Of a DNA stretch of 64,000 bases, positions 1 through 64,000 are shown one piece after another. The stretch covers positions 62,001-126,000 of the forward strand of contig NZ_KI543237.1 of the NCBI RefSeq assembly GCF_000496835.1, given 5' to 3'. Under the pieces are notes generated by a model. That model did not search any database. It was given only the letters and a program-made list of their open reading frames with translations, and was not told the origin of the DNA. Position 1 is the stretch's first letter; every line of letters begins with the position of its first letter. The translations under genes and the position numbers were made by a program. This DNA comes from Thalassobacillus devorans MSP14 (GTDB taxonomy: Bacteria; Bacillota; Bacilli; Bacillales; Halobacillaceae).

Positions 1-986
1 GCAATCAAGTACATGACATTACGGTCATCGGGGGAGGGCCAGTCGGCTTGTTTACTGCTTTTTATGGCGGTATGAGGCAGGCAAGTGTCAATATCATTGA
101 AAGTCTTCCAGAACTTGGAGGACAACTGACGGCTTTATATCCAGAGAAATACATCTATGATGTAGCAGGCTTTCCTAAAGTCAGAGCCCAGGAATTGGTT
201 GATAATCTGAAGGAACAGGCAATGGCATTCAATCCAACTGTTTCTCTTGATCAATCGGTAGAGAAAATTGAACGTCTCGAAGATGACACGTTCAAACTGA
301 CCACAACAAAAGGAGAGCATTATTCCAGAACAATTGTTATTACAGCTGGTAATGGCGCGTTCAGCCCTCGTAAACTGGAGCTTCCGAATTGTTCCGATTA
401 CGAAGGAGTCAACCTTCATTACCACGTTCCCGATATGAATAAATTTGCAGGTAAGAAAGTAATGGTTTGCGGGGGTGGAGATTCTGCTGTCGACTGGGCG
501 TTAATGTTAGAGTCGATTGCAGAGGAAGTAACGCTTGTACACCGACGTGATAAATTCCGCGCCCATGAACATAGCGTCGAAAAACTGATGGAGTCTAAAG
601 TCAATGTGAAAACACCATTTTCTCCACAAGAAGTGATCGGTGATGATTGCATCAGGCAGGTTGTATTGAAAGAGACGAAAGGCGACCGTGTCGAAACAAC
701 AGATATTGATGACCTTATCATCAATTATGGTTTCATTTCTTCTTTAGGTCCAATCAAAGAATGGGATCTTGAAATAGAAAAAAACAGTATCGTCGTCAAT
801 TCTAAAATGGAAACGAACATTCCTGGCATTTATGCAGCCGGCGATATTTGCACTTATCCCGGTAAAGTCAAATTGATTGCTTCAGGTTTCGGTGAAGGCC
901 CAACAGCTATAAATAATGCCAAAGCGTATTTGGATCCAGACGCCCGGGTGCAGCCGAAGCACTCTACGAGCATGTTTGGCCAATAG
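1..986 (+). CDS. yumC: Ferredoxin/flavodoxin-NADP+ reductase, YumC type (5' end cut by window)
   Basis: Transfers electrons between NADPH and ferredoxin or flavodoxin through FAD in the cytoplasm. The open frame runs in from the left edge; the first visible residues ([15 protein letters not shown]) already contain the FAD-binding GGGPVG motif, so only a few N-terminal residues are missing (the family is about 330 residues; about 328 are visible). A second dinucleotide motif, [10 protein letters not shown], follows near the middle for NADPH, and the C-terminal [11 protein letters not shown] is the second FAD contact. The thioredoxin-reductase-like fold without a CxxC pair separates it from TrxB. 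It is followed by a hairpin terminator shared with the convergent yutM. As in B. subtilis it sits next to the yut genes. Confidence 0.93.
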
Positions 987-1001
987 AACATAAACATATA
1001 G

Positions 1002-1033
1002 AAAGCCGCGACCTTAACAGGCGCGGCTTTTAT
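1002..1033. terminator. Intrinsic terminator between yumC and yutM
   Basis: A 9-bp GC-rich stem (AAAGCCGCG, 1002-1010, with CGCGGCTTT, 1022-1030) with an 11-base loop lies between convergent genes. T-rich sequence follows on the plus strand and a weaker T-run on the minus strand, so it may serve both. Confidence 0.8.
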
Positions 1034-1066
1034 CTTTAAATGGTATAGTCTCAAGGCAAAACCAGA

Positions 1067-1429
1067 TCAGCAGCTTTCATCTGGTGTACCTGCGTTGGTC
1101 GCTGTCTTAAACGAAGAACCGCAACCACAGGATACAATGGCGTTCGGATTATCAATCGTAAATCCTCCGCCCATCATGTTTTGTTTAAAGTCAATGGTAG
1201 TGCCTTCAATAATCGGCACATCCTGACGATGGATGACGACAGGAATGCCATTATTATCTTCTATGACATCAAGCTCTTCATTGATATCCTCTTCAAATCC
1301 CATTGCATAGGATAATCCACTGCAGCCTCCACCTTTGACACCGAAACGCAGACGAACGTTATCAGATTCTTCTTCCTTCATCATTTCCTGGATCTGCGAA
1401 CTGGCAGCATCCGTAATATTGAGAATCAT
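1067..1429 (-). CDS. yutM: A-type Fe-S carrier, HesB/IscA/SufA family (YutM)
   Basis: Accepts a nascent Fe-S cluster from the SUF machinery and passes it to apoproteins. It is 120 residues, normal for the family. The three ligand cysteines are visible: Cys36 in GGGCSGLSYAM, and Cys101 and Cys103 in SCGCGSSF near the C-terminus. The motif FKQNMMGGGFTIDNPNA is typical of the family. It is a single-gene unit between yumC and dapF. It is one of three Fe-S carrier-type genes here, with yutI at 3.5 kb and the HesB-like candidate selenoprotein at 44.4 kb. Confidence 0.92.
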   Translation of the reverse strand: MILNITDAASSQIQEMMKEEESDNVRLRFGVKGGGCSGLSYAMGFEEDINEELDVIEDNNGIPVVIHRQDVPIIEGTTIDFKQNMMGGGFTIDNPNAIVSCGCGSSFKTATNAGTPDESC

Positions 1430-1499
1430 CCGTGTCTCCCCTTTCTTATCGATATAATAAGTATACTAAATATCATCCGTATCATTCAAACATGCCGGA

Positions 1500-2351
1500 T
1501 TAGTAATAAAAAGTTCCTGTAGCTATTATGTCGGCAGGTCCTGTCATCCATACCCTGTCATTTTCATCCCAGCGAATAACAAGGTCCCCCCCGCTCAAAT
1601 GTACAAGGATTTCAGAATTCTTATCAGAATAACCGTTCAATACAGAAGCAACTCCAGCAGCACATGCGCCGGTGCCACAAGCCTGAGTAACCCCGGACCC
1701 CCGCTCCCACACACGAAAATGTAACTCTTCTTTTGAGACGACTTCCACAAACTCTACATTGACCCCTTCTGGAAAACGTTGATCTTCAGTAATGATGGGA
1801 CCCAGTTCATATAATGGAGCCGTCTGAATGTCTTCCACAAAGAAAACTGCATGGGGGTTTCCCATCGAAACTGCTGTCAATTCAAGGGGATGATGGCTGA
1901 CTTGAAATGATTCAGCCACTACCCCCTCCTTTTCCTCACCAGCCATAGGGATTTGCGAACGGGACAACGCAGGTTTCCCCATATCTATCGTGATAGTGGA
2001 AACTTTTTCGTCATCCACTGTCACGGAAGCATCAACAACACCTGATTTCGCTTCAATAGTAAAAGATGTATCGTTTACTATCCCGTGTTCATACGCATAT
2101 TTAGCAACACATCGCAGTCCATTACCACAATTACGCCCTTCTGATCCATCTTTGTTAAAGATACGCATTCCTACTTCTGCCTGGTCGCTGGGATGAATCA
2201 GGATAAGACCATCGGAGCCGATGCCGGTATAAACGTCTGACACCTTCCTGGCGAGTGCAGGCAGGATTTCTTCTTTCAGACTGAATTCAAATGTATCTAC
2301 AAATACGTAATTATTCCCTAGTCCGTGCATCTTAATAAACGGTATTTCCAT
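1500..2351 (-). CDS. dapF: Diaminopimelate epimerase
   Basis: Converts LL- to meso-diaminopimelate for lysine and peptidoglycan synthesis, without a cofactor. The start chosen is the ATG at 2351, where GAGGAAG stands about 8 bases upstream; a GTG three codons earlier overlaps that Shine-Dalgarno. This gives 283 residues, the usual length. The N-terminal [19 protein letters not shown] signature is present. The two catalytic cysteines are in [10 protein letters not shown] (Cys75) and [11 protein letters not shown] (Cys225), the conserved proton donor/acceptor pair. Product use as cell-wall diamino acid fits the family. Confidence 0.96.
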
Positions 2352-2379
2352 GGCAGCCACTTCCTCATCTCATTATGAT

Positions 2380-2412
2380 ATAAAAATAAGCCGCACAGCT
2401 GGTGCACGGCTT
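2380..2412 (-). terminator. Terminator downstream of yuzB
   Basis: Read on the minus strand, AAGCCG...CGGCTT (arms 2407-2412 and 2388-2393) is followed by ATTTTTATA. Only six perfect pairs plus extra inner pairing, so the strength is moderate. Confidence 0.55.
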
Positions 2413-2442
2413 TCTGTTGCTTATCAATATCAGAACGGGCAC

Positions 2443-2679
2443 TTAAAAAAGGGGATTCTCTTCTAGGTGCTGATAAATATTTTCAACAAGCTCGTCAGCA
2501 CTATCTGCCGTTACCCGCTCTCCATTGACTAAAGCGAACAAACTTTGAGCGCATAGCCCACAATGACTTAAACACCCATATTCTATAACATCAAGATCTG
2601 GATCTTTTTCCAGCTCTTCCATTGCCTTTTGAGAACCACTTGCTAAGTTGTTGATGCAAAATTCAATAATCGGATTCAT
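2443..2679 (-). CDS. yuzB: YuzB family protein (DUF1450/UPF0349)
   Basis: Small conserved cytoplasmic protein of unknown function, 78 residues. The start at MNPIIEFC (2679) is chosen because GAGGTG stands six bases upstream; a GTG three codons earlier lies inside that Shine-Dalgarno. A CxxCGxC-like run ([10 protein letters not shown]) at residues about 35-44 plus Cys8 suggests a metal or thiol role, in line with the thioredoxin-like fold proposed for the family, but no activity is established here. The acidic C-terminus [15 protein letters not shown] is characteristic. It is neighbour to yuzD as in B. subtilis, though without a yutJ-type gene between them. Confidence 0.88.
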
Positions 2680-2763
2680 CTTCGTCACCTCTTTAACCTA
2701 GATGAACCCCCCACTAACCATCAATATTAGCATATCCTGTTTTGATAGGACAACACTGAGGTC

Positions 2764-3093
2764 TCAGGAAATCGGCTGAAAACCCTTTTTGTCCAGCGCC
2801 TGGAAGATAGTTTTTAATCTTGGATTTCCTTCACCGACTATTTCACCATCCATGACGACAAGGGGATAAAATAATTCATCATCCAGCAGCTGTTGCACAT
2901 AGGACTGGTGGGGTCCATCCTCCTGCTCGGAGTGAATATCGATATACTGATACTCTATGCCGTCTTCCCCATATTTCCGGGAAATGGCAGCCTGCAGCCA
3001 TTCATACGTTTCTTTTGAGCCAGGTGAATTTACACAACTTGCACAAATTTGATCAGCTCCATAGACAAAAAGCTGTACCGGATCGTTTTTCAT
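2764..3093 (-). CDS. yuzD: YuzD family protein (DUF1462), thioredoxin-like
   Basis: A 109-residue conserved Bacillaceae protein of unknown function. The opening VQLFVYGADQICASCVN resembles a thioredoxin-like strand followed by a CxxC motif, and the middle part YIDIHSEQED and YPLVVMDGEIVGEGNPRL fits a glutaredoxin/thioredoxin-like fold with a substrate-loop region. I recognise it by the PVQLFVYGA start and SPGSKETYEWL helix of YuzD proteins. A GGAGGCGGTAAC-type ribosome site precedes the ATG at 3093. It is transcribed with, or just before, yuzB. Confidence 0.85.
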   Translation of the reverse strand: MKNDPVQLFVYGADQICASCVNSPGSKETYEWLQAAISRKYGEDGIEYQYIDIHSEQEDGPHQSYVQQLLDDELFYPLVVMDGEIVGEGNPRLKTIFQALDKKGFQPIS

Positions 3094-3181
3094 GTTACCG
3101 CCTCCACAATTGTACTGTACCTATAATTCCATTTTACAAAATAACCAAAAAAAGATAAAATGAAAATAGTTCTCAATACTT

Positions 3182-3434
3182 TCAAAAGCGAAGGCGACCG
3201 CTTAGCGACGATTGGACTGGACTGATCCGCAGGAGACTAGATTCACTTGAGTTATCGCCCCAATGGCGAAACTCGTAGTGAATTTTGTGCTCGTAAGCGA
3301 AAAGAAGACACAAAGAGCGTTAGCGATTTGATGTCGCCTTATCGTACAGAGGTGAAGGAAGTACACGAGTCGCTGGGAGACGGAGCTGGATGCCAAAGAG
3401 TCAAAAGCTGAGGCGACCCGCTTGTCGACGATTG
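3182..3434. repeat. Intergenic repeat element with terminal direct repeats
   Basis: The 449-bp gap between yuzD and yutI has no convincing gene. It is occupied by a repeat-like sequence: a ~33-bp unit (TCAAAAGCGAAGGCGACCG...) at 3182-3214 recurs as an imperfect direct copy at 3401-3434. Between them, 3241-3281 forms a ~19-bp imperfect hairpin (ATTCACT...AGTGAAT outside, ATCGCC...GGCGA inside). Its end (GGAGACGGAGCTGG, about 3376-3389) resembles the end of the nested insert at 30.9 kb (GGCGACGAAGCTGG). Such elements are common in Bacillaceae intergenic DNA; mobility is not shown. Confidence 0.55.
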
Positions 3435-3542
3435 TTGAGAGAACATGAAAGAGAGTTTAGCCATAGAGAAATTAAAACCAATAGATAGATTTTTACATGA
3501 TTACGATTTATAATGTGAGTATGAGAAAGGGGAAGATCGCTT

Positions 3543-3764
3543 ATGCAATCTCAAGTTCAGGAAGTACTGAATAAGCTGCGTCCATTTTTACTTCGTGACG
3601 GTGGAGATGTGGAATTGGTGGATGTTGAAGAAGGAATTGTCCGTCTCCGTCTAATGGGTGCATGCGGAAGCTGCCCAAGTTCTACTATTACTCTAAAAGC
3701 AGGTATCGAACGCGCACTAGTTGAAGAAGTGCCTGGTATCCGCGAAGTAGAACAGGTATTTTAA
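3543..3764 (+). CDS. yutI: NifU C-terminal-domain Fe-S scaffold/carrier (YutI)
   Basis: A 73-residue stand-alone Nfu domain that binds a [4Fe-4S] cluster at a dimer interface and delivers it to client proteins. The CxxC ligand pair is Cys41/Cys44 in [11 protein letters not shown], and the preceding [20 protein letters not shown] is the family signature. AAAGGGG precedes the ATG at a normal distance. It is a single gene followed by a strong terminator. With yutM and the suf operon it makes up the Fe-S assembly set of this window. Confidence 0.93.
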
Positions 3765-3783
3765 AACACTATCTTAACATGTC

Positions 3784-3816
3784 GGGGCTGCCCTGAAGGA
3801 CAGCCCTTTTCTTTTT
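3784..3816 (+). terminator. Intrinsic terminator of yutI
   Basis: GGGCTG (3785-3790) pairs with CAGCCC (3801-3806) around a 10-base loop and is followed directly by TTTTCTTTTT. Confidence 0.85.
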
Positions 3817-3936
3817 GTGTTTTTTAACAATACTCCCGGAGCCCTGATGCACCTTGTCTTAACGCTGGAGAATTCTGTTTTCTTTGTTTTTTAACTCTGC
3901 TATCTTAGATGTATTGGTCCTAAGGAAGTAATGTCC

Positions 3937-4911
3937 TTAATTTGGTCTATTCACAGGAGTTTTGGCTTGCTGTCCATATAATACATCTTTGACATTTTTC
4001 AGGCTGAGCTCCATCATCGCTTTTCGGGTTTCAACACTGGCAGAGCCTATATGCGGAAGACAGACTACTTGATCCAGCTCTAGCAATGGATGGTTTTCAT
4101 CAATAGGTTCCTTGTCAAAAACATCTAATCCAGCAGCTTTCAACTCTCCTTTTATAAGAGCTTGATATAATGCATTTTCATCCACCAGGGGGCCTCTGGA
4201 CGCGTTGATGAAGATAGCACTGTTTTTCATCTTTTTGAATGCTTCTGCATTAAATATCCCTTTTGTTTCCTCGGTCAAAGGTGCTAAACACACAATATAG
4301 TCTGCAGTTTGGATCAATGTCTCAAAACTATTGTAAGAGGCTCCAAGCTCTCTTTCCGCTTCTTCCTTACGTGAACGGTTATGGTATAGAATATCCATCC
4401 CGAACCCTTTTGCTCTTCGTGCGACTGCTTCTCCAATCCTCCCCATTCCAACGATTCCTATTGTTTTATGATGGATGTCCGTGCCTGCTAAAAATAATGG
4501 TGACCAGTTTTTCCATTTTCCGTCTTTGATCACTTCGTTAGCTTCGATAAGTCTTCTGGCAGTTGCCATCATCAAAGCGAATGTTAAATCAGCAGTTGTT
4601 TCTGTCAACACGTCTGGAGTATTGGTTATCTGGATGCCATATTCCGTTGCGGTTTCGACATCTACATTGTCATAACCTACAGCCATATTAGCTATGATTT
4701 TCAATCGCTTGCCACGGTCCATCAACTCTTGATCGACTTGATCGGTAAGCATGGTGACTAACCCGTCGCTTCTCTCTGCTTCCTCCAGCAATCTATTTCG
4801 ATCAACTGGTTCATCTGTATCTTCCCACATCGTGATATCCAGCGATTCTTTAAATTGATTCACTACTTCCTCCGATAGTTTTCTTGCAATGAAAACCTTG
4901 GGTTTTGTCAT
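3937..4911 (-). CDS. D-2-hydroxyacid dehydrogenase (glyoxylate/hydroxypyruvate reductase-like)
   Basis: NAD(P)H-dependent reduction of a 2-oxoacid such as glyoxylate or hydroxypyruvate. The start at MTKPKVFIARKL (4911) has AAGGAG seven bases upstream; the ATG two codons earlier is too close to it. At 324 residues the length is usual. The Rossmann motif GIVGMGRIG lies in the middle, followed by the catalytic Arg in NASRGPLVDE and the His in CLPHIGSAS, with the Glu of the triad in DVFDKEP. The N-terminal flank MWEDTDEPVDR resembles the YvcT/GyaR subgroup. The exact substrate cannot be read from sequence. In B. subtilis other genes occupy this place between yutI and yutH. Confidence 0.87.
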   Translation of the reverse strand: MTKPKVFIARKLSEEVVNQFKESLDITMWEDTDEPVDRNRLLEEAERSDGLVTMLTDQVDQELMDRGKRLKIIANMAVGYDNVDVETATEYGIQITNTPDVLTETTADLTFALMMATARRLIEANEVIKDGKWKNWSPLFLAGTDIHHKTIGIVGMGRIGEAVARRAKGFGMDILYHNRSRKEEAERELGASYNSFETLIQTADYIVCLAPLTEETKGIFNAEAFKKMKNSAIFINASRGPLVDENALYQALIKGELKAAGLDVFDKEPIDENHPLLELDQVVCLPHIGSASVETRKAMMELSLKNVKDVLYGQQAKTPVNRPN

Positions 4912-4977
4912 AACCATTCTCCTTCCATCGTTAAATATAAAGCTTACCCATGATTTTAGCATAAGCTCTTTAGGGAA

Positions 4978-5012
4978 AGAAAAAACTTCCCCCGAAACCC
5001 GACGAGGGAAGC
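4978..5012 (-). terminator. Terminator of yutH
   Basis: On the minus strand CTTCCC (5011-5006) pairs with GGGAAG (4991-4986) and is followed by TTTTTTC. Confidence 0.75.
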
Positions 5013-5028
5013 AAGGAAAGTTACCTTT

Positions 5029-5994
5029 TTACCAATCAAGTACAGGAATTTTTAATTCATCCGTATTTATCCCCAGCGCATGAAAGAAATGTTTCAGCTG
5101 TTGCTCATAACGCCTTTGATACTTGAATAGAAGCTTGGTTTCATTTATTAAGTTTTCTTCGAATGGATGGCTGTATACTTCCTCATATTTATCCAGCAGA
5201 TGAACCGGGAAGAGCAATCGGGCATACAATAGTCGCAAGCCGAATATGGATAATGGTGATCTTGTGTGATAATCATAAAAAAACGCTGTGATTTCTTCTG
5301 TGGACCGGCCGGTCATCAACTTATACCGCAAAGCTTCTGCCAGGTCGCGGGCCGGGTGATCATACCTGATTTGATCGAACCAGAGCAGGCGTTGGGAATG
5401 TGGTGGGTATCTGTCAAAAGTGAAGGTCGCCTGATCTTTTTTTTGATGACGCGTCTCCTGTTCGCTCTCTTGCACGTATTGGATAGCATTTTCCCCTACG
5501 CCAATAATATAAGGAGCGGTGTCGATCCATAACCGGTGCATATCACCTACCGGTCGTTGCTGATGCCATTGTTGTATCGATCCTTCAAAATGATCAATCC
5601 GATTTCCCCACAATGTTTTCCATTGACCATAAGTGGAAAGACTCGGAAGGTGATAGGGATAGGTGGCCCCCAACTCGTGAAACCGTGCCAATTCATGACC
5701 AGATGCGGGGATACTTAAGGAAGCATCCAAATTAGTTTTACCAATGACGTACGTACGTTGATTTTTTTTTATTTGATAGCGGCTTTCGCTTACATGAACA
5801 GGGCAGACTATATTCTTCATTCCAGCTTTAGACAAAAAGTCACATGCATGCTGAAGTTCTTGATAAACTTCTTCCCTCCCGTATGCCGGAAGCACAAAAT
5901 AAACTTCATCCTTGTATATATAGCCACGCTTCTGATCAAACTCAACAACGGAGGTATTTGTAATGTCGATATAATCGGATATAATGTCTTCCAC
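5029..5994 (-). CDS. yutH: Spore coat-associated protein YutH (CotS-related kinase-like fold)
   Basis: About 321 residues, member of the YutH/CotS group: spore coat proteins with a degenerate aminoglycoside-phosphotransferase-like fold. Visible features are an N-terminal lobe with GREEVYQELQHACDFL and NQRTYVIGK, and a C-terminal lobe with WFDQIRYDHPARDLAEALR, which occupies the place of a kinase catalytic loop but lacks a clear HGD motif, so kinase activity is doubtful. The start is uncertain: GTG at 5994 has AGGAG ten bases upstream; an in-frame TTG at 6015 has no Shine-Dalgarno. It is divergent from pgpA, with the order yutH-yutG-yutF as in B. subtilis. Confidence 0.82.
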   Translation of the reverse strand: MEDIISDYIDITNTSVVEFDQKRGYIYKDEVYFVLPAYGREEVYQELQHACDFLSKAGMKNIVCPVHVSESRYQIKKNQRTYVIGKTNLDASLSIPASGHELARFHELGATYPYHLPSLSTYGQWKTLWGNRIDHFEGSIQQWHQQRPVGDMHRLWIDTAPYIIGVGENAIQYVQESEQETRHQKKDQATFTFDRYPPHSQRLLWFDQIRYDHPARDLAEALRYKLMTGRSTEEITAFFYDYHTRSPLSIFGLRLLYARLLFPVHLLDKYEEVYSHPFEENLINETKLLFKYQRRYEQQLKHFFHALGINTDELKIPVLDW

Positions 5995-6114
5995 AATGCA
6001 TGCACTCCTATCCAATGCTATAATAGGTCAATACACCAAAAGAGTAATCCTTATGTTTTATCTTCCATTCGTGGGGGAAGCTTATTTTATAAAAGGGAGG
6101 TCAATAGAGTATAT

Positions 6115-6633
6115 ATGAATGAAGAGAGAAAAATGAGTCAATTAGAAAAAAAAGCACGGGAATGGCTTAATGAACGCGGAGTGACCATTAACGATATATC
6201 TGAACTGGTCTATTACTTACAATCCAAGTATCATAGCGATCTTACAATTGAAGAATGCCGCTTTAATGTAGAGAAAGTACTTACCAAACGCGAGGTACAA
6301 AATGCAATTCTGACCGGAATCCAACTGGATGTTTTAGCAGAACAAAAAGGTCTCGAAGAACCATTGCAGAGCACCATTGATAAAGACGAAGGACTTTATG
6401 GAGTCGACGAAATCATTGCACTGTCTATTGTAAATGTTTATGGTTCAATCGGATTTACGAATTATGGTTACATTGATAAGCAAAAACCCGGGATTCTGAA
6501 AAAGCTGAATGATAAATCGACCGGGGAATGTCATACGTTCCTTGATGATATTGTCGGGGCCATTGCAGCCGCTGCTTCAAGCCGCCTGGCACACAGCGCT
6601 GTCGGTGAAGAAGAAGCAGAGGACGATGAGTAA
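6115..6633 (+). CDS. yutG: Phosphatidylglycerophosphatase A-type protein (YutG)
   Basis: PgpA-family enzyme, expected to dephosphorylate phosphatidylglycerophosphate in membrane phospholipid synthesis. It is 172 residues. The family core is visible: residues about 85-105 (DKDEGLYGVDEIIALSIVN) and the C-terminal GECHTFLDDIVGAIAAAASSR, which holds conserved acidic metal ligands. Like other YutG proteins it is the soluble short form. GGGAGG lies rather far (about 14 bases) from the ATG at 6115; the ATG at 6133 is an alternative. It converges with yutF over a shared hairpin. Confidence 0.88.
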   Translation: MNEERKMSQLEKKAREWLNERGVTINDISELVYYLQSKYHSDLTIEECRFNVEKVLTKREVQNAILTGIQLDVLAEQKGLEEPLQSTIDKDEGLYGVDEIIALSIVNVYGSIGFTNYGYIDKQKPGILKKLNDKSTGECHTFLDDIVGAIAAAASSRLAHSAVGEEEAEDDE

Positions 6634-6638
6634 AGATG

Positions 6639-6676
6639 AAGAAGCCGCCTCTCCGAAAAGGGATAGACGGCTTCTT
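6639..6676. terminator. Hairpin between convergent yutG and yutF
   Basis: AAGAAGCCG (6639-6647) pairs with CGGCTTCTT (6668-6676). T-runs are short on both sides, so termination may be partial. Confidence 0.6.
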
Positions 6677-6679
6677 TAC

Positions 6680-7450
6680 TTACAAACGAGTGATCCATTC
6701 CTCTAATGAATCTACCGTGTAGGTCGGTTGCTGGTTATAATTTGATAAATCTTCTTTTGAGGTAACTCCGGTAAAGACCATCAAGGTATCTATACCCGCA
6801 TTCATGCCTGCTTTGATATCTGTATTATAATTATCTCCAACCATCAATACTTCGTTTTTATCATATCCTAATGTTTGCATGGCCTGCTCCATGATAATCG
6901 GTTCAGGCTTCCCAATGAATACCGGTTCGACACCAGTACTTACAGTAACGACAGACGTCAATGATCCATTTCCAGGCAGCATGCCCTGTTCTGTCGGGAT
7001 AGCAACATCCCCATTTGTAGATAAGAAAACAGCGCCATTACGGACATTAAGGCAAGCTGCAGCTAATTTATCATAGGTGATACCACGGTCAATCCCTATT
7101 ATTACATAATCAGCGTTCTCCTCTACCAGATTAAGCCCGGCTTCTTTTAAAGCTGTCAGCAGCCCTTCTTCTCCAATAGCATATACATCCGCCCCTGGAT
7201 GCTGATCTTTGATATATTGGGCGGTAGCCATGCTAGTGGTATAAACCTGCTCTTTGGCCGCTGGTATATCCATGTGGTTCAGCTTATCTGCCACCTGTTC
7301 CGGTCTTCTGGATGAATTATTCGTGACAAATAGATGGGGCAGCTTTTTGTTATTTAATTTTTTGATGAAATCAGATGCAGCTTCAATTCGCTCGGTACCA
7401 CGGTACATTGTTCCATCCAAATCAATCAGATATGCTCGATAGTTTTTCAT
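6680..7450 (-). CDS. yutF: HAD-superfamily phosphatase, NagD-like (YutF)
   Basis: Cytosolic sugar-phosphate or nucleotide phosphatase of the HAD IIA group, 256 residues. All four HAD motifs are visible: LIDLDGTMY (nucleophile Asp10 and acid/base Asp12), FVTNNSS for motif II, the Lys in IGKPEPIIM for motif III, and MVGDNYNTDI for motif IV. The C2-type cap domain lies between motifs II and III. The substrate is broad in this family and cannot be assigned. It ends close to the yutG hairpin, and an upstream hairpin at 7479-7508 separates it from the SufR-like gene. Confidence 0.92.
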   Translation of the reverse strand: MKNYRAYLIDLDGTMYRGTERIEAASDFIKKLNNKKLPHLFVTNNSSRRPEQVADKLNHMDIPAAKEQVYTTSMATAQYIKDQHPGADVYAIGEEGLLTALKEAGLNLVEENADYVIIGIDRGITYDKLAAACLNVRNGAVFLSTNGDVAIPTEQGMLPGNGSLTSVVTVSTGVEPVFIGKPEPIIMEQAMQTLGYDKNEVLMVGDNYNTDIKAGMNAGIDTLMVFTGVTSKEDLSNYNQQPTYTVDSLEEWITRL

Positions 7451-7478
7451 TCGTACACCTGCTTTCTAATGTTAACAG

Positions 7479-7508
7479 AAAAACTTCCCGCACCATAAAT
7501 GCGAGAAG
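7479..7508 (-). terminator. Terminator of the SufR-like gene
   Basis: On the minus strand CTTCTCGCA and TGCGGGAAG (7508-7500 with 7492-7484, one G-U pair) form a stem followed by TTTTTC. It isolates yutF from the gene upstream. Confidence 0.75.
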
Positions 7509-7511
7509 CTC

Positions 7512-8141
7512 TCATTCACTCTTATGGGTAATTTGAAAGGCACAGCAGGCTTCCCCGCTTACCATGCTCTGTTCAGCCACTACTTTGCTGTCTTCCAGAA
7601 GATTGGAAAACACTCGCAATTCCTGTCCGCACATACCTTGATAGTTACGGGCGATATTCCAAATCGGACAATTATATTGCTTTAATGTATAGGAATAATC
7701 GTTATTTTTTTCCAACTCAACCATATACCCATTCTGTTCTTGTATATGAGCCAGTTTTTCGACCCGTTGATGAAAATCCTCCTCAGGCATTTGAGTCTGA
7801 AATTCTTTCTTTAAACGTTCTGCCCGTTGCTTTAACAAATCGTACACCATAGGCTTACCGTATAATGATTCAATGTCTTTCAATAATTCCACTGAAAAGG
7901 ATTCATAATGGCTGGTAAAAGTATGCTGACCTTTTTCTGTCAATTCATAATAATTCAATGGCCGTCCGACAGATTGACGAACTTGTCTTGCCTGGACCAG
8001 TTTCTGTCTCTCGAGGTCATGAATATGCTTCCTTACAGCAATTTCAGAAATCCCGACTTTTTCGGCAAGTTCTGAGATTGTAAGGGTGTTATTTTTTTTC
8101 AATAAAAGTAATAGCGTCTCTTTCGTAGAGGATTGCTTCAT
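7512..8141 (-). CDS. SufR-like Fe-S cluster-binding transcriptional regulator
   Basis: A 209-residue regulator: an N-terminal winged helix (residues about 8-65, TISELAEKVGISEIAVRKHI then a wing with GRPLNYYELT), a helical middle, and a C-terminal cysteine domain with Cys158, Cys171 and the pair Cys199/Cys200 (NCPI, MCGQE, EACCAF). That C-x12-C-x27-C layout matches SufR-type DeoR-like regulators that bind a 4Fe-4S cluster and repress suf genes. The ATG at 8141 has GAGGTG seven bases upstream. Function is inferred from the family; the suf operon at 20.5-25.8 kb is an obvious candidate target. Confidence 0.8.
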   Translation of the reverse strand: MKQSSTKETLLLLLKKNNTLTISELAEKVGISEIAVRKHIHDLERQKLVQARQVRQSVGRPLNYYELTEKGQHTFTSHYESFSVELLKDIESLYGKPMVYDLLKQRAERLKKEFQTQMPEEDFHQRVEKLAHIQEQNGYMVELEKNNDYSYTLKQYNCPIWNIARNYQGMCGQELRVFSNLLEDSKVVAEQSMVSGEACCAFQITHKSE

Positions 8142-8228
8142 CAACCATCACCTCTTCTTTCTTTCATTATAAAGAATAGTAAGAAGAGAGTAAATTTATA
8201 ATCCTGTAATTTGTAATATTGTCACAGT

Positions 8229-8666
8229 TTATGAGTTAGAAAAAGCAGAAACCGGACCTAGTTCCTCATCCAGATATCTTCTTATGGCTGCCGGGAAATT
8301 GTCAATGACCTCACCGGACTCTTTCCATATAGCATGGATGGACCCATGATCGATATCCAGATAATCCTGGATAAGCATTTTACGAAGCCGTATAAAAGAC
8401 TTGAATTGTTCCTGATGGGCTTCAGGGATGACTTTTTCATCGGTAAGGATATCAATAATATCCTCATAGCTCCCAGGGTCACGCATAATAAACCCATCAA
8501 TCATCATATTTCCTACATCAATGATTGATTCAATCGTCATATGAGTGATTCGTTCCAGGCTTAACCTTTCTAAAAACGATTCAAACGCATGATTTTGATA
8601 TTCATTAGTGAGACCTTCCATGAAAAGCAATGTACTTTCAATTTTTTTTCGATCAACAAAATACAT
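8229..8666 (-). CDS. yutE: HepT-like DUF86 protein (YutE)
   Basis: All-helical DUF86 (HepT-like) protein of 145 residues. The start at MYFVDRKKIEST (8666) has GGAGGTG five bases upstream. HepT toxins carry an Rx4-6HxY motif; here the equivalent place reads RKMLIQDYLDI, with Gln where the His would be, and no nucleotidyltransferase antitoxin gene is next to it. It is therefore probably the chromosomal housekeeping YutE form and not an active toxin-antitoxin pair. It sits between the SufR-like gene and glpX, consistent with the B. subtilis yut order. Confidence 0.82.
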   Translation of the reverse strand: MYFVDRKKIESTLLFMEGLTNEYQNHAFESFLERLSLERITHMTIESIIDVGNMMIDGFIMRDPGSYEDIIDILTDEKVIPEAHQEQFKSFIRLRKMLIQDYLDIDHGSIHAIWKESGEVIDNFPAAIRRYLDEELGPVSAFSNS

Positions 8667-8815
8667 AGCAGCACCTCCATACAAATGCATCATAACCTAA
8701 TTCTTTCATCATGATATCACATTTACATACATAACAGGAAAAGGATGCATATTTACGTAGTTATACAAACTCTGCTATCATATATAAGGACTTTAATGTA
8801 TCGGAGGAGAAGTAA

Positions 8816-9790
8816 TTGGATAGAGAACTCGCATTAGAATTAGTACGTGTAACCGAAGCAGCTGCCATAGCCTCAGCACAATGGATGGGACGCGGCGATA
8901 AGATCAACGCAGATGACGCAGCTACCTCGGCCATGAGAGCTATGTTTGATTCCGTAGCAATGGAAGGTGTCGTAGTCATTGGAGAAGGAGAATTGGATGA
9001 GGCACCGATGCTTTATATAGGTGAGGAATTAGGTAATAAGACCGGTCCTGCTGTAGATATTGCTGTCGACCCGCTGGAAGGCACAAATATAGTCGCTAAA
9101 GGTCATAACAACGCCATGGCTGTCATAGCAGCAGCAGAGCGAGGTGCCCTTCTTCATGCCCCGGACATGTATATGGATAAAATTGCCGTCGGTAAAAATG
9201 CCAAAGGACTTATTCATCTTGATGATCCGATTGAACGTACCATCGATATTGTAGCACGCGCCAATAACAAACGGGTAAGAGACCTGACTGTCATTATCCA
9301 GGAACGGGACCGCCATGAAGACCTTATCCAGCGAGTAATCCAAAAAGGGGCACGAGTCAAGCTGTTTGGTGACGGCGATGTGGGTGCATCAATCGCTACA
9401 TGCCTCCCTCATACAGGAGTAGACTTGTTCGTTGGCAGAGGTGGTGCTCCAGAAGGTGTAATCTCCGCTGCGGCAATCAAGAGTTTAGACGGCGATATGC
9501 AGGCTCGACTAGTACCTCAAAATGACGCTGAAAGTGACCGCTGTAAAACGATGGGGTTAGAGGACCCGCTGCAGTTATTGACGATGGACGATTTAGTTAA
9601 AAGCGACGACGCCATTTTTGCTGCTACAGGTGTAACTGAAGGTGAACTTTTGAATGGTGTGAAATTTCTGGGCGGTGATTTGACCGAAACGGATTCCATC
9701 GTCATGCGAGCTAAAACGAAGACCGTTCGCTTTGTGAAAGCTCACCACCATCTTTCCCAAAAGCCTCACTTGGTCATGAATGAAAAATAA
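8816..9790 (+). CDS. glpX: Fructose-1,6-bisphosphatase class II (GlpX), TTG start
   Basis: Hydrolyses fructose-1,6-bisphosphate to fructose-6-phosphate in gluconeogenesis; a metal-dependent cytosolic enzyme. It is 324 residues. GlpX signatures are visible: RVTEAAAIASAQWMGRG at the N-terminus, GEGELDEAPMLYIGE (metal-binding acidic cluster) and AVDPLEGTNIVAKG. The start is a TTG at 8816, supported by CGGAGGAGA about 8 bases upstream and by alignment of the N-terminal motif. DUF3055 follows 13 bases downstream in the same unit. Alternatively inositol-phosphatase-like, but the DPLEGTN context favours GlpX. Confidence 0.94.
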   Translation: MDRELALELVRVTEAAAIASAQWMGRGDKINADDAATSAMRAMFDSVAMEGVVVIGEGELDEAPMLYIGEELGNKTGPAVDIAVDPLEGTNIVAKGHNNAMAVIAAAERGALLHAPDMYMDKIAVGKNAKGLIHLDDPIERTIDIVARANNKRVRDLTVIIQERDRHEDLIQRVIQKGARVKLFGDGDVGASIATCLPHTGVDLFVGRGGAPEGVISAAAIKSLDGDMQARLVPQNDAESDRCKTMGLEDPLQLLTMDDLVKSDDAIFAATGVTEGELLNGVKFLGGDLTETDSIVMRAKTKTVRFVKAHHHLSQKPHLVMNEK

Positions 9791-9803
9791 GGAGGAATCA
9801 GAA

Positions 9804-10073
9804 ATGGAAGAAGAACGTTTCTTTCTCTATGATGAACAAGAAAAAAGCGATACCCGTTTCGTAAGTTTCATGGGAGCGACCCACCGTCATGATTTAGCCC
9901 TTGTAAAAACAAGCCGCTATTACGGGAAAACACTGGTTCTCGATATTCAAGGCAATCGTTTTGCAATCATCGGCCATGATGACCTTGAAGAACCTGGCTA
10001 CCTGGAGCATGCCTTCAATTTAAATGAAATTGACGCGGAAGAACTTCGTGAATTTTTAAGGGAAGCTATTTAA
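9804..10073 (+). CDS. DUF3055 (SAV0927) family protein
   Basis: Conserved Bacillota cytosolic protein of 89 residues with no known function. Family recognition rests on RFVSFMGATHRHDLALVKTSRYYGKTLVLD and the closing DDLEEPGYLEHAFNL. The ATG at 9804 has AAGGAGG at a good distance; a frame extension upstream overlaps glpX and is not needed. It is cotranscribed with glpX and ends in a strong shared terminator. Confidence 0.85.
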   Translation: MEEERFFLYDEQEKSDTRFVSFMGATHRHDLALVKTSRYYGKTLVLDIQGNRFAIIGHDDLEEPGYLEHAFNLNEIDAEELREFLREAI

Positions 10074-10080
10074 TATATAT

Positions 10081-10120
10081 AAAAACCCTTCTTTAGCTTG
10101 AAGCCAAAGAAGGGTTTTTT
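10081..10120. terminator. Strong bidirectional terminator
   Basis: AAAAACCCTTCTTT (10081-10094) pairs with AAAGAAGGGTTTTT (10106-10119); it works for the glpX unit and the converging yutD, whose stop codon touches it. Confidence 0.92.
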
Positions 10121-10391
10121 AGTTGATTTTTTTCAATAAAAAATAGGCACATCCAAAATTACAGTACTCGTATAAATAATCCTCGAGTGTACTGATTTTT
10201 GTATCGAAAGTAGCTTTTGGATTCTGATCATCATAAAATCCCCGCAAGCGCAGCTGACCGTATCCCCAGTCACCCACAATATAATCATACTTGCTCAAAA
10301 TATCACTGAACCGCTGTTCTATAGCTTCCACCTGATAACCATTCCGATAATCTCTCACGATTTCATATTGTTTACCAAACAATTCAATCAT
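10119..10391 (-). CDS. yutD: YutD family protein (DUF1027)
   Basis: A 90-residue conserved cytosolic protein of unknown function. The start at MIELFGKQYEIV (10391) leaves eight bases after GAGG; two upstream starts overlap the Shine-Dalgarno. The signature is DYIVGDWGYGQLRLRGFY followed by LEDYLYEYCNFGCAYFLLKK, the latter with the paired cysteines typical of YutD. Its order relative to yutE and yutC matches B. subtilis. Confidence 0.88.
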   Translation of the reverse strand: MIELFGKQYEIVRDYRNGYQVEAIEQRFSDILSKYDYIVGDWGYGQLRLRGFYDDQNPKATFDTKISTLEDYLYEYCNFGCAYFLLKKIN

Positions 10392-10528
10392 TTCCATCAC
10401 CTCTTACACTAACTAAATTTTATCATACTTTTCACTATATAGTCACAGGGAATATTTAATTCGTATGAATTCACCGGCTTCGCCCGAAAATAGTTACAGG
10501 GGGAACATATAAAAAAGGAGGAAACCAA

Positions 10529-11179
10529 GTGAACAAAACCTTTGCAGCATCCATCCTTATAAGCGGTATATTACTGGGAGGGTGTGCAGGACAAGAAGAT
10601 GAAAATGCAATGGACCGTTATGGCAATAAAGATGATAACCAAGGAGCATTGAACGGAAATGCTATGGATAATTACCAGTCCCCCGCTGAACGGGATGGGG
10701 AGGGAGATATGACTGATCAATTAGGTTATGTCCGTTATGACAAAAGCCAGGTGGATCCCCAAGGGGATTATTCTACAAGCGTGAACCGGGAAGAAACCGC
10801 CGATATGATAACGAAAATGATTTTAACCATGGATGAGATAACGAATGCAGGGACATTGGTAACAGATGACGAAGTGCTGATCGCTTATGAGAAAGCAGAT
10901 GAGATCGACCGTAACCAGGCAGCTGATATGGTCAAAAAGACAGCATTGAGTCTTGTTCCCCGTTACTACGAAGTTTATGTATCTGATCAGGAACAATCTT
11001 TTGGGGATATCCAAAGTTTAAGTAATTCGAGTATTAATGATAAAAATTACGACAACGTTCTGGAAAATGCCATTAAGCGGATGCGGCAATCCCCGCAAGG
11101 CGAAGCAACCTATAATGATGAAACAAAATCAAAGACAGATCCACGGGATTCAACAAATAATATGATGAACGCTAAATAA
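10529..11179 (+). CDS. YhcN/YlaJ-type sporulation lipoprotein (YutC-like), GTG start
   Basis: Probable forespore or inner-spore-membrane lipoprotein, 216 residues. A short signal peptide ends in the lipobox LLGGC (Cys19), followed by an Asn/Asp-rich low-complexity linker (about 20-90) and a C-terminal YhcN/YlaJ domain (about 85-185) with ADMITKMILTMDEITNAGTL and EVYVSDQE. A GTG start at 10529 has AAGGAGG seven to eight bases upstream. The position next to lytH agrees with yutC of B. subtilis. Its exact role in spores or germination is unknown. Confidence 0.84.
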   Translation: MNKTFAASILISGILLGGCAGQEDENAMDRYGNKDDNQGALNGNAMDNYQSPAERDGEGDMTDQLGYVRYDKSQVDPQGDYSTSVNREETADMITKMILTMDEITNAGTLVTDDEVLIAYEKADEIDRNQAADMVKKTALSLVPRYYEVYVSDQEQSFGDIQSLSNSSINDKNYDNVLENAIKRMRQSPQGEATYNDETKSKTDPRDSTNNMMNAK

Positions 11180-11183
11180 CCAC

Positions 11184-11213
11184 ACAGGAAAGTGGATACC
11201 CACTTTCCTGTTT
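11184..11213 (+). terminator. Terminator of the spore lipoprotein gene
   Basis: A perfect 12-bp stem (ACAGGAAAGTGG, 11184-11195, with CCACTTTCCTGT, 11200-11211), a 4-base loop, then TTATTTTAT. Confidence 0.9.
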
Positions 11214-11306
11214 ATTTTATCTCTTTCCCTCTGTTTCACTTATTTTCCATAAATAGTTGAGCCCGGCATTTCACAAGCTAAGGTTATCAATTGGTTGGAG
11301 TGACGA

Positions 11307-12299
11307 ATGATGAAACGAACAGCTATGTTTATCTTCCTTTTCTTTATGTTTGCAGGTGCCTTATTTTCCTCTATTGCTTCAGGTGCAGAAAAAAGTGAAG
11401 AACAGATAAAAAAAGAAGAAAACCAAACCCGGATGAACTTATATAAAAAGACCGCTGCTACTACGCTCATTCCCTGGTACTATCTGGCAGCAATTGACCA
11501 GTTTGAACGTCAGGTGCATGAAGACTTTCCTGAGGATAGGGTAACCGCTATCCAGCCGGAAAGTGTCTTTTGGAATGGCTTGGATAACCCAAATCAATCA
11601 GATAGGCAATCCCCATTGATAACAAAAATGTTCAACGGATGGGGAGATGATGGAAATGGCGATGGAATTGCAGATAAGAATAACGATGAGGACGTATTAT
11701 ACAGTATCGCATCGTACCTTTCTTCCTTTGGTCATAATCCAGACGATATAAAGATCGCTTTATGGCAATATTACCATCGTGACTTAAGTGTTCAAACGAT
11801 CATGAATAATGCACGTGTCTTCAAACATTTCGGTACCATCCATTTAACAGACCGGAACTTTCCTGTCCCGCTCCATGCCAACTATAGCTACCGTAGCACA
11901 TGGGGGGATGCAAGGGGATTCGGTGGAAGAAGGATCCATGAAGGTACAGATATTTTCGCTAATTATGGCGTTCCCGTGCAGTCCACTACTTATGGAGTCA
12001 TTGAAATGAAAGGGTGGAACAAATATGGCGGATGGCGCATTGGTATAAGGGATATTTTCAACATTTATCACTACTATGCGCATTTGAATGGATTTGAGGA
12101 CGGTGTAAATGTCGGCGATGTTGTAAAACCCGGGGATGTCATCGGTTCTGTAGGAGCCACAGGATATGGACCTCCAGGAACCTCCGGTAAGTTCCCTCCC
12201 CACTTACATTATGGCATGTACAAAGATAACGGATATAGTGAGTGGTCGTTCGACCCTTATCCTTATTTAAAAAAGTGGGAACGGATGTCCAGAGATTAA
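11307..12299 (+). CDS. lytH: Sporulation L-Ala-D-Glu endopeptidase LytH (M23 family)
   Basis: Cuts peptide side chains in spore cortex precursor peptidoglycan to leave single L-alanine residues. It is 330 residues. An N-terminal signal/anchor segment (4-26) is followed by a helical region, then a C-terminal LytM/M23 zinc peptidase domain (about 185-320). Metal and catalytic residues are visible: His211 and Asp215 in RRIHEGTDIF, His259 in YYAHLNG, and His299/His301 in PPHLHYGMY. The residue spacing follows the M23 HxxxD...HxH pattern. TTGGAG is six bases before the ATG. As in B. subtilis it is followed, after an inserted transporter block, by yunB. Confidence 0.92.
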   Translation: MMKRTAMFIFLFFMFAGALFSSIASGAEKSEEQIKKEENQTRMNLYKKTAATTLIPWYYLAAIDQFERQVHEDFPEDRVTAIQPESVFWNGLDNPNQSDRQSPLITKMFNGWGDDGNGDGIADKNNDEDVLYSIASYLSSFGHNPDDIKIALWQYYHRDLSVQTIMNNARVFKHFGTIHLTDRNFPVPLHANYSYRSTWGDARGFGGRRIHEGTDIFANYGVPVQSTTYGVIEMKGWNKYGGWRIGIRDIFNIYHYYAHLNGFEDGVNVGDVVKPGDVIGSVGATGYGPPGTSGKFPPHLHYGMYKDNGYSEWSFDPYPYLKKWERMSRD

Positions 12300-12327
12300 C
12301 AACCGCAAATTATAAAGCACTAAAATA

Positions 12328-12357
12328 GAGCGCCGTACAATACCATGTACGGCGCTC
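12328..12357. terminator. Hairpin between lytH and the MetS-like gene
   Basis: A perfect 12-bp stem, GAGCGCCGTACA (12328-12339) with TGTACGGCGCTC (12346-12357). The better T-run (TATTTTAG) is on the minus strand, so it mainly ends the transporter operon. Confidence 0.82.
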
Positions 12358-12363
12358 GATAGT

Positions 12364-12465
12364 TTATGATTTAGATTTGCGTACAGCATTCATAATACTT
12401 GCTGTCAGACCTCCCCATATAACAACCATGCCAATAACCATCATAACAATTGCACTGCCTGTCAT
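12364..12465 (-). CDS. metS: MetS-like small subunit of an NSS methionine/alanine importer
   Basis: A 33-residue peptide, starting MTGSAIVMMVIGMVVIWGG and ending in a basic tail (NAVRKSKS): one transmembrane helix. An AGGAGGTCGT Shine-Dalgarno lies inside the last codons of the transporter gene immediately upstream, whose stop is one base before this ATG, so the two are translationally coupled. The sequence matches the small-subunit family that accompanies NSS transporters (MetPS of Corynebacterium), where it is needed for uptake. A transcription hairpin follows the stop. Confidence 0.85.
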   Translation of the reverse strand: MTGSAIVMMVIGMVVIWGGLTASIMNAVRKSKS

Positions 12466-12466
12466 A

Positions 12467-14002
12467 TTAAACGACCTCCTCTTTGCTCTGTGATTCTTCC
12501 TTCAAAGAGCTCGCATGCCAGCGTTTAAAGGTTAGCAGGATGCCGACTACTAAAGCAAAGGCTGCGACAGACCATCCTCCAAAGAGGATGAAGGCATCCG
12601 AATACCCTTCATAGTTACCTGTCTCTGTATCAAATTGTTTAGTTAGGTTCTGTCTGAACAAGTCAAACATCATATAACCAAGAACTATAGGTGTAATGCC
12701 CCCTAAGCTGATTTTCCACCAGCTGCCCAGACGAATATCAGAAATAGCATTTGCATGGTTTTGAAGATCAGTAAGCTTACGAAGGAACCATGCAATCATG
12801 ACGACCTCCACCAGTCCTACAAAGGCTACACCGAACTGGTTGATGAAATAATCGGCGGCATCCAGGAAGTAAAGACCACCCTGGGTTGAGAATAAAATAG
12901 ATGTTAAAGCAGCCAAACCGCCACCAATTCCTACAGCTGCAGTTCTGGAAAGACCCAGCTTCTCTTTGATCCCTGCTACATAGGTTTCTGAAATAGAAAT
13001 AAGAGAAGATAAACCAGCAAGAACTAATGATAAGAAGAATAAGAATCCGAATAATCCATTCAACGCAGGCATTTCGTTAATGATTTGCGGGAATACAACA
13101 AAGGCAAGGCCGACTCCGCCACTTACTACCTCTTCTACACCCACACCATTTTGCTGCGCCATGAAACCTAATGCACCGAACACACCGATACCGGCGAGCA
13201 GTTCAAAACTTGAGTTACCGAAACCGGTAATGAAGGCATTGTTTGTAATATCCGATTTTTTCGGAAGATAACTGGAATACGTAATCATGATCGCGAATGC
13301 AATAGATAAACTGAAGAAGATCTGTCCGTAGGCTGCAACCCAAACACTTCCACTCATGATCGTATCAAAATTTGGTGCAAAGAAGGTTTGAAGACCTTCT
13401 GCCGCTCCAGGCAAAGTAATAGCACGAAGCACGATAATCAGGAATAGTACTACAAGAGTTGGTATGAAAATTTTGTTAGCAACTTCAATACCCTTCTTGA
13501 CACCCTTGAATAAGACACCAAGAGTGATCAGCCATACGAAGATTAACGGGAAAAACACACCAGGTACAAGGCTTCCTGTTTGACCAGGATCTACAGATAA
13601 GTTCAAATAATCACTAAATAAGAAAGCCTCAGTATCCTGTCCCCAGCTTAAGTTGAATGCAAAGTAGCTGTAAGAAATCGCCCATGCAATGATTACGGCA
13701 TAATACGTGGAAATGACGAATGAAACCAATACGGCCCACCAGCCAAGCCATTCTGTCTTTTTATTCATTCGAAAGAACGAAAGTGGAGCTGAACCGCGAT
13801 ACTTATGACCAATGGTAAACTCCATGATCAATAACGGAATACCAGCAGTCAATAGGGCGAATAAATAAGGGATAAAAAATGCTCCCCCACCATTCTCATA
13901 AGCTACTGCGGGAAACCGCCAAATATTACCCAAGCCGATAGCAGAGCCCATGGCCGCTAATATAAAACCAGCCCGCGTCCCCCATTGTGAACGTTTTTCC
14001 AT
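12467..14002 (-). CDS. metP: NSS-family sodium-dependent methionine/alanine importer, large subunit
   Basis: A 511-residue multi-spanning symporter with about 12 transmembrane helices, using sodium to import a neutral amino acid. The N-terminal signature QWGTRAGFILAAMGSAIGLG followed by NIWRFPAVAYENGGGAF is the Na+ and substrate-binding unwound helix 1 of LeuT-fold transporters. A charged cytoplasmic tail closes the protein. The partner small subunit directly downstream points to the MetPS type, with methionine and alanine as likely substrates. This block and the next transporter interrupt the lytH-yunB order known from B. subtilis. Confidence 0.9.
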   Translation of the reverse strand: MEKRSQWGTRAGFILAAMGSAIGLGNIWRFPAVAYENGGGAFFIPYLFALLTAGIPLLIMEFTIGHKYRGSAPLSFFRMNKKTEWLGWWAVLVSFVISTYYAVIIAWAISYSYFAFNLSWGQDTEAFLFSDYLNLSVDPGQTGSLVPGVFFPLIFVWLITLGVLFKGVKKGIEVANKIFIPTLVVLFLIIVLRAITLPGAAEGLQTFFAPNFDTIMSGSVWVAAYGQIFFSLSIAFAIMITYSSYLPKKSDITNNAFITGFGNSSFELLAGIGVFGALGFMAQQNGVGVEEVVSGGVGLAFVVFPQIINEMPALNGLFGFLFFLSLVLAGLSSLISISETYVAGIKEKLGLSRTAAVGIGGGLAALTSILFSTQGGLYFLDAADYFINQFGVAFVGLVEVVMIAWFLRKLTDLQNHANAISDIRLGSWWKISLGGITPIVLGYMMFDLFRQNLTKQFDTETGNYEGYSDAFILFGGWSVAAFALVVGILLTFKRWHASSLKEESQSKEEVV

Positions 14003-14193
14003 TTTGTAAGACCTCCCTTTGTTTTAATTCTCCCTCACTCTTCTATTATGCTTGTATTTAAGAGAGAATGTTATAAAAATTTATTTTTTTCAGATAATTC
14101 AACTTATCTGCTTGTATTATACCGTGACTAAAGAAGGGTGTCAAAGAAATATTAAATTATTCAGATTTTTCTATCATAGGAAAAAACAAACAA

Positions 14194-14225
14194 AAAAAGC
14201 GCGTCATCACTTTAACGCGCTTTTT
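14194..14225. terminator. Terminator of the lysine-regulated transporter gene
   Basis: AAAAAGCGCGT (14194-14204) and ACGCGCTTTTT (14215-14225) form a perfect 11-bp stem five bases past the stop of the NhaC-family gene. The rest of the 14003-14193 gap is AT-rich upstream sequence of metP. Confidence 0.88.
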
Positions 14226-14229
14226 ATAA

Positions 14230-15813
14230 TTACTGATTATTTTCTTTCAGCGAAGGTGAAAACAGATGAATCAATATACCTATAGCGCTTGTAATGACCA
14301 ACGTAAGAATCAATGGGAGAACTACTTCCCCGGTAAATCCTAAAATAAGATAACCAATTCCTGCAGCTGCTGCGGCAATCAAGGCATAAGGTAATTGAGT
14401 AAGCACATGATCGATATGGTTAGCCCCCGCTCCAGTGGATGACAATATCGTTGTATCAGATATCGGAGAGCAGTGATCTCCAAAAACTGATCCTGCCAGA
14501 ACTGCAGATAAAGCTGGCAGGATCAGGCTTACATCTTGTATAGCAGCAATCTCTCCAGCTATTGGCAGCATGATCCCGAAGGTTCCCCATGAAGTACCAG
14601 TTCCAAGCGCCATGAATCCGGAAACGACGAATATCAAAAATGGCAGATATGCCGGGCTAATGGAAGCTTTTTCTACAAGGCCGGCTAAATATTCACCAGT
14701 AGCCAATTGATCAATCACTGAACCGATGATCCAGGCAAATACTAAAATATAAATAGCTGGAAGCATAGCCTTCGTCCCTTCCCACAGCACATTGCCCATG
14801 TGAGATTTAGGACCCGGCTGAAGGCCGTAGAATATTGCCGCTGTAATAACAGACAATAGTCCTCCTGTGAACAAGGAGATATTCACATTCGTATTTTCAA
14901 AAATCGATAACAAGGTAGCCGTTCCTTCTGTATTTTGAATACCTGTAACCATCATGGCCCCTATGGTTCCGATAATCAACACAGCAATCGGGACTAATAA
15001 ATGATATATTCTGCCGTTATCATGCGGCTTGAATTCATCATTCAAATCCCCCGGGATATCCCCACGTGATGGGTCAGTGACTTCCCCTGTTTCCAATGCT
15101 CTCTTCTCATGTTTTCTCATTGGACCCACATCAATCTTCATATATGCTGCCATAAATACTAATAATAAAGCAGCAAACACATAAAGATTGGCAGGTATCA
15201 TTTTAACAAAAGCTTCTAAAGGCTGATAATCAGATATCTCATTCGCCACGAGAATACTGCCGATTGTGCCAATGATGTAAGCACCCCAGCTGGAAATCGG
15301 CGAAATAACCGTCACTGGTGCAGATGTAGAGTCAATAAAATAAGCAAGTTTGGCTCGTGATATTTTATACCGGTCGGTTAATGGCCGTGCTACCTGCCCA
15401 ACTGCTAAAGCGTTGAAATAATCATCAATGAAAATGATTATTCCTAAATATGCCGGTACCGCCTGAGCACCCGTCCTTGTTTTAATACGATTGATCGCCC
15501 ATTCACCAAAAGCCTTGCTGCCCCCAGAGGCTGTCATGAAAGCAGTCGCCATTCCAAGCAGGATTAAGAATAAGAATAAATAAATATTCCCCATATTCCA
15601 TCCTTCCAGAGATAACAGCTTAGCGGTGTCAACGATGAATATTTCATAGAACATCGTCCAAATTGCTCCTGCCGTCTCCATAATACTGAAGTCATATAGA
15701 AGTAAAGCACCTACAATGATTCCGATGCCCAAAGACAATATGACCTTGCGTGTAACAATAACCAATATAAGCATTAAAATTGCAGGTATCAAAGAGTAGA
15801 TTGTACCTTCCAT
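14230..15813 (-). CDS. lysW: NhaC-family transporter under a lysine riboswitch (LysW-like lysine transporter)
   Basis: A 527-residue membrane protein with about 11-12 hydrophobic segments. It belongs to the NhaC antiporter family by motifs FIDDYFNALAVGQVARPLTD, TSAPVTVISPISSWGAYI and FGDHCSPISDTTILSSTGAG. By family alone it would be called a Na+/H+ antiporter, but the leader upstream is a lysine riboswitch, and riboswitch-controlled NhaC-family genes were proposed by comparative genomics to be lysine transporters (LysW). The lysine assignment is therefore inference from regulation. A long cytoplasmic loop rich in charged residues (about 238-275) is visible. Confidence 0.83.
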   Translation of the reverse strand: MEGTIYSLIPAILMLILVIVTRKVILSLGIGIIVGALLLYDFSIMETAGAIWTMFYEIFIVDTAKLLSLEGWNMGNIYLFLFLILLGMATAFMTASGGSKAFGEWAINRIKTRTGAQAVPAYLGIIIFIDDYFNALAVGQVARPLTDRYKISRAKLAYFIDSTSAPVTVISPISSWGAYIIGTIGSILVANEISDYQPLEAFVKMIPANLYVFAALLLVFMAAYMKIDVGPMRKHEKRALETGEVTDPSRGDIPGDLNDEFKPHDNGRIYHLLVPIAVLIIGTIGAMMVTGIQNTEGTATLLSIFENTNVNISLFTGGLLSVITAAIFYGLQPGPKSHMGNVLWEGTKAMLPAIYILVFAWIIGSVIDQLATGEYLAGLVEKASISPAYLPFLIFVVSGFMALGTGTSWGTFGIMLPIAGEIAAIQDVSLILPALSAVLAGSVFGDHCSPISDTTILSSTGAGANHIDHVLTQLPYALIAAAAAGIGYLILGFTGEVVLPLILTLVITSAIGILIHLFSPSLKENNQ

Positions 15814-15916
15814 GCTAATTCCCCTCCATATCTGTGATTCTTTAGATGGTCACATTCTTTTTGAATGTGGGGATGCCATGGGTGTGTGGATATATACTAC
15901 TGTGGTAAATGAGGAA

Positions 15917-15960
15917 TAAAAAAAGAGCAATGAAAGAAAAATAATCTTTCATTGCTCTTG
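15917..15960 (-). terminator. Riboswitch expression-platform terminator
   Basis: On the minus strand AAGAGCAATGAAAGA pairs with TCTTTCATTGCTCTT and is followed by TTTTTATT, about 100 bases before the transporter ATG. It closely resembles the terminator after the B. subtilis lysC L-box. Confidence 0.9.
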
Positions 15961-15984
15961 GACAGCAAATTTGATTATCCTTCA

Positions 15985-16178
15985 TTTCGATCAGTAGCGC
16001 ACCATGCATCCATATCTTTAGTATGCATGACAGTGCCTTTCCTATTAGGAAAAGCACCAGCATTTCCGTATTCGACCATACTTCATGCTTCGGCAGACAG
16101 CCCTTTTACCAACCATCCTCGTTGTCATTCTCCAGTTGATTACTCATGCAGCCTGCGCCTCTACCTCACCGATCTGAT
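15985..16178 (-). promoter_or_regulatory. Lysine riboswitch (L-box)
   Basis: On the minus strand the conserved core appears in order: GAGGTAGAGGCGCAGG (5' P1/P2 region), AGTAATCAACTGGAGAATGA, TAAAAGGGCTGTCTGCCGAAG, a GCTGGTGC segment, and the closing GGTGCGCTACTGATC (complement of 15988-16003). The pattern and length (about 190 nt) match lysine aptamers. Low lysine should allow anti-termination and expression of the downstream NhaC-family gene. Confidence 0.93.
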
Positions 16179-16189
16179 AAGGTCACGCA

Positions 16190-16219
16190 ATATTAAAATT
16201 TCCTCGAGTATTGTATCAA
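16190..16219 (-). promoter_or_regulatory. Sigma-A promoter for the lysine riboswitch transcript
   Basis: TTGATA (complement of 16214-16219), 18-base spacer, TAATAT (complement of 16190-16195). A start near 16183 would place the riboswitch directly at the 5' end. Confidence 0.75.
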
Positions 16220-16281
16220 TTAATAATTAATTATGCAAGAGATTTTCTAAATAGTCTCTGTTAATTCTCAGTGCTGATTTT

Positions 16282-16763
16282 TAAGTTGAAGACTCAGTTT
16301 CGAGACTTTAGGTTGCGGTTATGGTGGCTGGGAAAACGGATCGCTTTCCGTGGGCATGAGGTGAGCTTCCTCAGGCTGCGCCTTGCGGGATCTCACCGAT
16401 CATGTTCACCCCACAGGAGTCTCACCGTTTTCCAGCCACCATACGTTTATTAGTGTCTCGAAACATCTTTTAAATACGTGCTTTTGGAAGAAGGCATACT
16501 CAATTTAGCATTGTAATAGAAATTTGATCACACTAGGGGTGGACTTTCCAATCACGATTTCGAGTATCTTTTATGGCAAAGGGCGTAGGGGAACTGCGAG
16601 ACTCCTGTGGGAAATGCGTGTTAGATGAGACCCCACAGAGCGTCAGCTCGAGGAGGCTCATCACTCGCCCACGGAAAGCGAGTTGTTCCCCAACGCCCTT
16701 ACCCTCTTACAATATCTCGAAATCAAGTCTTCGACTTTTCGGCCATATAATTGAATAGGTCTT
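16282..16763 (+). repeat. Long palindromic repeat element, copy 1
   Basis: About 480 bp between the riboswitch promoter and yunB, with no gene. It opens with GAAGACTCAGTTTCGAGAC (16289) and closes with ATCTCGAAATCAAGTCTTC (about 16714) plus a CGGCCAT...TTGAATAGG tail. Inside are two inverted arms (about 16330-16435 and 16585-16705). Each arm is itself an imperfect hairpin of the form CGCTTTCCGTGGGC...CCCACAGGAGTCTC. Related copies are at 30.3 and 51.2 kb. Confidence 0.85.
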
Positions 16764-16771
16764 ATGAGGTT

Positions 16772-17563
16772 TTAAGGAGATGGATCGACTTGGAACCCAT
16801 CCATTGGTAAGGAGAATGAAGGTGATTTCTGACTTCCTGACCCATTATAGAAATCCGGCACTTCTCCCATGATTGTACTTTGATCAACTGGGATATCAGC
16901 GGTCACCACGGTGGTGCGGGTAGAAAACGGGATGACGATCCGCACGTCGACTTCGATATGTATCGTCAATTCAAACATAGCTGCATTGATCCCGTATTCC
17001 GTTATCTTATTTTCCACATTTGACTGCACATAGCCAATAACTTCAAATTGGACCGGTACCCGAGGTCCTAAGTTGGCTAATAGCACATTGTTAGTAGCCT
17101 GACCGATTGGAATTTCAACTAATGTAGGTGATTGCCTTTTATCTTCTGGAGTTTCCTCTTCCTCCTCTTCAAGGGGGACATCCAGTGGAGTTCCAGGATC
17201 TGGTACTTCTCCTCGCTCCATTTGTTTCAAGTAATTCTGAACCCGAAAAGTCGTATTACGTAATACTCGATTTACTACTACCGAATTCCAGCCCATATAT
17301 ACAATGTTCCCACTTTCATCCTTCTCCATTTTTACAAGATCTTCAAAACTGAGATCATCGGCAATCCGTTTACTAACTGCTTCTAGGATGGCATCACGGC
17401 CAAACTGTTGCGTTTTGGTTTCAGCAATCTCTATCAAAGTCGGAGTAATGCCACGATTGATTATCCATAAGCTTAAAAAGGTGAAAAAAATGAAAAAGAT
17501 GAACGTAACTATAAAGATACTGGCCATTGAAGGAGGCCCATGATTTTTCGCATATTTGCCCAA
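16772..17563 (-). CDS. yunB: Sporulation protein YunB
   Basis: A 263-residue protein required for normal sporulation in B. subtilis, where it is expressed in the mother cell; biochemical role unknown. One N-terminal transmembrane segment (about 14-35, ASIFIVTFIFFIFFTFLSLW) anchors it. An acidic run (EEEEEETPEDKR) divides the protein. The family core is LVEIPIGQATNNVLLANLGPR and the YGINAAMFELTIHIEVDVRI region. The gene lies directly next to repeat copy 1, which bounds its 3' side, and is alone in its unit. Confidence 0.9.
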   Translation of the reverse strand: MGKYAKNHGPPSMASIFIVTFIFFIFFTFLSLWIINRGITPTLIEIAETKTQQFGRDAILEAVSKRIADDLSFEDLVKMEKDESGNIVYMGWNSVVVNRVLRNTTFRVQNYLKQMERGEVPDPGTPLDVPLEEEEEETPEDKRQSPTLVEIPIGQATNNVLLANLGPRVPVQFEVIGYVQSNVENKITEYGINAAMFELTIHIEVDVRIVIPFSTRTTVVTADIPVDQSTIMGEVPDFYNGSGSQKSPSFSLPMDGFQVDPSP

Positions 17564-17689
17564 CTGCCATACCCCCTTACCACATCTTATGTAGGGGTGG
17601 AGTGAAATAGTATAAGCCTATCATCGAAAGTCAAAATCCCAGTGAATAATCAACAGTATGAATTGTATGGGAGTCCATACCTAATGGAA

Positions 17690-17725
17690 ATTAGAAAAGC
17701 TCAGAGCTATAGGCTCTAAGCTTTT
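17690..17725 (-). terminator. Terminator of yunC
   Basis: On the minus strand AAAAGCTTAGAGC and GCTCTGAGCTTTT (17725-17713 with 17707-17695) form a 13-bp stem followed by CTAATTT. Confidence 0.82.
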
Positions 17726-17763
17726 TCGGAGTTAATCTTCAACTTTTCAAACTGGGCTATCAT

Positions 17764-18084
17764 TTATGAGGTAGACGCAAGCTTTAACAACGCGTCTTTC
17801 CCTTTCATCCCTGGTTGCCATCCCTTTTCTTTACTGGCATCTGTCACCTTTTCAAGTGGTGCTTCCAACAGTTGTTCAATGGTACGAACACCAAAAGCAC
17901 GGCCGGCAATCACCTTACGATTTGCCAGTTTTTCACTTAATAAATCCACATCAAGAGCAGCACACATGATATAACCCTCATCATTCGATACAATCAGCAA
18001 GTTGGTCTTAGGAAGTGCCACCGTTATTGCAGTAAAGGGGTATTCTTCTATGAAAATCGGTTTTACATTGATGATGGTCCCCAC
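17764..18084 (-). CDS. yunC: YunC family protein (DUF1805)
   Basis: Conserved small protein of unknown function, 106 residues by this start. The family signature is SNDEGYIMCAALDVDLLSEKLANR and GRAFGVRTIEQLLEAPLEKVT. The start is uncertain: a GTG at 18084 is the only standard codon in range, but the purine-rich AAAAAGGA is immediately next to it, and homologues begin a few residues later near INVKP. It is separated from yunD by a terminator. Confidence 0.85.
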   Translation of the reverse strand: MGTIINVKPIFIEEYPFTAITVALPKTNLLIVSNDEGYIMCAALDVDLLSEKLANRKVIAGRAFGVRTIEQLLEAPLEKVTDASKEKGWQPGMKGKDALLKLASTS

Positions 18085-18136
18085 ATCCTTTTTGTTTTAC
18101 CTTATGTGAAAGGCAGTAAAGGTGTGAGTAGAATAT

Positions 18137-18171
18137 GAAAAGCTCTAACGCCTGTTTAAAGCGTTAGAGCT
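18137..18171 (-). terminator. Terminator of yunD
   Basis: A perfect 11-bp stem AGCTCTAACGC/GCGTTAGAGCT (18141-18151 and 18161-18171), followed on the minus strand by TTTTC. Confidence 0.85.
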
Positions 18172-18175
18172 TACA

Positions 18176-19570
18176 TTATTTTTCGCGTTTCAATGTCGCT
18201 ACAAGCAAATCCCTCAATAGTTCGGGCATATAATATTTTTTGTTCTTCGCATATGCAACTTCAGGAAGCAGACGGCCAAAGGTGAATGTATCTGCAGTAG
18301 CAACCTGATACACACCGTCAGGCTTTAATGATTCTCCTTTGAAAAGCACTTCTTGTATCCGTTCATTACCTAGATCATCTTTTTTCGTATGAATTTCAAC
18401 TCCGGAAAACACCATACGCCCAATAACCTCGCCTCGAAAGCCAAACCCTTTCAACTTGACTTCGGTAAACTCTTTAGTATGGGCAGCCCGGATTACTTCA
18501 AGAAGTTCATCTCCATTCAATTCCACCTTACAGGGGTTCATCGGATGTGGGCAGATACGATGGACATCTTCATAACACACCTCGCCGGCACTTAAATGAT
18601 CGAGTAATACACCTGCATTAAGCATCGCAATATCAGCTTCCGTCCATTCTTTTAGCGTATCCACCAAACCTTTCATCAATTTTGTTTCGTGGAACCAGCC
18701 GACTTCTTCCGAGACAGGTAATTGCGTTACGTGCTCTTTCAGATTAGCTGTCGCTTCTTCCTCTATCGCTCGTAAAGCTTCAACAGTGACCTGATCTTTT
18801 GCCATATCTTCGGTAGGGATGGCATAGGCCTCTTTTCCAGTCAGTTCCCCTCGTTCATGGTCCCACTCCAGCATAACTTCTCCAAGGTGTGTACCATGCT
18901 TGCCTGCAGCGGTCAGTAACGTATTTCCGATAAACTCACCACTTCTGAACAAGTGGTGGGTATGCCCTCCTATGATGATGTCTATTTCCTTAAAGCGGCG
19001 GGCTATTTCTTCATCATCATTAATGCCAAGATGTGACAATAAAACGATGATATCTGTTTGTTCGGATAATGCCGAAAGTTCCCGTTCCAGGGTTTCATAC
19101 GGAAGTTCGACACTCCAGCCAAGCATGCTATAAAACAATTGGAAGGGAGCAGTCAAACCAATGACCCCGATTTTCACTCCTTGCTTACTCTCGACCACTT
19201 TATGGTCTTTAAGCCATAAGGGCTGTGGTTCCTTCTCTCTTTTCAAATTGGCACATAACACTTCGAAATCAGCTTCATCATACAATTCGTACAATCCTTC
19301 ACGCGATAAGGTAATACCTTCATTATTTCCAAGGTTGGCAAAATGGTATCCTGCCTGATTCAACAGCTCGACATTCCCTTTTCCCATCAGTCCTTCAGCA
19401 ATGGGATGGAACCTGTCTACATGATCCCCATTATCCAGCAGCCAATAACTTTGGCCCTGTCTTTCCCGTTTATCTTTTTGTTGATTAAAATATCCAATAA
19501 TTTGTGGCCAATTTTCAAAATGGCTGTGAAGATCATTCGTATAATATAAGAATATTTTTTCCTTCATCAT
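18176..19570 (-). CDS. yunD: 5'-nucleotidase/UDP-sugar hydrolase-family metallophosphoesterase (YunD)
   Basis: A 464-residue two-domain phosphoesterase. The N-terminal calcineurin-like domain shows TNDLHSHFE, LDNGDHVDR, LGNNEGIT and GGHTHHLF as the two-metal site; the usual GNHE is GNNE here. The C-terminal 5'-nucleotidase domain has ADIAMLNAGVLL and a substrate-binding region. No signal peptide is visible, unlike the exported nucleotidases, so it is probably cytosolic. The start ATG at 19570 has AAGGAG five bases upstream; TTG 19573 and ATG 19567 are neighbours. yunE ends 9 bases upstream, so the two form an operon. Confidence 0.88.
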   Translation of the reverse strand: MMKEKIFLYYTNDLHSHFENWPQIIGYFNQQKDKRERQGQSYWLLDNGDHVDRFHPIAEGLMGKGNVELLNQAGYHFANLGNNEGITLSREGLYELYDEADFEVLCANLKREKEPQPLWLKDHKVVESKQGVKIGVIGLTAPFQLFYSMLGWSVELPYETLERELSALSEQTDIIVLLSHLGINDDEEIARRFKEIDIIIGGHTHHLFRSGEFIGNTLLTAAGKHGTHLGEVMLEWDHERGELTGKEAYAIPTEDMAKDQVTVEALRAIEEEATANLKEHVTQLPVSEEVGWFHETKLMKGLVDTLKEWTEADIAMLNAGVLLDHLSAGEVCYEDVHRICPHPMNPCKVELNGDELLEVIRAAHTKEFTEVKLKGFGFRGEVIGRMVFSGVEIHTKKDDLGNERIQEVLFKGESLKPDGVYQVATADTFTFGRLLPEVAYAKNKKYYMPELLRDLLVATLKREK

Positions 19571-19579
19571 CAAATCTCC

Positions 19580-20407
19580 TTATCCTATACCCTTCAAAAT
19601 TAATCGAATCGCTACAATTATCAGCATCACTCTAAGAAGCCATTCGACGTACTGTCCTTTCAACACTTTATTCACTTTTGCCCCTAACATGCCACCTAAA
19701 TATGCTCCAGGGATAAAAGCCAGTGTGTATAACCATTCTACATTACCCAATAGGATGTGGGTAACAGAATTAGATATACTCATAAAGAAAATCATAAACA
19801 TCGAGGTAGCTGTGGCTATATGAGCTGGAAAGCCAAATAACAGGATCATAGCCGGCACCATCAAGGAGCCTCCCCCGATTCCAAATAAGCCGGACATCAT
19901 CCCGACTGTAAACGCCAGCAATCCACCAGCATTCGGTGAATAAGCATACCGGTATGTTTCTCCACCAAGTTCCATTTTCCTTTGTATGCCGCCCCGATTT
20001 TTTTCTAATAGAGCTTGATTATTTTTTCTCGGCAGGAAAAATACTCCGAATACGAGTAGCATTAATATCCCGAATAATAGCGAAAACTTCCCGGCAGAAA
20101 AAAACTGATTCAGATAGGAACCCAGAATTCCTCCCGGGACACTGCCAATAAGAAAAATCCATCCACTCTTAAAATCCACCCGCTTACTTTTCATATAGGA
20201 TAACGCGGAGGACATACCTGTAAAAATCATCGTAACAATAGATATTCCTACTATTTTTTGAGGTGTCGCCCAACTGAACGCCTCGAAAGCCTGGCTTAAG
20301 AACAACATGACAGGGACGAGAATGATTCCCCCGCCAAGCCCGGCAATACTCCCGAAAAAAGCCGAAACCAGTCCAATAAGTACAGAAATGATTAAAACGA
20401 ATACCAT
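19580..20407 (-). CDS. yunE: TSUP-family membrane protein (TauE/SafE sulfite exporter type, YunE)
   Basis: A 275-residue membrane protein with about eight helices in two repeated halves. Each half begins with the glycine-rich family motif: FGSIAGLGGGIILVPVML near residue 20 and LFGIGGGSLMVPAMILLFG near residue 175. TSUP proteins move small sulfur-containing or carboxylate anions such as sulfite, sulfonates or thiosulfate; the substrate here is unknown. It is the first gene of the yunE-yunD pair. Nearby suf genes give a loose sulfur context only. Confidence 0.88.
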   Translation of the reverse strand: MVFVLIISVLIGLVSAFFGSIAGLGGGIILVPVMLFLSQAFEAFSWATPQKIVGISIVTMIFTGMSSALSYMKSKRVDFKSGWIFLIGSVPGGILGSYLNQFFSAGKFSLLFGILMLLVFGVFFLPRKNNQALLEKNRGGIQRKMELGGETYRYAYSPNAGGLLAFTVGMMSGLFGIGGGSLMVPAMILLFGFPAHIATATSMFMIFFMSISNSVTHILLGNVEWLYTLAFIPGAYLGGMLGAKVNKVLKGQYVEWLLRVMLIIVAIRLILKGIG

Positions 20408-20509
20408 TTTTTCACATCCATATTACATTTTCATACTAACATATCATTGTTTATGTAGAGCATGGAAGAGATTATAAACTCTTTTCCATACCCATACCCG
20501 TTAAGAAAC

Positions 20510-20549
20510 AAGAAAAACCGTGCTGCTGATTCATATCAGCAGCACGGTT
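20510..20549 (-). terminator. Terminator of the suf operon
   Basis: On the minus strand AACCGTGCTGCTGA and TCAGCAGCACGGTT (20549-20536 with 20529-20516) form a perfect 14-bp stem followed by TTTCTTG, about 30 bases past the sufB stop. Confidence 0.92.
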
Positions 20550-20575
20550 CATTTTAAATTGAAAGTTATCGGGGA

Positions 20576-21973
20576 TTAACCGATGGAACCTTCCATTTCG
20601 AACTTAATCAGACGGTTCATTTCAACTGCATATTCCATTGGCAGCTCTTTAGTAAATGGCTCGATGAAGCCCATGACGATCATTTCTGTTGCTTCTTCTT
20701 CAGAAATACCGCGGCTCATCAGATAGAAGAGCTGCTCTTCAGAAACTTTGGATACTTTCGCTTCGTGCTCTAACGAAATATTCTCGTTCATGATTTCGTT
20801 ATAAGGGATAGTATCAGAAGTTGACTGATTATCCATGATAAGGGTATCACATTCAACGTTGGAACGTGCGCCTTCTGCTTTACGTCCGAATTGCACAATA
20901 CCACGATACGTTACTTTACCACCATGCTTGGAAATAGATTTAGAAACGATGGAAGAAGACGTATTTGGTGCCAGGTGAATCATTTTAGCACCGGCATCCT
21001 GATGCTGTCCTTTACCTGCCAGAGCGATGGACAATGTCATACCGCGGGCACCTTCGCCCTTCAGGATAACTGCTGGGTATTTCATTGTCAGCTTGGAACC
21101 AAGGTTACCATCCACCCATTCCATAGTTGCATTGGCATCCGCAGTAGCACGCTTTGTAACGAGGTTATAGACGTTGTTCGCCCAGTTCTGGATCGTAGTA
21201 TAACGGCAATACGCATTTTTCTTAACAAAGATTTCAACTACTGCACTATGCAGGGAGTTTGTTGTATAGACAGGAGCTGTACAACCTTCTACATAGTGGA
21301 CAGAAGCGTCTTCGTCAACGATAATCAACGTACGCTCAAACTGCCCCATATTTTCTGAATTGATTCGGAAGTAAGCTTGTAGTGGCGTATCCACTTTAAC
21401 ACCTTTTGGTACATAGATGAAAGAACCACCGGACCATACCGCAGAGTTCAATGCAGAAAACTTATTATCAGAGGGAGGAATTACTTTTCCGAAATACTCT
21501 CTGAAAAGTTCTTCGTCCTCTTTCAAAGCAGAGTCTGTATCTTTAAAGATGATTCCCTGTTTTTCCAAATCTTCTTGCATATTGTGGTAAACCACTTCAG
21601 ATTCATACTGTGCAGATACACCTGCAAGGTACTTCTGTTCTGCTTCAGGGATACCCAATTTATCAAACGTATTCTTGATTTCTTCCGGTACTTCATCCCA
21701 GGAACGTTCAGAGCGTTCAGACGGTTTTACATAGTAAGTGATTTCATCGAAATCAAGTTCGGCAAGATCCCCGCCCCACTGAGGCATCGGCATTTTGTAA
21801 AAATGCTCCAATGACTTCAAACGGAAGTCAAGCATCCATTCCGGCTCTTCTTTATAACGGGAAATTTCCTCAACGACTTCTTTTGTCAGTCCCCTTTGAG
21901 TACGGAAAATTGAAACATCCTTCTCATGAAACCCATATTTATAATCTTCGATTTCTGGCGCCTTTTTGGCCAT
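20576..21973 (-). CDS. sufB: Fe-S cluster assembly scaffold subunit SufB
   Basis: Scaffold of the SufBCD complex on which clusters are built. It is 465 residues from the ATG at 21973, which has GGAGG nine bases upstream; a TTG two codons earlier is too close. Typical SufB segments include the N-terminal [18 protein letters not shown], the beta-helix core with [19 protein letters not shown], and the C-terminal [20 protein letters not shown]. The conserved cysteine in VECDTL is the sulfur-accepting position by homology. Last gene of sufCDSUB. Confidence 0.96.
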
Positions 21974-22006
21974 AATCAAAAACCTCCTTTTGGTGTTATA
22001 CCGTGA

Positions 22007-24973
<2,967 letters not shown>

Positions 24974-24991
24974 GGTATCCCTCCTATCTGT

Positions 24992-25777
24992 TTACGCTTT
25001 TTGACCTACAGTTTCATCTTCAATTCCAAGCTCCTGCTTGATCCAGTCATAACCTTCGTCTTCCAGACGTTGAGCCAGTTCCGGCCCCCCGGACTTCACA
25101 ATGCGGCCCTTCATCATGACGTGTACTTTATCAGGAGTAATATAGTTCAATAGACGTTGATAGTGAGTGATGATCAAGCAGCCGAAGTTGTCATCACGCA
25201 TCTGGTTAATTCCTTTAGAGACGACTTTCAAGGCATCGATATCCAAACCAGAGTCAATCTCATCCAGGATAGCAATAGCAGGCTTAAGCATCATCAATTG
25301 AAGGATTTCATTACGCTTCTTCTCGCCACCGGAGAACCCTTCGTTAAGATAACGCTGGGCCATGTTCTTATCCATCTCTAATAAGTCCATTGTGCCGTCC
25401 ATCTCTTTGATGAATTTCATCAAAGAAATCTCATCGCCTTCTTCACGGCGGGCATTGATGGAAGAGCGTAGAAAGTCAGAGTTTGTTACCCCACTGATTT
25501 CGCTTGGATACTGCATTGCAAGGAATAGACCCGCTTGTGCGCGTTCATCCACTTCCATTTCCAATACATCTTTACCATCAATATAAACTTCACCTTCTGT
25601 AATTTCATATTTCGGGTGACCCATGATCGCTGATGCCAATGTAGATTTCCCTGTTCCGTTCGGACCCATAACTGCGTGGAATTCTCCACCGTTTATAGTC
25701 AAATTGACACCTGTTAAAATTTCTTCACCTTCGATCGCTACGTGAAGATTTTTGATTTCTAAAGTTGATCCTGCCAT
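24992..25777 (-). CDS. sufC: SufC, ABC-type ATPase of the SUF system
   Basis: ATPase that drives conformational change of SufBD. It is 261 residues from the ATG at 25777 (GGAGG eight bases upstream). ABC motifs in order: Walker A GPNGTGKST (residues about 38-46), Q-loop LAMQYPSEISGV, signature FSGGEKKRNEI, Walker B AILDEIDSGLDID and the H-loop IITHYQRL. It is the first gene of the operon, behind a sigma-A-like promoter. Confidence 0.97.
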   Translation of the reverse strand: MAGSTLEIKNLHVAIEGEEILTGVNLTINGGEFHAVMGPNGTGKSTLASAIMGHPKYEITEGEVYIDGKDVLEMEVDERAQAGLFLAMQYPSEISGVTNSDFLRSSINARREEGDEISLMKFIKEMDGTMDLLEMDKNMAQRYLNEGFSGGEKKRNEILQLMMLKPAIAILDEIDSGLDIDALKVVSKGINQMRDDNFGCLIITHYQRLLNYITPDKVHVMMKGRIVKSGGPELAQRLEDEGYDWIKQELGIEDETVGQKA

Positions 25778-25829
25778 AACTGATACCTCCATATCTATTG
25801 TGAATCATTTTTGATAAAAGGATCCTAAT

Positions 25830-25851
25830 CCATTCTCAATCTATTCTCATT
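25830..25851 (-). promoter_or_regulatory. Tandem 11-bp direct repeat in the sufC leader
   Basis: On the plus strand CATTCTCAATC and TATTCTCATTA follow each other directly between the suf promoter and the sufC ribosome site. A regulator site here (for example for the SufR-like protein) is only a guess from position. Confidence 0.3.
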
Positions 25852-25854
25852 ACA

Positions 25855-25883
25855 ATCTTATATCATTTCGAAACTGTTATCAA
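25855..25883 (-). promoter_or_regulatory. Candidate sigma-A promoter of the suf operon
   Basis: TTGATA (complement of 25878-25883), 17-base spacer and TAAGAT (complement of 25855-25860), about 80 bases before sufC. Confidence 0.65.
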
Positions 25884-25982
25884 CTTTTTTCACTGTATAT
25901 ACCAGACTTTCTAAACCATTAGGTTTAAAAAATCTACTTTATTAGGATAACACGGACTTTCCTTATTATATAGGTATAAACC

Positions 25983-26016
25983 AAAAAAATCAGGTGGTTT
26001 GCTGCCACCTGATTTT
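25983..26016 (-). terminator. Terminator of the 26.0-kb small gene
   Basis: On the minus strand AAAATCAGGTGG and CCACCTGATTTT (26016-26005 with 25997-25986) form a perfect 12-bp stem followed by TTTGG, ten bases past the stop of the small gene. Confidence 0.88.
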
Positions 26017-26025
26017 CCTAATTTA

Positions 26026-26217
26026 TTATTTATGCAATTGACGATCTACTTCAGCCACTATTTTGCGGCTTTGTTCGTAATCTTTTTGACGACGCTTTTC
26101 AACTTTTAACCGCTGATCTAACTTGTTGCTATATTCCGCATAGCCAATTCCGTGGGATTGCTGCATAGCTTTCTCCATTTCGGAAGTATAATTCAGCTTA
26201 AGTTGGTCGTTAATAAT
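26026..26217 (-). CDS. Small basic/helical protein, probable ATT start
   Basis: Not recognised. Up to 63 residues, reading (I/M)INDQLKLNYTSEMEKAM... and ending VAEVDRQLHK; the C-terminal half (QRLKVEKRRQKDYEQSRK) is a charged helix. AAAGGA stands seven bases before an ATT at 26217, while the first in-frame ATG (26178, 50 residues) lacks a ribosome site. A strong terminator ten bases past the stop supports a real gene. It is transcribed toward the suf promoter and has its own leader. Start choice is the main doubt. Confidence 0.55.
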   Translation of the reverse strand: MINDQLKLNYTSEMEKAMQQSHGIGYAEYSNKLDQRLKVEKRRQKDYEQSRKIVAEVDRQLHK

Positions 26218-26401
26218 AAATCAATCCTTTCGGTTTTTGTATGCTATTAAGTGTAGCACAGGTATATTACCCTGACCAAAGCGCATTTAAACCAAAATAA
26301 CGGGATGGTATACTAATTGTATTTTTATACAACATTTAACAGGGCACCAAGGATATATAATCAAATTTGCTCCTCGTTGCTCCATTTTGCTCGAATTATA
26401 C

Positions 26402-26767
26402 TTAATGTTGCAAATTTTGCAACTCTTGATACGCTTCTTGTACTAAAGTGACAGCCTGACTCATTGCAGCGCCGCCCCCAAAGGCAGCAGAAACGCCACA
26501 GGCCTCCATGATTTCTTTCTCGCTCGCTCCCTGATCAATACATCCTTTAGTGTGATAGATCATACAATACTCATCTTGAGCAACAACGCTAATACCTAGT
26601 GCGATCAGCTGCTTTTCCTTTTCTGAAAGTTCACCAGCCTCAAAGGCTGCTTCCGTAAAAGCGTTGAAATGATGTGCAATCTCTGGCATTTTCTCAGTAA
26701 ATGTTCCAATACCATGCTTATATTCTTGGAGATATGCTTCTGTGAATGTCATTTTTTGTTCTTCCAT
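26402..26767 (-). CDS. yurZ: AhpD/carboxymuconolactone decarboxylase-family protein (YurZ)
   Basis: A 121-residue all-helical protein of the CMD/AhpD family. The redox motif is visible in EYCMIYHTKGCIDQG: Cys68, His72 and Cys76, in the ExxCxxxHxxxC arrangement. Such proteins act as alkylhydroperoxidase-like disulfide reductases or decarboxylases; the reaction here is unknown. The ATG at 26767 follows GGGAGG by seven bases. It lies between suf and the methionine importer, as in B. subtilis. Confidence 0.88.
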   Translation of the reverse strand: MEEQKMTFTEAYLQEYKHGIGTFTEKMPEIAHHFNAFTEAAFEAGELSEKEKQLIALGISVVAQDEYCMIYHTKGCIDQGASEKEIMEACGVSAAFGGGAAMSQAVTLVQEAYQELQNLQH

Positions 26768-26854
26768 AAAAAAACCTCCCAGGAATAAATACATATTAAT
26801 GCTAGTATTAGCAAAAACATGGTTACTATCCTGGGAGGAAACTGTTAAAAAATG

Positions 26855-27700
26855 TTATTTTGAACCATCTACGGGTACTATCGCTCCATCATATTCTTCT
26901 TTCATAAATGTTTGGATTTCTTCGGACCGTAATACTTCTACAAGTTTCTTTAATGCTTCTGAGTCTTTATCTTCACTTTGAGCTGCGATGACATTTACAT
27001 AAGGTGATTCAGACCCTTCAAGAATAAGAGCATCTTCACTAGGATTCAGACCAGCTTCAATTGCATAGTTGGTATTGATAGCAACTAAAGCATCTTCTTC
27101 ACGCTTATAGTTGGATGGGAGAAGTTCTGCATTGATACCATCGTCAAATTTCAGGTTTTTCGGATTTTCAACGATATCTTTGATGGTAGCATCTACCTTC
27201 TTCACATCTTCATCCAGCTTGATTAGTCCTTCTCTTTCTAATAAGGAAAGAATACGTCCATGATCCGCAACGGAACGACTTAGTAATACATTGGTTCCCT
27301 CGGGCACCTCATCCACACTTTTGATGTTTTTAGAATAAATCCCCATCGGTTCAATATGAATCCCGCCGAGGTTGACAAAGTCATAGCCATTTTCAGCCAT
27401 TTGTGTTTCCAGATAGGGAATGTGCTGGAAATAATTCGCATCAATCCGTCCTTCTGCCAGGTCTTTGTTAGGTAAAACATAATCCTGGTACTCTTCAATC
27501 TTTAGTTCAATACCTTTCTCTTTAAGAAGCGGTTTTGCTTCCTGAAGTACTTCCGCATGAGGGACGGAAGTAGCCCCTACTTTAATTTCCTTTTTATCTG
27601 AAGATGATTCATTCGAGCCAGAGTCTTCACCTGAGCTGCCGCACGCAGTCAGCACTACTACTAATAATCCTGCTATAATACCTGTTAACCATTTTTTCAT
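26855..27700 (-). CDS. metQ: Methionine ABC importer, substrate-binding lipoprotein MetQ
   Basis: NlpA-family binding protein that delivers D/L-methionine to MetNI. It is 281 residues with a signal peptide and the lipobox LTACG (Cys20), a short Ser/Asp-rich linker, then the binding domain with KVGATSVPHAEVLQEAKPLL and DLAEGRIDANYFQHIPYL, both typical of MetQ. A weak Shine-Dalgarno (GGAGAAGG) precedes the ATG. It is the last gene of the SAM-riboswitch-controlled metNIQ operon. Confidence 0.95.
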   Translation of the reverse strand: MKKWLTGIIAGLLVVVLTACGSSGEDSGSNESSSDKKEIKVGATSVPHAEVLQEAKPLLKEKGIELKIEEYQDYVLPNKDLAEGRIDANYFQHIPYLETQMAENGYDFVNLGGIHIEPMGIYSKNIKSVDEVPEGTNVLLSRSVADHGRILSLLEREGLIKLDEDVKKVDATIKDIVENPKNLKFDDGINAELLPSNYKREEDALVAINTNYAIEAGLNPSEDALILEGSESPYVNVIAAQSEDKDSEALKKLVEVLRSEEIQTFMKEEYDGAIVPVDGSK

Positions 27701-27720
27701 AACTATCCTTCTCCTTTTAT

Positions 27721-28389
27721 TTATCTTTTATCTAATGAACGTGTCAGGAAGTCCCCGATGAATTGGAAAATGAACACGATGAGGACAATTAACACAGTAC
27801 ATACAAATACCACATCAAAATCACTACGCTGGAAACCATAAAAGTAAGCGAAGTCGCCTAAACCACCTGCGCCGATCACACCTGCTACTGCAGTGTAGCC
27901 AATCAGAGCGATGGCTGTCACCGTAAGACCCGATACAAGGGCTGGCATGGATTCTTTTAAAAGTACTTTGAAGATAATCGTTGAATTTTTAGCCCCCATG
28001 GATTTTGCTGCTTCAATTACTCCTCTATCAACTTCTCTTAAAGCTATTTCAACCAGTCTGCCGTAAAAAGGGGCAGCCCCAATGATCAAAGCCGGTAATG
28101 CAGCTTTAGGTCCACGAATCGTTCCCATCAGAAAGTCAGTAAAAGGGAATAACAAAAGTATTAAAATTATAAAAGGGATTGCACGGAACACATTTACAAA
28201 CGCAGCCGTAATCCAATTAAGGACCTTATTTTCCCATAATCCTCCGGGTCGGGATAAATACAACAAAAGACCAAGTATTATGCCTAGAAACATTGTTCCA
28301 ATTACAGATATGATGGTCATGTATAATGTCTCATTGGTAGCAGTGATCATATCCTGTATCTCCACATTAGGGAATAATTTATTGAACAT
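27721..28389 (-). CDS. metI: Methionine ABC importer permease MetI
   Basis: A 222-residue permease with five to six helices. The EAA loop that contacts MetN is visible as [29 protein letters not shown]. The first 30 residues and [19 protein letters not shown] are typical of MetI. Its ATG overlaps the metN 3' end by 11 bases, so translation is coupled. In B. subtilis the equivalent is yusB (metP); the name MetI is used here to avoid confusion with the NSS importer at 12.5 kb. Confidence 0.95.
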
Positions 28390-29407
28390 TCGAGATCACC
28401 TCCACTTCTACAGAAGTGTCCTGGATATAGGCTTTAGCTTTTTCAATTTCCTTCTGATCGCCTTCTACGTGGACGAACAATGTACCGTACGCACCTTTTT
28501 GAGTCTGGGTGATTTTCCCATGCAAAATATTCAAATCAATGCTAAACTTCCTGGAAAGTTCGCTAATCAATGCCTGATTCGTACTTTCCCCTACAAAATG
28601 CAGGCGCAATACTTTACCTGACTTATAATTCTCTTGTATCAAATCAAGTGAATGGTCTTGATCAGGGTCTCCCATTACTTGATCCACAAATTTTTTAGTT
28701 ACCGGACGCTTAGGGTGCAGGAAGACATCTAAAACATCCCCCTGCTCTACCACTTTCCCACTTTCCATTACTGCGACGCGATGGCATATCTTTCTGATTA
28801 CATGCATTTCATGGGTAATCAATATAATCGTAAGCCCCAGCTTTTCATTGATATCTACTAATAAATCAAGAATCGAGTCGGTTGTTTCAGGATCCAGTGC
28901 AGATGTCGCTTCATCGCATAATAACACTTTCGGTTTATTAGCGAGCGCCCGAGCAATCCCCACGCGTTGTTTCTGTCCTCCACTTAGTTGGGAAGGATAA
29001 GCATTTTCTCGACCTTTCAAGCCAACCAGCTCAACCAACTCTTTAACCCGCTCCTCTCTTTTTTCTTTTGGAACTTTAGCTATTTCTAATGGAAAAGCAA
29101 TATTATCTTTGACCGTACGTGACCAGAGCAGGTTGAAATGCTGGAAAATCATCCCGATCTCCTGTCGGGCGAGTCGTAAATCATTCTTTTTCATACCGGT
29201 TATTTCTTGATTATCGATCGTAATCGAACCTGATGTAGGATCTTCAAGACGATTCAATAAACGAATGAATGTACTTTTACCTGCCCCACTATATCCGATG
29301 ACCCCATAAATCTCTCCGGATTGTATGTCCAAATCAAGATTGTCCACTGCCATGACATCCTGATCTTTTGTATGAAAGACTTTTGTCAGTTCTTTGATTG
29401 AAATCAT
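28379..29407 (-). CDS. metN: Methionine ABC importer ATPase MetN
   Basis: A 342-residue ATPase. Walker [11 protein letters not shown]-loop [13 protein letters not shown], signature [15 protein letters not shown], Walker [14 protein letters not shown] and H-loop [10 protein letters not shown] are present. A C-terminal NIL regulatory domain (about 265-340) binds methionine and inhibits transport in homologues. The start at [12 protein letters not shown] (29407) has AGGAGG nine bases upstream; a longer frame reaches into the leader without a ribosome site. First gene after the SAM riboswitch. Confidence 0.96.
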
Positions 29408-29448
29408 TTCGTGATGCCTCCTACAAGCATTTTTCATGCTCTTAGAAT

Positions 29449-29488
29449 TAAAAAAACGCCTTTTCTGCTTACGAGAACAGAAAGGCGC
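29449..29488 (-). terminator. SAM riboswitch terminator
   Basis: On the minus strand GCGCCTTTCTGTTC pairs with AAGCAGAAAAGGCG-type sequence and is followed by TTTTTTTAATT, about 45 bases before the metN ATG. Confidence 0.88.
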
Positions 29489-29510
29489 TTATGTATCAAG
29501 CTGCTCCGTT

Positions 29511-29629
29511 CTCTTATCTGTCAGAATAAAATACTCTGCAGGAATTGGCACCTTTTCAAGCATAGTAGCTTGACGGTTGCCGGGCTTCATCGGGCCAGTC
29601 CCTCCGCCTCTCTTAATAAGAGATACTAT
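29511..29629 (-). promoter_or_regulatory. SAM-I riboswitch (S-box)
   Basis: On the minus strand the S-box core is clear: CTTATTAAGAGAGGCGGAGG, then GACTGGCCCGATGAAGCC, CGGCAACCG, AAGGTGCCAATTCCTGCAG and the closing GACAGATAAGAG that pairs with the 5' strand of P1. High SAM should favour the terminator and switch off metNIQ. Confidence 0.97.
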
Positions 29630-29665
29630 TTTATTGCTTTAATCCTTTTAAGTGTCACAAAAAGG

Positions 29666-29695
29666 ATTGTAGCACGAGAGAAAAAAACTTGTCAA
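29666..29695 (-). promoter_or_regulatory. Sigma-A promoter of metNIQ
   Basis: Consensus TTGACA (complement of 29690-29695), 18-base spacer and TACAAT (complement of 29666-29671), about 40 bases upstream of the S-box. Together with the riboswitch it explains the 439-bp gap between metN and the thioredoxin-like gene. Confidence 0.88.
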
Positions 29696-29846
29696 CAAAA
29701 TTCACTTTATTTCGACCTCCGTTTAAGGTTACTATGAAGAGCTTCTTCAGAACCCTCCAGGAGATAACCTGCATACCATGCTTTTTCACAGTTTTTTCAT
29801 GATAGGATTTATGAAAGGATATTTGTGCAAATGAGGAGGAACACCA

Positions 29847-30266
29847 ATGGAAAAAGCACCACTTTTTCAATTACCTGAGATACATTCCGGAAAAGTCTAC
29901 GATTTGAACAAAGATATCGGAAAAGTGATTGTACTGACATTTTGGGTCTCCTGGTGTCCGGACTGTTCCAGGGATTTGCCTATGAAAGAACAATTGTATC
30001 GCTCTATGGATTCAAATAAAGTCCGTATGCTTACCATCAACGTTGCAGGTCGCGAAAGAAGCAGCCAAGCTGGTGAGGAGTTTGCTGCCAAATTTCTGAC
30101 ACAGCAAACTTTAGTTGATGAAGGAAGGAGAGTATACGAGCAGTATCAGTGTACCAGTGTACCCACAACCGCTATTATTGACCAAGATGGATATTTGGCA
30201 GCAAGATTCGACGACCAGGCAGAATTCCTGGAGATAGTAGAAAAAGTTGGGGAGCTAGTGGACTAG
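29847..30266 (+). CDS. TlpA/ResA-like thioredoxin-family protein
   Basis: A 139-residue thioredoxin fold with the redox motif WVSWCPDCSRD (Cys37/Cys40) after LTFW, and the cis-proline TSVPTTAIIDQDG. It has no visible signal peptide or membrane anchor, unlike ResA, so it is likely cytosolic, or a peroxiredoxin-like AhpC/TSA relative. GAGGAGG lies about seven bases before the ATG. It is a single gene, divergent from the methionine operon and followed by repeat copy 2. The partner is unknown. Confidence 0.86.
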   Translation: MEKAPLFQLPEIHSGKVYDLNKDIGKVIVLTFWVSWCPDCSRDLPMKEQLYRSMDSNKVRMLTINVAGRERSSQAGEEFAAKFLTQQTLVDEGRRVYEQYQCTSVPTTAIIDQDGYLAARFDDQAEFLEIVEKVGELVD

Positions 30267-30271
30267 AGAAA

Positions 30272-30298
30272 ACCGATACCACCAGTCGGCTTTTTTTA
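30272..30298 (+). terminator. Weak terminator after the thioredoxin-like gene
   Basis: A short CCGA (30273-30276)/TCGG (30286-30289) hairpin followed by a seven-T run (30291-30297). The stem is short, so support rests on the T-run. Confidence 0.4.
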
Positions 30299-30340
30299 GT
30301 GGAGAAAACTTATCACAAACCACCGAGTTGATCTTACAGA

Positions 30341-31012
30341 TAAGCTCCCAATTGCAGAAGACTCAGTTTCGAGATACATTGTTTCCGTTACGATAGTAAC
30401 GGTTTGGAGGTCCGGGAAATCACTCGCTTTCCATGGGCGGACAGTGAGCTTCCTCAGGCTCCGCCTTGCGGGATCTCACCATGTCCTATCCTCCCATTGG
30501 AGTCTCGCAATTTTCCGGCCCTCCTTGCGTTTGTAAGACTAACGGAAACATTGGCAGGCAGAGTCATCCAGCCATACTAATAGCTACAAAGAGGCCTTGT
30601 TTCCTGTATCATTGGGCCTTGTTTGGCGGTGAATTTGGAAGACATCTTCATGTATGGCAGGGGTTCGTTTCTCCCATCCTTCGGATGGGGTGGTTGGGAA
30701 ACTGCGAGACTCCCGCGGGAGAAGGAGCTAGGCAAGATCCCGCAGGGCTTTTGCCCGAGGAAGCTTGCCAGGTCCCCCGCAGGAAAGAAATGAATGCGTA
30801 ATCGCCTTGGGAGACACGACACGCATAAGCAGAACAGCAAATGGGAAGTGTTCTTTCTTCCCGTTGATGGACTGCTTATGTCGCGAGTGTCTAGGCGACG
30901 AAGCTGGAAAGCGAGTAGTTTCCAAGCCACCCCGGACTCTTTTTTAGTAAAGAACCCCCTTTTCTCTTGAAACTGAGTCTTCCATAATCCGGCCATTTTG
31001 TTGAATAAGCCT
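30341..31012 (+). repeat. Long palindromic repeat element, copy 2 (with nested insert)
   Basis: Fills most of the 895-bp gap between the thioredoxin-like gene and yusE. It starts TAAGCTCCCAATTGCAGAAG and ends CGGCCATTTTGTTGAATAAG then CCT. Inside are two inverted arms (about 30415-30530 and 30695-30785 plus 30905-30925) of the CGCTTTCC...GGAGTCTCGC type. It is longer than copies 1 and 3 because about 120 bp are inserted in the right arm. Open frames across it are not coding. Confidence 0.85.
30787..30907. repeat. Nested palindromic insert inside repeat copy 2
   Basis: About 120 bp interrupt the right arm where copy 3 reads continuously (GCAGGAAAGCGAGTTGTTTCC). The insert begins and ends beside GGAAAG (30782-30787 and 30906-30911), a possible target duplication. 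Its ends fold back (TCGCCT...ATAAGCAG with CTGCTTATG...AGGCGA), and the middle has GGGAAG...CTTCCC. Its last bases resemble the 3.2-kb element. Confidence 0.6.
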
Positions 31013-31092
31013 ATTTGAAAAGATCGATAAGAACGTTTAGCAGAGCCTTGCACTTAAGTATATTCGTCAGAAACATCCTCTGGAACAATCAT

Positions 31093-31136
31093 CAAAAAAA
31101 CAGCCCCCTGGCAAATCATGCCATGTAAGGCTGTTC
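31093..31136 (-). terminator. Terminator of the yusF-yusE unit
   Basis: On the minus strand AACAGCC (31135-31129) and GGCTGTT (31105-31099) with an inner TGGC/GCCA stem, followed by TTTTTG. Confidence 0.82.
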
Positions 31137-31161
31137 ATTCTTTATTTCTCGGGAAATAACA

Positions 31162-31479
31162 TTAGGAATTGACGTATTTAGACACCGCTCTATGCATATA
31201 AGTCACCGAATGAAAAGCATAAATTTTATCCTTGATTTTACCCTCTGTCAGAATTAATAAACAAGGTACACTTGTAATTTGATATTCCTGCATAAAGGCC
31301 GGGTGGACGGCAGCATTCAACTCCAAAAACAAATCCTTCCCCCACATTGCCTCGATGGTATCTAACATCTTTCTTGCCATGTGACAAGTTCCACAAAACG
31401 GGCTATGAATGAAAAGAAGTGCAGGCTTATCTTGTGGGATTGTTTCACTATTCGATGCTAATTCAAGCTGTTCCATCAT
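31162..31479 (-). CDS. yusE: Thioredoxin-like protein YusE
   Basis: A 105-residue thioredoxin-fold protein with HSPFCGTCHMARKML (Cys29/Cys32) and the cis-proline region TSVPCLLILTEGKI. It is shorter than canonical thioredoxin and its CGTC motif differs from CGPC. The first two codons are both ATG; GGGAAGGGGG lies close, so 31479 or 31476 could be used. It follows yusF by 12 bases, forming an operon as in B. subtilis. Role unknown. Confidence 0.86.
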   Translation of the reverse strand: MMEQLELASNSETIPQDKPALLFIHSPFCGTCHMARKMLDTIEAMWGKDLFLELNAAVHPAFMQEYQITSVPCLLILTEGKIKDKIYAFHSVTYMHRAVSKYVNS

Positions 31480-31491
31480 AACCCCCTTCCC

Positions 31492-31848
31492 TTAAATCAG
31501 ATAAATTGGTTTGACATTGAAATGCTGGCTTAAGAGTGCTCTGGCAAGCTCAGGTTCAGGTGTAGTAGCTACTTCACGATAAGCTTTATCTATATAGATA
31601 TGCTCTGCATGGGGGAGTTCGTATGTCAGTTGTTTACGTAATTTATGCCCCGAATCGTCCTCATCCACCATAATATATACGGCACGATCATCCAGGTTAT
31701 AATCTAAGATCATTTCTTCCATACGTTCAACCCCTAATGTGCCGTGGGTACACAGGATTTCTACCTGCTCATCCAATATCTTATTAATATGTTTTTTATC
31801 AGTAATCCCTTCAACTATAAGAATGGGCAATTGATTATCATGTTCCAT
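31492..31848 (-). CDS. yusF: Toprim-domain protein YusF
   Basis: A 118-residue protein consisting mainly of a Toprim domain. The acidic metal residues are visible: Glu in ILIVEGITDKKHI and the DxD pair in VYIMVDEDDSGHKLRK. It is related to small OLD/RNase M5-type Toprim nucleases; activity not established. The start at MEHDNQLPILIVEG (31848) has GGGTGGGA upstream; a GTG seven codons earlier is less likely. Upstream lies a terminator that separates it from the small cysteine-tailed gene. Confidence 0.84.
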   Translation of the reverse strand: MEHDNQLPILIVEGITDKKHINKILDEQVEILCTHGTLGVERMEEMILDYNLDDRAVYIMVDEDDSGHKLRKQLTYELPHAEHIYIDKAYREVATTPEPELARALLSQHFNVKPIYLI

Positions 31849-31874
31849 CTGGGATCCCACCCGGTTCACTTAGT

Positions 31875-31908
31875 AAAACAGACCATGCTTTTATGATAGC
31901 ATGGTCTG
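31875..31908 (-). terminator. Terminator of the 49-residue gene
   Basis: On the minus strand CAGACCATGCT and AGCATGGTCTG (31908-31898 with 31889-31879) form a perfect 11-bp stem followed by TTTTACT. Confidence 0.88.
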
Positions 31909-31926
31909 AGGTTAATTAACGATTAT

Positions 31927-32076
31927 TCAACACCAGCCGCCACCATCACAATCTACATATTGACGGACTTTTGGCGCCTCTTGTTTTAAGGTTTTATTTG
32001 CAAGCTGGCGCTGTCTGCCAATTTCTTTGGCAGCTTTCTTTGAAGTGAAATTATCGGTTTTATTCATTTTATCCAT
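31927..32076 (-). CDS. Small protein with C-terminal CDGGGWC motif
   Basis: Not recognised. A 49-residue peptide: a Lys/Gln-rich helical part (SKKAAKEIGRQRQLANKTLK) and a sharp end VRQYVDCDGGGWC, with two cysteines bracketing DGGGW, the last one being the final residue. AAGGGGTGACC precedes the ATG at 32076, and a strong terminator follows 18 bases past the stop, so it is a complete transcription unit end. It lies between gcvH and yusF. No signal peptide or processing enzyme is seen nearby. A metal- or lipid-modified tail, or a redox peptide, is possible. Confidence 0.65.
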   Translation of the reverse strand: MDKMNKTDNFTSKKAAKEIGRQRQLANKTLKQEAPKVRQYVDCDGGGWC

Positions 32077-32117
32077 CAGGTCACCCCTTATGTATAGAGT
32101 TCCCATTGAGAATAAAA

Positions 32118-32501
32118 TTAATCTTCCGAGATCATTTCTTCATATTGTTCAGCAGTCATCAGTTCGTCCATTTCAGATTTGTCAGAAGGTTCCACGATGA
32201 CCATCCATGCTTTTTCGTAAGGGGATTCGTTAACGAATTCCGGACTGTCTTCCAATTCTTCGTTAATTTCCACTACTTTACCACTAACTGGCGCGTACAG
32301 CTCAGAAACCGTTTTGACGGATTCCACACTGCCAAAAGGCTCGTCCGCTTCCAACTCATCTCCAACCTCAGGCAATTCAACGAAAACAATATCCCCAAGC
32401 TCGGATTGTGCGAAATCAGTGATTCCAATACGTACTTTTTCTCCCTCTGTTTTTACCCATTCGTGCTCTTCAGAATAACTTAGATCTTTTGGTAAACTCA
32501 C
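32118..32501 (-). CDS. gcvH: Glycine cleavage system H protein, GTG start
   Basis: Lipoyl-carrier protein that shuttles the aminomethyl group in glycine cleavage and, in Bacillales, relays lipoyl groups to other complexes. It is 127 residues from the GTG at 32501, with GGAGGG seven bases upstream; the frame open further upstream lacks support. The lipoylated lysine is Lys63 in [12 protein letters not shown]. The family core SYSEEHEWV and the C-terminal [12 protein letters not shown] are present. No gcvT or gcvP is in the window, so it is a stand-alone gene as in B. subtilis. Confidence 0.96.
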
Positions 32502-32600
32502 GACTAATCCCTCCAAATTATAATTATTATAATTAAACTGCATTATTAACATAAAAGCTTTTTGCCTATAATGCTAATGATATGCTCATTCCCTGTTTCA

Positions 32601-32957
32601 TCATTTCCAAGTATTCTCGAAAACAGTTTCTTTAAACCCTACCGTCACCTGTTTTCCATCTGTAACGATCGGCCTTTTGATCAGCATACCATCTGATGCT
32701 AACCATTCCACCATTTCAGATTCACTGGCTTCCTTCAACTTATCTTTCATTCCCAGTTCGCGATATTTTTTTCCACTGGTATTAAAAAACTTTTTCGCAG
32801 GAATACCGCTTTTGTCTATGTAATCCTGCAGCTGAGTTTGATTAGGCGGATTTTCGACAATATGTATAGTTTCGTATTCTACGCCGTTTTCATCCAGCCA
32901 TTTTTTTGCTTTTTTACAAGTTCCACATTGTGGGTACCAATAAAAGGTTACTGCCAT
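32601..32957 (-). CDS. yusI: ArsC/Spx-family protein YusI
   Basis: A 118-residue thioredoxin-fold protein of the ArsC/Spx family, beginning MAVTFYWYPQCGTCKKAKKW with Cys11/Cys14. Unlike arsenate reductases no further catalytic cysteines are present. Unlike Spx it does not show the RNA-polymerase-contact glycine context clearly, so it is grouped with YusI proteins of unknown function. Its end, RPIVTDGKQVTVGFKETVF, is characteristic. It lies 99 bases upstream of gcvH as in B. subtilis. Confidence 0.88.
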   Translation of the reverse strand: MAVTFYWYPQCGTCKKAKKWLDENGVEYETIHIVENPPNQTQLQDYIDKSGIPAKKFFNTSGKKYRELGMKDKLKEASESEMVEWLASDGMLIKRPIVTDGKQVTVGFKETVFENTWK

Positions 32958-33079
32958 AAGCTCTTTCCCCCTTACGATTTACCATGCCTATATTCTATCA
33001 CAACTTTGGAATACATTTCATTAAACAGGGAAAGCGGAATCATATTTTTCTTAAATACCCTGCTAAAAATCCCTTAAAT

Positions 33080-33113
33080 AAATACAAGACCGGCTCTTAT
33101 TGCAGCCGGTCTT
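33080..33113 (-). terminator. Terminator of the fadN-fadA-fadE operon
   Basis: On the minus strand AAGACCGGCT and AGCCGGTCTT (33113-33104 with 33095-33086) form a perfect 10-bp stem followed by GTATTTATTT. Confidence 0.78.
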
Positions 33114-33160
33114 GCTTAGTCCGTGCGTAATGGTGACCCCCCAATACCTTTCGAAGCAGC

Positions 33161-34942
33161 TTAAACGATATATTTTTCTTCTTTAATTAAGTTCGCTGCG
33201 ATTTCACGTTTTTTCGCAATAACGTTCGTTGGTGTGTGCCGGGTTAATTTCTTTAGTGCCCCAAGCATCATGCGCAAAGTATCTCCATTTTCGGAAGCAA
33301 TTAACGTTTCTTTCGCATGAGCCTCGATGCGATTGAATGCTTCCTGCACATAAACTTGTGTATAAAGAAGCTTTTGCTGTGCTTTTTCTTCAGTTTTATT
33401 CATTGCCTTTTCTGTCCGAAGCAGCGCTGACTCCATATTGTAAATTTCAGCAACGATATCCGCAATATTGACAAGTAATTCTTGTTCCTTTTCCAGCTTT
33501 TCTCCATATTTCTGGGCAGCCAGACCAGCCGCTACCAGCGCTATCTTCTTAGCATTTTTCACTAAATATTTTTCTTGATCTAATGGCTCTCTCCCTGGTT
33601 CTTCAGGCATCATCATCATTATTTCTTCTTGCAGGGACTGAGCTTTTTGCAATAATGGTAGTTCACCTTTCATTGCTTTTTTCAACAATGTTCCAGGAAC
33701 AATCATCCGGTTAATTTCATTGGTACCCTCAAAGATGCGGTTGATACGGGAATCCCGGTAAATACGTTCCACTTCATACTCTTGCATGAACCCATAGCCA
33801 CCGTGGATCTGTACAGCTTCATCTGCTGTAAAGTCCAGCAATTCTGTACAGAATACTTTATTCAACGAACATTCAATGGCATATTCTGCGATAACTTTCG
33901 CTACTTCCTTACCATCTTTAAGCTGTTCTTCGGATAATTTACCCATGCTTTGTTCAAAAAGACCGACCGTGCGGTATACAGAACTTTCATTAGCATAAGT
34001 ATTGACTGCCATGGAGGCAAGCTTTTCCTGGATCAATGAAAAGCTGGAAATCGGGGTTTGGAACTGTTTGCGCTCATTTGCATATTTCACGGCAAGTTCG
34101 ATTGCACGTTTGGAACCACCGACTCCTCCAATGGCAAGCTTATACCGACCGACATTTAAAATGTTGAAAGCAATGACGTGACCACGCCCGATTTCCCCAA
34201 GTACATTTTCTATAGGGACTTCCGCGTCTTCTAAAACCAATGTACGGGTGGAAGAACTCTTGATTCCCATCTTCTTTTCTTCAGGACCCGTCGAAACACC
34301 TTTATATTCCCTTTCAACAATAAATGCTGTAAATTTATCTCCATCAATCTTCGCGTAAACAACAAAGACATCAGCAAAAGCCGAGTTTGTAATCCATTGT
34401 TTTTCCCCGTTCAATACATAATGAGTACCAGCTTCATTCAATTTAGCTGTCGTTTTTGCACCCAGTGCATCGGAGCCTGAACCAGGCTCAGTCAATGCAT
34501 ATGCTGCAATCAATTCTCCTGTCGCAAGCTTTGGTAGAAATTTTTGCTTTTGTTCTTCATTACCAAAAAATACAATAGGCAAAGACCCTATTCCTACATG
34601 GGCCCCATGTGTTACCGAAAAGCCGCCTGCGCGGGAAAACTTTTCTGTAATCAAAGAGGAACTGATTTTATCTAAACCAAGTCCACCGTATTCTTCCGGC
34701 ACATCTACCCCAAGCAAACCTAGTTCACCGGCTTTTTTCAACAGTTCCACAGAATGTTCGAATTCGTGGTTTTCAAGGTTATCAATTTTAGGAACCACTT
34801 CTCCTAAAACAAAGTCTTCCGTTGTTTTGGCGATCATCCAATGTTCATCTGTGAAGTCTTCTGGAGTAATGACATCTTCTGCTGCAACATCCTCGATTAA
34901 AAATCCGCCGCCTTTAAACATTTTTTCCTTTGTTTCACTCAT
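33161..34942 (-). CDS. fadE: Acyl-CoA dehydrogenase FadE
   Basis: FAD-dependent first step of beta-oxidation (acyl-CoA to trans-2-enoyl-CoA). It is 593 residues, the long form with a C-terminal extension of about 190 residues beyond the standard 380-residue fold. Visible motifs: [19 protein letters not shown] (FAD/substrate binding) and [34 protein letters not shown] (C-terminal signature). AGGAGGAAAATG precedes the start at 34942. It is the third gene in fadN-fadA-fadE, 15 bases from fadA. Confidence 0.94.
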
Positions 34943-34957
34943 TTCATTTTCCTCCTC

Positions 34958-36133
34958 TTATAATAATTCGAATATTCCAGCAGCACCCATTCCTCCACCG
35001 ATACACATAGTTACGACACCAAATTGTTCATTGCGGCGCTTCATCTCATGCATCAAGGTAAGGGTAAGTTTGGTACCGGAACAGCCAAGTGGGTGTCCCA
35101 GTGCTATCGCTCCACCGTTCACATTGACTTTATCAGTATCGAGCCCCAGCTCACGGATGACACGCAAGGACTGAGAAGCAAATGCTTCGTTCAGTTCAAA
35201 CAGTCCAATATCAGATTGTTCCAGTCCTGCCAGCTTTAAAGCCTTTGGAATAGCAGCCACAGGACCAACACCCATGATTTCAGGTTCCACACCTGCAACA
35301 GCAAAAGAACGGAACTTAAGAAGTGGTTTCAGCCCTTCCGCCTCTGCTTTTTCTTTATCCATCACTAACACTGAAGCAGCGCCATCACTCATTTGTGAGG
35401 AATTACCTGCAGTGACTGTGCCCTTCAAAGAGAACGCAGGCTTCAGTTTTCCAAGCACCTCCTGTGTAGTTCCTGGACGTACTCCCTCGTCCCGGGTAAA
35501 CAATTTGGTCATTTCCTTAACTTTATTACTTGAATCAACAACCCGGTCAGTCACTTCCACAGGAACGATTTCATCTTCAAACCTGCCAGCCTCAATTGCT
35601 GCTGCCGCGCGTCGATGGCTCTCTACAGCAAATGCGTCCTGGTCTTCACGGGAAATCTGGAAACGGTTAGCTACTTCTTCCGCCGTATGTCCCATCGACA
35701 TATAATATCCCGGAGCATTTTCAACGATTTCGATATTAGGTTTGATCACATGGCCGGGTACAGGAACCATACTCATTGATTCCGCCCCGCCTGCAATAAT
35801 CGAGTTACTATGCCCAAGCATGATTCTTTCTGACGCATAAGCGATACTTTGCAACCCGGAAGAACAATAGCGATTTATAGTGATTCCCGGAATAGTATGG
35901 GATAAGCCAGCTAATGCTCCAATATTTCTCGCCATATTCATCCCTTGCTCTGCTTCAGGAATCGCACAGCCTATAATGACATCATCAATTTCCCCATCAT
36001 AATTTCCTGCCCGTTTCAATGTTTCTTTTATCGTCAGTGCAGCTAAATCGTCTGGTCTTGTATTGGCAAGCGTCCCCTTTTTCGCTCTGCCAACCGGGGT
36101 ACGTGCCCCTGCTACAATTACTGCTTCTTTCAC
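34958..36133 (-). CDS. fadA: Acetyl-CoA C-acyltransferase (3-ketoacyl-CoA thiolase) FadA
   Basis: Final thiolytic step of beta-oxidation. It is 391 residues. The nucleophilic cysteine is in [15 protein letters not shown] (about residue 90), and the catalytic His and Cys are in [17 protein letters not shown] and [16 protein letters not shown]. It lies 33 bases downstream of fadN and is cotranscribed with it. Confidence 0.96.
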
Positions 36134-36166
36134 ATTTCCTTCCCCCTTTGAGTGGTTTACTGCTGT

Positions 36167-38566
36167 CTAGTTACGTAGCGGTTTTCCTTTCAAGAGCATA
36201 TGCTGCATCCGCTGTTGTGTTTTAGGTTCACCGATCAGGCTTAAGAAAGCCTCCCGTTCTAAATCCAGCAAATATTGCTCATCAACAAGCGTTCCTTCTT
36301 TTAAGCGTCCCCCTGCTAATACAAACGCAAGCTTATCCGCAATTTTAAGATCATGCTCAGATGCGTAGCCTCCCAGACCTAGTGATTTTGCTCCCAATAA
36401 CATCGTGGAGTACCCTTGTTCACCAACCACAGGGAACTTATTACGTTTTGGCGCCCTGTAACCTGATCTCGCAAGCCCAAGTACTTTTTGCTTGGCATCA
36501 TGAAGCAAGTGATCTCCATTTACACTCACTGCATCCTGCTGATCCAGAAAGCCGTTTTCCCTCGCCTCTTCGCCGGATGTAGATACTTTTGCCATTGCTA
36601 TTTTTTCAAAAACAGCATTTGCCACTTTTTGCAAATCGAAATCTATACCTTGAGGAATATTACGCAAATGCTTCAAATAAAGCTCTTTATTTCCTCCTCC
36701 TCCAGGAATTAGCCCTACTCCGGCTTCCACAAGACCCATATAAGTTTCTTGTGAAGCCTGGATGGCGCTGGAAGGAAGGCAAACTTCAGCTCCGCCACCT
36801 AATGTCATTCCAAATGGAGCGGTGACAACTGGTTTATCAGAATACTTGATGTTCATCATCGCATCCTGGAATTTCTTAACGACTAACTCGATTTCAAAGA
36901 AATTGTAATCCTGAGCTTCCATCAACATCATTCCTAAGTTCGCACCGACACAGAAATTTTTACCCTGATTCCCGATAACAAGCCCTTCAAAGTTCTGATC
37001 CACTTCTTCAATTGCATCATTGATCATTTGAATGATATCCAACCCGATTGCGTTGCTTTGAGAATGGAATTCCAGGCCGGCGACCCCATCACCAAGGTCA
37101 ATCAAGCTCGCGCCTGCATTCTTTTTAATTACATCATTCGTTTCTTTCAGGAGCTTGAGATTAATTTCTTTTTGATTGAAGTCTTTCTGCTGATAGTGGC
37201 CATCAGAAAAGTAGTAAACGTTTCCATTTTCTTTTTTATAAAAGGATTCGTTACCATTCGAAAGCATCTCCTCAATCCATGCAGGCACAGGCATGCCTTC
37301 CTCTTTCATTCGTTCAACTGATTTCTTCAGCCCGATGGCATCCCACATTTCAAAAGGTCCCAGTTCCCATCCAAATCCCCATCGCATGGCTTCATCGATG
37401 GAAGGAATATCATCGGCTATTTCACCAAGTAATTCTGCGGAATAAACCAGTACAGGTGCTGCCACTGACCAAATTAAATCACCTGCACGATCCCCTTTGG
37501 CAGACACAAGTGCTTTTAGTTTACGTTTCGTACCTTTTTCTTGCTTCGCCATTTCCGTTGCTTTGGTCTTTAGTTTTTTCCGTTCTTCATACTCAAGGGT
37601 TTCTGGATTCAACTCATATATTTCGCTTCCTTTTTCCCTTTTTTTCTTAAGGAAGAACCCTTGACCGCTCTTAGATCCTAACCATCCCTTATTCTGCATT
37701 TTTTTCATGAATGCAGGTACATCAAATACCTTCTTTTCTTCTCCTTCAACTTTCTCATAAACGTTATTTGCTACATGGATGAAAGTATCAAGTCCAACTA
37801 CATCAAGCGTACGGAATGTAGCACTTTTAGGACGGCCTATCATCGGACCCGTAACCGAATCTACTTCTCCGATTGTATAACCTTTTTCCAGCATCTCCCG
37901 GACAGTGATGAGCAACCCATAAGTCCCAATCCGATTAGCGATAAAATTCGGTGTATCTTTTGCTTCGACAACACCTTTGCCCAGGACATCTTCGCCGAAT
38001 TTCTTCATGAAAGCAACGACTTCAGCGTCTGTATTATTAGTCGGGATTACCTCCAGCAATTTCAAATACCTTGGCGGATTGAAGAAATGGGTACCTAGAA
38101 AGTGTTTCTGAAAATCTTCCGAACGTCCTTCTGCCATCGCTTCAATAGAAATTCCTGATGTATTGGAACTGATGATAGCCCCTGGCTTACGATATTCATC
38201 AACCTGAGCATAGACTTTCTTTTTAATCTCAAGGTTTTCAACAACCACTTCAATTACCCAATCAACTTCTGATAATTTTCCCATATCGTCTTCCATATTG
38301 CCGACCTGGATCATATCCAAATTCTTTTTACTTGTTAGTGGGGAAGGTTTCTGTTTCAACAGTCCCTGCTTGTTTTCTGCTGCAATGCGGTTCCGTACAG
38401 CAGTATCTTCTAAGGTCATTCCTTTTTTCTTTTCCTTATCTGTCAGTTCACGTGGCACAATATCCAACATTAAAGTCGGGATTCCTACATTGGCCAGGTG
38501 AGCAGCAATACCGGCCCCCATAACACCAGAACCTAATACTGCTGCGCGCTTGATTTTACGATTCAT
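36167..38566 (-). CDS. fadN: 3-Hydroxyacyl-CoA dehydrogenase/enoyl-CoA hydratase FadN
   Basis: Bifunctional middle steps of beta-oxidation. It is 799 residues: an N-terminal NAD-binding 3-hydroxyacyl-CoA dehydrogenase part (AAVLGSGVMGAGIAAHLAN, then ISSNTSGISIEAMAEG and HFFNPPRYLKLLEVI), and a C-terminal crotonase part (about 490-700) with VIGNQGKNFCVGANL and FGMTLGGGAEVCLPS. This order is the reverse of E. coli FadB and typical of B. subtilis FadN. The ATG at 38566 follows AGGGGG. A FadR-type operator lies 20 bases upstream. Confidence 0.95.
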   Translation of the reverse strand: MNRKIKRAAVLGSGVMGAGIAAHLANVGIPTLMLDIVPRELTDKEKKKGMTLEDTAVRNRIAAENKQGLLKQKPSPLTSKKNLDMIQVGNMEDDMGKLSEVDWVIEVVVENLEIKKKVYAQVDEYRKPGAIISSNTSGISIEAMAEGRSEDFQKHFLGTHFFNPPRYLKLLEVIPTNNTDAEVVAFMKKFGEDVLGKGVVEAKDTPNFIANRIGTYGLLITVREMLEKGYTIGEVDSVTGPMIGRPKSATFRTLDVVGLDTFIHVANNVYEKVEGEEKKVFDVPAFMKKMQNKGWLGSKSGQGFFLKKKREKGSEIYELNPETLEYEERKKLKTKATEMAKQEKGTKRKLKALVSAKGDRAGDLIWSVAAPVLVYSAELLGEIADDIPSIDEAMRWGFGWELGPFEMWDAIGLKKSVERMKEEGMPVPAWIEEMLSNGNESFYKKENGNVYYFSDGHYQQKDFNQKEINLKLLKETNDVIKKNAGASLIDLGDGVAGLEFHSQSNAIGLDIIQMINDAIEEVDQNFEGLVIGNQGKNFCVGANLGMMLMEAQDYNFFEIELVVKKFQDAMMNIKYSDKPVVTAPFGMTLGGGAEVCLPSSAIQASQETYMGLVEAGVGLIPGGGGNKELYLKHLRNIPQGIDFDLQKVANAVFEKIAMAKVSTSGEEARENGFLDQQDAVSVNGDHLLHDAKQKVLGLARSGYRAPKRNKFPVVGEQGYSTMLLGAKSLGLGGYASEHDLKIADKLAFVLAGGRLKEGTLVDEQYLLDLEREAFLSLIGEPKTQQRMQHMLLKGKPLRN

Positions 38567-38586
38567 TGGATTTCCCCCTATCCTTT

Positions 38587-38604
38587 TGAATGAATACTCA
38601 TTCA
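38587..38604 (-). promoter_or_regulatory. FadR operator upstream of fadN
   Basis: TGAATGAATACTCATTCA is an exact match to the B. subtilis FadR palindrome (TGAATGA-N4-TCATTCA). FadR, a TetR-family repressor relieved by long-chain acyl-CoA, is expected to control fadN-fadA-fadE from here. Its gene is not in the window. Confidence 0.92.
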
Positions 38605-38739
38605 TTTTAGAGCTAAAAAAATAAGATAGTCACCTATCAACATCTATTCTTACTATAAAATATTTTCAGACATTTCGCAATCGTTTTTATGAAACTGAGG
38701 AAAATTTTTCTTTTAATAGTTAATATAAAGGGTTGCCAT

Positions 38740-38862
38740 TTATCTCTTAAATGGTTCTCTTTCGATCTTAAGGAAAATGGAGAGGAGAATGACCCGCATG
38801 ATGGTAAATACAACGTAGCGGGCCTTTCCAAACGTCCACTCCATTAACTCCATTAACTTCAT
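38740..38862 (-). CDS. Possible 40-residue hydrophobic peptide after fadM
   Basis: Reads MKLMELMEWTFGKARYVVFT then a hydrophobic stretch and a basic end (REPFKR). GAGGAG lies two to three bases from the ATG at 38862 and directly follows the fadM stop, so translation could be coupled. One short membrane-like segment (about 17-31) is visible. No homologue is recognised and no clear terminator follows, so it could be chance. Confidence 0.4.
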   Translation of the reverse strand: MKLMELMEWTFGKARYVVFTIMRVILLSIFLKIEREPFKR

Positions 38863-38868
38863 TACTCC

Positions 38869-39786
38869 TCATTTTTTCAGAATACCTTTCAGCACGAAGG
38901 CTACATTGGCAGGACGTTCAGCGAGACGACGCATATAAAATCCGTACCAATCATTTCCGTATGGTACATATACTCGCATTTTGTAACCTTCATCCACTAA
39001 TTCTTCCTGACGCTCAACCCTTATGCCGTATAACATCTGGAACTCAAATTGTTCTGTGGGAATATTGTGTTCTCTCACTAACTCTTTCGTGTATTCAATT
39101 ATAGCATCATCATGTGTAGCCACTGCGGTATAGTTGCCATTCAGTAAATGTTTCTTAATAATCTTTTTAAAATTCTCATCCACATCTTTTTTCTCCGGGA
39201 AGGCCACTTTAGGGGATTCCTTGTATGCCCCTTTGACCAGCCTCAGGTTCGGACTGTATTGATCGAGGTCTTCGATATCCTCTGCTGCACGATATAAATA
39301 GGCTTGCAGTACAGTACCGACATTATCGTATTCTTTACGAAGTTCCTTGAATATATCGATTGTTTTTTGGCAGCGTTCGTAATCTTCCATATCAATAGTC
39401 ACGAACACATCATGTTCTTTACCCGCCTGGAGGATCCGGCGCATGTTCTCCATTACCAACTCATAGGAAATATCCAGTCCCATCGATGTCATTTTCAAGG
39501 ATACCTGGGAATCCAGACCGTTGCTGGAAATAGCTTTAATCGCTTCGATGCACTCATCCGCGGCAGCTCGTGCTTCTTCCTTACTGTCGATGAACTCTCC
39601 TAAATGATCCACAGTGACGGCCATCCCTTTTGCGTTCAACTTACGTATCGACTCAACCACATCAGATATAGTCTCCCCTGCAACAAACCGTGCTGCTCCG
39701 AATCGCAATCCGTACCGTTTAGCCATTTTAGTAAAAAATTTATTTTTTGATAAAAACAGAAAGAAATTGCGCAATAATTGTTCCAT
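38869..39786 (-). CDS. fadM: Proline dehydrogenase (FadM/YusM type)
   Basis: FAD enzyme that oxidises proline to pyrroline-5-carboxylate at the membrane face. It is 305 residues, single-domain ProDH. The TIM-barrel motifs are visible: MAVTVDHLGEFIDS, VSLKMTSMGLDI, FVTIDMEDYERC, LRLVKGAYKE, VATHDDAII and EFQMLYGIRVERQ, with the C-terminal RVYVPYGNDWYGFYMRRLAERPAN substrate-binding helix. A cre-type site is about 50 bases upstream. In B. subtilis the orthologue adjoins the fad genes. Confidence 0.94.
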   Translation of the reverse strand: MEQLLRNFFLFLSKNKFFTKMAKRYGLRFGAARFVAGETISDVVESIRKLNAKGMAVTVDHLGEFIDSKEEARAAADECIEAIKAISSNGLDSQVSLKMTSMGLDISYELVMENMRRILQAGKEHDVFVTIDMEDYERCQKTIDIFKELRKEYDNVGTVLQAYLYRAAEDIEDLDQYSPNLRLVKGAYKESPKVAFPEKKDVDENFKKIIKKHLLNGNYTAVATHDDAIIEYTKELVREHNIPTEQFEFQMLYGIRVERQEELVDEGYKMRVYVPYGNDWYGFYMRRLAERPANVAFVLKGILKK

Positions 39787-39837
39787 GATGCATCCCCCTA
39801 CACCAGACTTTTATCTAATTATGTGAAAATTTAAACT

Positions 39838-39851
39838 TGTAATCGTTATCA
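39838..39851 (-). promoter_or_regulatory. cre (CcpA-binding) site upstream of proline dehydrogenase
   Basis: TGTAATCGTTATCA fits the catabolite-responsive element consensus TGWAANCGNTNWCA at every fixed position. Its place in the promoter region suggests carbon catabolite repression of proline use. Confidence 0.72.
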
Positions 39852-40022
39852 CAATATCATTCTATCATTTTTCTCAGAAAGTGGGTAATATTTCGCAAAA
39901 ACAATCGAAAAACAGGAAAAAATATTGGTTCATGTAAATATTACTCGTTTTCTCCTTCAATTTCTCATAGTAAAAGCTGTTTAGGGCAAAATAATCCCGA
40001 TAATCAACAAGGAGGTAATATT

Positions 40023-40283
40023 ATGCAACAACAAAATCAGCCTGGTATGCAGCAGGCACAGCCTATGCCACAGCCGCCTAATATGGTAAGTGGTAAAGAT
40101 CAACTTTATATCACTGATATGCTCTCATGGAACTTGAACGCATGTAAAAAAGCTCACTTTTACGCACAGCAGTGTCAGGATCCTGAACTTCAGGCAGCGT
40201 TAGAGCAAGCAGGACAGATGCATCAACGTCATTATGATAAAATTCTGGAACATTTGAACGCTCAATCTCAGCCGTTAAACTAA
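40023..40283 (+). CDS. CotF-like spore coat protein, short
   Basis: An 86-residue protein: a Gln/Pro/Met-rich N-terminus (residues 1-20), then a helical domain, KDQLYITDMLSWNLNACKKA and QDPELQAALEQAGQMHQRHYDKIL, typical of small CotF-related coat proteins. AAGGAGG lies six bases before the ATG. The following CotF-family gene begins 17 bases on, and both lie where yusN is found in B. subtilis. Expected in the outer spore coat. Confidence 0.8.
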   Translation: MQQQNQPGMQQAQPMPQPPNMVSGKDQLYITDMLSWNLNACKKAHFYAQQCQDPELQAALEQAGQMHQRHYDKILEHLNAQSQPLN

Positions 40284-40299
40284 AAGGAGTTGACATAAA

Positions 40300-40629
40300 T
40301 TGAATCCTCAAAGCCAAAAAATTCAAAATCCTGAAACAAACGTCCCTAAGACACCACAGATGAATGAACGCGACTTCATCAATGATCAATTATCCACAGA
40401 AAAATACATTACTGCTTCCTACAATGTAGCAATGAATGAAGCAAGTAACCAGAACCTGTATAATGATTTAGCTGCCATTTTCAAAGAAACCCAGGACTGC
40501 CAACGTGATATGTTCAACCTCATGTTCAAAAAGGGCTGGTACAGTTTAGAAGCTGCTGACCAGCAAAAACTTCAGCAGTCATACCAGCAGTTCAATGGAT
40601 ATAAGAACCAGCTCCCTTATGGAGGGTAA
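40300..40629 (+). CDS. CotF-family spore coat protein, TTG start
   Basis: A 109-residue coat protein with the CotF signature MNERDFINDQLSTEKYITAS followed by a four-helix pattern and LFKKGWYSLE-like end (FKKGWYSLEAADQQKLQQSY). The start is a TTG at 40300, with AAAGGAG about ten bases upstream; no ATG is closer. It forms a two-gene coat operon with the gene before and ends in a strong shared terminator. Confidence 0.86.
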   Translation: MNPQSQKIQNPETNVPKTPQMNERDFINDQLSTEKYITASYNVAMNEASNQNLYNDLAAIFKETQDCQRDMFNLMFKKGWYSLEAADQQKLQQSYQQFNGYKNQLPYGG

Positions 40630-40633
40630 AAAA

Positions 40634-40680
40634 AGAAAGGCTGTCACCTGGAGAAGTTCTCTCCACATGACAGCCTTTCT
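40634..40680. terminator. Bidirectional terminator between coat genes and copZ
   Basis: AGAAAGGCTGTCA (40634-40646) pairs with TGACAGCCTTTCT (40668-40680), with an inner GGAGAA/CTCTCC pairing. T-rich on the minus side. Confidence 0.9.
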
Positions 40681-40685
40681 GGTCA

Positions 40686-40892
40686 TTACCCAACTACATC
40701 GTAGCCCTGGTCTTCAATAGCATCTTTCATTTTTTCTTTCGTTACGAAAGCTTCGTCATATTTAACATCTACTTTCCCCGCATCAAGATGGACTTCGACG
40801 CCGTGTACACCTTCTAATTCTTCCAGTGCACCTTTTACAGCCTTTTCACAATGACCACAAGTCATTCCATTTACTTCTAAAGTCATTTCCAT
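40686..40892 (-). CDS. copZ: Copper chaperone CopZ
   Basis: A 68-residue HMA-domain copper chaperone that delivers Cu(I) to CopA. The metal motif is GMTCGHC (Cys12/Cys15), with the ferredoxin-like ending DQGYDVVG. AAAGGA lies nine bases before the ATG. It is the last gene of csoR-copA-copZ; expression is expected to rise when copper releases CsoR. Confidence 0.95.
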   Translation of the reverse strand: MEMTLEVNGMTCGHCEKAVKGALEELEGVHGVEVHLDAGKVDVKYDEAFVTKEKMKDAIEDQGYDVVG

Positions 40893-40923
40893 ACGTTAAC
40901 ATCCTTTCTTAGCAAACTTTATT

Positions 40924-43305
40924 TTATAGTTTAACCCGCTTCAATCGAAGTGAGTTAGAAACAACACTTACAGAGCTGAACGCCATTGCAGCTCCTGCAA
41001 TCCATGGAGCAAGCAAACCTGCAGCTGCGATAGGGATTCCGGCAGAATTATAAGCAAGTGCCCAGAATAAATTTTGACGTATATTTTTCATCGTCTTTTG
41101 ACTTAACTGGACTGCCTTAGGAATCAACGTCAATTCTCCGCCTAATATCGTAAGGTCAGCTGCCTCGATGGCGACATCTGTACCTGTTCCGATGGCAATA
41201 CCTACATCAGCGATAGCCAGTGCAGGAGCATCATTGATACCGTCCCCGACCATGGCTACTTTTTTATCTTGCAACTGCAATTCTTTCACTCGTTCTGCTT
41301 TTTCCTCCGGTACTACCTCTGCAATGACCCGGTCAATTCCCAGCTGGCGGGCTATCGCTTGGGCTGTCCTTTCATTATCCCCTGTCAGCATGACCAGTTC
41401 GATATTCGCTTCCTTCAGCTGTCTTAAAGCTTCCGGTGCTGATTCTTTGATCGTGTCAGCTACGGCAATGACACCTTCAACTTTATCGTCCACTGCTATC
41501 AGCATAGCGGTTTTTCCTTTATTCTCCCATTGTTCCATGGTTGCTTCATATGCTTCATATTCCACATCCAGCTTACGAATTAACTTCCTTGTGCCGATTT
41601 GTACTTCTCTACCTTCCAAAATGGCTTTTATGCCATGACCTGGCACAGCTTCAAAGCTGCTTGGTTCCATCAGCTCAATTCCTTGTTGTTCTGCATAGGT
41701 GACGATTGCATCCGCTAATGGATGTTCTGAACTTTTTTCTGCGCTGGCAACCAGCTGCAGAATGTCTGATGAACCTTCATAGTTAGTCACTTCCGGTGTG
41801 CCTTTTGTCAACGTACCGGTTTTATCAAAAACAACTGTATCAATCTTATGCGTATTTTCTAAATGTTCGCCGCCTTTAAACAGGATTCCCTGCTCAGCAC
41901 CTTTACCAGTGCCTACCATTATTGAAGTAGGTGTGGCTAAGCCCAGAGCACATGGGCACGCGATAACTAATACCGCAATGGAAGCTACTAAGGCAGATGC
42001 AAAATCACCAGGCGAAACCAGAGAAATCCAAACGATGAATGTTCCTATAGCAATTGCTACTACAATGGGGACAAAATAGCCGGAAATGACGTCCGCCATC
42101 CGCTGTATCGGAGCTTTTGACCCTTGAGCTTCTTCAACAACTTTGATGATGCCAGCAAGTGCGGTGTCTTTCCCTACCTTAGTTGCTTTCATTTGAATAT
42201 TACCATTTTTATTGATAGTTGCTCCAATCAGTTTATCACCAGGGTCTTTCTCTACCGGAATGGATTCCCCGGTAATCATCGATTCATCCACCGAAGTATT
42301 TCCTCTGATGATTTCTCCATCGACTGGAATTTTCTCACCTGGTTTGACGATCAGAGTATCGCCAACGGCGACACTCTCCAGCGGGACCTTCACTTCTTCA
42401 CCATCTCGTAATACGGTTGCTTCTTTCGCTTGCAGATTAAGCAGACTGGAAATAGCCGCTGTAGTTCGCCCTTTCGCAACTGCTTCAAAGTATTTCCCTA
42501 CAAGAATCAATGTTATAAGAATGGCACTTGTTTCAAAGTAAAGATGTGGTTCCATTGCAGGATTTCCGAGCGACCGTAGAACTTCAGCCAGACTGTAAAA
42601 ATAAGCGGCACTCGTACCTAACGCGACAAGCACGTCCATATTGGCACTTTTATTCCTTAAGCTCTTAAAAGCTCCCACATAAAACTGCCACCCGATGATG
42701 AATTGTACTGGTGTCGCCAACGCAAACTGGAACCATGGGTTCATCAATAAATCCGGAATCGACAAGCCGAGCAGATGATCGAACATGGTTAACAACAGTG
42801 GAAATGAAAGGATTGCAGAAATATATAATTTTATCCGTTTCTTTTTCAATTCCTCTTCCTTTTGTGAAGCTTTTTCTTCGCGATCTGCTCTAAGTGCAGC
42901 GTCATAACCCAAATTCTGAATGCGAGCGATAATATCGTTCTCATCGATATCCCCGCTATATTCCACAGTAGCTGTTTCGCTGGTCAGGTTGACCGTTGCC
43001 TGTTGCACGCCTTCCGTTTTATTCAATACTTTTTCGATTCTTGCAGAACATGCAGAACAGGTCATTCCTGTAATATCAAACTCTGCTTTTTCGGTCTTTA
43101 CTCCATAACCCAGTTTTTCAATTCGTTCCGAAACATCTTCCGGTGAAACTTTGTCTGGATCATAAGTGACCCGGGCGTTTTCCATTGTCAAATTCACATT
43201 CGCTTCTACCCCGTCCATCTTGTTCAGTACTTTTTCAATTCTTGAGGAACAGGCAGAACAGGTCATCCCGGTGATATCAACGGAAAGATTTTTTTGCTCA
43301 GCCAT
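40924..43305 (-). CDS. copA: Copper-exporting P1B-type ATPase CopA
   Basis: Pumps Cu(I) out of the cytoplasm. It is 793 residues: two N-terminal HMA domains with GMTCSAC (Cys16/Cys19 and Cys83/Cys86), eight membrane helices, the actuator TGESIPV, the CPC copper site in [13 protein letters not shown], the phosphorylation site DKTGTLTKG, the HP motif in [10 protein letters not shown], and [11 protein letters not shown]. It is 15 bases downstream of csoR. Confidence 0.97.
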
Positions 43306-43320
43306 TTGGAACCCCCCTTT

Positions 43321-43635
43321 CTATTTTGCGAATTGTTTCATCACTTTCATCAGTTCTTCAATGGATTGATCACCATTACCAGCCTTGATAGCATGGCTGA
43401 CACAATGCTTGGTATGACGTTCCATCAGTGAAAAACCGACTTGATTCAATGCTTTATCTATGGCTGAAATTTGCACCAGTATATCTACACAATACCGGTC
43501 GTCTTCCACCATTTTCTGAATACCTCTAACTTGGCCTTCTATCCGCTTCAAACGATTCAGAACCTTTTGCTTCTCATCTTCTGTTCGTGGCTTGACCGGC
43601 TGCTTTCCGCTATTCTCAGGTAAAGATTCAGTCAA
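43321..43635 (-). CDS. csoR: Copper-sensing repressor CsoR
   Basis: All-helical Cu(I) sensor. It is 104 residues by a TTG start at 43635, six bases after GGAGGTG; a TTG five codons earlier has no ribosome site. The Cu(I) ligands show the exact family spacing: Cys49 (RYCVDIL), His74 (MERHTKH) and Cys78 (KHCVSH), 25 and 4 residues apart. The core KVLNRLKRIEGQVRGIQKM is the CsoR/FrmR/RcnR signature. It heads the cop operon behind its own operator. Confidence 0.95.
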   Translation of the reverse strand: MTESLPENSGKQPVKPRTEDEKQKVLNRLKRIEGQVRGIQKMVEDDRYCVDILVQISAIDKALNQVGFSLMERHTKHCVSHAIKAGNGDQSIEELMKVMKQFAK

Positions 43636-43664
43636 TGTTTCCACCTCCAATGATTCATACTTAC

Positions 43665-43693
43665 ACTATACCCCCGTATAGTATAATAGTCAA
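43665..43693 (-). promoter_or_regulatory. cop operon promoter overlapped by CsoR-type operator
   Basis: TTGACT (complement of 43688-43693), 17-base spacer and TATAGT (complement of 43665-43670). The palindrome ACTATAC-CCCC-GTATAGT (43665-43682) with its G/C-run centre covers the -10 and matches the CsoR operator style, so apo-CsoR would block polymerase. Confidence 0.85.
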
Positions 43694-43786
43694 ATAAAAA
43701 AAACTGGCATGTCGCCAAGTCTTTATGGCGAAAGACCTAAGTGTTTCTTTTTAATCCTTTAACAAAGTTAATCTTTCTCAAAGTAT

Positions 43787-43813
43787 AAAAAAGAGCAGCA
43801 ATTTGCTGCCCTT
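43787..43813 (-). terminator. Terminator of the DUF302 gene
   Basis: On the minus strand AGGGCAGCA and TGCTGCTCT form a stem followed by TTTTTTATA. Confidence 0.82.
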
Positions 43814-43821
43814 AGTATTAC

Positions 43822-44205
43822 CTATTTCGCTTCATTGATTGCACTTATCATTCTTTCCTCTATATCCTGTGCGATTTGATTCAGTTCTTCATCTTCCACA
43901 AATTCAATCAATTTGGTAGGTTTCGGCATCCCGATTTTTGTTTTGCCTTCACTTTCATGGACAACGATTTTACAAGGGAGGAAGTAACTTACCAATTCAT
44001 TTTTTTCCAGAACTTTTTTTGCCTCTGTCGGGTTGCATACTTCCAGAATACGCACTGGTTTCTCAAAATCCAGCCCTTTATTATTCAAAGTGGCTTTGAC
44101 ATCAAAGTCCCAAAGTACTCCGAACTTATCATTTTTCAACTCTGCTTCTAGAGCTTGTACCGCTTCATCCATGCCTTTGTTTGTCTCCACTGTGTAATGA
44201 AACAA
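43822..44205 (-). CDS. DUF302 family protein, TTG start
   Basis: A 127-residue cytosolic protein of the DUF302 fold. The N-terminal FHYTVETNKGMDEAVQALEAELK and the RILEVCNPTEAKKVLEKNELVSYFLPCKIVVHE core with two cysteines are typical. Function unknown; members often lie near sulfur, copper or persulfide-responsive genes. The start is TTG at 44205, with AAAGGAGG seven bases upstream. A palindrome of the CsoR/CstR type lies upstream, and csoR itself is the next gene, so control by a CsoR-family repressor is plausible. Confidence 0.85.
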   Translation of the reverse strand: MFHYTVETNKGMDEAVQALEAELKNDKFGVLWDFDVKATLNNKGLDFEKPVRILEVCNPTEAKKVLEKNELVSYFLPCKIVVHESEGKTKIGMPKPTKLIEFVEDEELNQIAQDIEERMISAINEAK

Positions 44206-44240
44206 TTTAATTACCTCCTTTAAGTTCTTTTCACTTACAC

Positions 44241-44262
44241 ATTATACCCTATTTGGTATAAT
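44241..44262 (-). promoter_or_regulatory. Palindrome over the DUF302 promoter
   Basis: ATTATACC-CTATTT-GGTATAAT is a perfect 8-bp inverted repeat that includes a TATAAT -10 on the minus strand. It resembles sites of CsoR/CstR regulators but lacks the longer G/C centre of the cop operator. Confidence 0.6.
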
Positions 44263-44367
44263 TAAAACGAGTGATACACTTTCAATGCTGCATACTAAAT
44301 AAACAGGCTAATTGTTGAAAGCGTGTCTATTCTAACCTATGATGACATTGTAAAGAGGGGTGAGATA

Positions 44368-44640
44368 ATGCAGATTACAGATGAAGCTAAAACTGATATT
44401 ATTCAAATTTTAGAAGATAATGATGCAGAAGGTATCCGGCTGTTTTTAGCAGGAATTGGCTGAGGCGGGCCACAATTAGGACTGTCCCTGGACGGGGCAG
44501 AAAAAGATGATATGCTGGAAGTAATCAATGGAGTCAACGTTGCCATTGACCCTCATATTAAAGATATGACCGATTCTCTTCGCCTGGAAAAGCGGCCACA
44601 TGGCCTGGTTCTGGCCGGTATCCCAGCAGGGGACTGCTAA
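44368..44640 (+). CDS. HesB-like protein with in-frame UGA: candidate selenoprotein
   Basis: A 90-residue A-type Fe-S-carrier-like protein if the TGA at 44461-44463 is read as selenocysteine (residue 32). The context is LFLAGIG-U-GGPQLGLSLD; Cys homologues of the HesB-like group have GCGGP in this place, and HesB-like proteins are a known prokaryotic selenoprotein family. The frame is intact on both sides (31 residues before, 58 after), ends GIPAGDC, and has no other defect. AGAGGGG precedes the ATG at 44368. A hairpin meeting the bacterial SECIS rules follows the UGA, and a strong terminator closes the gene. A nonsense-mutated pseudogene is the alternative; the selenium genes would lie outside this window. 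Confidence 0.8.
44464..44500 (+). promoter_or_regulatory. Candidate bacterial SECIS element
   Basis: Just after the UGA, CTGTCCC (44482-44488) pairs with GGGGCAG (44494-44500), seven pairs including one G-U, closing a five-base loop TGGAC. The second loop base is the expected G, about 26 bases from the UGA; the published bSECIS pattern needs a small apical loop with an early G at roughly 16-37 bases. Confidence 0.65.
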
Positions 44641-44648
44641 GAATGATT

Positions 44649-44702
44649 GTCAATAAAAAGCGCGGTACGTCAATTTATGACGGCCGCGCTTTTTTATTGA
44701 CA
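44649..44702. terminator. Long bidirectional terminator
   Basis: GTCAATAAAAAGCGCGG (44649-44665) pairs with CCGCGCTTTTTTATTGAC (about 44684-44701) with an inner ACGTCA/TGACG stem, between the HesB-like gene and the converging STAS gene. Confidence 0.93.
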
Positions 44703-45455
44703 ATACTTTTGGATAGCCTTGTGTAAGGAACTGATGAACCGGAGCCCAAGCTTTAATTGCAGTTGATTGATTTTTTGAGCATGGTCAGGATTAACCCCTA
44801 TTACTACTATTTCTATCCCCATGTATGATAACGATTGGACAATATTCTGAAACACCACTATTCCATCATGGTGGATGTCACCGACAGCAGTTAAATCCAC
44901 AAGAATAGTTTCTTTATCGGCCTGTTGTGCAGCTTCAAGCAGGTTATCACTGATTGTATACATTTTTTCATCATTGAGATCACCGAACAGTGGGACTAAC
45001 GCAGTAGTGGAAGAGAGTTCAATAAAGGGAGCAGAAAGCCGATTATTTTCATCAATTGCTTCCTGAAGTTTTTCTTTTTCCTCCAGCAATTCAAAATTAG
45101 TGTTACTTAACCGGGAACGAAGCTCTCCTAACGATACCGTTATATCCGAAATCCGCTGATCTTTTGGAATTAGCAGGAGTTCTGCCTGAAGGTCGTTTTT
45201 CCAATGGATATAAAGATCTATTAAGAGCGGGTCGAGCTTTCGTTCCCCCTGATATATATTGATTTCCACTTTATTTTTGTTCTTGGCGGGGCTCACTTCT
45301 TCCTGTACCTTAGAAATACTTCCCTCGTCTACTAACTCGAGGAAGTTACTGGATAAATCAGTTATTTCTTCTACTTCTTTGCTGAAGTAAAGAACTTCAT
45401 ACTGTCTATTTATAATAAGGTATGGAACAGAAAAAATATTTTCAACTAGTTTCAT
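44694..45455 (-). CDS. PAS-like/STAS-domain signalling protein (RsbR-like)
   Basis: A 253-residue cytosolic protein: an N-terminal PAS-like sensor part (about 1-95, PYLIINRQYEVLYFSKEVEEITD), a coiled coil (about 105-145, LRSRLSNTNFELLEEKEKLQ) and a C-terminal STAS domain (about 150-250, FIELSSTTALVPLFGDLND, ILVDLTAVGDIHHDGIVVFQ). In RsbR proteins two threonines in the STAS domain are phosphorylated; aligning from memory, those places hold His and Lys here, so it may signal without phosphorylation. The ATG overlaps the end of the B12-binding gene by 14 bases, pointing to a joint function. Confidence 0.82.
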   Translation of the reverse strand: MKLVENIFSVPYLIINRQYEVLYFSKEVEEITDLSSNFLELVDEGSISKVQEEVSPAKNKNKVEINIYQGERKLDPLLIDLYIHWKNDLQAELLLIPKDQRISDITVSLGELRSRLSNTNFELLEEKEKLQEAIDENNRLSAPFIELSSTTALVPLFGDLNDEKMYTISDNLLEAAQQADKETILVDLTAVGDIHHDGIVVFQNIVQSLSYMGIEIVVIGVNPDHAQKINQLQLKLGLRFISSLHKAIQKYCQ

Positions 45456-46104
45456 CCATGACTCCCGCTTTCCCTTTAATGTGCAACTCTTCTAATTCAT
45501 TTAGACCTTTAATCACATGTGTTCGCTCTGTTTCAAAATTGGATAAATCATATTTTTTAACAATTCTGCCGCCTATGATGATAGCAGGGTTCCACTTTAG
45601 TTGACTAAAGACCTCTGTCATTTTCTTCACCATTGGTAACCGGTAAGACAACGCAGCAGATATTCCAATTACATCAGGCTTCCATTGATTGATCTGGTTT
45701 AATGCATGGTCAAGTGGTAAATTGGGCCCGAGATAACGTACACGCCAGCCTTTTTCGCGATAAAAGCTGGCAACCATCTTAAGACCTAAATAATGCTGTT
45801 CTTCTTCTACCCCTAATAAGACGACCTTTTTACGTTTTTGTTTTGTTGCTTTATCGACGTAAACCCCTGTATCGAGTCTGGATAGAACGAAATCGCACAC
45901 TGCAGTGGCCAGATGCTCATCTGCCACCGTGATTTCGTTTCTTTCCCATAATACTCCGATATGGTACATGGCAGGGGTAATAATATCTTCAAAGAGATAA
46001 AGCTTCGGATAATTAGTAAGGAGTTCATCCACAAATGCCACTGCTTCATCTTCCTTACCTTTCAGTAAATACCCTGCCAGTTCTTCTGTATATTTTTTAT
46101 TCAT
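45442..46104 (-). CDS. Stand-alone B12-binding protein with CarH/LitR-type Wx9EH motif
   Basis: A 220-residue protein: a four-helix B12-binding-2 cap (about 1-85) and a Rossmann-type B12-binding domain (about 90-215). The cap has LWERNEITVADEHLATAV, the Wx9EH motif that packs on adenosylcobalamin in CarH/LitR photoreceptors. The second domain has EEQHYLGLKM, with the lower-ligand His in ExHxxG, then ISAALSYRLP and IIIGGRIV. No MerR DNA-binding domain is present, and no methyltransferase is near. Thus a light- or B12-responsive sensor whose output is the overlapping STAS protein is the best inference. GAGGTG precedes the ATG. Confidence 0.85.
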   Translation of the reverse strand: MNKKYTEELAGYLLKGKEDEAVAFVDELLTNYPKLYLFEDIITPAMYHIGVLWERNEITVADEHLATAVCDFVLSRLDTGVYVDKATKQKRKKVVLLGVEEEQHYLGLKMVASFYREKGWRVRYLGPNLPLDHALNQINQWKPDVIGISAALSYRLPMVKKMTEVFSQLKWNPAIIIGGRIVKKYDLSNFETERTHVIKGLNELEELHIKGKAGVMDETS

Positions 46105-46119
46105 TTTAAATCACCTCGC

Positions 46120-46482
46120 TTAGGACCGGGAATCCAGCTCTTTTATACCAGCTCGCAAATATTCCTGATATGCTTCACGTTCTTCTGACTGCTCAAATGA
46201 AACTTCTTCCATCCATTTAAGCAGTCGTTCATAATTATCGATAATCAGCTGTGTTCCTACTCCTCTCGAAGTTAGAACGCTATTCAGCCAATTTGTGTAA
46301 TCAAGAAAGAACGTGCTGTTTCCCATCTGAAAAGCCGTATCCAAATGGTCTAAATGGTGATGATTATCCTCCAGGGTTCGTATTCTTCCTGATTCCCCGA
46401 ACCTCCCCACCAACTCGGGATAAGCCTGGTATATATCCTCCACAACCAATTCCACTAATTTCTGTTTTTCTGATATTCTCAT
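46120..46482 (-). CDS. Small helical protein of the B12-sensor operon
   Basis: A 120-residue, probably all-helical, protein. The pattern YPELVGRFGESGRIRTLEDN then HHHLDHLDTAFQMGN and FFLDYTNWLNSVLTSRGVG resembles the N-terminal helical module that is fused to B12-binding domains in other bacteria, here encoded as a separate gene. The His-rich LEDNHHHLDHL could bind metal or cofactor. The ATG overlaps the TGA of the gene upstream (ATGA), and the B12-binding gene follows after 15 bases. Function unknown. Confidence 0.7.
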   Translation of the reverse strand: MRISEKQKLVELVVEDIYQAYPELVGRFGESGRIRTLEDNHHHLDHLDTAFQMGNSTFFLDYTNWLNSVLTSRGVGTQLIIDNYERLLKWMEEVSFEQSEEREAYQEYLRAGIKELDSRS

Positions 46483-46784
46483 GTAGCCACAACCTTATAC
46501 TGAGAAACCTTTGGTACAATACCAGTCAGTTCCTGGTCAGGGTAGTTCTTTTCTAAGTCATGAATCCGCTTAAAATCTTCGCTGCGCACCCATTCTAAAT
46601 AGGCTTCCTTTGATTCCCATTCCATATGAACGGTAAGCTCCCCTGCACGCTTGTCATTTTGCAGCAGTTGAAAGGAAAGAAATCCCTCTGCTTTATCGAC
46701 AGACTTACTTCTATTATTGTAAATTTCTATTAAGTCATCCGCTTTATGATCAGGTACTGTAACCGTTGAATCTACGATATACAT
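46479..46784 (-). CDS. Antibiotic biosynthesis monooxygenase (ABM/IsdG-like) domain protein
   Basis: A 101-residue ferredoxin-like ABM domain protein: YIVDSTVTVPDHKADDLIEI, EGFLSFQLLQND and ELTVHMEWESKEAYLEWVRS with the aromatic-rich end typical of HmoA/HmoB/IsdG-like proteins. IsdG proteins degrade haem with an Asn/Trp/His triad; only a Trp is convincingly placed here, so haem oxygenase activity is uncertain. GGAG lies about seven bases before the ATG. It is the first gene of the four-gene B12-sensor operon and overlaps the next by 4 bases. Confidence 0.78.
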   Translation of the reverse strand: MYIVDSTVTVPDHKADDLIEIYNNRSKSVDKAEGFLSFQLLQNDKRAGELTVHMEWESKEAYLEWVRSEDFKRIHDLEKNYPDQELTGIVPKVSQYKVVAT

Positions 46785-46932
46785 TAAAAAACTCCTTTAC
46801 GCTCACGCCTAAAAGCTTATTGTGACAATAGTATCATATATGCCAACCCCTGTATAACATAGGGTTTTAAATTAAATCAGGTCATATGTATTGACGGTAA
46901 GAAATGATTCTCACCTGTTTCTGCGATTGAAT

Positions 46933-46972
46933 AAAAAATGCTTGCAGGGATGGTTCCTGCAAGCACTTTTTA
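46933..46972 (-). terminator. Terminator of the VLRF1-like gene
   Basis: TGCTTGCAGG (46939-46948) and CCTGCAAGCA (46956-46965) form a perfect 10-bp stem with T-rich flanks on both strands, just past the stop at 46973. Confidence 0.88.
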
Positions 46973-47779
46973 TTATTGATTCACTACTTCATTAATGACT
47001 TTCATCTCTTCGTGGTCAAGCATGTTTTTATTAACAACATCCGTAACCTCTTTATTCATATTTTCTGTCAGGTCTGCTGCTTCCTCTTTGTCACCGACTA
47101 TATATATCCGTTCCCATTGATTATCCTTAGCAAGCTTGTCCAACTTGGGAGCAAGACTTTTATACCAGCGATAGCGGTTCGCTTCAAAACGTTCCTGGAA
47201 TTGTTCCTGCTTGGTACTCTTGCCACCTGAACCCATAGATGGCTGAGCACGATGCGGACCAGTGTGCTGTCTCCAATCTTCCGTATCAAGATCCAATTCG
47301 AACATTTGTGTCTCCTTCAAGGTCCCCAGTTCTGTATCCAGAATCTTGATAGCTTCTTTTTGCGTCAAAATTATTCCTGTTTTAGGGAACTTGTCATACA
47401 TCTTTTTCAACTGATCCACTTTTGCTGTCTCTTCCCAATGGAATTCCGTTTCGACTGGCATCTGAAAACGTTCCGCAAACCATACGCTATCATCTGCAGT
47501 AGCGAAAACAACCAGACTCTTAGCAAAGTTTTGCTCGTTTTCCTGGACGTAATTTTCTACTTTTTCTTTTACTTCCCAGAAATTTCGTTTTTCATCAGAA
47601 TCTCCATCTTCTTTTAAATAGCTTTCGAAGTTATTCAAGCCATTTTTCAAGTGGATTTTCCATTCCCCACCTTGTTGATCAGGGTCAGATGGATCTGTAT
47701 TTAAATACATGCTGAATACACGCTGTGGTTTTTCTAAATATACACTTTCTAACTTTTTGATTTCTTTATTCATATCCAT
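46973..47779 (-). CDS. VLRF1 (Vms1/eRF1-like) domain protein
   Basis: A 268-residue cytosolic protein. Its second half has the VLRF1 signature: HTGPHRAQPSMGSGG, a polar loop with KSTKQEQFQERFEANRYRWY, then a helix with LAPKLDKLAKDNQW and WERIYIVGD. The Gln-containing loop is the equivalent of the eRF1 GGQ loop. Vms1 cuts peptidyl-tRNA on stalled ribosomes; bacterial members are ribosome-associated by homology only. The Shine-Dalgarno AAAGGAG is about 13 bases from the ATG, longer than usual. Single-gene unit. Confidence 0.72.
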   Translation of the reverse strand: MDMNKEIKKLESVYLEKPQRVFSMYLNTDPSDPDQQGGEWKIHLKNGLNNFESYLKEDGDSDEKRNFWEVKEKVENYVQENEQNFAKSLVVFATADDSVWFAERFQMPVETEFHWEETAKVDQLKKMYDKFPKTGIILTQKEAIKILDTELGTLKETQMFELDLDTEDWRQHTGPHRAQPSMGSGGKSTKQEQFQERFEANRYRWYKSLAPKLDKLAKDNQWERIYIVGDKEEAADLTENMNKEVTDVVNKNMLDHEEMKVINEVVNQ

Positions 47780-48015
47780 AAGGCTACATCGACTCCTTTG
47801 TTAAATACTGATTATCTATTAGGTATGTAACCGCGATAACTTATACTCAAACCTGCTCCCTTAAAATTCCCTTAAAAAAGTACCCCTTAAGAGGAAAGGA
47901 TATTAAGATTAGAGCTGTATTTTTTCCTATTTATGCGTAGGAAATGATGGAACGATTAAATTTTCTTCATTTTGTTCTCCGCCTTAACATATAGTCGAGC
48001 AGGGCTTTTCTCCTA

Positions 48016-48048
48016 ACAAAAAACCTGCTCCCTTACTAGGGAACAGGT
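48016..48048 (-). terminator. Terminator of the betaine-binding protein gene
   Basis: On the minus strand ACCTGTTCCCT and AGGGAGCAGGT (48048-48038 with 48033-48023, one mismatch) followed by TTTTTTG. Confidence 0.88.
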
Positions 48049-48061
48049 CTTCAGCCGGCTA

Positions 48062-48964
48062 TTACTCAGTACCGCCGGTCCATTTTTTAATCAAATCGCG
48101 ATGGTCTTCAATCCATGCCTTGGCACCTTCTTCAGCAGATTCAGCTTCGTTGATTTCAGCCATTAAACTTCCTAATTGATCGTCATTTAGCTTAAATGCA
48201 TCAAACCATTTCACTACTTGAGGCTGGTCCTCTTTCAGACCCAGTCGGGCTGCGTATGAAATGTTTTCAGAATCACCATATATATTTTTAGGATCTTTTA
48301 AAATTTTCAGATCCATTTCCGAAAAGGTCCAATGCGGCTTCCACAGTGTCACAACAATAGGCTCTTTATCTTCCATGCTATTTTTTAATTCCGATATCAT
48401 GGTCGGCTCAGATGATGCCTGTAAAGAATAGTCCAGCCCATATTCTTTTATGACTTTATCGGTTAAGTTCATGATGCTTGCTCCTGCATCAATTCCCACA
48501 ATTCGTGAATCAAATTTCTCTTTATGAGCGTTAAGGTCTTCAATAGAATTTACTTCTTTGACATATGATGGCACAACCAAGGCTAAGTCGGTACCTTCAT
48601 ACCACGTTTCCCGCCAATCGATCTCATCTTTAAATTTCTCATAGAAAGGCTTATCGGTGTTTGGAAGCCAAATTTCCATTCCGATATCAAGATCACCGGA
48701 AGATAAAGCTTCATACAGCGCCCCTTTTTCTACATTTTTCAATTCCACATTGTACCCTTTTTCTTCTAAAATAATCTTCCACATGTTAGAAACAGCCACA
48801 TTTTCAGCCCAGTTATTCATTCCAATGGTGATCGTGCCTTTTCCTTCTCCTTCACCACTGGAATTTCCACCATCTTCGCCCCCCGATTCATTCCCGCCGC
48901 AAGCAGCTAATATAAGTACAAGGGACAATAATAAAACAGGTAAGTATTTACGTAAGTTCTTCAT
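48062..48964 (-). CDS. Glycine betaine/quaternary-amine ABC transporter binding lipoprotein (orphan)
   Basis: Extracellular lipoprotein that binds an osmoprotectant. It is 300 residues with a signal peptide ending in LILAACGG (Cys at about 21), a Gly/Glu-rich linker, and an OpuAC/ProX domain: GTITIGMNNWAENVAVSNMW, GDLDIGMEIWLPN, IVGIDAGASIMNLTDK and VVTLWKPHW. Conserved Trp residues would form the aromatic cage for a quaternary ammonium. AAGGAGG precedes the ATG at 48964. No permease or ATPase gene lies nearby, so it probably serves a transporter encoded elsewhere. Confidence 0.88.
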   Translation of the reverse strand: MKNLRKYLPVLLLSLVLILAACGGNESGGEDGGNSSGEGEGKGTITIGMNNWAENVAVSNMWKIILEEKGYNVELKNVEKGALYEALSSGDLDIGMEIWLPNTDKPFYEKFKDEIDWRETWYEGTDLALVVPSYVKEVNSIEDLNAHKEKFDSRIVGIDAGASIMNLTDKVIKEYGLDYSLQASSEPTMISELKNSMEDKEPIVVTLWKPHWTFSEMDLKILKDPKNIYGDSENISYAARLGLKEDQPQVVKWFDAFKLNDDQLGSLMAEINEAESAEEGAKAWIEDHRDLIKKWTGGTE

Positions 48965-49042
48965 ATTTTTCCTCCTTTTAATATTATTGTGATATAAAAC
49001 CTCTAAAATAAACCAGCTAACCAATATTTCACACATTTATAG

Positions 49043-49085
49043 ATTTTAACACAAATTACATACAGTTTGAACTTAATAAACTGTA
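49043..49085 (-). promoter_or_regulatory. Promoter with overlapping inverted repeat upstream of the betaine-binding gene
   Basis: TTCAAA (complement of 49066-49071), 17-base spacer and TAAAAT (complement of 49043-49048). The inverted repeat TACAGTTT-N9-AAACTGTA (49061-49085) covers the -35, a good place for a repressor. Confidence 0.6.
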
Positions 49086-49258
49086 CAAATCACTAATAGG
49101 ATTACAGGAATATTTCTTTGACTAAATTTTTATTACAATTGCTGATGAAATCAACAGAAAGAGATAAAATAAGGAGAGGAATCAAATGTGGGAGTTTGAA
49201 GGGTAAAGAATTTGTCTATACAATAGTAATACATTCCCACGAACCATGAAGGAGATAC

Positions 49259-50731
49259 ATGCGCATGAAAGCTGCTGAACTAATCAAAAACATCAAACAT
49301 CATAATGCAACCAGCTCATCAGCAATGTCAACAGACATTGTTGATATTTCCTGCGATTCACGAAAAGTAGGTCCAGGAACGTTATTCGTAGCGATTCCAG
49401 GCCATAACACAGATGGTCATAATTACATAAAAAGTGCTGTAGATGGAGGTGCATCACTTGTAATTGGTGAAAAAGAAAACACGGATGCTTCCATTCCATA
49501 TATAAAGGTTGAAAACAGCAGGGAAGCATTAGCTCAGGTAGCTAAAAGCTTCTACATGAAAGACAAGTCTTTTCCTAAATTGATCGGAATTACTGGTACG
49601 AATGGGAAGACAACTACCACTTATATGTTAAAAAGTATATTTGAACAGGCTGGATATTCGTGCGCTACCTTTGGGACCGTCTCCTATATCGTAAATAATG
49701 AAGCGCATGAATCTGCAAATTCTACGCCTGACCCTCTGACGTTTTATAAACTTCTATCAAAAAGTAAGGATGAAGTCGCTATCCTGGAAGTATCTTCCCA
49801 TGGAATCAGGCAAGGGAGGGTCCATGGTCTCTATTTCGATCATTTAGTATTCACGAACCTCGCCCATGATCATTTGGATTACCATGCAAGTATGGAAGAT
49901 TATTTTGAAACGAAAGCCAGCTTGTTTCAACAATTGAATAGTGACGGAAAGGCAGTCATCTATACCGGACAGGAGTGGGGGAAAAAACTGGCAGAAAGAT
50001 TGAAACACGAAGGAAAACAAGTATATACAGTAGATTCTTCTCCCTCGGACGATGTAATTGTAGAGCCCGAAAAAGGTCAACTGATTCATGAAGACAAGCG
50101 GATATATCTTTCGTTGCAAATGCCTGGAGTCCATAACTTTCATAACGCAACTTTTGCTGCTCTTACTTCCTATTTAGCAGGGATAGAGTGGTCTTCCATT
50201 ACAGAGACATTGGCATTGAAACTACATGTCCCGGGGCGTTTCGAAGAGTACAAGCACCCTGGAGGTGCAACCATTATTGTAGATTACGCCCATACTGCTG
50301 ATGCGTTGGAAAACATTTTCCACACTGCTGCAAAGGAAGGTGCACGTCGTATCATCCATGTATTTGGATTCCGGGGCGGGAGAGATCGTACCAAGAGAAA
50401 AGAAATGTTACATGTCAGTGCTTCGACGGCTACACGTTATATATTGACTGGCGATGACTTGTATGGTGAAAAACCTGAAGCCATGGAAAAAGAATTGAAA
50501 GATTTGCATCACACTTATGGCACTGCTTCAGGGAAAGTCATTTATGATCGAACTAAGGCAATTAAATACGCTTGGGACAATGCGAAGCCCGGTGATTGGA
50601 TTATTATATCCGGGAAGGGCCATGAAACCTACGAACAAGCATACAAATATCCGGTTGATTCTGATATTCATTGTGTTGAATTCCTGGATAGATTTTCAAG
50701 GAACCCTCAAAAGAAACTAATTCAGAGTTGA
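49259..50731 (+). CDS. MurE-like Mur ligase, unusual amino-acid-binding motif
   Basis: A 490-residue ATP-dependent amide ligase of the MurE family with all three Mur domains: N-terminal UDP-binding part (SCDSRKVGPGTLFVAIPG), central ATPase with GITGTNGKTTT (residues 110-120), the probable carbamylated lysine near 219 (ETKASLF), and a C-terminal domain with HVFGFRGGRDRTKR. The motif that selects meso-diaminopimelate (SDNPR) is replaced at 397-406 by TGDDLYGEKP, so a different amino acid is likely. It is a single gene outside the dcw cluster, probably a second MurE-like enzyme. AAGGAG lies close before ATG 49259; ATG 49265 is possible. Confidence 0.88.
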   Translation: MRMKAAELIKNIKHHNATSSSAMSTDIVDISCDSRKVGPGTLFVAIPGHNTDGHNYIKSAVDGGASLVIGEKENTDASIPYIKVENSREALAQVAKSFYMKDKSFPKLIGITGTNGKTTTTYMLKSIFEQAGYSCATFGTVSYIVNNEAHESANSTPDPLTFYKLLSKSKDEVAILEVSSHGIRQGRVHGLYFDHLVFTNLAHDHLDYHASMEDYFETKASLFQQLNSDGKAVIYTGQEWGKKLAERLKHEGKQVYTVDSSPSDDVIVEPEKGQLIHEDKRIYLSLQMPGVHNFHNATFAALTSYLAGIEWSSITETLALKLHVPGRFEEYKHPGGATIIVDYAHTADALENIFHTAAKEGARRIIHVFGFRGGRDRTKRKEMLHVSASTATRYILTGDDLYGEKPEAMEKELKDLHHTYGTASGKVIYDRTKAIKYAWDNAKPGDWIIISGKGHETYEQAYKYPVDSDIHCVEFLDRFSRNPQKKLIQS

Positions 50732-50749
50732 CATTAATTGTCAACTCTG
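50723..50749. terminator. Hairpin between convergent MurE-like and VOC genes
   Basis: CAGAGTTGAC(A) and TGTCAACTCTG form a nearly perfect 11-bp stem that overlaps both gene ends. There is no T-run, so it may be weak. Confidence 0.5.
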
Positions 50750-51112
50750 CCATTCCAATATTTCTATCCTGTTACCGAAAGGATCCTCCAGGTAAATACG
50801 TTTTGCGTTTGGCAGCTTATCATCTTTTTGATAGGCTGCCTCCTTTTTGCTCAAGTGACTCATTAGCTGGTCAATATTTTTAACAACCAAGGCGGGATGA
50901 GCTTTTTTGGCAGGGATGAAATCTTTTTCTATCCCTATATGTATCTGCTGATTTCCACACTGGAACCAGACTCCTCCTCTTTTCTTTAATGCTTCTGGTT
51001 TTTCAACCTCCTCCATTCCTAATAATTCTGCAAAAAACTTCCTGGCCTGATTTTCACTTCCCTCAGGAGCTGCCAATTGGACATGGTCGATTCCTTCAAA
51101 AACGAACGTCAT
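50741..51112 (-). CDS. VOC-superfamily (glyoxalase-like) protein
   Basis: A 123-residue vicinal-oxygen-chelate protein: two beta-alpha-beta-beta-beta modules with FEGIDHVQLAAPEGSEN, GGVWFQCGNQQIHIGIE and YLEDPFGNRIEILE. Likely metal ligands are His10, His in QIHIG and the Glu in IEILE. Such enzymes include glyoxalases, dioxygenases and resistance proteins; the substrate is unknown. GAGGTG lies before the ATG. It is bounded on its 5' side by repeat copy 3. Confidence 0.85.
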   Translation of the reverse strand: MTFVFEGIDHVQLAAPEGSENQARKFFAELLGMEEVEKPEALKKRGGVWFQCGNQQIHIGIEKDFIPAKKAHPALVVKNIDQLMSHLSKKEAAYQKDDKLPNAKRIYLEDPFGNRIEILEWQS

Positions 51113-51164
51113 TTAATCACCTCATTTTTAGCTTGCGTTCTGTTAAACATGTTTTTTTCATAAA

Positions 51165-51679
51165 AGGCTTATTCCACAATAGGGCCGGATTATGGAAGAC
51201 TTGATTTCGAGATGTTGTTGAAGTTGAGGGGCTTCGGGAAACGATTCGCTTTCCGTGGGCGTGTGCTGAGTCTCCTCAGGCTTCGCCTTGCGGGGCCTCA
51301 TCTATCACTCAGCTCCCACAGGAGTCTCACCGTTTCCCTACGCCCCTTCTCATAGAAAGATTTCGAAATCAACCTTATGGAAAATCGGCAATGATAATAA
51401 AAACAAGACTTTGGCACCGCTATACCTTTTAAAATGAAGATTTCAGCTACATTCTTCCTTCTTTGGAAGGGGCCGTTAAGTATAGAAATGGCTGGATGGG
51501 AAGGGAAACGGCGAGACTCCCGCGGGAGAAGGGACTAGGCGAGATCCCGCAGGGCTTTAGCCCGAGGAAGCTTGCCAGGTCCCCCGCAGGAAAGCGAGTT
51601 GTTTCCCGGACCATTCCATTCCTCTCATGGCTACGGCCCCAACTATCTCAAAACTGAGTCTTCAGCTATTGGGAGCTTA
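51165..51679 (-). repeat. Long palindromic repeat element, copy 3 (opposite orientation)
   Basis: About 515 bp in a 732-bp gap without genes. Read on the minus strand it begins TAAGCTCCCAATAGCTGAAG and ends GGCCCTATTGTGGAATAAGC then CT, the same ends as copy 2. Two inverted arms lie at about 51235-51335 and 51495-51608, each folding on itself (for example CGCTTTCCGTGGGCG...CTCCCACAGGAGTCTC). Orientation is opposite to copies 1 and 2. Confidence 0.87.
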
Positions 51680-51775
51680 TATGTAAAAAAACAGTACAGA
51701 GGTTTAACAATGATTAGCTTATTAATTCTTAATTCGCTCTAAAACGGGATAAATCCTTCTTGCCAGCCAGAAATA

Positions 51776-51834
51776 GGAAAGGCCCGTTCTCCTTCCCTAT
51801 CCATAGACAGGTGTTGAATAGAACGGACCTATTG
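51776..51834 (-). terminator. Terminator of the YfhD-like gene
   Basis: On the minus strand AGGTCCGTTCT and AGAACGGGCCT form an 11-bp stem (one G-U pair) with a long, partly paired loop, followed by TTCCTATTT. Confidence 0.68.
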
Positions 51835-51844
51835 GCTACTTTCA

Positions 51845-52027
51845 TTATTTCTTGTTCATGCGGTTATCCGCTGCCCGTGAACGTGCCTGTGCTTCTTTAT
51901 CTTCATGGTCAGCGAATTCTTCCGAAAATTCTACATCACGAGCATGTGCTTTCTTCGCATATTTCGGAGTTTGCGGAAGTGAGGAATCATTTTTTCCGTT
52001 CGCTTTACGGTGATCATCTCTACCCAT
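51845..52027 (-). CDS. YfhD-family small protein
   Basis: A 60-residue hydrophilic protein: MGRDDHRKANGKND, then LPQTPKYAKKAHARDVEFSEEFAD, and a helical end EAQARSRAADNRMNKK. This NLPQTPK...DVEFS...AQAR layout is the YfhD family, seen in spore-forming Bacillaceae and of unknown function. The ATG at 52027 follows AAGGGG by eight bases; a GTG three codons earlier overlaps that site. It has its own terminator. Confidence 0.8.
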   Translation of the reverse strand: MGRDDHRKANGKNDSSLPQTPKYAKKAHARDVEFSEEFADHEDKEAQARSRAADNRMNKK

Positions 52028-52153
52028 TGTATCCACCCCTTTTCTATTTTCATCAAGCTTATTATATGTAGGAAGAAATAAAATAACCGGATAGCTCAGC
52101 TTTCCCTGTCAATCCCAGACTTGAAATTCACTTACATTTGGATGATAATTAAA

Positions 52154-52249
52154 GGAATTGCTCCCTAGGGTTCCGCACAAGGCTGTTGGTCTGGTCCGAG
52201 AGGGAGCCCACAGCTTAGCTGTGACACGGAGGGACAAAAGCCCGGGAGA
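52154..52249 (+). promoter_or_regulatory. Guanidine-I riboswitch (ykkC class)
   Basis: The conserved landmarks occur in order: CTAGGGTTCCG (52165-52175), CTGGTCCGAGAGGGAG (52191-52206), then GACACGGAGGGACAAAAGCC and CGGGAGA at the 3' end. Guanidinium binding should hold the 3' segment and prevent terminator formation, allowing expression of the exporter pair downstream. Confidence 0.96.
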
Positions 52250-52276
52250 TATCCGCAGAGATATCTCCCTTTTTTT
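52244..52276 (+). terminator. Guanidine-I riboswitch terminator
   Basis: GGGAGATAT (52244-52252) pairs with ATATCTCCC (52261-52269), then seven T. The first arm shares GGGAGA with the aptamer 3' end, giving the mutually exclusive switch. Confidence 0.93.
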
Positions 52277-52297
52277 ATGAAGAAATGGGGAATAAAA

Positions 52298-52639
52298 ATG
52301 TCTGGAACATGGTTGAAAGTAGTGCTGGCTGCCGTGTTTGAAGTTGGCTGGGTCATCGGGCTGAAACATGCTGGCAGTGCATTGGAATGGACAGCCACGG
52401 TGATAGCTATGGTTGTAAGCTTTTATTACTTAGTTACTGCCGGACGGACTCTGCCGGTAGGAACTGTATACGCGGTATTTGTAGGGTTAGGCACCGCCGG
52501 CACTGTCTTGTCGGAAATTTTATTTTTCGGTGTACCTTTCCAACTGGAAAAAATTTTATGGATCGGTTTACTCCTCGTAGGAATCGCAGGTTTGAAAATG
52601 GTGACAGAGAATGGCGCTAAACAAGGAGGGACAGAATGA
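52298..52639 (+). CDS. SMR-family guanidinium exporter subunit, first of pair
   Basis: A 113-residue, four-helix SMR transporter, starting [20 protein letters not shown]; Glu15 is the proton/substrate residue. The [22 protein letters not shown] segment is the dimer-crossing helix 3. The start at 52298 is chosen because the upstream in-frame ATG (52277) abuts the terminator T-run, and GGGG lies seven bases before 52298. Pairing with a second SMR gene and a guanidine-I riboswitch points to a heterodimeric guanidinium/H+ exporter of the YkkCD kind. Confidence 0.9.
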
Positions 52640-52950
52640 GCTGGTTTTACTTACTGATTGCAGGATTCTTTGAAATGAGCGGTGTCGCTATGATAAATAA
52701 GGTCAATCGTGATCGTAATCTTACTTCTCTCCTTTTAATGCTCCTGTTGATGGCAGCCAGTTTCTTATTTCTCAAAATAGCTATGGCAGAGTTATCGATG
52801 GGTATCGCATATGCGGTATGGACCGGGATAGGTACAGTTGGCAGCACGATTCTGGGAATGTTCTTTTACCAGGAACCAAAAGATAAGAAACGTGTTTTTT
52901 TTATTGGAATGATTATCATAGCAACAATCGGGTTAAGAAGTGTTTCATAG
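52636..52950 (+). CDS. SMR-family guanidinium exporter subunit, second of pair
   Basis: A 104-residue SMR protein with four helices. Glu13 in [14 protein letters not shown] is the conserved acidic residue, and [21 protein letters not shown] is helix 3. Its ATG overlaps the stop of the first subunit (ATGA), so both are made together, probably as antiparallel partners. A strong terminator follows. Confidence 0.9.
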
Positions 52951-52953
52951 TAA

Positions 52954-52983
52954 AAGCCGGCTCTTCTAGCCGGCCTTTTTTCC
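52954..52983. terminator. Terminator after the SMR pair
   Basis: GCCGGCT (52956-52962) pairs with AGCCGGC (52968-52974), followed by TTTTTTCC; also lies just past the stop of the convergent Lin0512 gene. Confidence 0.88.
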
Positions 52984-52984
52984 T

Positions 52985-53344
52985 TTAGTATCCCACTTCA
53001 ATGGAGGCATTAACCATATACATTAAATCGTTACTATCTTCTTTATCTTCTAAAATAATTCCACTTGTCGTGATCATTCCACCGTCTACAACTTCCACGG
53101 ATACAATGCCATAAGGGATAGCCTGTTTTACTTCGTTTTCATCTAATTGTTCTTGATCCCGAGGAACAGCAAGCTTGACGTTCACCTTCATGTTATCCAA
53201 AGAACTTTCCGGCAGCGCTTCTTCGATACCTGGCATAGAGTTAAAATTGATCGCATCCTGAATGGCTCGTAAGGATGCCTTAGTAACATCCTGACCGTGA
53301 ACATCAATTCCCATACCTGTTTGGATAAAGAGTATTTTATCCAT
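52985..53344 (-). CDS. Lin0512 family protein
   Basis: A 119-residue conserved protein of unknown function, recognised by FIQTGMGIDVHGQDVTKASLRA and IPYGIVSVEVVDGGMITTSG. Members form ring-like oligomers in structures and are linked to guanidine or cyanuric-acid type genes in some genomes, a link fitting its place beside the guanidine exporter, but no reaction is established. AAAGGAG precedes the ATG at 53344. Confidence 0.82.
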   Translation of the reverse strand: MDKILFIQTGMGIDVHGQDVTKASLRAIQDAINFNSMPGIEEALPESSLDNMKVNVKLAVPRDQEQLDENEVKQAIPYGIVSVEVVDGGMITTSGIILEDKEDSNDLMYMVNASIEVGY

Positions 53345-53562
53345 TTTATCCTACTCCTTTCGAATCAGTATAAGTTAATTTTCCTTTCACAGGACACATA
53401 ACCGTTTTATTGGATTATAAATCAGCAAATCCTCTAAAATAATCTTTTTGTAACATCTGTATTATGATCTTCTTCCAAACCCGTCTTTAAAGCAATTCTC
53501 CATCTCAGATTAATTTTTTTTCATTAATATTCTTGGTAATTATACCCAATATTGCCGGAACA

Positions 53563-53584
53563 CTAGTTTTGACCTAGTTTTCAT
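53563..53584 (+). repeat. Short tandem repeat in the gvp leader
   Basis: CTAGTTTTGAC is followed directly by CTAGTTTTCAT, two 11-bp units. The second unit overlaps the -35 of the sigma-B-like promoter, so it could bind a regulator. Confidence 0.4.
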
Positions 53585-53601
53585 CTTTTCCATTTGGGTA
53601 T
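53577..53601 (+). promoter_or_regulatory. Candidate sigma-B promoter of the gas-vesicle operon
   Basis: GTTTTC (53577-53582), 13-base spacer, GGGTAT (53596-53601), close to the sigma-B pattern GTTTWA-N12-14-GGGWAW. It is about 64 bases before gvpQ. The rest of the 320-bp gap 53345-53664 is AT-rich with no gene or good sigma-A promoter seen. Confidence 0.62.
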
Positions 53602-53664
53602 CAACAACAGTAAGGGTCATCACCATTTCATTAGTTCCTCAATACTTCCAGAAGGAGGTCGTGC

Positions 53665-54267
53665 ATGAGTAAAACGGAAAAGTTAAAAGAAAATGCAGCA
53701 ACCACCAGTTTAGCTGGAGGGCTTTCACTTGCTGCTTCTTCTCTGCTTCTTCCAAAATTCAGGAAGAAGATAAAAAAAGGCGTGAAGCAAACTTCTGAAT
53801 TTGTGGAAGATAAAGTTCCGAGAATGGCAAGAATCATTGATCGAGCCGATGACCCCGGCGACTTAGTGGAAGAAACACAACAAGAAGTTAAAGATGAAAT
53901 GGCCGATCAGATGAAAGAACAGTTTAAAGAAAGTATTCAGAACAAAGTCAACGAAGCATCAGAGAATTTGCAGGAAGCACAGGAAGAAAATGCTGACAAA
54001 GTTCATTCCAACGCCGAAAAAGTACAGGAAAAAGCTCAAAATGCTTTACTGAAGTTTCGAGAAAAACTTTCCGGGGTAAAAGAAGCCGGTGAAGATTTTC
54101 AAGAGGAAATGAGCAAAAAGACAAACGGCTCTGATAAAAAGATAAAAGGGGTTAGCGATATCAAAGGTGCAAACAGCATTAAAAGTTCTACCGATATTAA
54201 AAGTTCTAATGATATCAAAAGCGCCAAAGATATTAAGCACCCTTCAAATACAAAATCTTCCAGTTAA
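53665..54267 (+). CDS. gvpQ: Gas vesicle protein GvpQ
   Basis: First gene of the gas-vesicle operon, 200 residues. The N-terminus has a short hydrophobic stretch (LAGGLSLAASSLLL, about 15-29) as in GvpQ/GvpP/YtxH-type proteins, then a long charged helix/coiled coil (about 50-150). The C-terminal 45 residues are a degenerate six-residue repeat (IKSSTD, IKSSND, IKSAKD...). The role in Priestia megaterium clusters is accessory; a strict function is not known. GGAGG is seven bases before the ATG. Confidence 0.82.
   Translation: MSKTEKLKENAATTSLAGGLSLAASSLLLPKFRKKIKKGVKQTSEFVEDKVPRMARIIDRADDPGDLVEETQQEVKDEMADQMKEQFKESIQNKVNEASENLQEAQEENADKVHSNAEKVQEKAQNALLKFREKLSGVKEAGEDFQEEMSKKTNGSDKKIKGVSDIKGANSIKSSTDIKSSNDIKSAKDIKHPSNTKSSS
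54155..54262 (+). repeat. Short in-frame repeats at the gvpQ 3' end
   Basis: An 18-bp unit coding for DIKSSN-like hexapeptides recurs about five to six times, giving the Ile-Lys-Ser-rich tail of GvpQ. Copies differ at several bases. Confidence 0.65.
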
Positions 54268-54294
54268 GTTTAAAAAAGAAAGGGGTATTTATTT

Positions 54295-54585
54295 ATGGCA
54301 GTACAAAAATCAACCGATAGTAGTAGCTTGGCAGAGGTCATTGACCGTATTCTGGACAAAGGAATTGTCATTGATGCCTTTGCAAGAGTTTCCGTAGTAG
54401 GTATTGAATTAATTACAGTCGAAGCTCGCGTAGTCATTGCAAGTGTGGATACTTGGTTACGCTACGCAGAAGCAGTTGGACTTTTACGCGATGAAGTAGA
54501 AGAAGAGGGTCTTTCCGACCGTTTATCTTCACGTACAGAAAGCCAATCTAATTCTCAAAATGAACGCAGTGGGTTCAGTATTTAA
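54295..54585 (+). CDS. gvpB: Major gas vesicle structural protein (GvpA type, GvpB)
   Basis: Small hydrophobic shell protein that polymerises into the gas-permeable rib wall. It is 96 residues: the 70-residue core ([56 protein letters not shown]) is the GvpA fold, followed by a Ser/Gln-rich polar tail ([20 protein letters not shown]). AAAGAAAGGGG precedes the ATG. Only one such major gene is present, whereas P. megaterium has gvpA and gvpB. Confidence 0.96.
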
Positions 54586-54650
54586 TGAATTGGAGTCAGA
54601 GCACTGCCTCTGACTCTTCCCTATTTTATTAATTAAAGGTGAGGGTGATC

Positions 54651-54944
54651 GTGAAGATTATGAAAGTAATGGATGAAGTAAATCAATTTTTCACTGAAAA
54701 TATAGCTCCTCCTCATAAAATTATTTCTGTTCGTAAATATAAAGAAGAGGATAATGAAGATAATGATACTGCCTGGAAAGCTATGGTAGAGGTCATCGAA
54801 GAGAAGGAGTATATGAAAAAGTACGCCAATGACCAAATGATTGGTCTTTATGAAGTGTTTTTAGATAAAGATGCTGAAATCACCGGGTTTTCCAGAATCA
54901 GCCTGAGATATCGCAGTGACTTGGAAGAGCAGCAATCATCCTGA
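54651..54944 (+). CDS. gvpR: Gas vesicle protein GvpR (GvpO/GvpR family), GTG start
   Basis: A 97-residue accessory protein of the GvpO/GvpR family. The GTG at 54651 is chosen because GAGGG lies five bases upstream; an earlier GTG and a later ATG (54660) are alternatives. The helical start KIMKVMDEVNQFFTENI and sheet-rich end YANDQMIGLYEVFLDKDAEI then FSRISLRYRSD are typical. A role in expression or assembly is inferred from the family. Confidence 0.86.
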   Translation: MKIMKVMDEVNQFFTENIAPPHKIISVRKYKEEDNEDNDTAWKAMVEVIEEKEYMKKYANDQMIGLYEVFLDKDAEITGFSRISLRYRSDLEEQQSS

Positions 54945-54979
54945 GCACCTGGATTTCCTACGTATTAGGAGGATAACGA

Positions 54980-55912
54980 ATGACCGTATTAAAAGAAGTA
55001 AGACAGCAGCCCCATATCAATAATGAAGTATATAAACATTCTTCCTATTATCAAGGCTTAATAAAACGATCATTACGATACCTTTCCTCCGGTTATCCAG
55101 TCCACTTTACTGGTCCTTCCGGGATCGGGAAAACAACACTCGCCCTTCACATAGCCAAACAGCGAAACCGGCCTGTTATGCTGCTCAATGGTAACAAGGA
55201 ATTGTCGAATCAAGATTTGATTGGCGCCTTTACAGGCTATCAAAGCAATAAGGTGAAGGATAATTTTATTCGTACCGTCTATAAAACGGAAGAGAATGTG
55301 ACGGAATCATGGACGGATGGAAAATTGCTGGAGGCCGTAAAGCATGGTTATACGCTGGTTTATGATGAATTTACCAGGTCTCAGCCGGAAGCGAATAACA
55401 TTTTTTTGTCAATACTAGAAGAAAGAATCCTCCCTTTATATGGGACTAAACGGAAAGAATCGTTTATACGTGTGCATCCGGAATTCTCTGTGATTTTTAC
55501 GAGTAATCCGGCCGAATATGCGGGTGTCTTCCAATCACAAGATGCCTTGCTGGATCGAATGATTACCTTGCCCTTGGATCAAATGGATCACCAGGCCGAA
55601 GTGACTGCTGTCACAAGTAAAACAAACCTATCCCAGAAAACAGCGGAAGCCATTGTAGAATTCGTGGTTACTGCCAGAGAGTTATGTGAGAGTAATGAGC
55701 AAGTGCAAGGACCCAGCCTAAGGGCTTCCATCATGATTGCTGAAATGGCAGAGAAACATGATATTCCTATTGACGGAAGTGATGAGGAATTCCAGGAGCT
55801 GTGTATGGATATTACCTGGTTCCCTTTACAGACTTGCACACCAAGAGATCAACAGCCACAACTTAAAGGAAAGCTTCTGGAAGCTTGTAAAAAAATAAAG
55901 TCGGGTGAGTGA
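54980..55912 (+). CDS. gvpN: Gas vesicle AAA+ ATPase GvpN
   Basis: MoxR-type AAA+ ATPase needed for full-size vesicle assembly. It is 310 residues. Walker A GPSGIGKT is at residues 45-52, Walker B LVYDEF at 125-130, and sensor 1 in VIFTSNPAEYAGV. The arginine-rich second half carries sensor 2 (GPSLRASIMIAEM). GGAGG lies seven bases before the ATG. The 3' end runs directly into gvpF. Confidence 0.95.
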   Translation: MTVLKEVRQQPHINNEVYKHSSYYQGLIKRSLRYLSSGYPVHFTGPSGIGKTTLALHIAKQRNRPVMLLNGNKELSNQDLIGAFTGYQSNKVKDNFIRTVYKTEENVTESWTDGKLLEAVKHGYTLVYDEFTRSQPEANNIFLSILEERILPLYGTKRKESFIRVHPEFSVIFTSNPAEYAGVFQSQDALLDRMITLPLDQMDHQAEVTAVTSKTNLSQKTAEAIVEFVVTARELCESNEQVQGPSLRASIMIAEMAEKHDIPIDGSDEEFQELCMDITWFPLQTCTPRDQQPQLKGKLLEACKKIKSGE

Positions 55913-55913
55913 A

Positions 55914-56684
55914 ATGCAAATGGATAAGGATAAAGGAATATATATATTTTGTGCTATACAAACAAAAGAGGAACATGATTTTACAAGTATCAATTTCGAG
56001 GGTGAAACAAGAGAAGTATTCACCATTCACTATGAGGATGCGGCAATGGTAGCTGCAGAAATGCCAATGAAAATATACCATCCAAGTAAAGAAAACCTAA
56101 TGATGCACCAGAATGTTATCTCAGAGGTTATGCAGAAAATGGATACAGTCGTACCGATCAGCTTCGGGAATGTTTTTCATTCTAAAGACGATGTAGTTGC
56201 ATTGACAAAAAGCTTGTATCCTCAGCTGGAAACGCTCTTCCCTAAAATAAAAGGCAAAATCGAACTGGGATTGAAAGTTGTTGGAAAGAAAGAGTGGCTG
56301 GAAAAAGAGATTGCTAAAGATACTAAGGTAGCTAAACAAAAGGAAACCGTTCAATCCAAATCAGAATCGGCAGGTTATTTTGATCGCATACAATTAGGTG
56401 AAATGGCCACAAAATTTTTCCAATCACTACAAAAGGAAGCGGAAACTGAAATTCATGAAAAATTGACCCCACTGGCAGTATCCTCTGAAATCAATGAGCC
56501 TATTGGAGAAAAAATGCTATTGAACGGTGCTTATCTTGTTGAGAAAGATATGGAAGAAAAATTCGATGAAAAGGTCAATGAGCTTCATGAAAAATGGAAG
56601 GATAAAGTAGATTTCAAGTACACAGGACCTTGGCCTGCTTATAATTTCATCAATATCAAACTTAAAGTGGAGGAACCTTCATGA
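55914..56684 (+). CDS. gvpF: Gas vesicle protein GvpF (GvpF/GvpL family)
   Basis: A 256-residue chaperone-like assembly factor of the GvpF/GvpL family. The core has YIFCAIQTKEEHDF, VISEVMQKMDTVVPISFGNVF and the family-typical ending YTGPWPAYNFINIKL, shared with GvpL. The ATG at 55914 begins one base past the gvpN stop; GTG 55905 overlaps gvpN and is a second choice. The N-terminal domain should bind GvpA-type monomers. It overlaps gvpG by 4 bases. Confidence 0.93.
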   Translation: MQMDKDKGIYIFCAIQTKEEHDFTSINFEGETREVFTIHYEDAAMVAAEMPMKIYHPSKENLMMHQNVISEVMQKMDTVVPISFGNVFHSKDDVVALTKSLYPQLETLFPKIKGKIELGLKVVGKKEWLEKEIAKDTKVAKQKETVQSKSESAGYFDRIQLGEMATKFFQSLQKEAETEIHEKLTPLAVSSEINEPIGEKMLLNGAYLVEKDMEEKFDEKVNELHEKWKDKVDFKYTGPWPAYNFINIKLKVEEPS

Positions 56685-56932
56685 TACAAAAATTATTCAC
56701 TTCCCCATTGAATCTCGTTGTCAAAGTAGGAGAAAAGGTAAAGGAAGAAGTGGATAAAGAATTGTATGACCTGGAGACTATCCAAAAGAAATTAGTTCAT
56801 CTGCAGATGATGTATGAACTCGAAGAAATCCCCGAAGATGTATATAAAACCCAGGAAGAAGAACTGCTTCTTCGTTACGAGGTAGCGAAGAAGAAAGAAA
56901 TGGAACAATGGAACGAACTGACCAAACGTTGA
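56681..56932 (+). CDS. gvpG: Gas vesicle protein GvpG
   Basis: An 83-residue, mostly helical, charged protein: LFTSPLNLVVKVGEKVKEEV, then DLETIQKKLVHLQMMYELEE and DVYKTQEEELLLRYEVAKKK. Its overlap with gvpF (ATGA) and short distance to gvpL place it in the conserved F-G-L block. It is thought to act with GvpF and GvpL in nucleating assembly. Confidence 0.93.
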   Translation: MIQKLFTSPLNLVVKVGEKVKEEVDKELYDLETIQKKLVHLQMMYELEEIPEDVYKTQEEELLLRYEVAKKKEMEQWNELTKR

Positions 56933-56947
56933 AAGTGAGGAAGCACA

Positions 56948-57751
56948 ATGACTGAACTAAAATATTTATATGGAATTATACCAACAGACGAAATAAATCA
57001 AACCCCTCTTCCCTCTTTCAAAGGTTTAGATGAACAACACGAATTGTATAACATCGCCTTCGATGGAATGGAGGCAATCGTTTGCGATCTGGAAGAAAGT
57101 GAATACAATGAGTCTGCCCTGGAGGAAAAGACCTCCGATGTGCAATGGGTGCATGAAAAAGCTTTCCATCACCATGAAGCAGTAATGAAACTTCATGAAA
57201 TTTATACAGTCATACCGATGAAATTCGCAACGATTTATTCCAGTAAAACTAACCTGGAAGAAACATTAACCAAACATTACCAGGAAATGACCCGATTACT
57301 TTCCTGGCTGAAGGGTAAAGAAGAATGGAACCTGAAAATTTATTGTGACAACGATTCGCTCAGGGAGCGAACCGCTGCTCACAATTTGACTATAGAAGAA
57401 AAGAAAAAAGAAATAGAACAAATGTCGCCAGGAAGACAATATTTAGAGAAACGCAAATTAGACCGACTCATCGATCAACAATTGGAGAAGGAAAAAGAGC
57501 AACACTCCTCTTCCATTCATGACCAGTTGGCCACTTCTTGCGTAAAGACGGATATTAAGAAAAATTGGAATAAGGATGTAACAGGAAGAACCGACGAAAT
57601 GTGCTGGAACAGCGTTTACCTGCTCGAGAATCAGGATGTAGAGAAGTTTTTGGGTAAGGTGAAACAGCTGCAGGCAGAATGGAAAGAAGCAGGATTCACA
57701 CTTGAATTGACTGGTCCATGGCCTGCTTACCATTTTTCGAAACTGAAGTGA
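56948..57751 (+). CDS. gvpL: Gas vesicle protein GvpL (GvpF/GvpL family)
   Basis: A 267-residue paralogue of GvpF: TELKYLYGIIPTDEI, VMKLHEIYTVIPMKFATIYS, SPGRQYLEKRKLD, and the ending LELTGPWPAYHFSKLK. Unlike GvpF it has the long RQYLEKRKLDRLIDQQLEKE helix typical of GvpL. AAAGTGAGGAAG precedes the ATG. GvpS starts 14 bases after its stop. Confidence 0.94.
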   Translation: MTELKYLYGIIPTDEINQTPLPSFKGLDEQHELYNIAFDGMEAIVCDLEESEYNESALEEKTSDVQWVHEKAFHHHEAVMKLHEIYTVIPMKFATIYSSKTNLEETLTKHYQEMTRLLSWLKGKEEWNLKIYCDNDSLRERTAAHNLTIEEKKKEIEQMSPGRQYLEKRKLDRLIDQQLEKEKEQHSSSIHDQLATSCVKTDIKKNWNKDVTGRTDEMCWNSVYLLENQDVEKFLGKVKQLQAEWKEAGFTLELTGPWPAYHFSKLK

Positions 57752-57765
57752 AGCGAGGGGGATTC

Positions 57766-58023
57766 ATGTCACATAGACAAGAGTTTGAAAATAAGGATGT
57801 AGGGCTTATCGATGTGTTGGATGTTGTTCTGGACAAAGGTGTAGCGATTAAAGGCGATCTTATCATATCGATCGCAGGTATTGATTTGGTCTACCTTGAT
57901 CTCAGAGTATTGATTTCATCCGTTGAGACACTCGTACAGTCTAAACTCAATGGCGATGGGCAGTTATCCTCTGAGCAATTCGATAAAGAGAAGGAGGCGT
58001 TGGACCATGTCACAAAAACTTGA
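57766..58023 (+). CDS. gvpS: Gas vesicle protein GvpS (GvpA/J paralogue)
   Basis: An 85-residue minor structural protein of the GvpA/J/S family: GLIDVLDVVLDKGVAIKGDL then IISIAGIDLVYLDLRVLISS. The ATG at 57766 follows GAGGGGG by four bases; an upstream in-frame extension overlaps gvpL and is not used. The 3' end overlaps gvpK by 17 bases. Confidence 0.92.
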   Translation: MSHRQEFENKDVGLIDVLDVVLDKGVAIKGDLIISIAGIDLVYLDLRVLISSVETLVQSKLNGDGQLSSEQFDKEKEALDHVTKT

Positions 58024-58303
58024 TCATCGTCCACAAAAAAGCGGCAGAATCAGTTTAGATGAACAAGGCGCTGAACAAGGACTCGCACAGCTTGTTTTGA
58101 CCGTAATTGAATTACTGCGCCAGCTGGTCGAGCGTCAGGCACTCCGCAGAGTCGATGGCGGTACTTTGACCGAAGAAGAAATCGAACGGCTCGGAATCGC
58201 CTTGATGAATTTGGAAGTTAAAATGGATGAGCTTAAGGAAATATTCGACTTAGATGATGATGATTTGAATATCGATTTAGGACCATTAGGCAACTTATTA
58301 TAA
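58007..58303 (+). CDS. gvpK: Gas vesicle protein GvpK
   Basis: A 98-residue essential minor protein: RISLDEQGAEQGLAQLVLTV, IELLRQLVERQALRRVDGG and LTEEEIERLGIALMNLEVKM are the conserved GvpK segments. AAGGAGG lies about nine bases before the ATG at 58007, inside the gvpS 3' end; longer reading upstream is out of context. It ends with an acidic run (DLDDDDLNIDLG). Confidence 0.95.
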   Translation: MSQKLDHRPQKSGRISLDEQGAEQGLAQLVLTVIELLRQLVERQALRRVDGGTLTEEEIERLGIALMNLEVKMDELKEIFDLDDDDLNIDLGPLGNLL

Positions 58304-58327
58304 GCACACTTCAAGGAGGTGGCGCAC

Positions 58328-58648
58328 ATGGCAATCGAACAATCTACCCAATCCAGCAATCTGGTAGACGTACTGGAAACCGTTTTAGATAAAGGTGTTG
58401 TCATCGCAGGTGATATACGGGTAGGCATCGCTGACGTCGAACTGTTATCCATTAAAATACGGTTAATTGTAGCTTCTGTTGATAAAGCGAAGGAAATCGG
58501 CATGGATTGGTGGGAAACGGACCCATATCTGAACTCCAAAGCCGCCAATAAAGAACAGGATCAAAAACTGAAAGAAGAGAATGATGATTTGCAAAAGCGA
58601 ATTGAGGAATTAGAAAAGAAAATGGGAAAAGACAATCGTTTAGTATAA
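58328..58648 (+). CDS. gvpJ: Gas vesicle protein GvpJ (GvpA paralogue)
   Basis: A 106-residue minor shell protein: SSNLVDVLETVLDKGVVIAG, DIRVGIADVELLSIKIRLIV form the GvpA-like core; the extra C-terminal coiled coil (about 70-103, DQKLKEENDDLQKRIEELEK) marks it as GvpJ. GGAGG is eight bases before the ATG at 58328. It is 24 bases after gvpK. Confidence 0.93.
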   Translation: MAIEQSTQSSNLVDVLETVLDKGVVIAGDIRVGIADVELLSIKIRLIVASVDKAKEIGMDWWETDPYLNSKAANKEQDQKLKEENDDLQKRIEELEKKMGKDNRLV

Positions 58649-58696
58649 TATTACTAATATTTTAATTATATTTAATTACTTTAAGGAGGAATTATC

Positions 58697-59254
58697 ATGG
58701 CAGAACAACAACAAAAAACACAACAAGTAAAAGAGGAAGTTAAGAATAAGGCAGAGAAGGCAAAAAGATCACTGGGTAAAAAGGACGTAGCGACAGGAAC
58801 AATCATCGGAGGTGTAGTTGGAGCCGCAACAAGTCTGTTATTTGCTCCAAAGGCCGGCAAAGACCTAAGAAATGATATCTCTACTCAGACTACTACCGCT
58901 GTTGGCAAATGCAAAGATTTCAGCAATTCTACACGCGAAAAATGTTCAAATTGGAAAAATACAGCTACAGAAAAATCTCAGCAGGTAAAAGAGAAGTTTA
59001 AAAAGAACAAAGAGGATGAAGAATCTTCAGAAGAACAGTTTGCAGATGAGCAAACTGCAGAAGGCCGAAACGAAGCGGCAGCAACAACAGAAGCCGATAC
59101 TTCTCAAGATAAACAAACAGAAAACAAAGTACAGAACAAGCAGGAAAATAAGCAGCAAACCAAAGATGAGAATAAACAAAACAAGCAAAATAGTTCGAAT
59201 AAAAAACAAGAAGGAGAAACAACCCTTAAAACGAATGACGATACAGCAAAGTAA
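58697..59254 (+). CDS. gvpT: Gas vesicle protein GvpT (YtxH-like)
   Basis: A 185-residue protein: an N-terminal charged helix, a glycine-rich YtxH-like hydrophobic stretch (ATGTIIGGVVGAATSLLFAP, about 32-51, followed by KAGKDLRNDI), and a long low-complexity Gln/Lys/Asn/Glu tail (about 100-185). Two cysteines (near 75 and 86) are unusual for such proteins. GGAGG precedes the ATG. The tail is probably disordered and may interact with the vesicle surface. Confidence 0.88.
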   Translation: MAEQQQKTQQVKEEVKNKAEKAKRSLGKKDVATGTIIGGVVGAATSLLFAPKAGKDLRNDISTQTTTAVGKCKDFSNSTREKCSNWKNTATEKSQQVKEKFKKNKEDEESSEEQFADEQTAEGRNEAAATTEADTSQDKQTENKVQNKQENKQQTKDENKQNKQNSSNKKQEGETTLKTNDDTAK

Positions 59255-59273
59255 TAGTTAGGAGGCAGCGGTT

Positions 59274-59648
59274 ATGAGTAATGATGATGTACTTTCCATG
59301 TATGTCAAAGCGGCTAATAAACATGATTTTAATTTAGCCATCACGTTGAATGTCAATGGAGCGCTCGTTACCGGAACTACTATCTCTGCTCAGAGCTATT
59401 TTGAGAAAATCAGCGAAAGCTTTGAAGATGGTAATGATGTTGCACAGTCATTAAGTGACCAGTTGAAAAGTGCCAGTGATACTGCTGAGAAGAGCAGTTC
59501 AGACGAAGCACAGTTTATCCACTTAAAAGAAGCCCAGGTATACTGCGGTGACAGCAACCCTACACCTTCTAAAGGTAAATTCCTATGGAGAGGAAAGCTG
59601 TCTGAAGTAGATGGCTTCTTCCTCGGAACCATCGCAAAAGATAAGTAA
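59274..59648 (+). CDS. gvpU: Gas vesicle protein GvpU
   Basis: A 124-residue protein at the operon end. The family signature is LAITLNVNGALVTGTTISAQ and FIHLKEAQVYCGDSNPTPSK, closing with LWRGKLSEVDGFFLGTIAKD. In P. megaterium GvpU influences vesicle clustering; the same may hold here. AGGAGG precedes the ATG, 19 bases after gvpT. A terminator follows 108 bases downstream. Confidence 0.93.
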   Translation: MSNDDVLSMYVKAANKHDFNLAITLNVNGALVTGTTISAQSYFEKISESFEDGNDVAQSLSDQLKSASDTAEKSSSDEAQFIHLKEAQVYCGDSNPTPSKGKFLWRGKLSEVDGFFLGTIAKDK

Positions 59649-59755
59649 AAGATAATTAAGATACAGAGATTAATACGACTTAATACGCTAATAGAGAAAG
59701 AATAAAGCCCATTAAAAAGAATTCGACCGACCAAAGTTATATCACTTTAAACCAT

Positions 59756-59791
59756 AAAAAGGATGGACCATCATGAGGTTCATCCTTTTTT
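59756..59791 (+). terminator. Terminator of the gas-vesicle operon
   Basis: AAAAAGGATGGACC (59756-59769) pairs with GGTTCATCCTTTTT (59777-59790), 14 bp with one G-T pair, ending in TTTTTT. Confidence 0.9.
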
Positions 59792-59923
59792 CAATACAAC
59801 AGATTTTTCAATCACAGGCATGTCTTTTTTTATTGAAAGCCTTGGAACCGAAGTAGATCTGGCTGCCTGAAAATTACCAGGACAGACAATCGATACAATC
59901 ATTCACTAAATGATGAGTTATGC

Positions 59924-59929
59924 TATAAT
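59924..59929 (+). promoter_or_regulatory. Possible -10 box upstream of the 60-kb gene
   Basis: TATAAT lies 33 bases before the ATG at 59963; no good -35 is seen. Apart from this and the gvp terminator, nothing else was found in the 314-bp gap 59649-59962. Confidence 0.35.
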
Positions 59930-59962
59930 AAGCAAATAACCAGAGAAGAAATGAGGATTATT

Positions 59963-60412
59963 ATGCTTACTTTTGAACAAAAAATATCCATCATGGAAGA
60001 ATTCGGAGAGTTGACTCGTAAGGATGTCTCACTTGGCCGAGTGAACTTTCATTTTTATGGAAGTTTATTCGATAAAACGATTGTCGCTTACCACCTTCAT
60101 CCTAATGGCAATGGCTTTGTTTATACAGGAGACATGCACGGGTTTGATTCTAATCAAAAAGGACTAGTCAATATTAGGGATTATGATGAAACCCAGCTCC
60201 GGAATATAGTTAAGGCTTCTATTGCCAACCTGTCAAGTGATGCGGAAATATCCCACAAGCAAGTATGGAGAGGACCGGAAGATCAATCCCTGCTTCTTGT
60301 CCAGGAAGATTACTTTTGGAACATTTATACCGGTGATATGTTAGAGGATAGTTTTGAAACATACAATGAAGCGGAAGCTTATTTGAAGGAAGAAGGCTTC
60401 ATCCGACTATAA
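59963..60412 (+). CDS. Conserved hypothetical protein
   Basis: Not recognised. A 149-residue soluble protein without signal peptide or membrane segment. Motif-like parts are TRKDVSLGRVNFHFYGSLFD, HLHPNGNGFVYTGDMHGF and SLLLVQEDYFWNIYTGDML, the repeated YTGDM suggesting two related beta-rich halves. GAGG lies six bases before the ATG at 59963; an earlier ATG (59951) is possible. It is a single-gene unit with its own terminator, so it is likely real. Confidence 0.7.
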   Translation: MLTFEQKISIMEEFGELTRKDVSLGRVNFHFYGSLFDKTIVAYHLHPNGNGFVYTGDMHGFDSNQKGLVNIRDYDETQLRNIVKASIANLSSDAEISHKQVWRGPEDQSLLLVQEDYFWNIYTGDMLEDSFETYNEAEAYLKEEGFIRL

Positions 60413-60452
60413 GAAAAAGACGAACCCTTTAAGAAAAGTTCGTCTTTTTCTT
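60411..60452. terminator. Bidirectional terminator
   Basis: AAGAAAAAGACGAAC (60411-60425) pairs with GTTCGTCTTTTTCTT (60438-60452) between convergent genes. Confidence 0.92.
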
Positions 60453-60453
60453 A

Positions 60454-61113
60454 TTAGTAGAACATTCTATTTTTAATAGCTGTGACTTGCAGTAGAGATC
60501 CCCATGTTTTATGTCCTCTTTCCTGTATTCTTGCTATCGCCTCACAAAAAAGATGTGCAGTAGTCAAGGCATCACCTGAAGCGGTATGACGTTCGTATAT
60601 CCTTGTATCCAACATCCCTGCGTATTCAATTAAATCTTTTCTGCCTTCTGTAGGATACAAATATTTTAATAAACTGAGGGTATCTACTGCTCTCGGCTTG
60701 GGAAATTTATATCCCGCCCGTGACAATTCACATTTCATTAAGGTGATATCAAACTGAATATGATGACCGATCAGGCAGGTAGTCTTATTTGCTTCTGCCT
60801 TTTGAAAAAAACTATTTATTGCATCATAAGCTGCTGGTGCACGCTCCACGTCCCTATCCTGTATCCCTGTCAACTTGACAATACGTTCCGGTATCACCGT
60901 TTCAGGGTTTACATAGGTTTGGAATACTTCCTCTTCTTCTACAAGTAATTTCCGAACCGGCACCGAGGCGATTTCAATCATACGATCTTGTTTTTGAACA
61001 TGAAAACCTGTCGCTTCTGTATCAATGACTTGGAAATTAATATCTTCCAGCCTTGTCGATAAGGGGATGTCATCTTTCAAATTAAAATGGAATCGTTTGG
61101 CTTTTTTTATCAT
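60454..61113 (-). CDS. DEDDh-family 3'-5' exonuclease (DnaQ-like)
   Basis: A 219-residue exonuclease of the DNA polymerase III epsilon type. The metal residues are visible: FQVIDTEATGF (Asp and Glu), GHHIQFDITLMKCEL (Asp) and RHTASGDALTTAHLF (His and Asp), the DEDDh set. It starts with about 25 extra residues (MIKKAKRFHFNLKDD). It is the second gene behind the DUF294 gene (24 bases apart). In related bacteria this pair follows the acetate symporter; the link with repair or signalling is unknown. Confidence 0.88.
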   Translation of the reverse strand: MIKKAKRFHFNLKDDIPLSTRLEDINFQVIDTEATGFHVQKQDRMIEIASVPVRKLLVEEEEVFQTYVNPETVIPERIVKLTGIQDRDVERAPAAYDAINSFFQKAEANKTTCLIGHHIQFDITLMKCELSRAGYKFPKPRAVDTLSLLKYLYPTEGRKDLIEYAGMLDTRIYERHTASGDALTTAHLFCEAIARIQERGHKTWGSLLQVTAIKNRMFY

Positions 61114-61137
61114 GGTTGTTTTTTCCTCCCACTCCCC

Positions 61138-63081
61138 TTAAAGCGAATACTGGCTCAACATCGTTGTTTGCAGCTTTCTCATTTCTTTTAAAGCCCGTAT
61201 CAGCTTCTCTTTGTCACGTGTAGAAAACTGAGAAAAAGTTACAATAGAAGACGGAGCCTTGCCAGCTGTAATACTTCCCCATTTTTGCTTAATATATAGG
61301 TCCATTACTTGCGATAGAGCATGCCTTAAATCGGTGGCCAGCCAATCCGTGATAATATCTTTTTCCACTAAAGCCTGTAGTTTCTCAACCGTAGTACCTT
61401 CCAGAATATGATGGGAAAGAGAAAGAATCTGTAGAGCATGATGAAATGGGAACAAAACTTGTTTTTTCAAGTCCAGCTGCTTTCGCTCAATCCGTAACAG
61501 GGCTCGGATCGGCTGCTCTAAACTGGGAATCTGATTTTCTTTTTCGACCTGGGCCAATCGATATAAAAAGATACTTGATCTTTTAAGGTCTTCCCTGACC
61601 ATCCGGATGAATGCCGTATGCAAACCATCCGACCCATAAAGTTTCCGGAAAGAAAAAAAGTTCTGTGCCAGCAGCAAGGACTCGTTTGTGGACCTCATTG
61701 CCCATTTTCTTAAGGTTTCGTTCCATTTTGACATGGAACCGCGCCACATCAGTTCACTGGCCATCATTTTCCCTTTACATCTTTCGTACCCGGCTATTTC
61801 AAGATAATTTGTAATTTCTTCTCCCAATTGTGCAAAATACTCATCCACTTCCTTTTTACGGAGACTCTCCACGTCTTCATAAACAAGGAAGTGATCCTGG
61901 TCTGTCAAAACAAATTGTTCACCTCGACCGGCGCTTCCCATTTGGTACCAGACGAATGGCACAGGGGGTTCCCCTGCTCCTTTACGTTTCAAGGAGTCGA
62001 TAGCTATCGTTACTGCCCGTTTGGTCAACCGGTCGTAAAGTTGAGTCAATACATCCAATACATGGAGAGAGGGAACATTATCTCTTATCAGCATTGCCAA
62101 AATGTCATATATTTCTGTTTTGACTTCATTTAAACGATCAGCTTCTGTCTCCTCGACCTTCCTGATTGCCGAGAACATTTGACGATTTTTCTTCCGTAGG
62201 AGATCAGCCATGGTTATCATCCCGACTACCTTGTCTTTACCGTCTACTACAGGCAGATGCTTGACTCCTCTTAATATCATTTCAGATAAGGCATGATAAT
62301 AATAATCGGCCCGATGAATGTGATAAGGGTGTTCAGTCATGATCGTTCCGGCGTGCTCACGGACCGATTTATTACTGGTCACTACCCGGTTCACAAAATC
62401 CTTCTCGGTAATAATTCCTTCTAAACGGCCATGATCTGTGATAACAATAGAGCTTGCTTTTTCTGCTATCATTTTCTCCGCAGCTTCTTGTATCGTCACA
62501 TAGCGATCAACAGCAGTCGCAGGTTTAGTCATAATATCCTGGACACGTAACAGGAATGGATCACTCTCTCCCAATTCATGGGCAAGCCTGACCTGCTCTG
62601 CCAAAGAAACGTAGACATCTTTAAGCCTTGAGACAACCTGATGGAGGAAATAATCACGGATATCCTCATGGCGCCATAATCTTCCCAGGACTCCATAAGG
62701 GATATAAAGCCCCACCACAGTTTCCACAGCCCGGATTTCAACCATGTAGGCATATGCATCCTCGTTACTTATTCCGAGAAAGTTGCTGAGGCTGCCAAGG
62801 CCAAGAATTCCTCCCTCCTGAACAACCTCCAGCACTTCTCCTGCTTCCTGATCCTCAGCGGCCGCATAAACCTCCGCTGTGCCGGAAGTTATCACTAAAA
62901 TCCCTTCCCGGCGTTTTTGGGCATGGGCAATGACGGCACCATCAGGATAAAGTCTTTCTTCACATTGTTCATATAACTCACGGTAGTAATCATCCGTCAA
63001 TTTTTGAAAAATGGGTTGATGCCGAAGCTTTTCCCGGACACGGTAACTACCTGGTGGAGTTTGGTACGTCTTCTGTGTCAT
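61138..63081 (-). CDS. cNMP-binding/CBS/DUF294 nucleotidyltransferase-like signalling protein
   Basis: A 647-residue multidomain protein: a cyclic-nucleotide-binding-like domain (about 25-140), two CBS domains (about 180-300, MTKPATAVDRYVTIQEAAEK and MTEHPYHIHRADYYYHALSE), a DUF294 nucleotidyltransferase-like domain with GSAGRGEQFVLTDQDH (about 385-400), and the DUF294 C-terminal helices. This GlnD-like arrangement suggests regulation by nucleotide binding. The ATG at 63081 has GGAGAGG just upstream, inside the 3' end of the symporter gene, which overlaps it by 35 bases. The symporter is the likely target. Confidence 0.88.
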   Translation of the reverse strand: MTQKTYQTPPGSYRVREKLRHQPIFQKLTDDYYRELYEQCEERLYPDGAVIAHAQKRREGILVITSGTAEVYAAAEDQEAGEVLEVVQEGGILGLGSLSNFLGISNEDAYAYMVEIRAVETVVGLYIPYGVLGRLWRHEDIRDYFLHQVVSRLKDVYVSLAEQVRLAHELGESDPFLLRVQDIMTKPATAVDRYVTIQEAAEKMIAEKASSIVITDHGRLEGIITEKDFVNRVVTSNKSVREHAGTIMTEHPYHIHRADYYYHALSEMILRGVKHLPVVDGKDKVVGMITMADLLRKKNRQMFSAIRKVEETEADRLNEVKTEIYDILAMLIRDNVPSLHVLDVLTQLYDRLTKRAVTIAIDSLKRKGAGEPPVPFVWYQMGSAGRGEQFVLTDQDHFLVYEDVESLRKKEVDEYFAQLGEEITNYLEIAGYERCKGKMMASELMWRGSMSKWNETLRKWAMRSTNESLLLAQNFFSFRKLYGSDGLHTAFIRMVREDLKRSSIFLYRLAQVEKENQIPSLEQPIRALLRIERKQLDLKKQVLFPFHHALQILSLSHHILEGTTVEKLQALVEKDIITDWLATDLRHALSQVMDLYIKQKWGSITAGKAPSSIVTFSQFSTRDKEKLIRALKEMRKLQTTMLSQYSL

Positions 63082-64000
63082 CCATCCAGACCTCTCCATC
63101 TCTATATGTCATTTGTTCCGGATAACGAAGATCAATGACCTCTTCCTGCACTTCTTTTACTGGTTCTTTTGTAGCCAAAGAAACTATAACATTCGTTAAA
63201 ATGGCAGCACTGGCTCCAAATACACCTGCGCCGGTGTCAATAATACCTAAAATCGTGAAACCCCCAAATTTAGCTGCGAATATATAACCAAGGGTGACAG
63301 ATAAACCGACCACCATCCCCCAGATGACACCTGGACCGTTTGACCGTTTCCACCAGACACCGAGTAATAAGGCCGGGAAGAACGAGCCGGATGCTAACGC
63401 GAATGCCCAGGCAACAATCTGAGTGATAGCCCCTGGTGGATTCAATGCCACCAGGCCGGCAACAACTGTTGCGATTACAATTGACCAGCGTCCGACAAGA
63501 AGACGTTTTTTCTCACTGGCATTCGGGTTAATCGAGCGGAAATAAATATCATGAGACAATGCAGCCGAAATAGCGATCATCAATCCACCGGCAGTAGACA
63601 AGGCCGCTGCCATTGCACCAGCTGCCATCAAGCCAATCACGAAAATACCAAGGTTCGCGATTTCAGGCGTTGCCATTACAACAATATCGTTACTGATCAC
63701 AATTTCCTGCCACTGTAATATGTTATCCCCATTCGTATCAGCAACGGACAGCAGACCAGTGTCAACCCACGATGCAGTCCATGCCGGCAAGTTACTGATA
63801 GAGGATCCGGCTACCTGTGTCATTAAAATGAAGCGGGAAAATGCCGCATATGCCGGAGCAGATAAGTAAAGTAACCCGATAAACAACAATGCCCAGGCTC
63901 CACTCCAGCGAGCGGCTTTCATGGTAGATACGGTATAAAATCGAACGATGACATGAGGCAGACCAGCTGTACCCGCCATCAAAGTAAACATTAAAGCGAG
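63047..64000 (-). CDS. Sodium:solute symporter, cation acetate (ActP) type, 5' end beyond window
   Basis: C-terminal part (about 317 residues) of an SSS-family symporter; the frame runs off the right edge, so the start is not visible. Motifs include LMFTLMAGTAGLPHVIVRFY (substrate-site helix), ISAALSHDIYFRSINPNASE and ALASGSFFPALLLGVWWKR, all ActP-like. About eight transmembrane segments remain. The charged C-terminal tail ends near DDTEDVPNSTR. It is cotranscribed with the DUF294 gene, which it overlaps by 35 bases. Confidence 0.9.
   Translation of the reverse strand, partial: LALMFTLMAGTAGLPHVIVRFYTVSTMKAARWSGAWALLFIGLLYLSAPAYAAFSRFILMTQVAGSSISNLPAWTASWVDTGLLSVADTNGDNILQWQEIVISNDIVVMATPEIANLGIFVIGLMAAGAMAAALSTAGGLMIAISAALSHDIYFRSINPNASEKKRLLVGRWSIVIATVVAGLVALNPPGAITQIVAWAFALASGSFFPALLLGVWWKRSNGPGVIWGMVVGLSVTLGYIFAAKFGGFTILGIIDTGAGVFGASAAILTNVIVSLATKEPVKEVQEEVIDLRYPEQMTYRDGEVWMDDTEDVPNSTR

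Follow-up and report, generated by a model that had tools for sequence, protein, structure and literature searches.

A divergent HesB-like gene with an in-frame UGA in Thalassobacillus is very probably a selenoprotein gene

In the 64,000-nucleotide stretch of the Thalassobacillus devorans MSP14 genome analysed here (the window), a short hesB-like gene carrying one in-frame TGA very probably represents a real, divergent selenoprotein gene. The observations as a whole are best explained, and we hold this reading with very high confidence, by a 90-residue HesB-like selenoprotein of predicted IscA fold, in which UGA32 would be decoded by SelB together with a downstream mRNA hairpin and in which Sec32 and Cys90 would provide the likely chemistry. 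HesB-like selenoproteins of the UxGP type are already known; what is new is a divergent Thalassobacillus representative which, by its predicted sequence, lies below the cut-offs of the curated NCBI models.

HesB-like proteins are listed as a selenoprotein family with the model TIGR01911 (PMC13188914, with the motif UxGP in its Table 1; PMC9312934), and Table 3 of a further study gives 90 such proteins in 86 organisms (PMC5029168), so that the initial annotation rightly treated this as a known selenoprotein family. For the Bacillales, the count given in 2006 was three selenoproteins (PMC1794560). No paper on selenocysteine in Thalassobacillus, on selenocysteine, selenoproteins and SECIS elements in Bacillaceae, or on selenocysteine and selenoproteins in Halobacillus was found in the open library.

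Results

Reading frame, flanking signals and neighbourhood

The frame at 44368–44640 comprises 91 codons from ATG to TAA, and its single in-frame stop is the TGA of codon 32, embedded in the motif GIG-U-GGPQLGL. Both the sequence and the alignment with Cys homologues agree in this respect with the initial annotation, which had also claimed a Shine-Dalgarno sequence and a strong terminator; sequences resembling these lie before the ATG and after the stop codon, respectively. The features are as follows.

44355–44362, plus strand: Shine-Dalgarno-like GAGGGGTG, 5 bases 5' of the ATG (from the sequence)
44368–44640, plus strand: hesB-like gene, 90 amino acids with Sec32 as predicted, stop codon TAA (from the sequence, NCBIfam matches below cut-off and dN/dS)
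44461–44463, plus strand: in-frame TGA, codon 32, probably read as selenocysteine (TGA in all five genus genomes, Cys in the Cys homologues, position of IscA Cys35)
44482–44500, plus strand: putative SECIS element of bacterial type lying within the coding sequence, its stem formed by 44482–44488 and 44494–44500, with the loop at 44489–44493 (UGGAC) (from kept pairs and covariation)
44635–44637, plus strand: codon 90, C-terminal Cys of the hesB-like protein (invariant in a 19-row alignment; C or CC terminates each of the 49 TGA proteins)
44646–44703, plus strand: intrinsic-terminator-like hairpin 3' of the gene (fold of –35.6 kcal/mol for 75 bases)
L024:8459–9517 (contig C1 of the same genome, outside the window), minus strand: selD with an in-frame TGA and a 7-pair hairpin

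The terminator-like hairpin holds a T run and is nearly symmetrical, and could thus serve both strands. Beside hesB, a copper-type set (a heavy-metal-binding protein and a copA-like P-type ATPase, identified by eye, and a csoR-like repressor, identified by Pfam) and a DUF302 gene lie at 40686–44205 on the minus strand. This order, judged with Pfam for the genes of the window and otherwise by eye, seems to be retained in T. pellis (L069) but not in Salibacterium (L070), and therefore no functional link was drawn and a copper-related role suggested by csoR, copA and DUF302 was dropped. A strict scan for in-frame TGAs conserved in comparison with T. devorans, covering the approximately 40 kb of the window that could be aligned, returned seven places, six of which oppose ORFs on the other strand; only the TGA of hesB does not.

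Conservation of the TGA and selection downstream

In the alignment around residue 32, which the initial annotation had proposed as a check, the TGA stands opposite the Cys of the Cys homologues, whose aligned codon is TGC or TGT. The TGA is present in all five Thalassobacillus genomes and in six other genomes of the order, as judged from a first survey of 61 genomes (the host and 60 relatives), and the TGA falls at the hesB-like motif in each of the 49 TGA copies read. The same annotation had pointed to frameshifts, or to sense codons other than Cys in place of the TGA, in related strains as signs of a pseudogene. This expectation has to be split by distance: the other four genomes of the genus searched keep both the TGA and an intact frame, with no frameshift among the five, whereas the wider family includes one protein with Glu at this position (L135), one row with TAA (G034) and one fragment with TAG (G167).

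Downstream of the TGA, differences fall mostly at third codon positions (7, 2 and 34 by codon position between the window and G002), and dN/dS amounts to 0.02–0.10 in nine of the ten genus pairs, the ratios being rough since dS exceeds 1 in most pairs; the remaining pair, G004/G003, gave 0.77 on five differences. Neither refuting condition named in the initial annotation, a lack of selA, selB, selC and selD or a decayed gene in related strains, was thus borne out.

The Glu-containing protein L135 (G169) carries the motif GQGEGSP and also lacks the terminal Cys, as would be expected if both residues work together. Since homologues without Sec exist, the selenol is, as far as sequence comparison goes, dispensable in the wider family. 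HesB-like relatives were also found in 21 plasmid records, all under 60% identity; nine of these, from Priestia, Paenibacillus, Peribacillus and Alicyclobacillus (H5–H9, H14, H15, H19 and H20), bear the label 'adhesin', apparently a misannotation passed on from record to record.

Selenocysteine machinery and co-occurrence with selA

The search for the machinery, likewise proposed in the initial annotation, was successful for every component. SelA (525 bits, cut-off 268), SelB (332, cut-off 242) and SelD (398, cut-off 125) all exceed their curated cut-offs in the host genome, as does a tRNA-Sec of RF01852 with its gathering threshold (61.9 bits against 47), and the four genes selA, selB, selD and that of tRNA-Sec lie in one cluster at C1:1191079–1197046.

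In the survey of 61 genomes, selA over the cut-off was found in 23 and tRNA-Sec in 21, and all 11 TGA genomes possess both. Among 150 genomes of the order, 39 contain a TGA copy of the hesB-like gene, and selA is present in every one of these 39 (Fisher P of 2e-15, kinship ignored). Conversely, 36 of the 75 genomes with selA have no TGA copy, and of 29 genomes with only TGA-free matches five harbour selA, some of these matches being distant paralogues (50–53 bits, e.g., in G052 and G096). With selA in 75 and the TGA form in 39 of 150 genomes, selenocysteine is not rare in this order, which qualifies the initial remark that most Bacillaceae lack it. In G024, which has a tRNA-Sec, selA appears in two overlapping pieces in different frames (G024:C1:2816041–2817410), which suggests a frameshifted gene.

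The selD gene of the host itself contains one in-frame TGA, in the motif KAGUGCK, presumably the usual Sec/Cys site of SelD, with a 7-pair hairpin downstream, which very probably makes it another selenoprotein gene of this Thalassobacillus genome. None of the eight formate dehydrogenase alpha matches (two over the cut-off) and not the single AhpD-type (CMD) match of the genome contained an in-frame stop.

The probable SECIS hairpin

In bacteria, a SECIS element is a hairpin directly 3' of the UGA whose loop has a G as its first or second base. Such a hairpin directly follows the TGA of the hesB-like gene, from base 19 on: CUGUCCC and GGGGCAG form seven pairs around the five-base loop UGGAC, with G in second place, exactly as had been described.

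When a simplified rule was applied, requiring 7 or more pairs, a loop beginning 16–37 bases past the TGA and a G as the first or second base of this loop, 260 of the 2669 TGA triplets on both strands of the window (9.7%) had a hairpin of equal or better quality downstream. When the same peptide was recoded with synonymous codons, seven pairs at the offset of the hairpin arose in 2.0% of 20,000 draws, and for 12 TGA homologues the corresponding chance of the observed pairing ranged from 0.7% to 15.5%. Taken alone, the hairpin of a single sequence says little, and it is the comparison across relatives that establishes it as real.

For this comparison, all 11 TGA rows among the 62 rows of the 61-genome search and all 45 TGA rows of the 150-genome search were merged into 49 genes with 46 distinct 52-base segments. 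The Cys homologues compared were a part of the stop-free rows, those whose loci were retrieved: 24 of 50 from the 61-genome search and 12 more distinct ones from the 150-genome search; L135, with Glu at position 32, belongs to neither class and was left out of the counts. At the same offset, at least six of the seven stem pairs are formed in all 46 distinct TGA homologues (seven in 34, six in 12) as opposed to one of 36 distinct Cys homologues, the other 35 having four pairs or fewer. Counted by stem cells, 310 of 322 are paired in the TGA set and 87 of 252 in the Cys set. The loop reads UGGAN in 46 of 46 TGA homologues, and the letters UGGAU occur also in two of the 36 Cys homologues. Sliding the partner strand by one to three bases lowered the pairing to 27–52%, and none of 2000 partner shuffles reached the observed value. 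As several Cys homologues encode a similar peptide at this place, the contrast between the Sec and Cys sets is hard to explain without a SECIS element.

Covariation was assessed in the first 12 TGA sequences, where three pairs show two-sided changes, in 13 cells, a number of cells that none of 500 shuffles reached. Three of five measures beat every shuffle; the number of pairs with two-sided change (reached by 183 of 500 shuffles) and the number of further pair types (reached by 354 of 500) stayed within the shuffle range, and all these counts are inflated by the relatedness of the sequences. Within Thalassobacillus, the third base is kept in six of seven stem-loop codons vs. 12 of 53 codons elsewhere (P of 0.002).

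The one Cys homologue with six of seven stem pairs (L042/L132, from G060) has the Sec-type motif GCGSP, comes from a genome without a selA match and neighbours a Sec protein in the tree; it may be a former Sec form that reverted to Cys and still carries the remnant of a SECIS element.

Family models, residues, predicted fold and tree

The best NCBIfam models for the protein are TIGR01911 (HesB_rel_seleno, 45.0 bits) and NF038090 (IscA_HesB_Se, 38.8 bits). It misses the curated cut-offs of both (66.35 and 85 bits, respectively), is hence not filed under the former, and also stays below that of Pfam PF01521 (16.3 vs. 26.3). Eight scanned relatives are likewise under the TIGR01911 and NF038090 cut-offs; NF038090 is the best or second-best model for all nine scanned proteins of the group, and none of the nine reaches its cut-off. 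The U-x-G-P Sec site shared with the TIGR01911 family is found as U-G-G-P at residues 32–35, and the similar size and the existence of Cys-containing homologues are further common traits.

Across 19 chosen rows of aligned Sec and Cys forms, position 32 is always Sec or Cys and position 90 always Cys; M1, I3, T4, A7, G29, G31, P35, G38, D48 and G84 are likewise invariant. The 49 TGA proteins end in C (13) or CC (36), the Thalassobacillus protein having one C-terminal Cys; the Cys proteins read all end in C or CC except L049, which extends two residues beyond its Cys.

The AlphaFold model of the protein (mean pLDDT of 87, and 70 for the C-terminal ten residues) has E. coli IscA (1r94) as best PDB match with an E value of 2.1e-5, and its residue 32 falls on Cys35 of IscA, by numbering counted from the alignment. 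The predicted fold is thus that of the A-type iron-sulfur carriers IscA and SufA, with Sec32 at the position of Cys35.

In a tree built from few columns, the Thalassobacillus proteins form a starred group with L107 next to Cys proteins of the GCCGP type, while the main Sec group lies elsewhere; support is weak at the deeper forks, the one joining this group with the GCCGP forms having a value of 90/50. The best tree needs four Sec/Cys changes, two of which are forced by starred branches. Among Sec proteins from outside the genus, L107 (G067:C68) lies closest in this tree and has a similar KRxHGLVL tail; its genome also encodes a further TGA copy together with a Cys copy. A separate HesB-like selenoprotein lineage, made up of the Thalassobacillus protein and L107 from another family of the order and grouping with the GCCGP form, would imply either an independent Cys-to-Sec change or a Sec-containing stem of the GCCGP Cys proteins; given this sequence tree, we regard such a lineage as rather doubtful.

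Discussion

The machinery in the host genome, the conservation of the TGA and the stem pairing across homologues together lend strong support to the proposal of a candidate selenoprotein, and the comparative evidence favours decoding of UGA32 as selenocysteine. In this process, SelB with Sec-tRNA-Sec would bind the hairpin 19–37 bases downstream of the UGA and insert selenocysteine, whereupon the ribosome would read the frame on to the TAA. For the Sec-tRNA, the cell would rely on SelA, tRNA-Sec and SelD of its own, SelD very probably being a selenoprotein too.

A nonsense mutation of a Cys codon might instead have inactivated the gene, as TGC and TGT of the Cys homologues are one step from TGA, and the TAA and TAG of G034 and G167 hint that decay may occur in the family. 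A pseudogene is nevertheless very improbable and this reading was rejected, as the TGA is kept in all five genomes of the genus searched and in 39 of 150 of the order, purifying selection goes on behind it without any frameshift in the genus, and TGA copies always come with selA in the sample. Least probable of all is a genuine stop or low-level readthrough, yielding a 31-residue peptide or a regulated extension. TGA is a normal stop in this genome, ending nine of 46 long ORFs of the window, but the 58 codons downstream evolve as coding sequence, the hairpin goes with the TGA and covaries, and plain readthrough would not require selA in every TGA genome; this possibility was discarded on these grounds. 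Since the nine ORFs ended by TGA are among 46 long non-overlapping ones, genome-wide reading of UGA as Trp was dismissed as well.

Regarding function, Sec32 and Cys90 of the putative selenoprotein most likely form a reactive selenol/thiol site, which could bind a metal or an Fe-S species or act as a redox switch. In A-type Fe-S carriers (IscA, SufA and ErpA), three Cys ligands are conserved, and a C-terminal CxC, a CGC pair in E. coli IscA and SufA, supplies two of them. A selenoprotein that is at the same time a genuine A-type carrier delivering Fe-S clusters is possible, albeit on balance unlikely: the modelled IscA fold (structural matches 1r94, 1s98 and 2d2a with 18–22% identity) and the location of residue 32 at Cys35 speak for it, whereas Sec takes the place of Cys at the first site, only C90 is found at the end, and the IscA alignment stops at profile position 87, before the two C-terminal Cys ligands of IscA. 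Archaeal SECIS elements differ from bacterial ones in type and place. The HesB-like selenoprotein MMJJ_08070 of the archaeon Methanococcus maripaludis, similar to ours by description, was reportedly recognised in earlier work through mutagenesis and 75Se labelling, and its function is described as unclear (PMC11097638). An unpublished observation quoted in the same article, according to which a hesB-like disruption mutant of M. maripaludis fixes nitrogen unimpaired, also argues against a carrier role.

More improbable still is a selenoprotein regulating an enzyme in the manner of YneR/PdhI of Bacillus subtilis, instead of acting in Fe-S, metal or redox chemistry. YneR/PdhI blocks the E1 component of pyruvate dehydrogenase, with Tyr31 in the lipoate channel of the predicted complex, as described in PMC10090944. 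Indeed, the modelled fold matches the PdhA-YneR model entry 9a4q_B (rank 10, E value of 0.012). Against such a role, YneR is absent from the sequence matches of the A2 profile at E up to 1, the presence of the YneR chain in the sequence set being unconfirmed, and the invariant residues 32 and 90 of the 19-row alignment point to thiol/selenol chemistry.

Because the small hesB-like protein falls below both curated models, standard annotation may truncate its gene or drop it. As none of the formate dehydrogenase alpha genes found has an in-frame TGA, selenocysteine decoding in Thalassobacillus might be kept up by few proteins, the hesB-like one and SelD among them. The coexistence of Sec and Cys homologues in one order, with the SECIS element going with the Sec set, offers a natural experiment on the gain and loss of selenocysteine. 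As an aerobic halophile related to Bacillus, this organism might be handled more readily in the laboratory than a methanogen.
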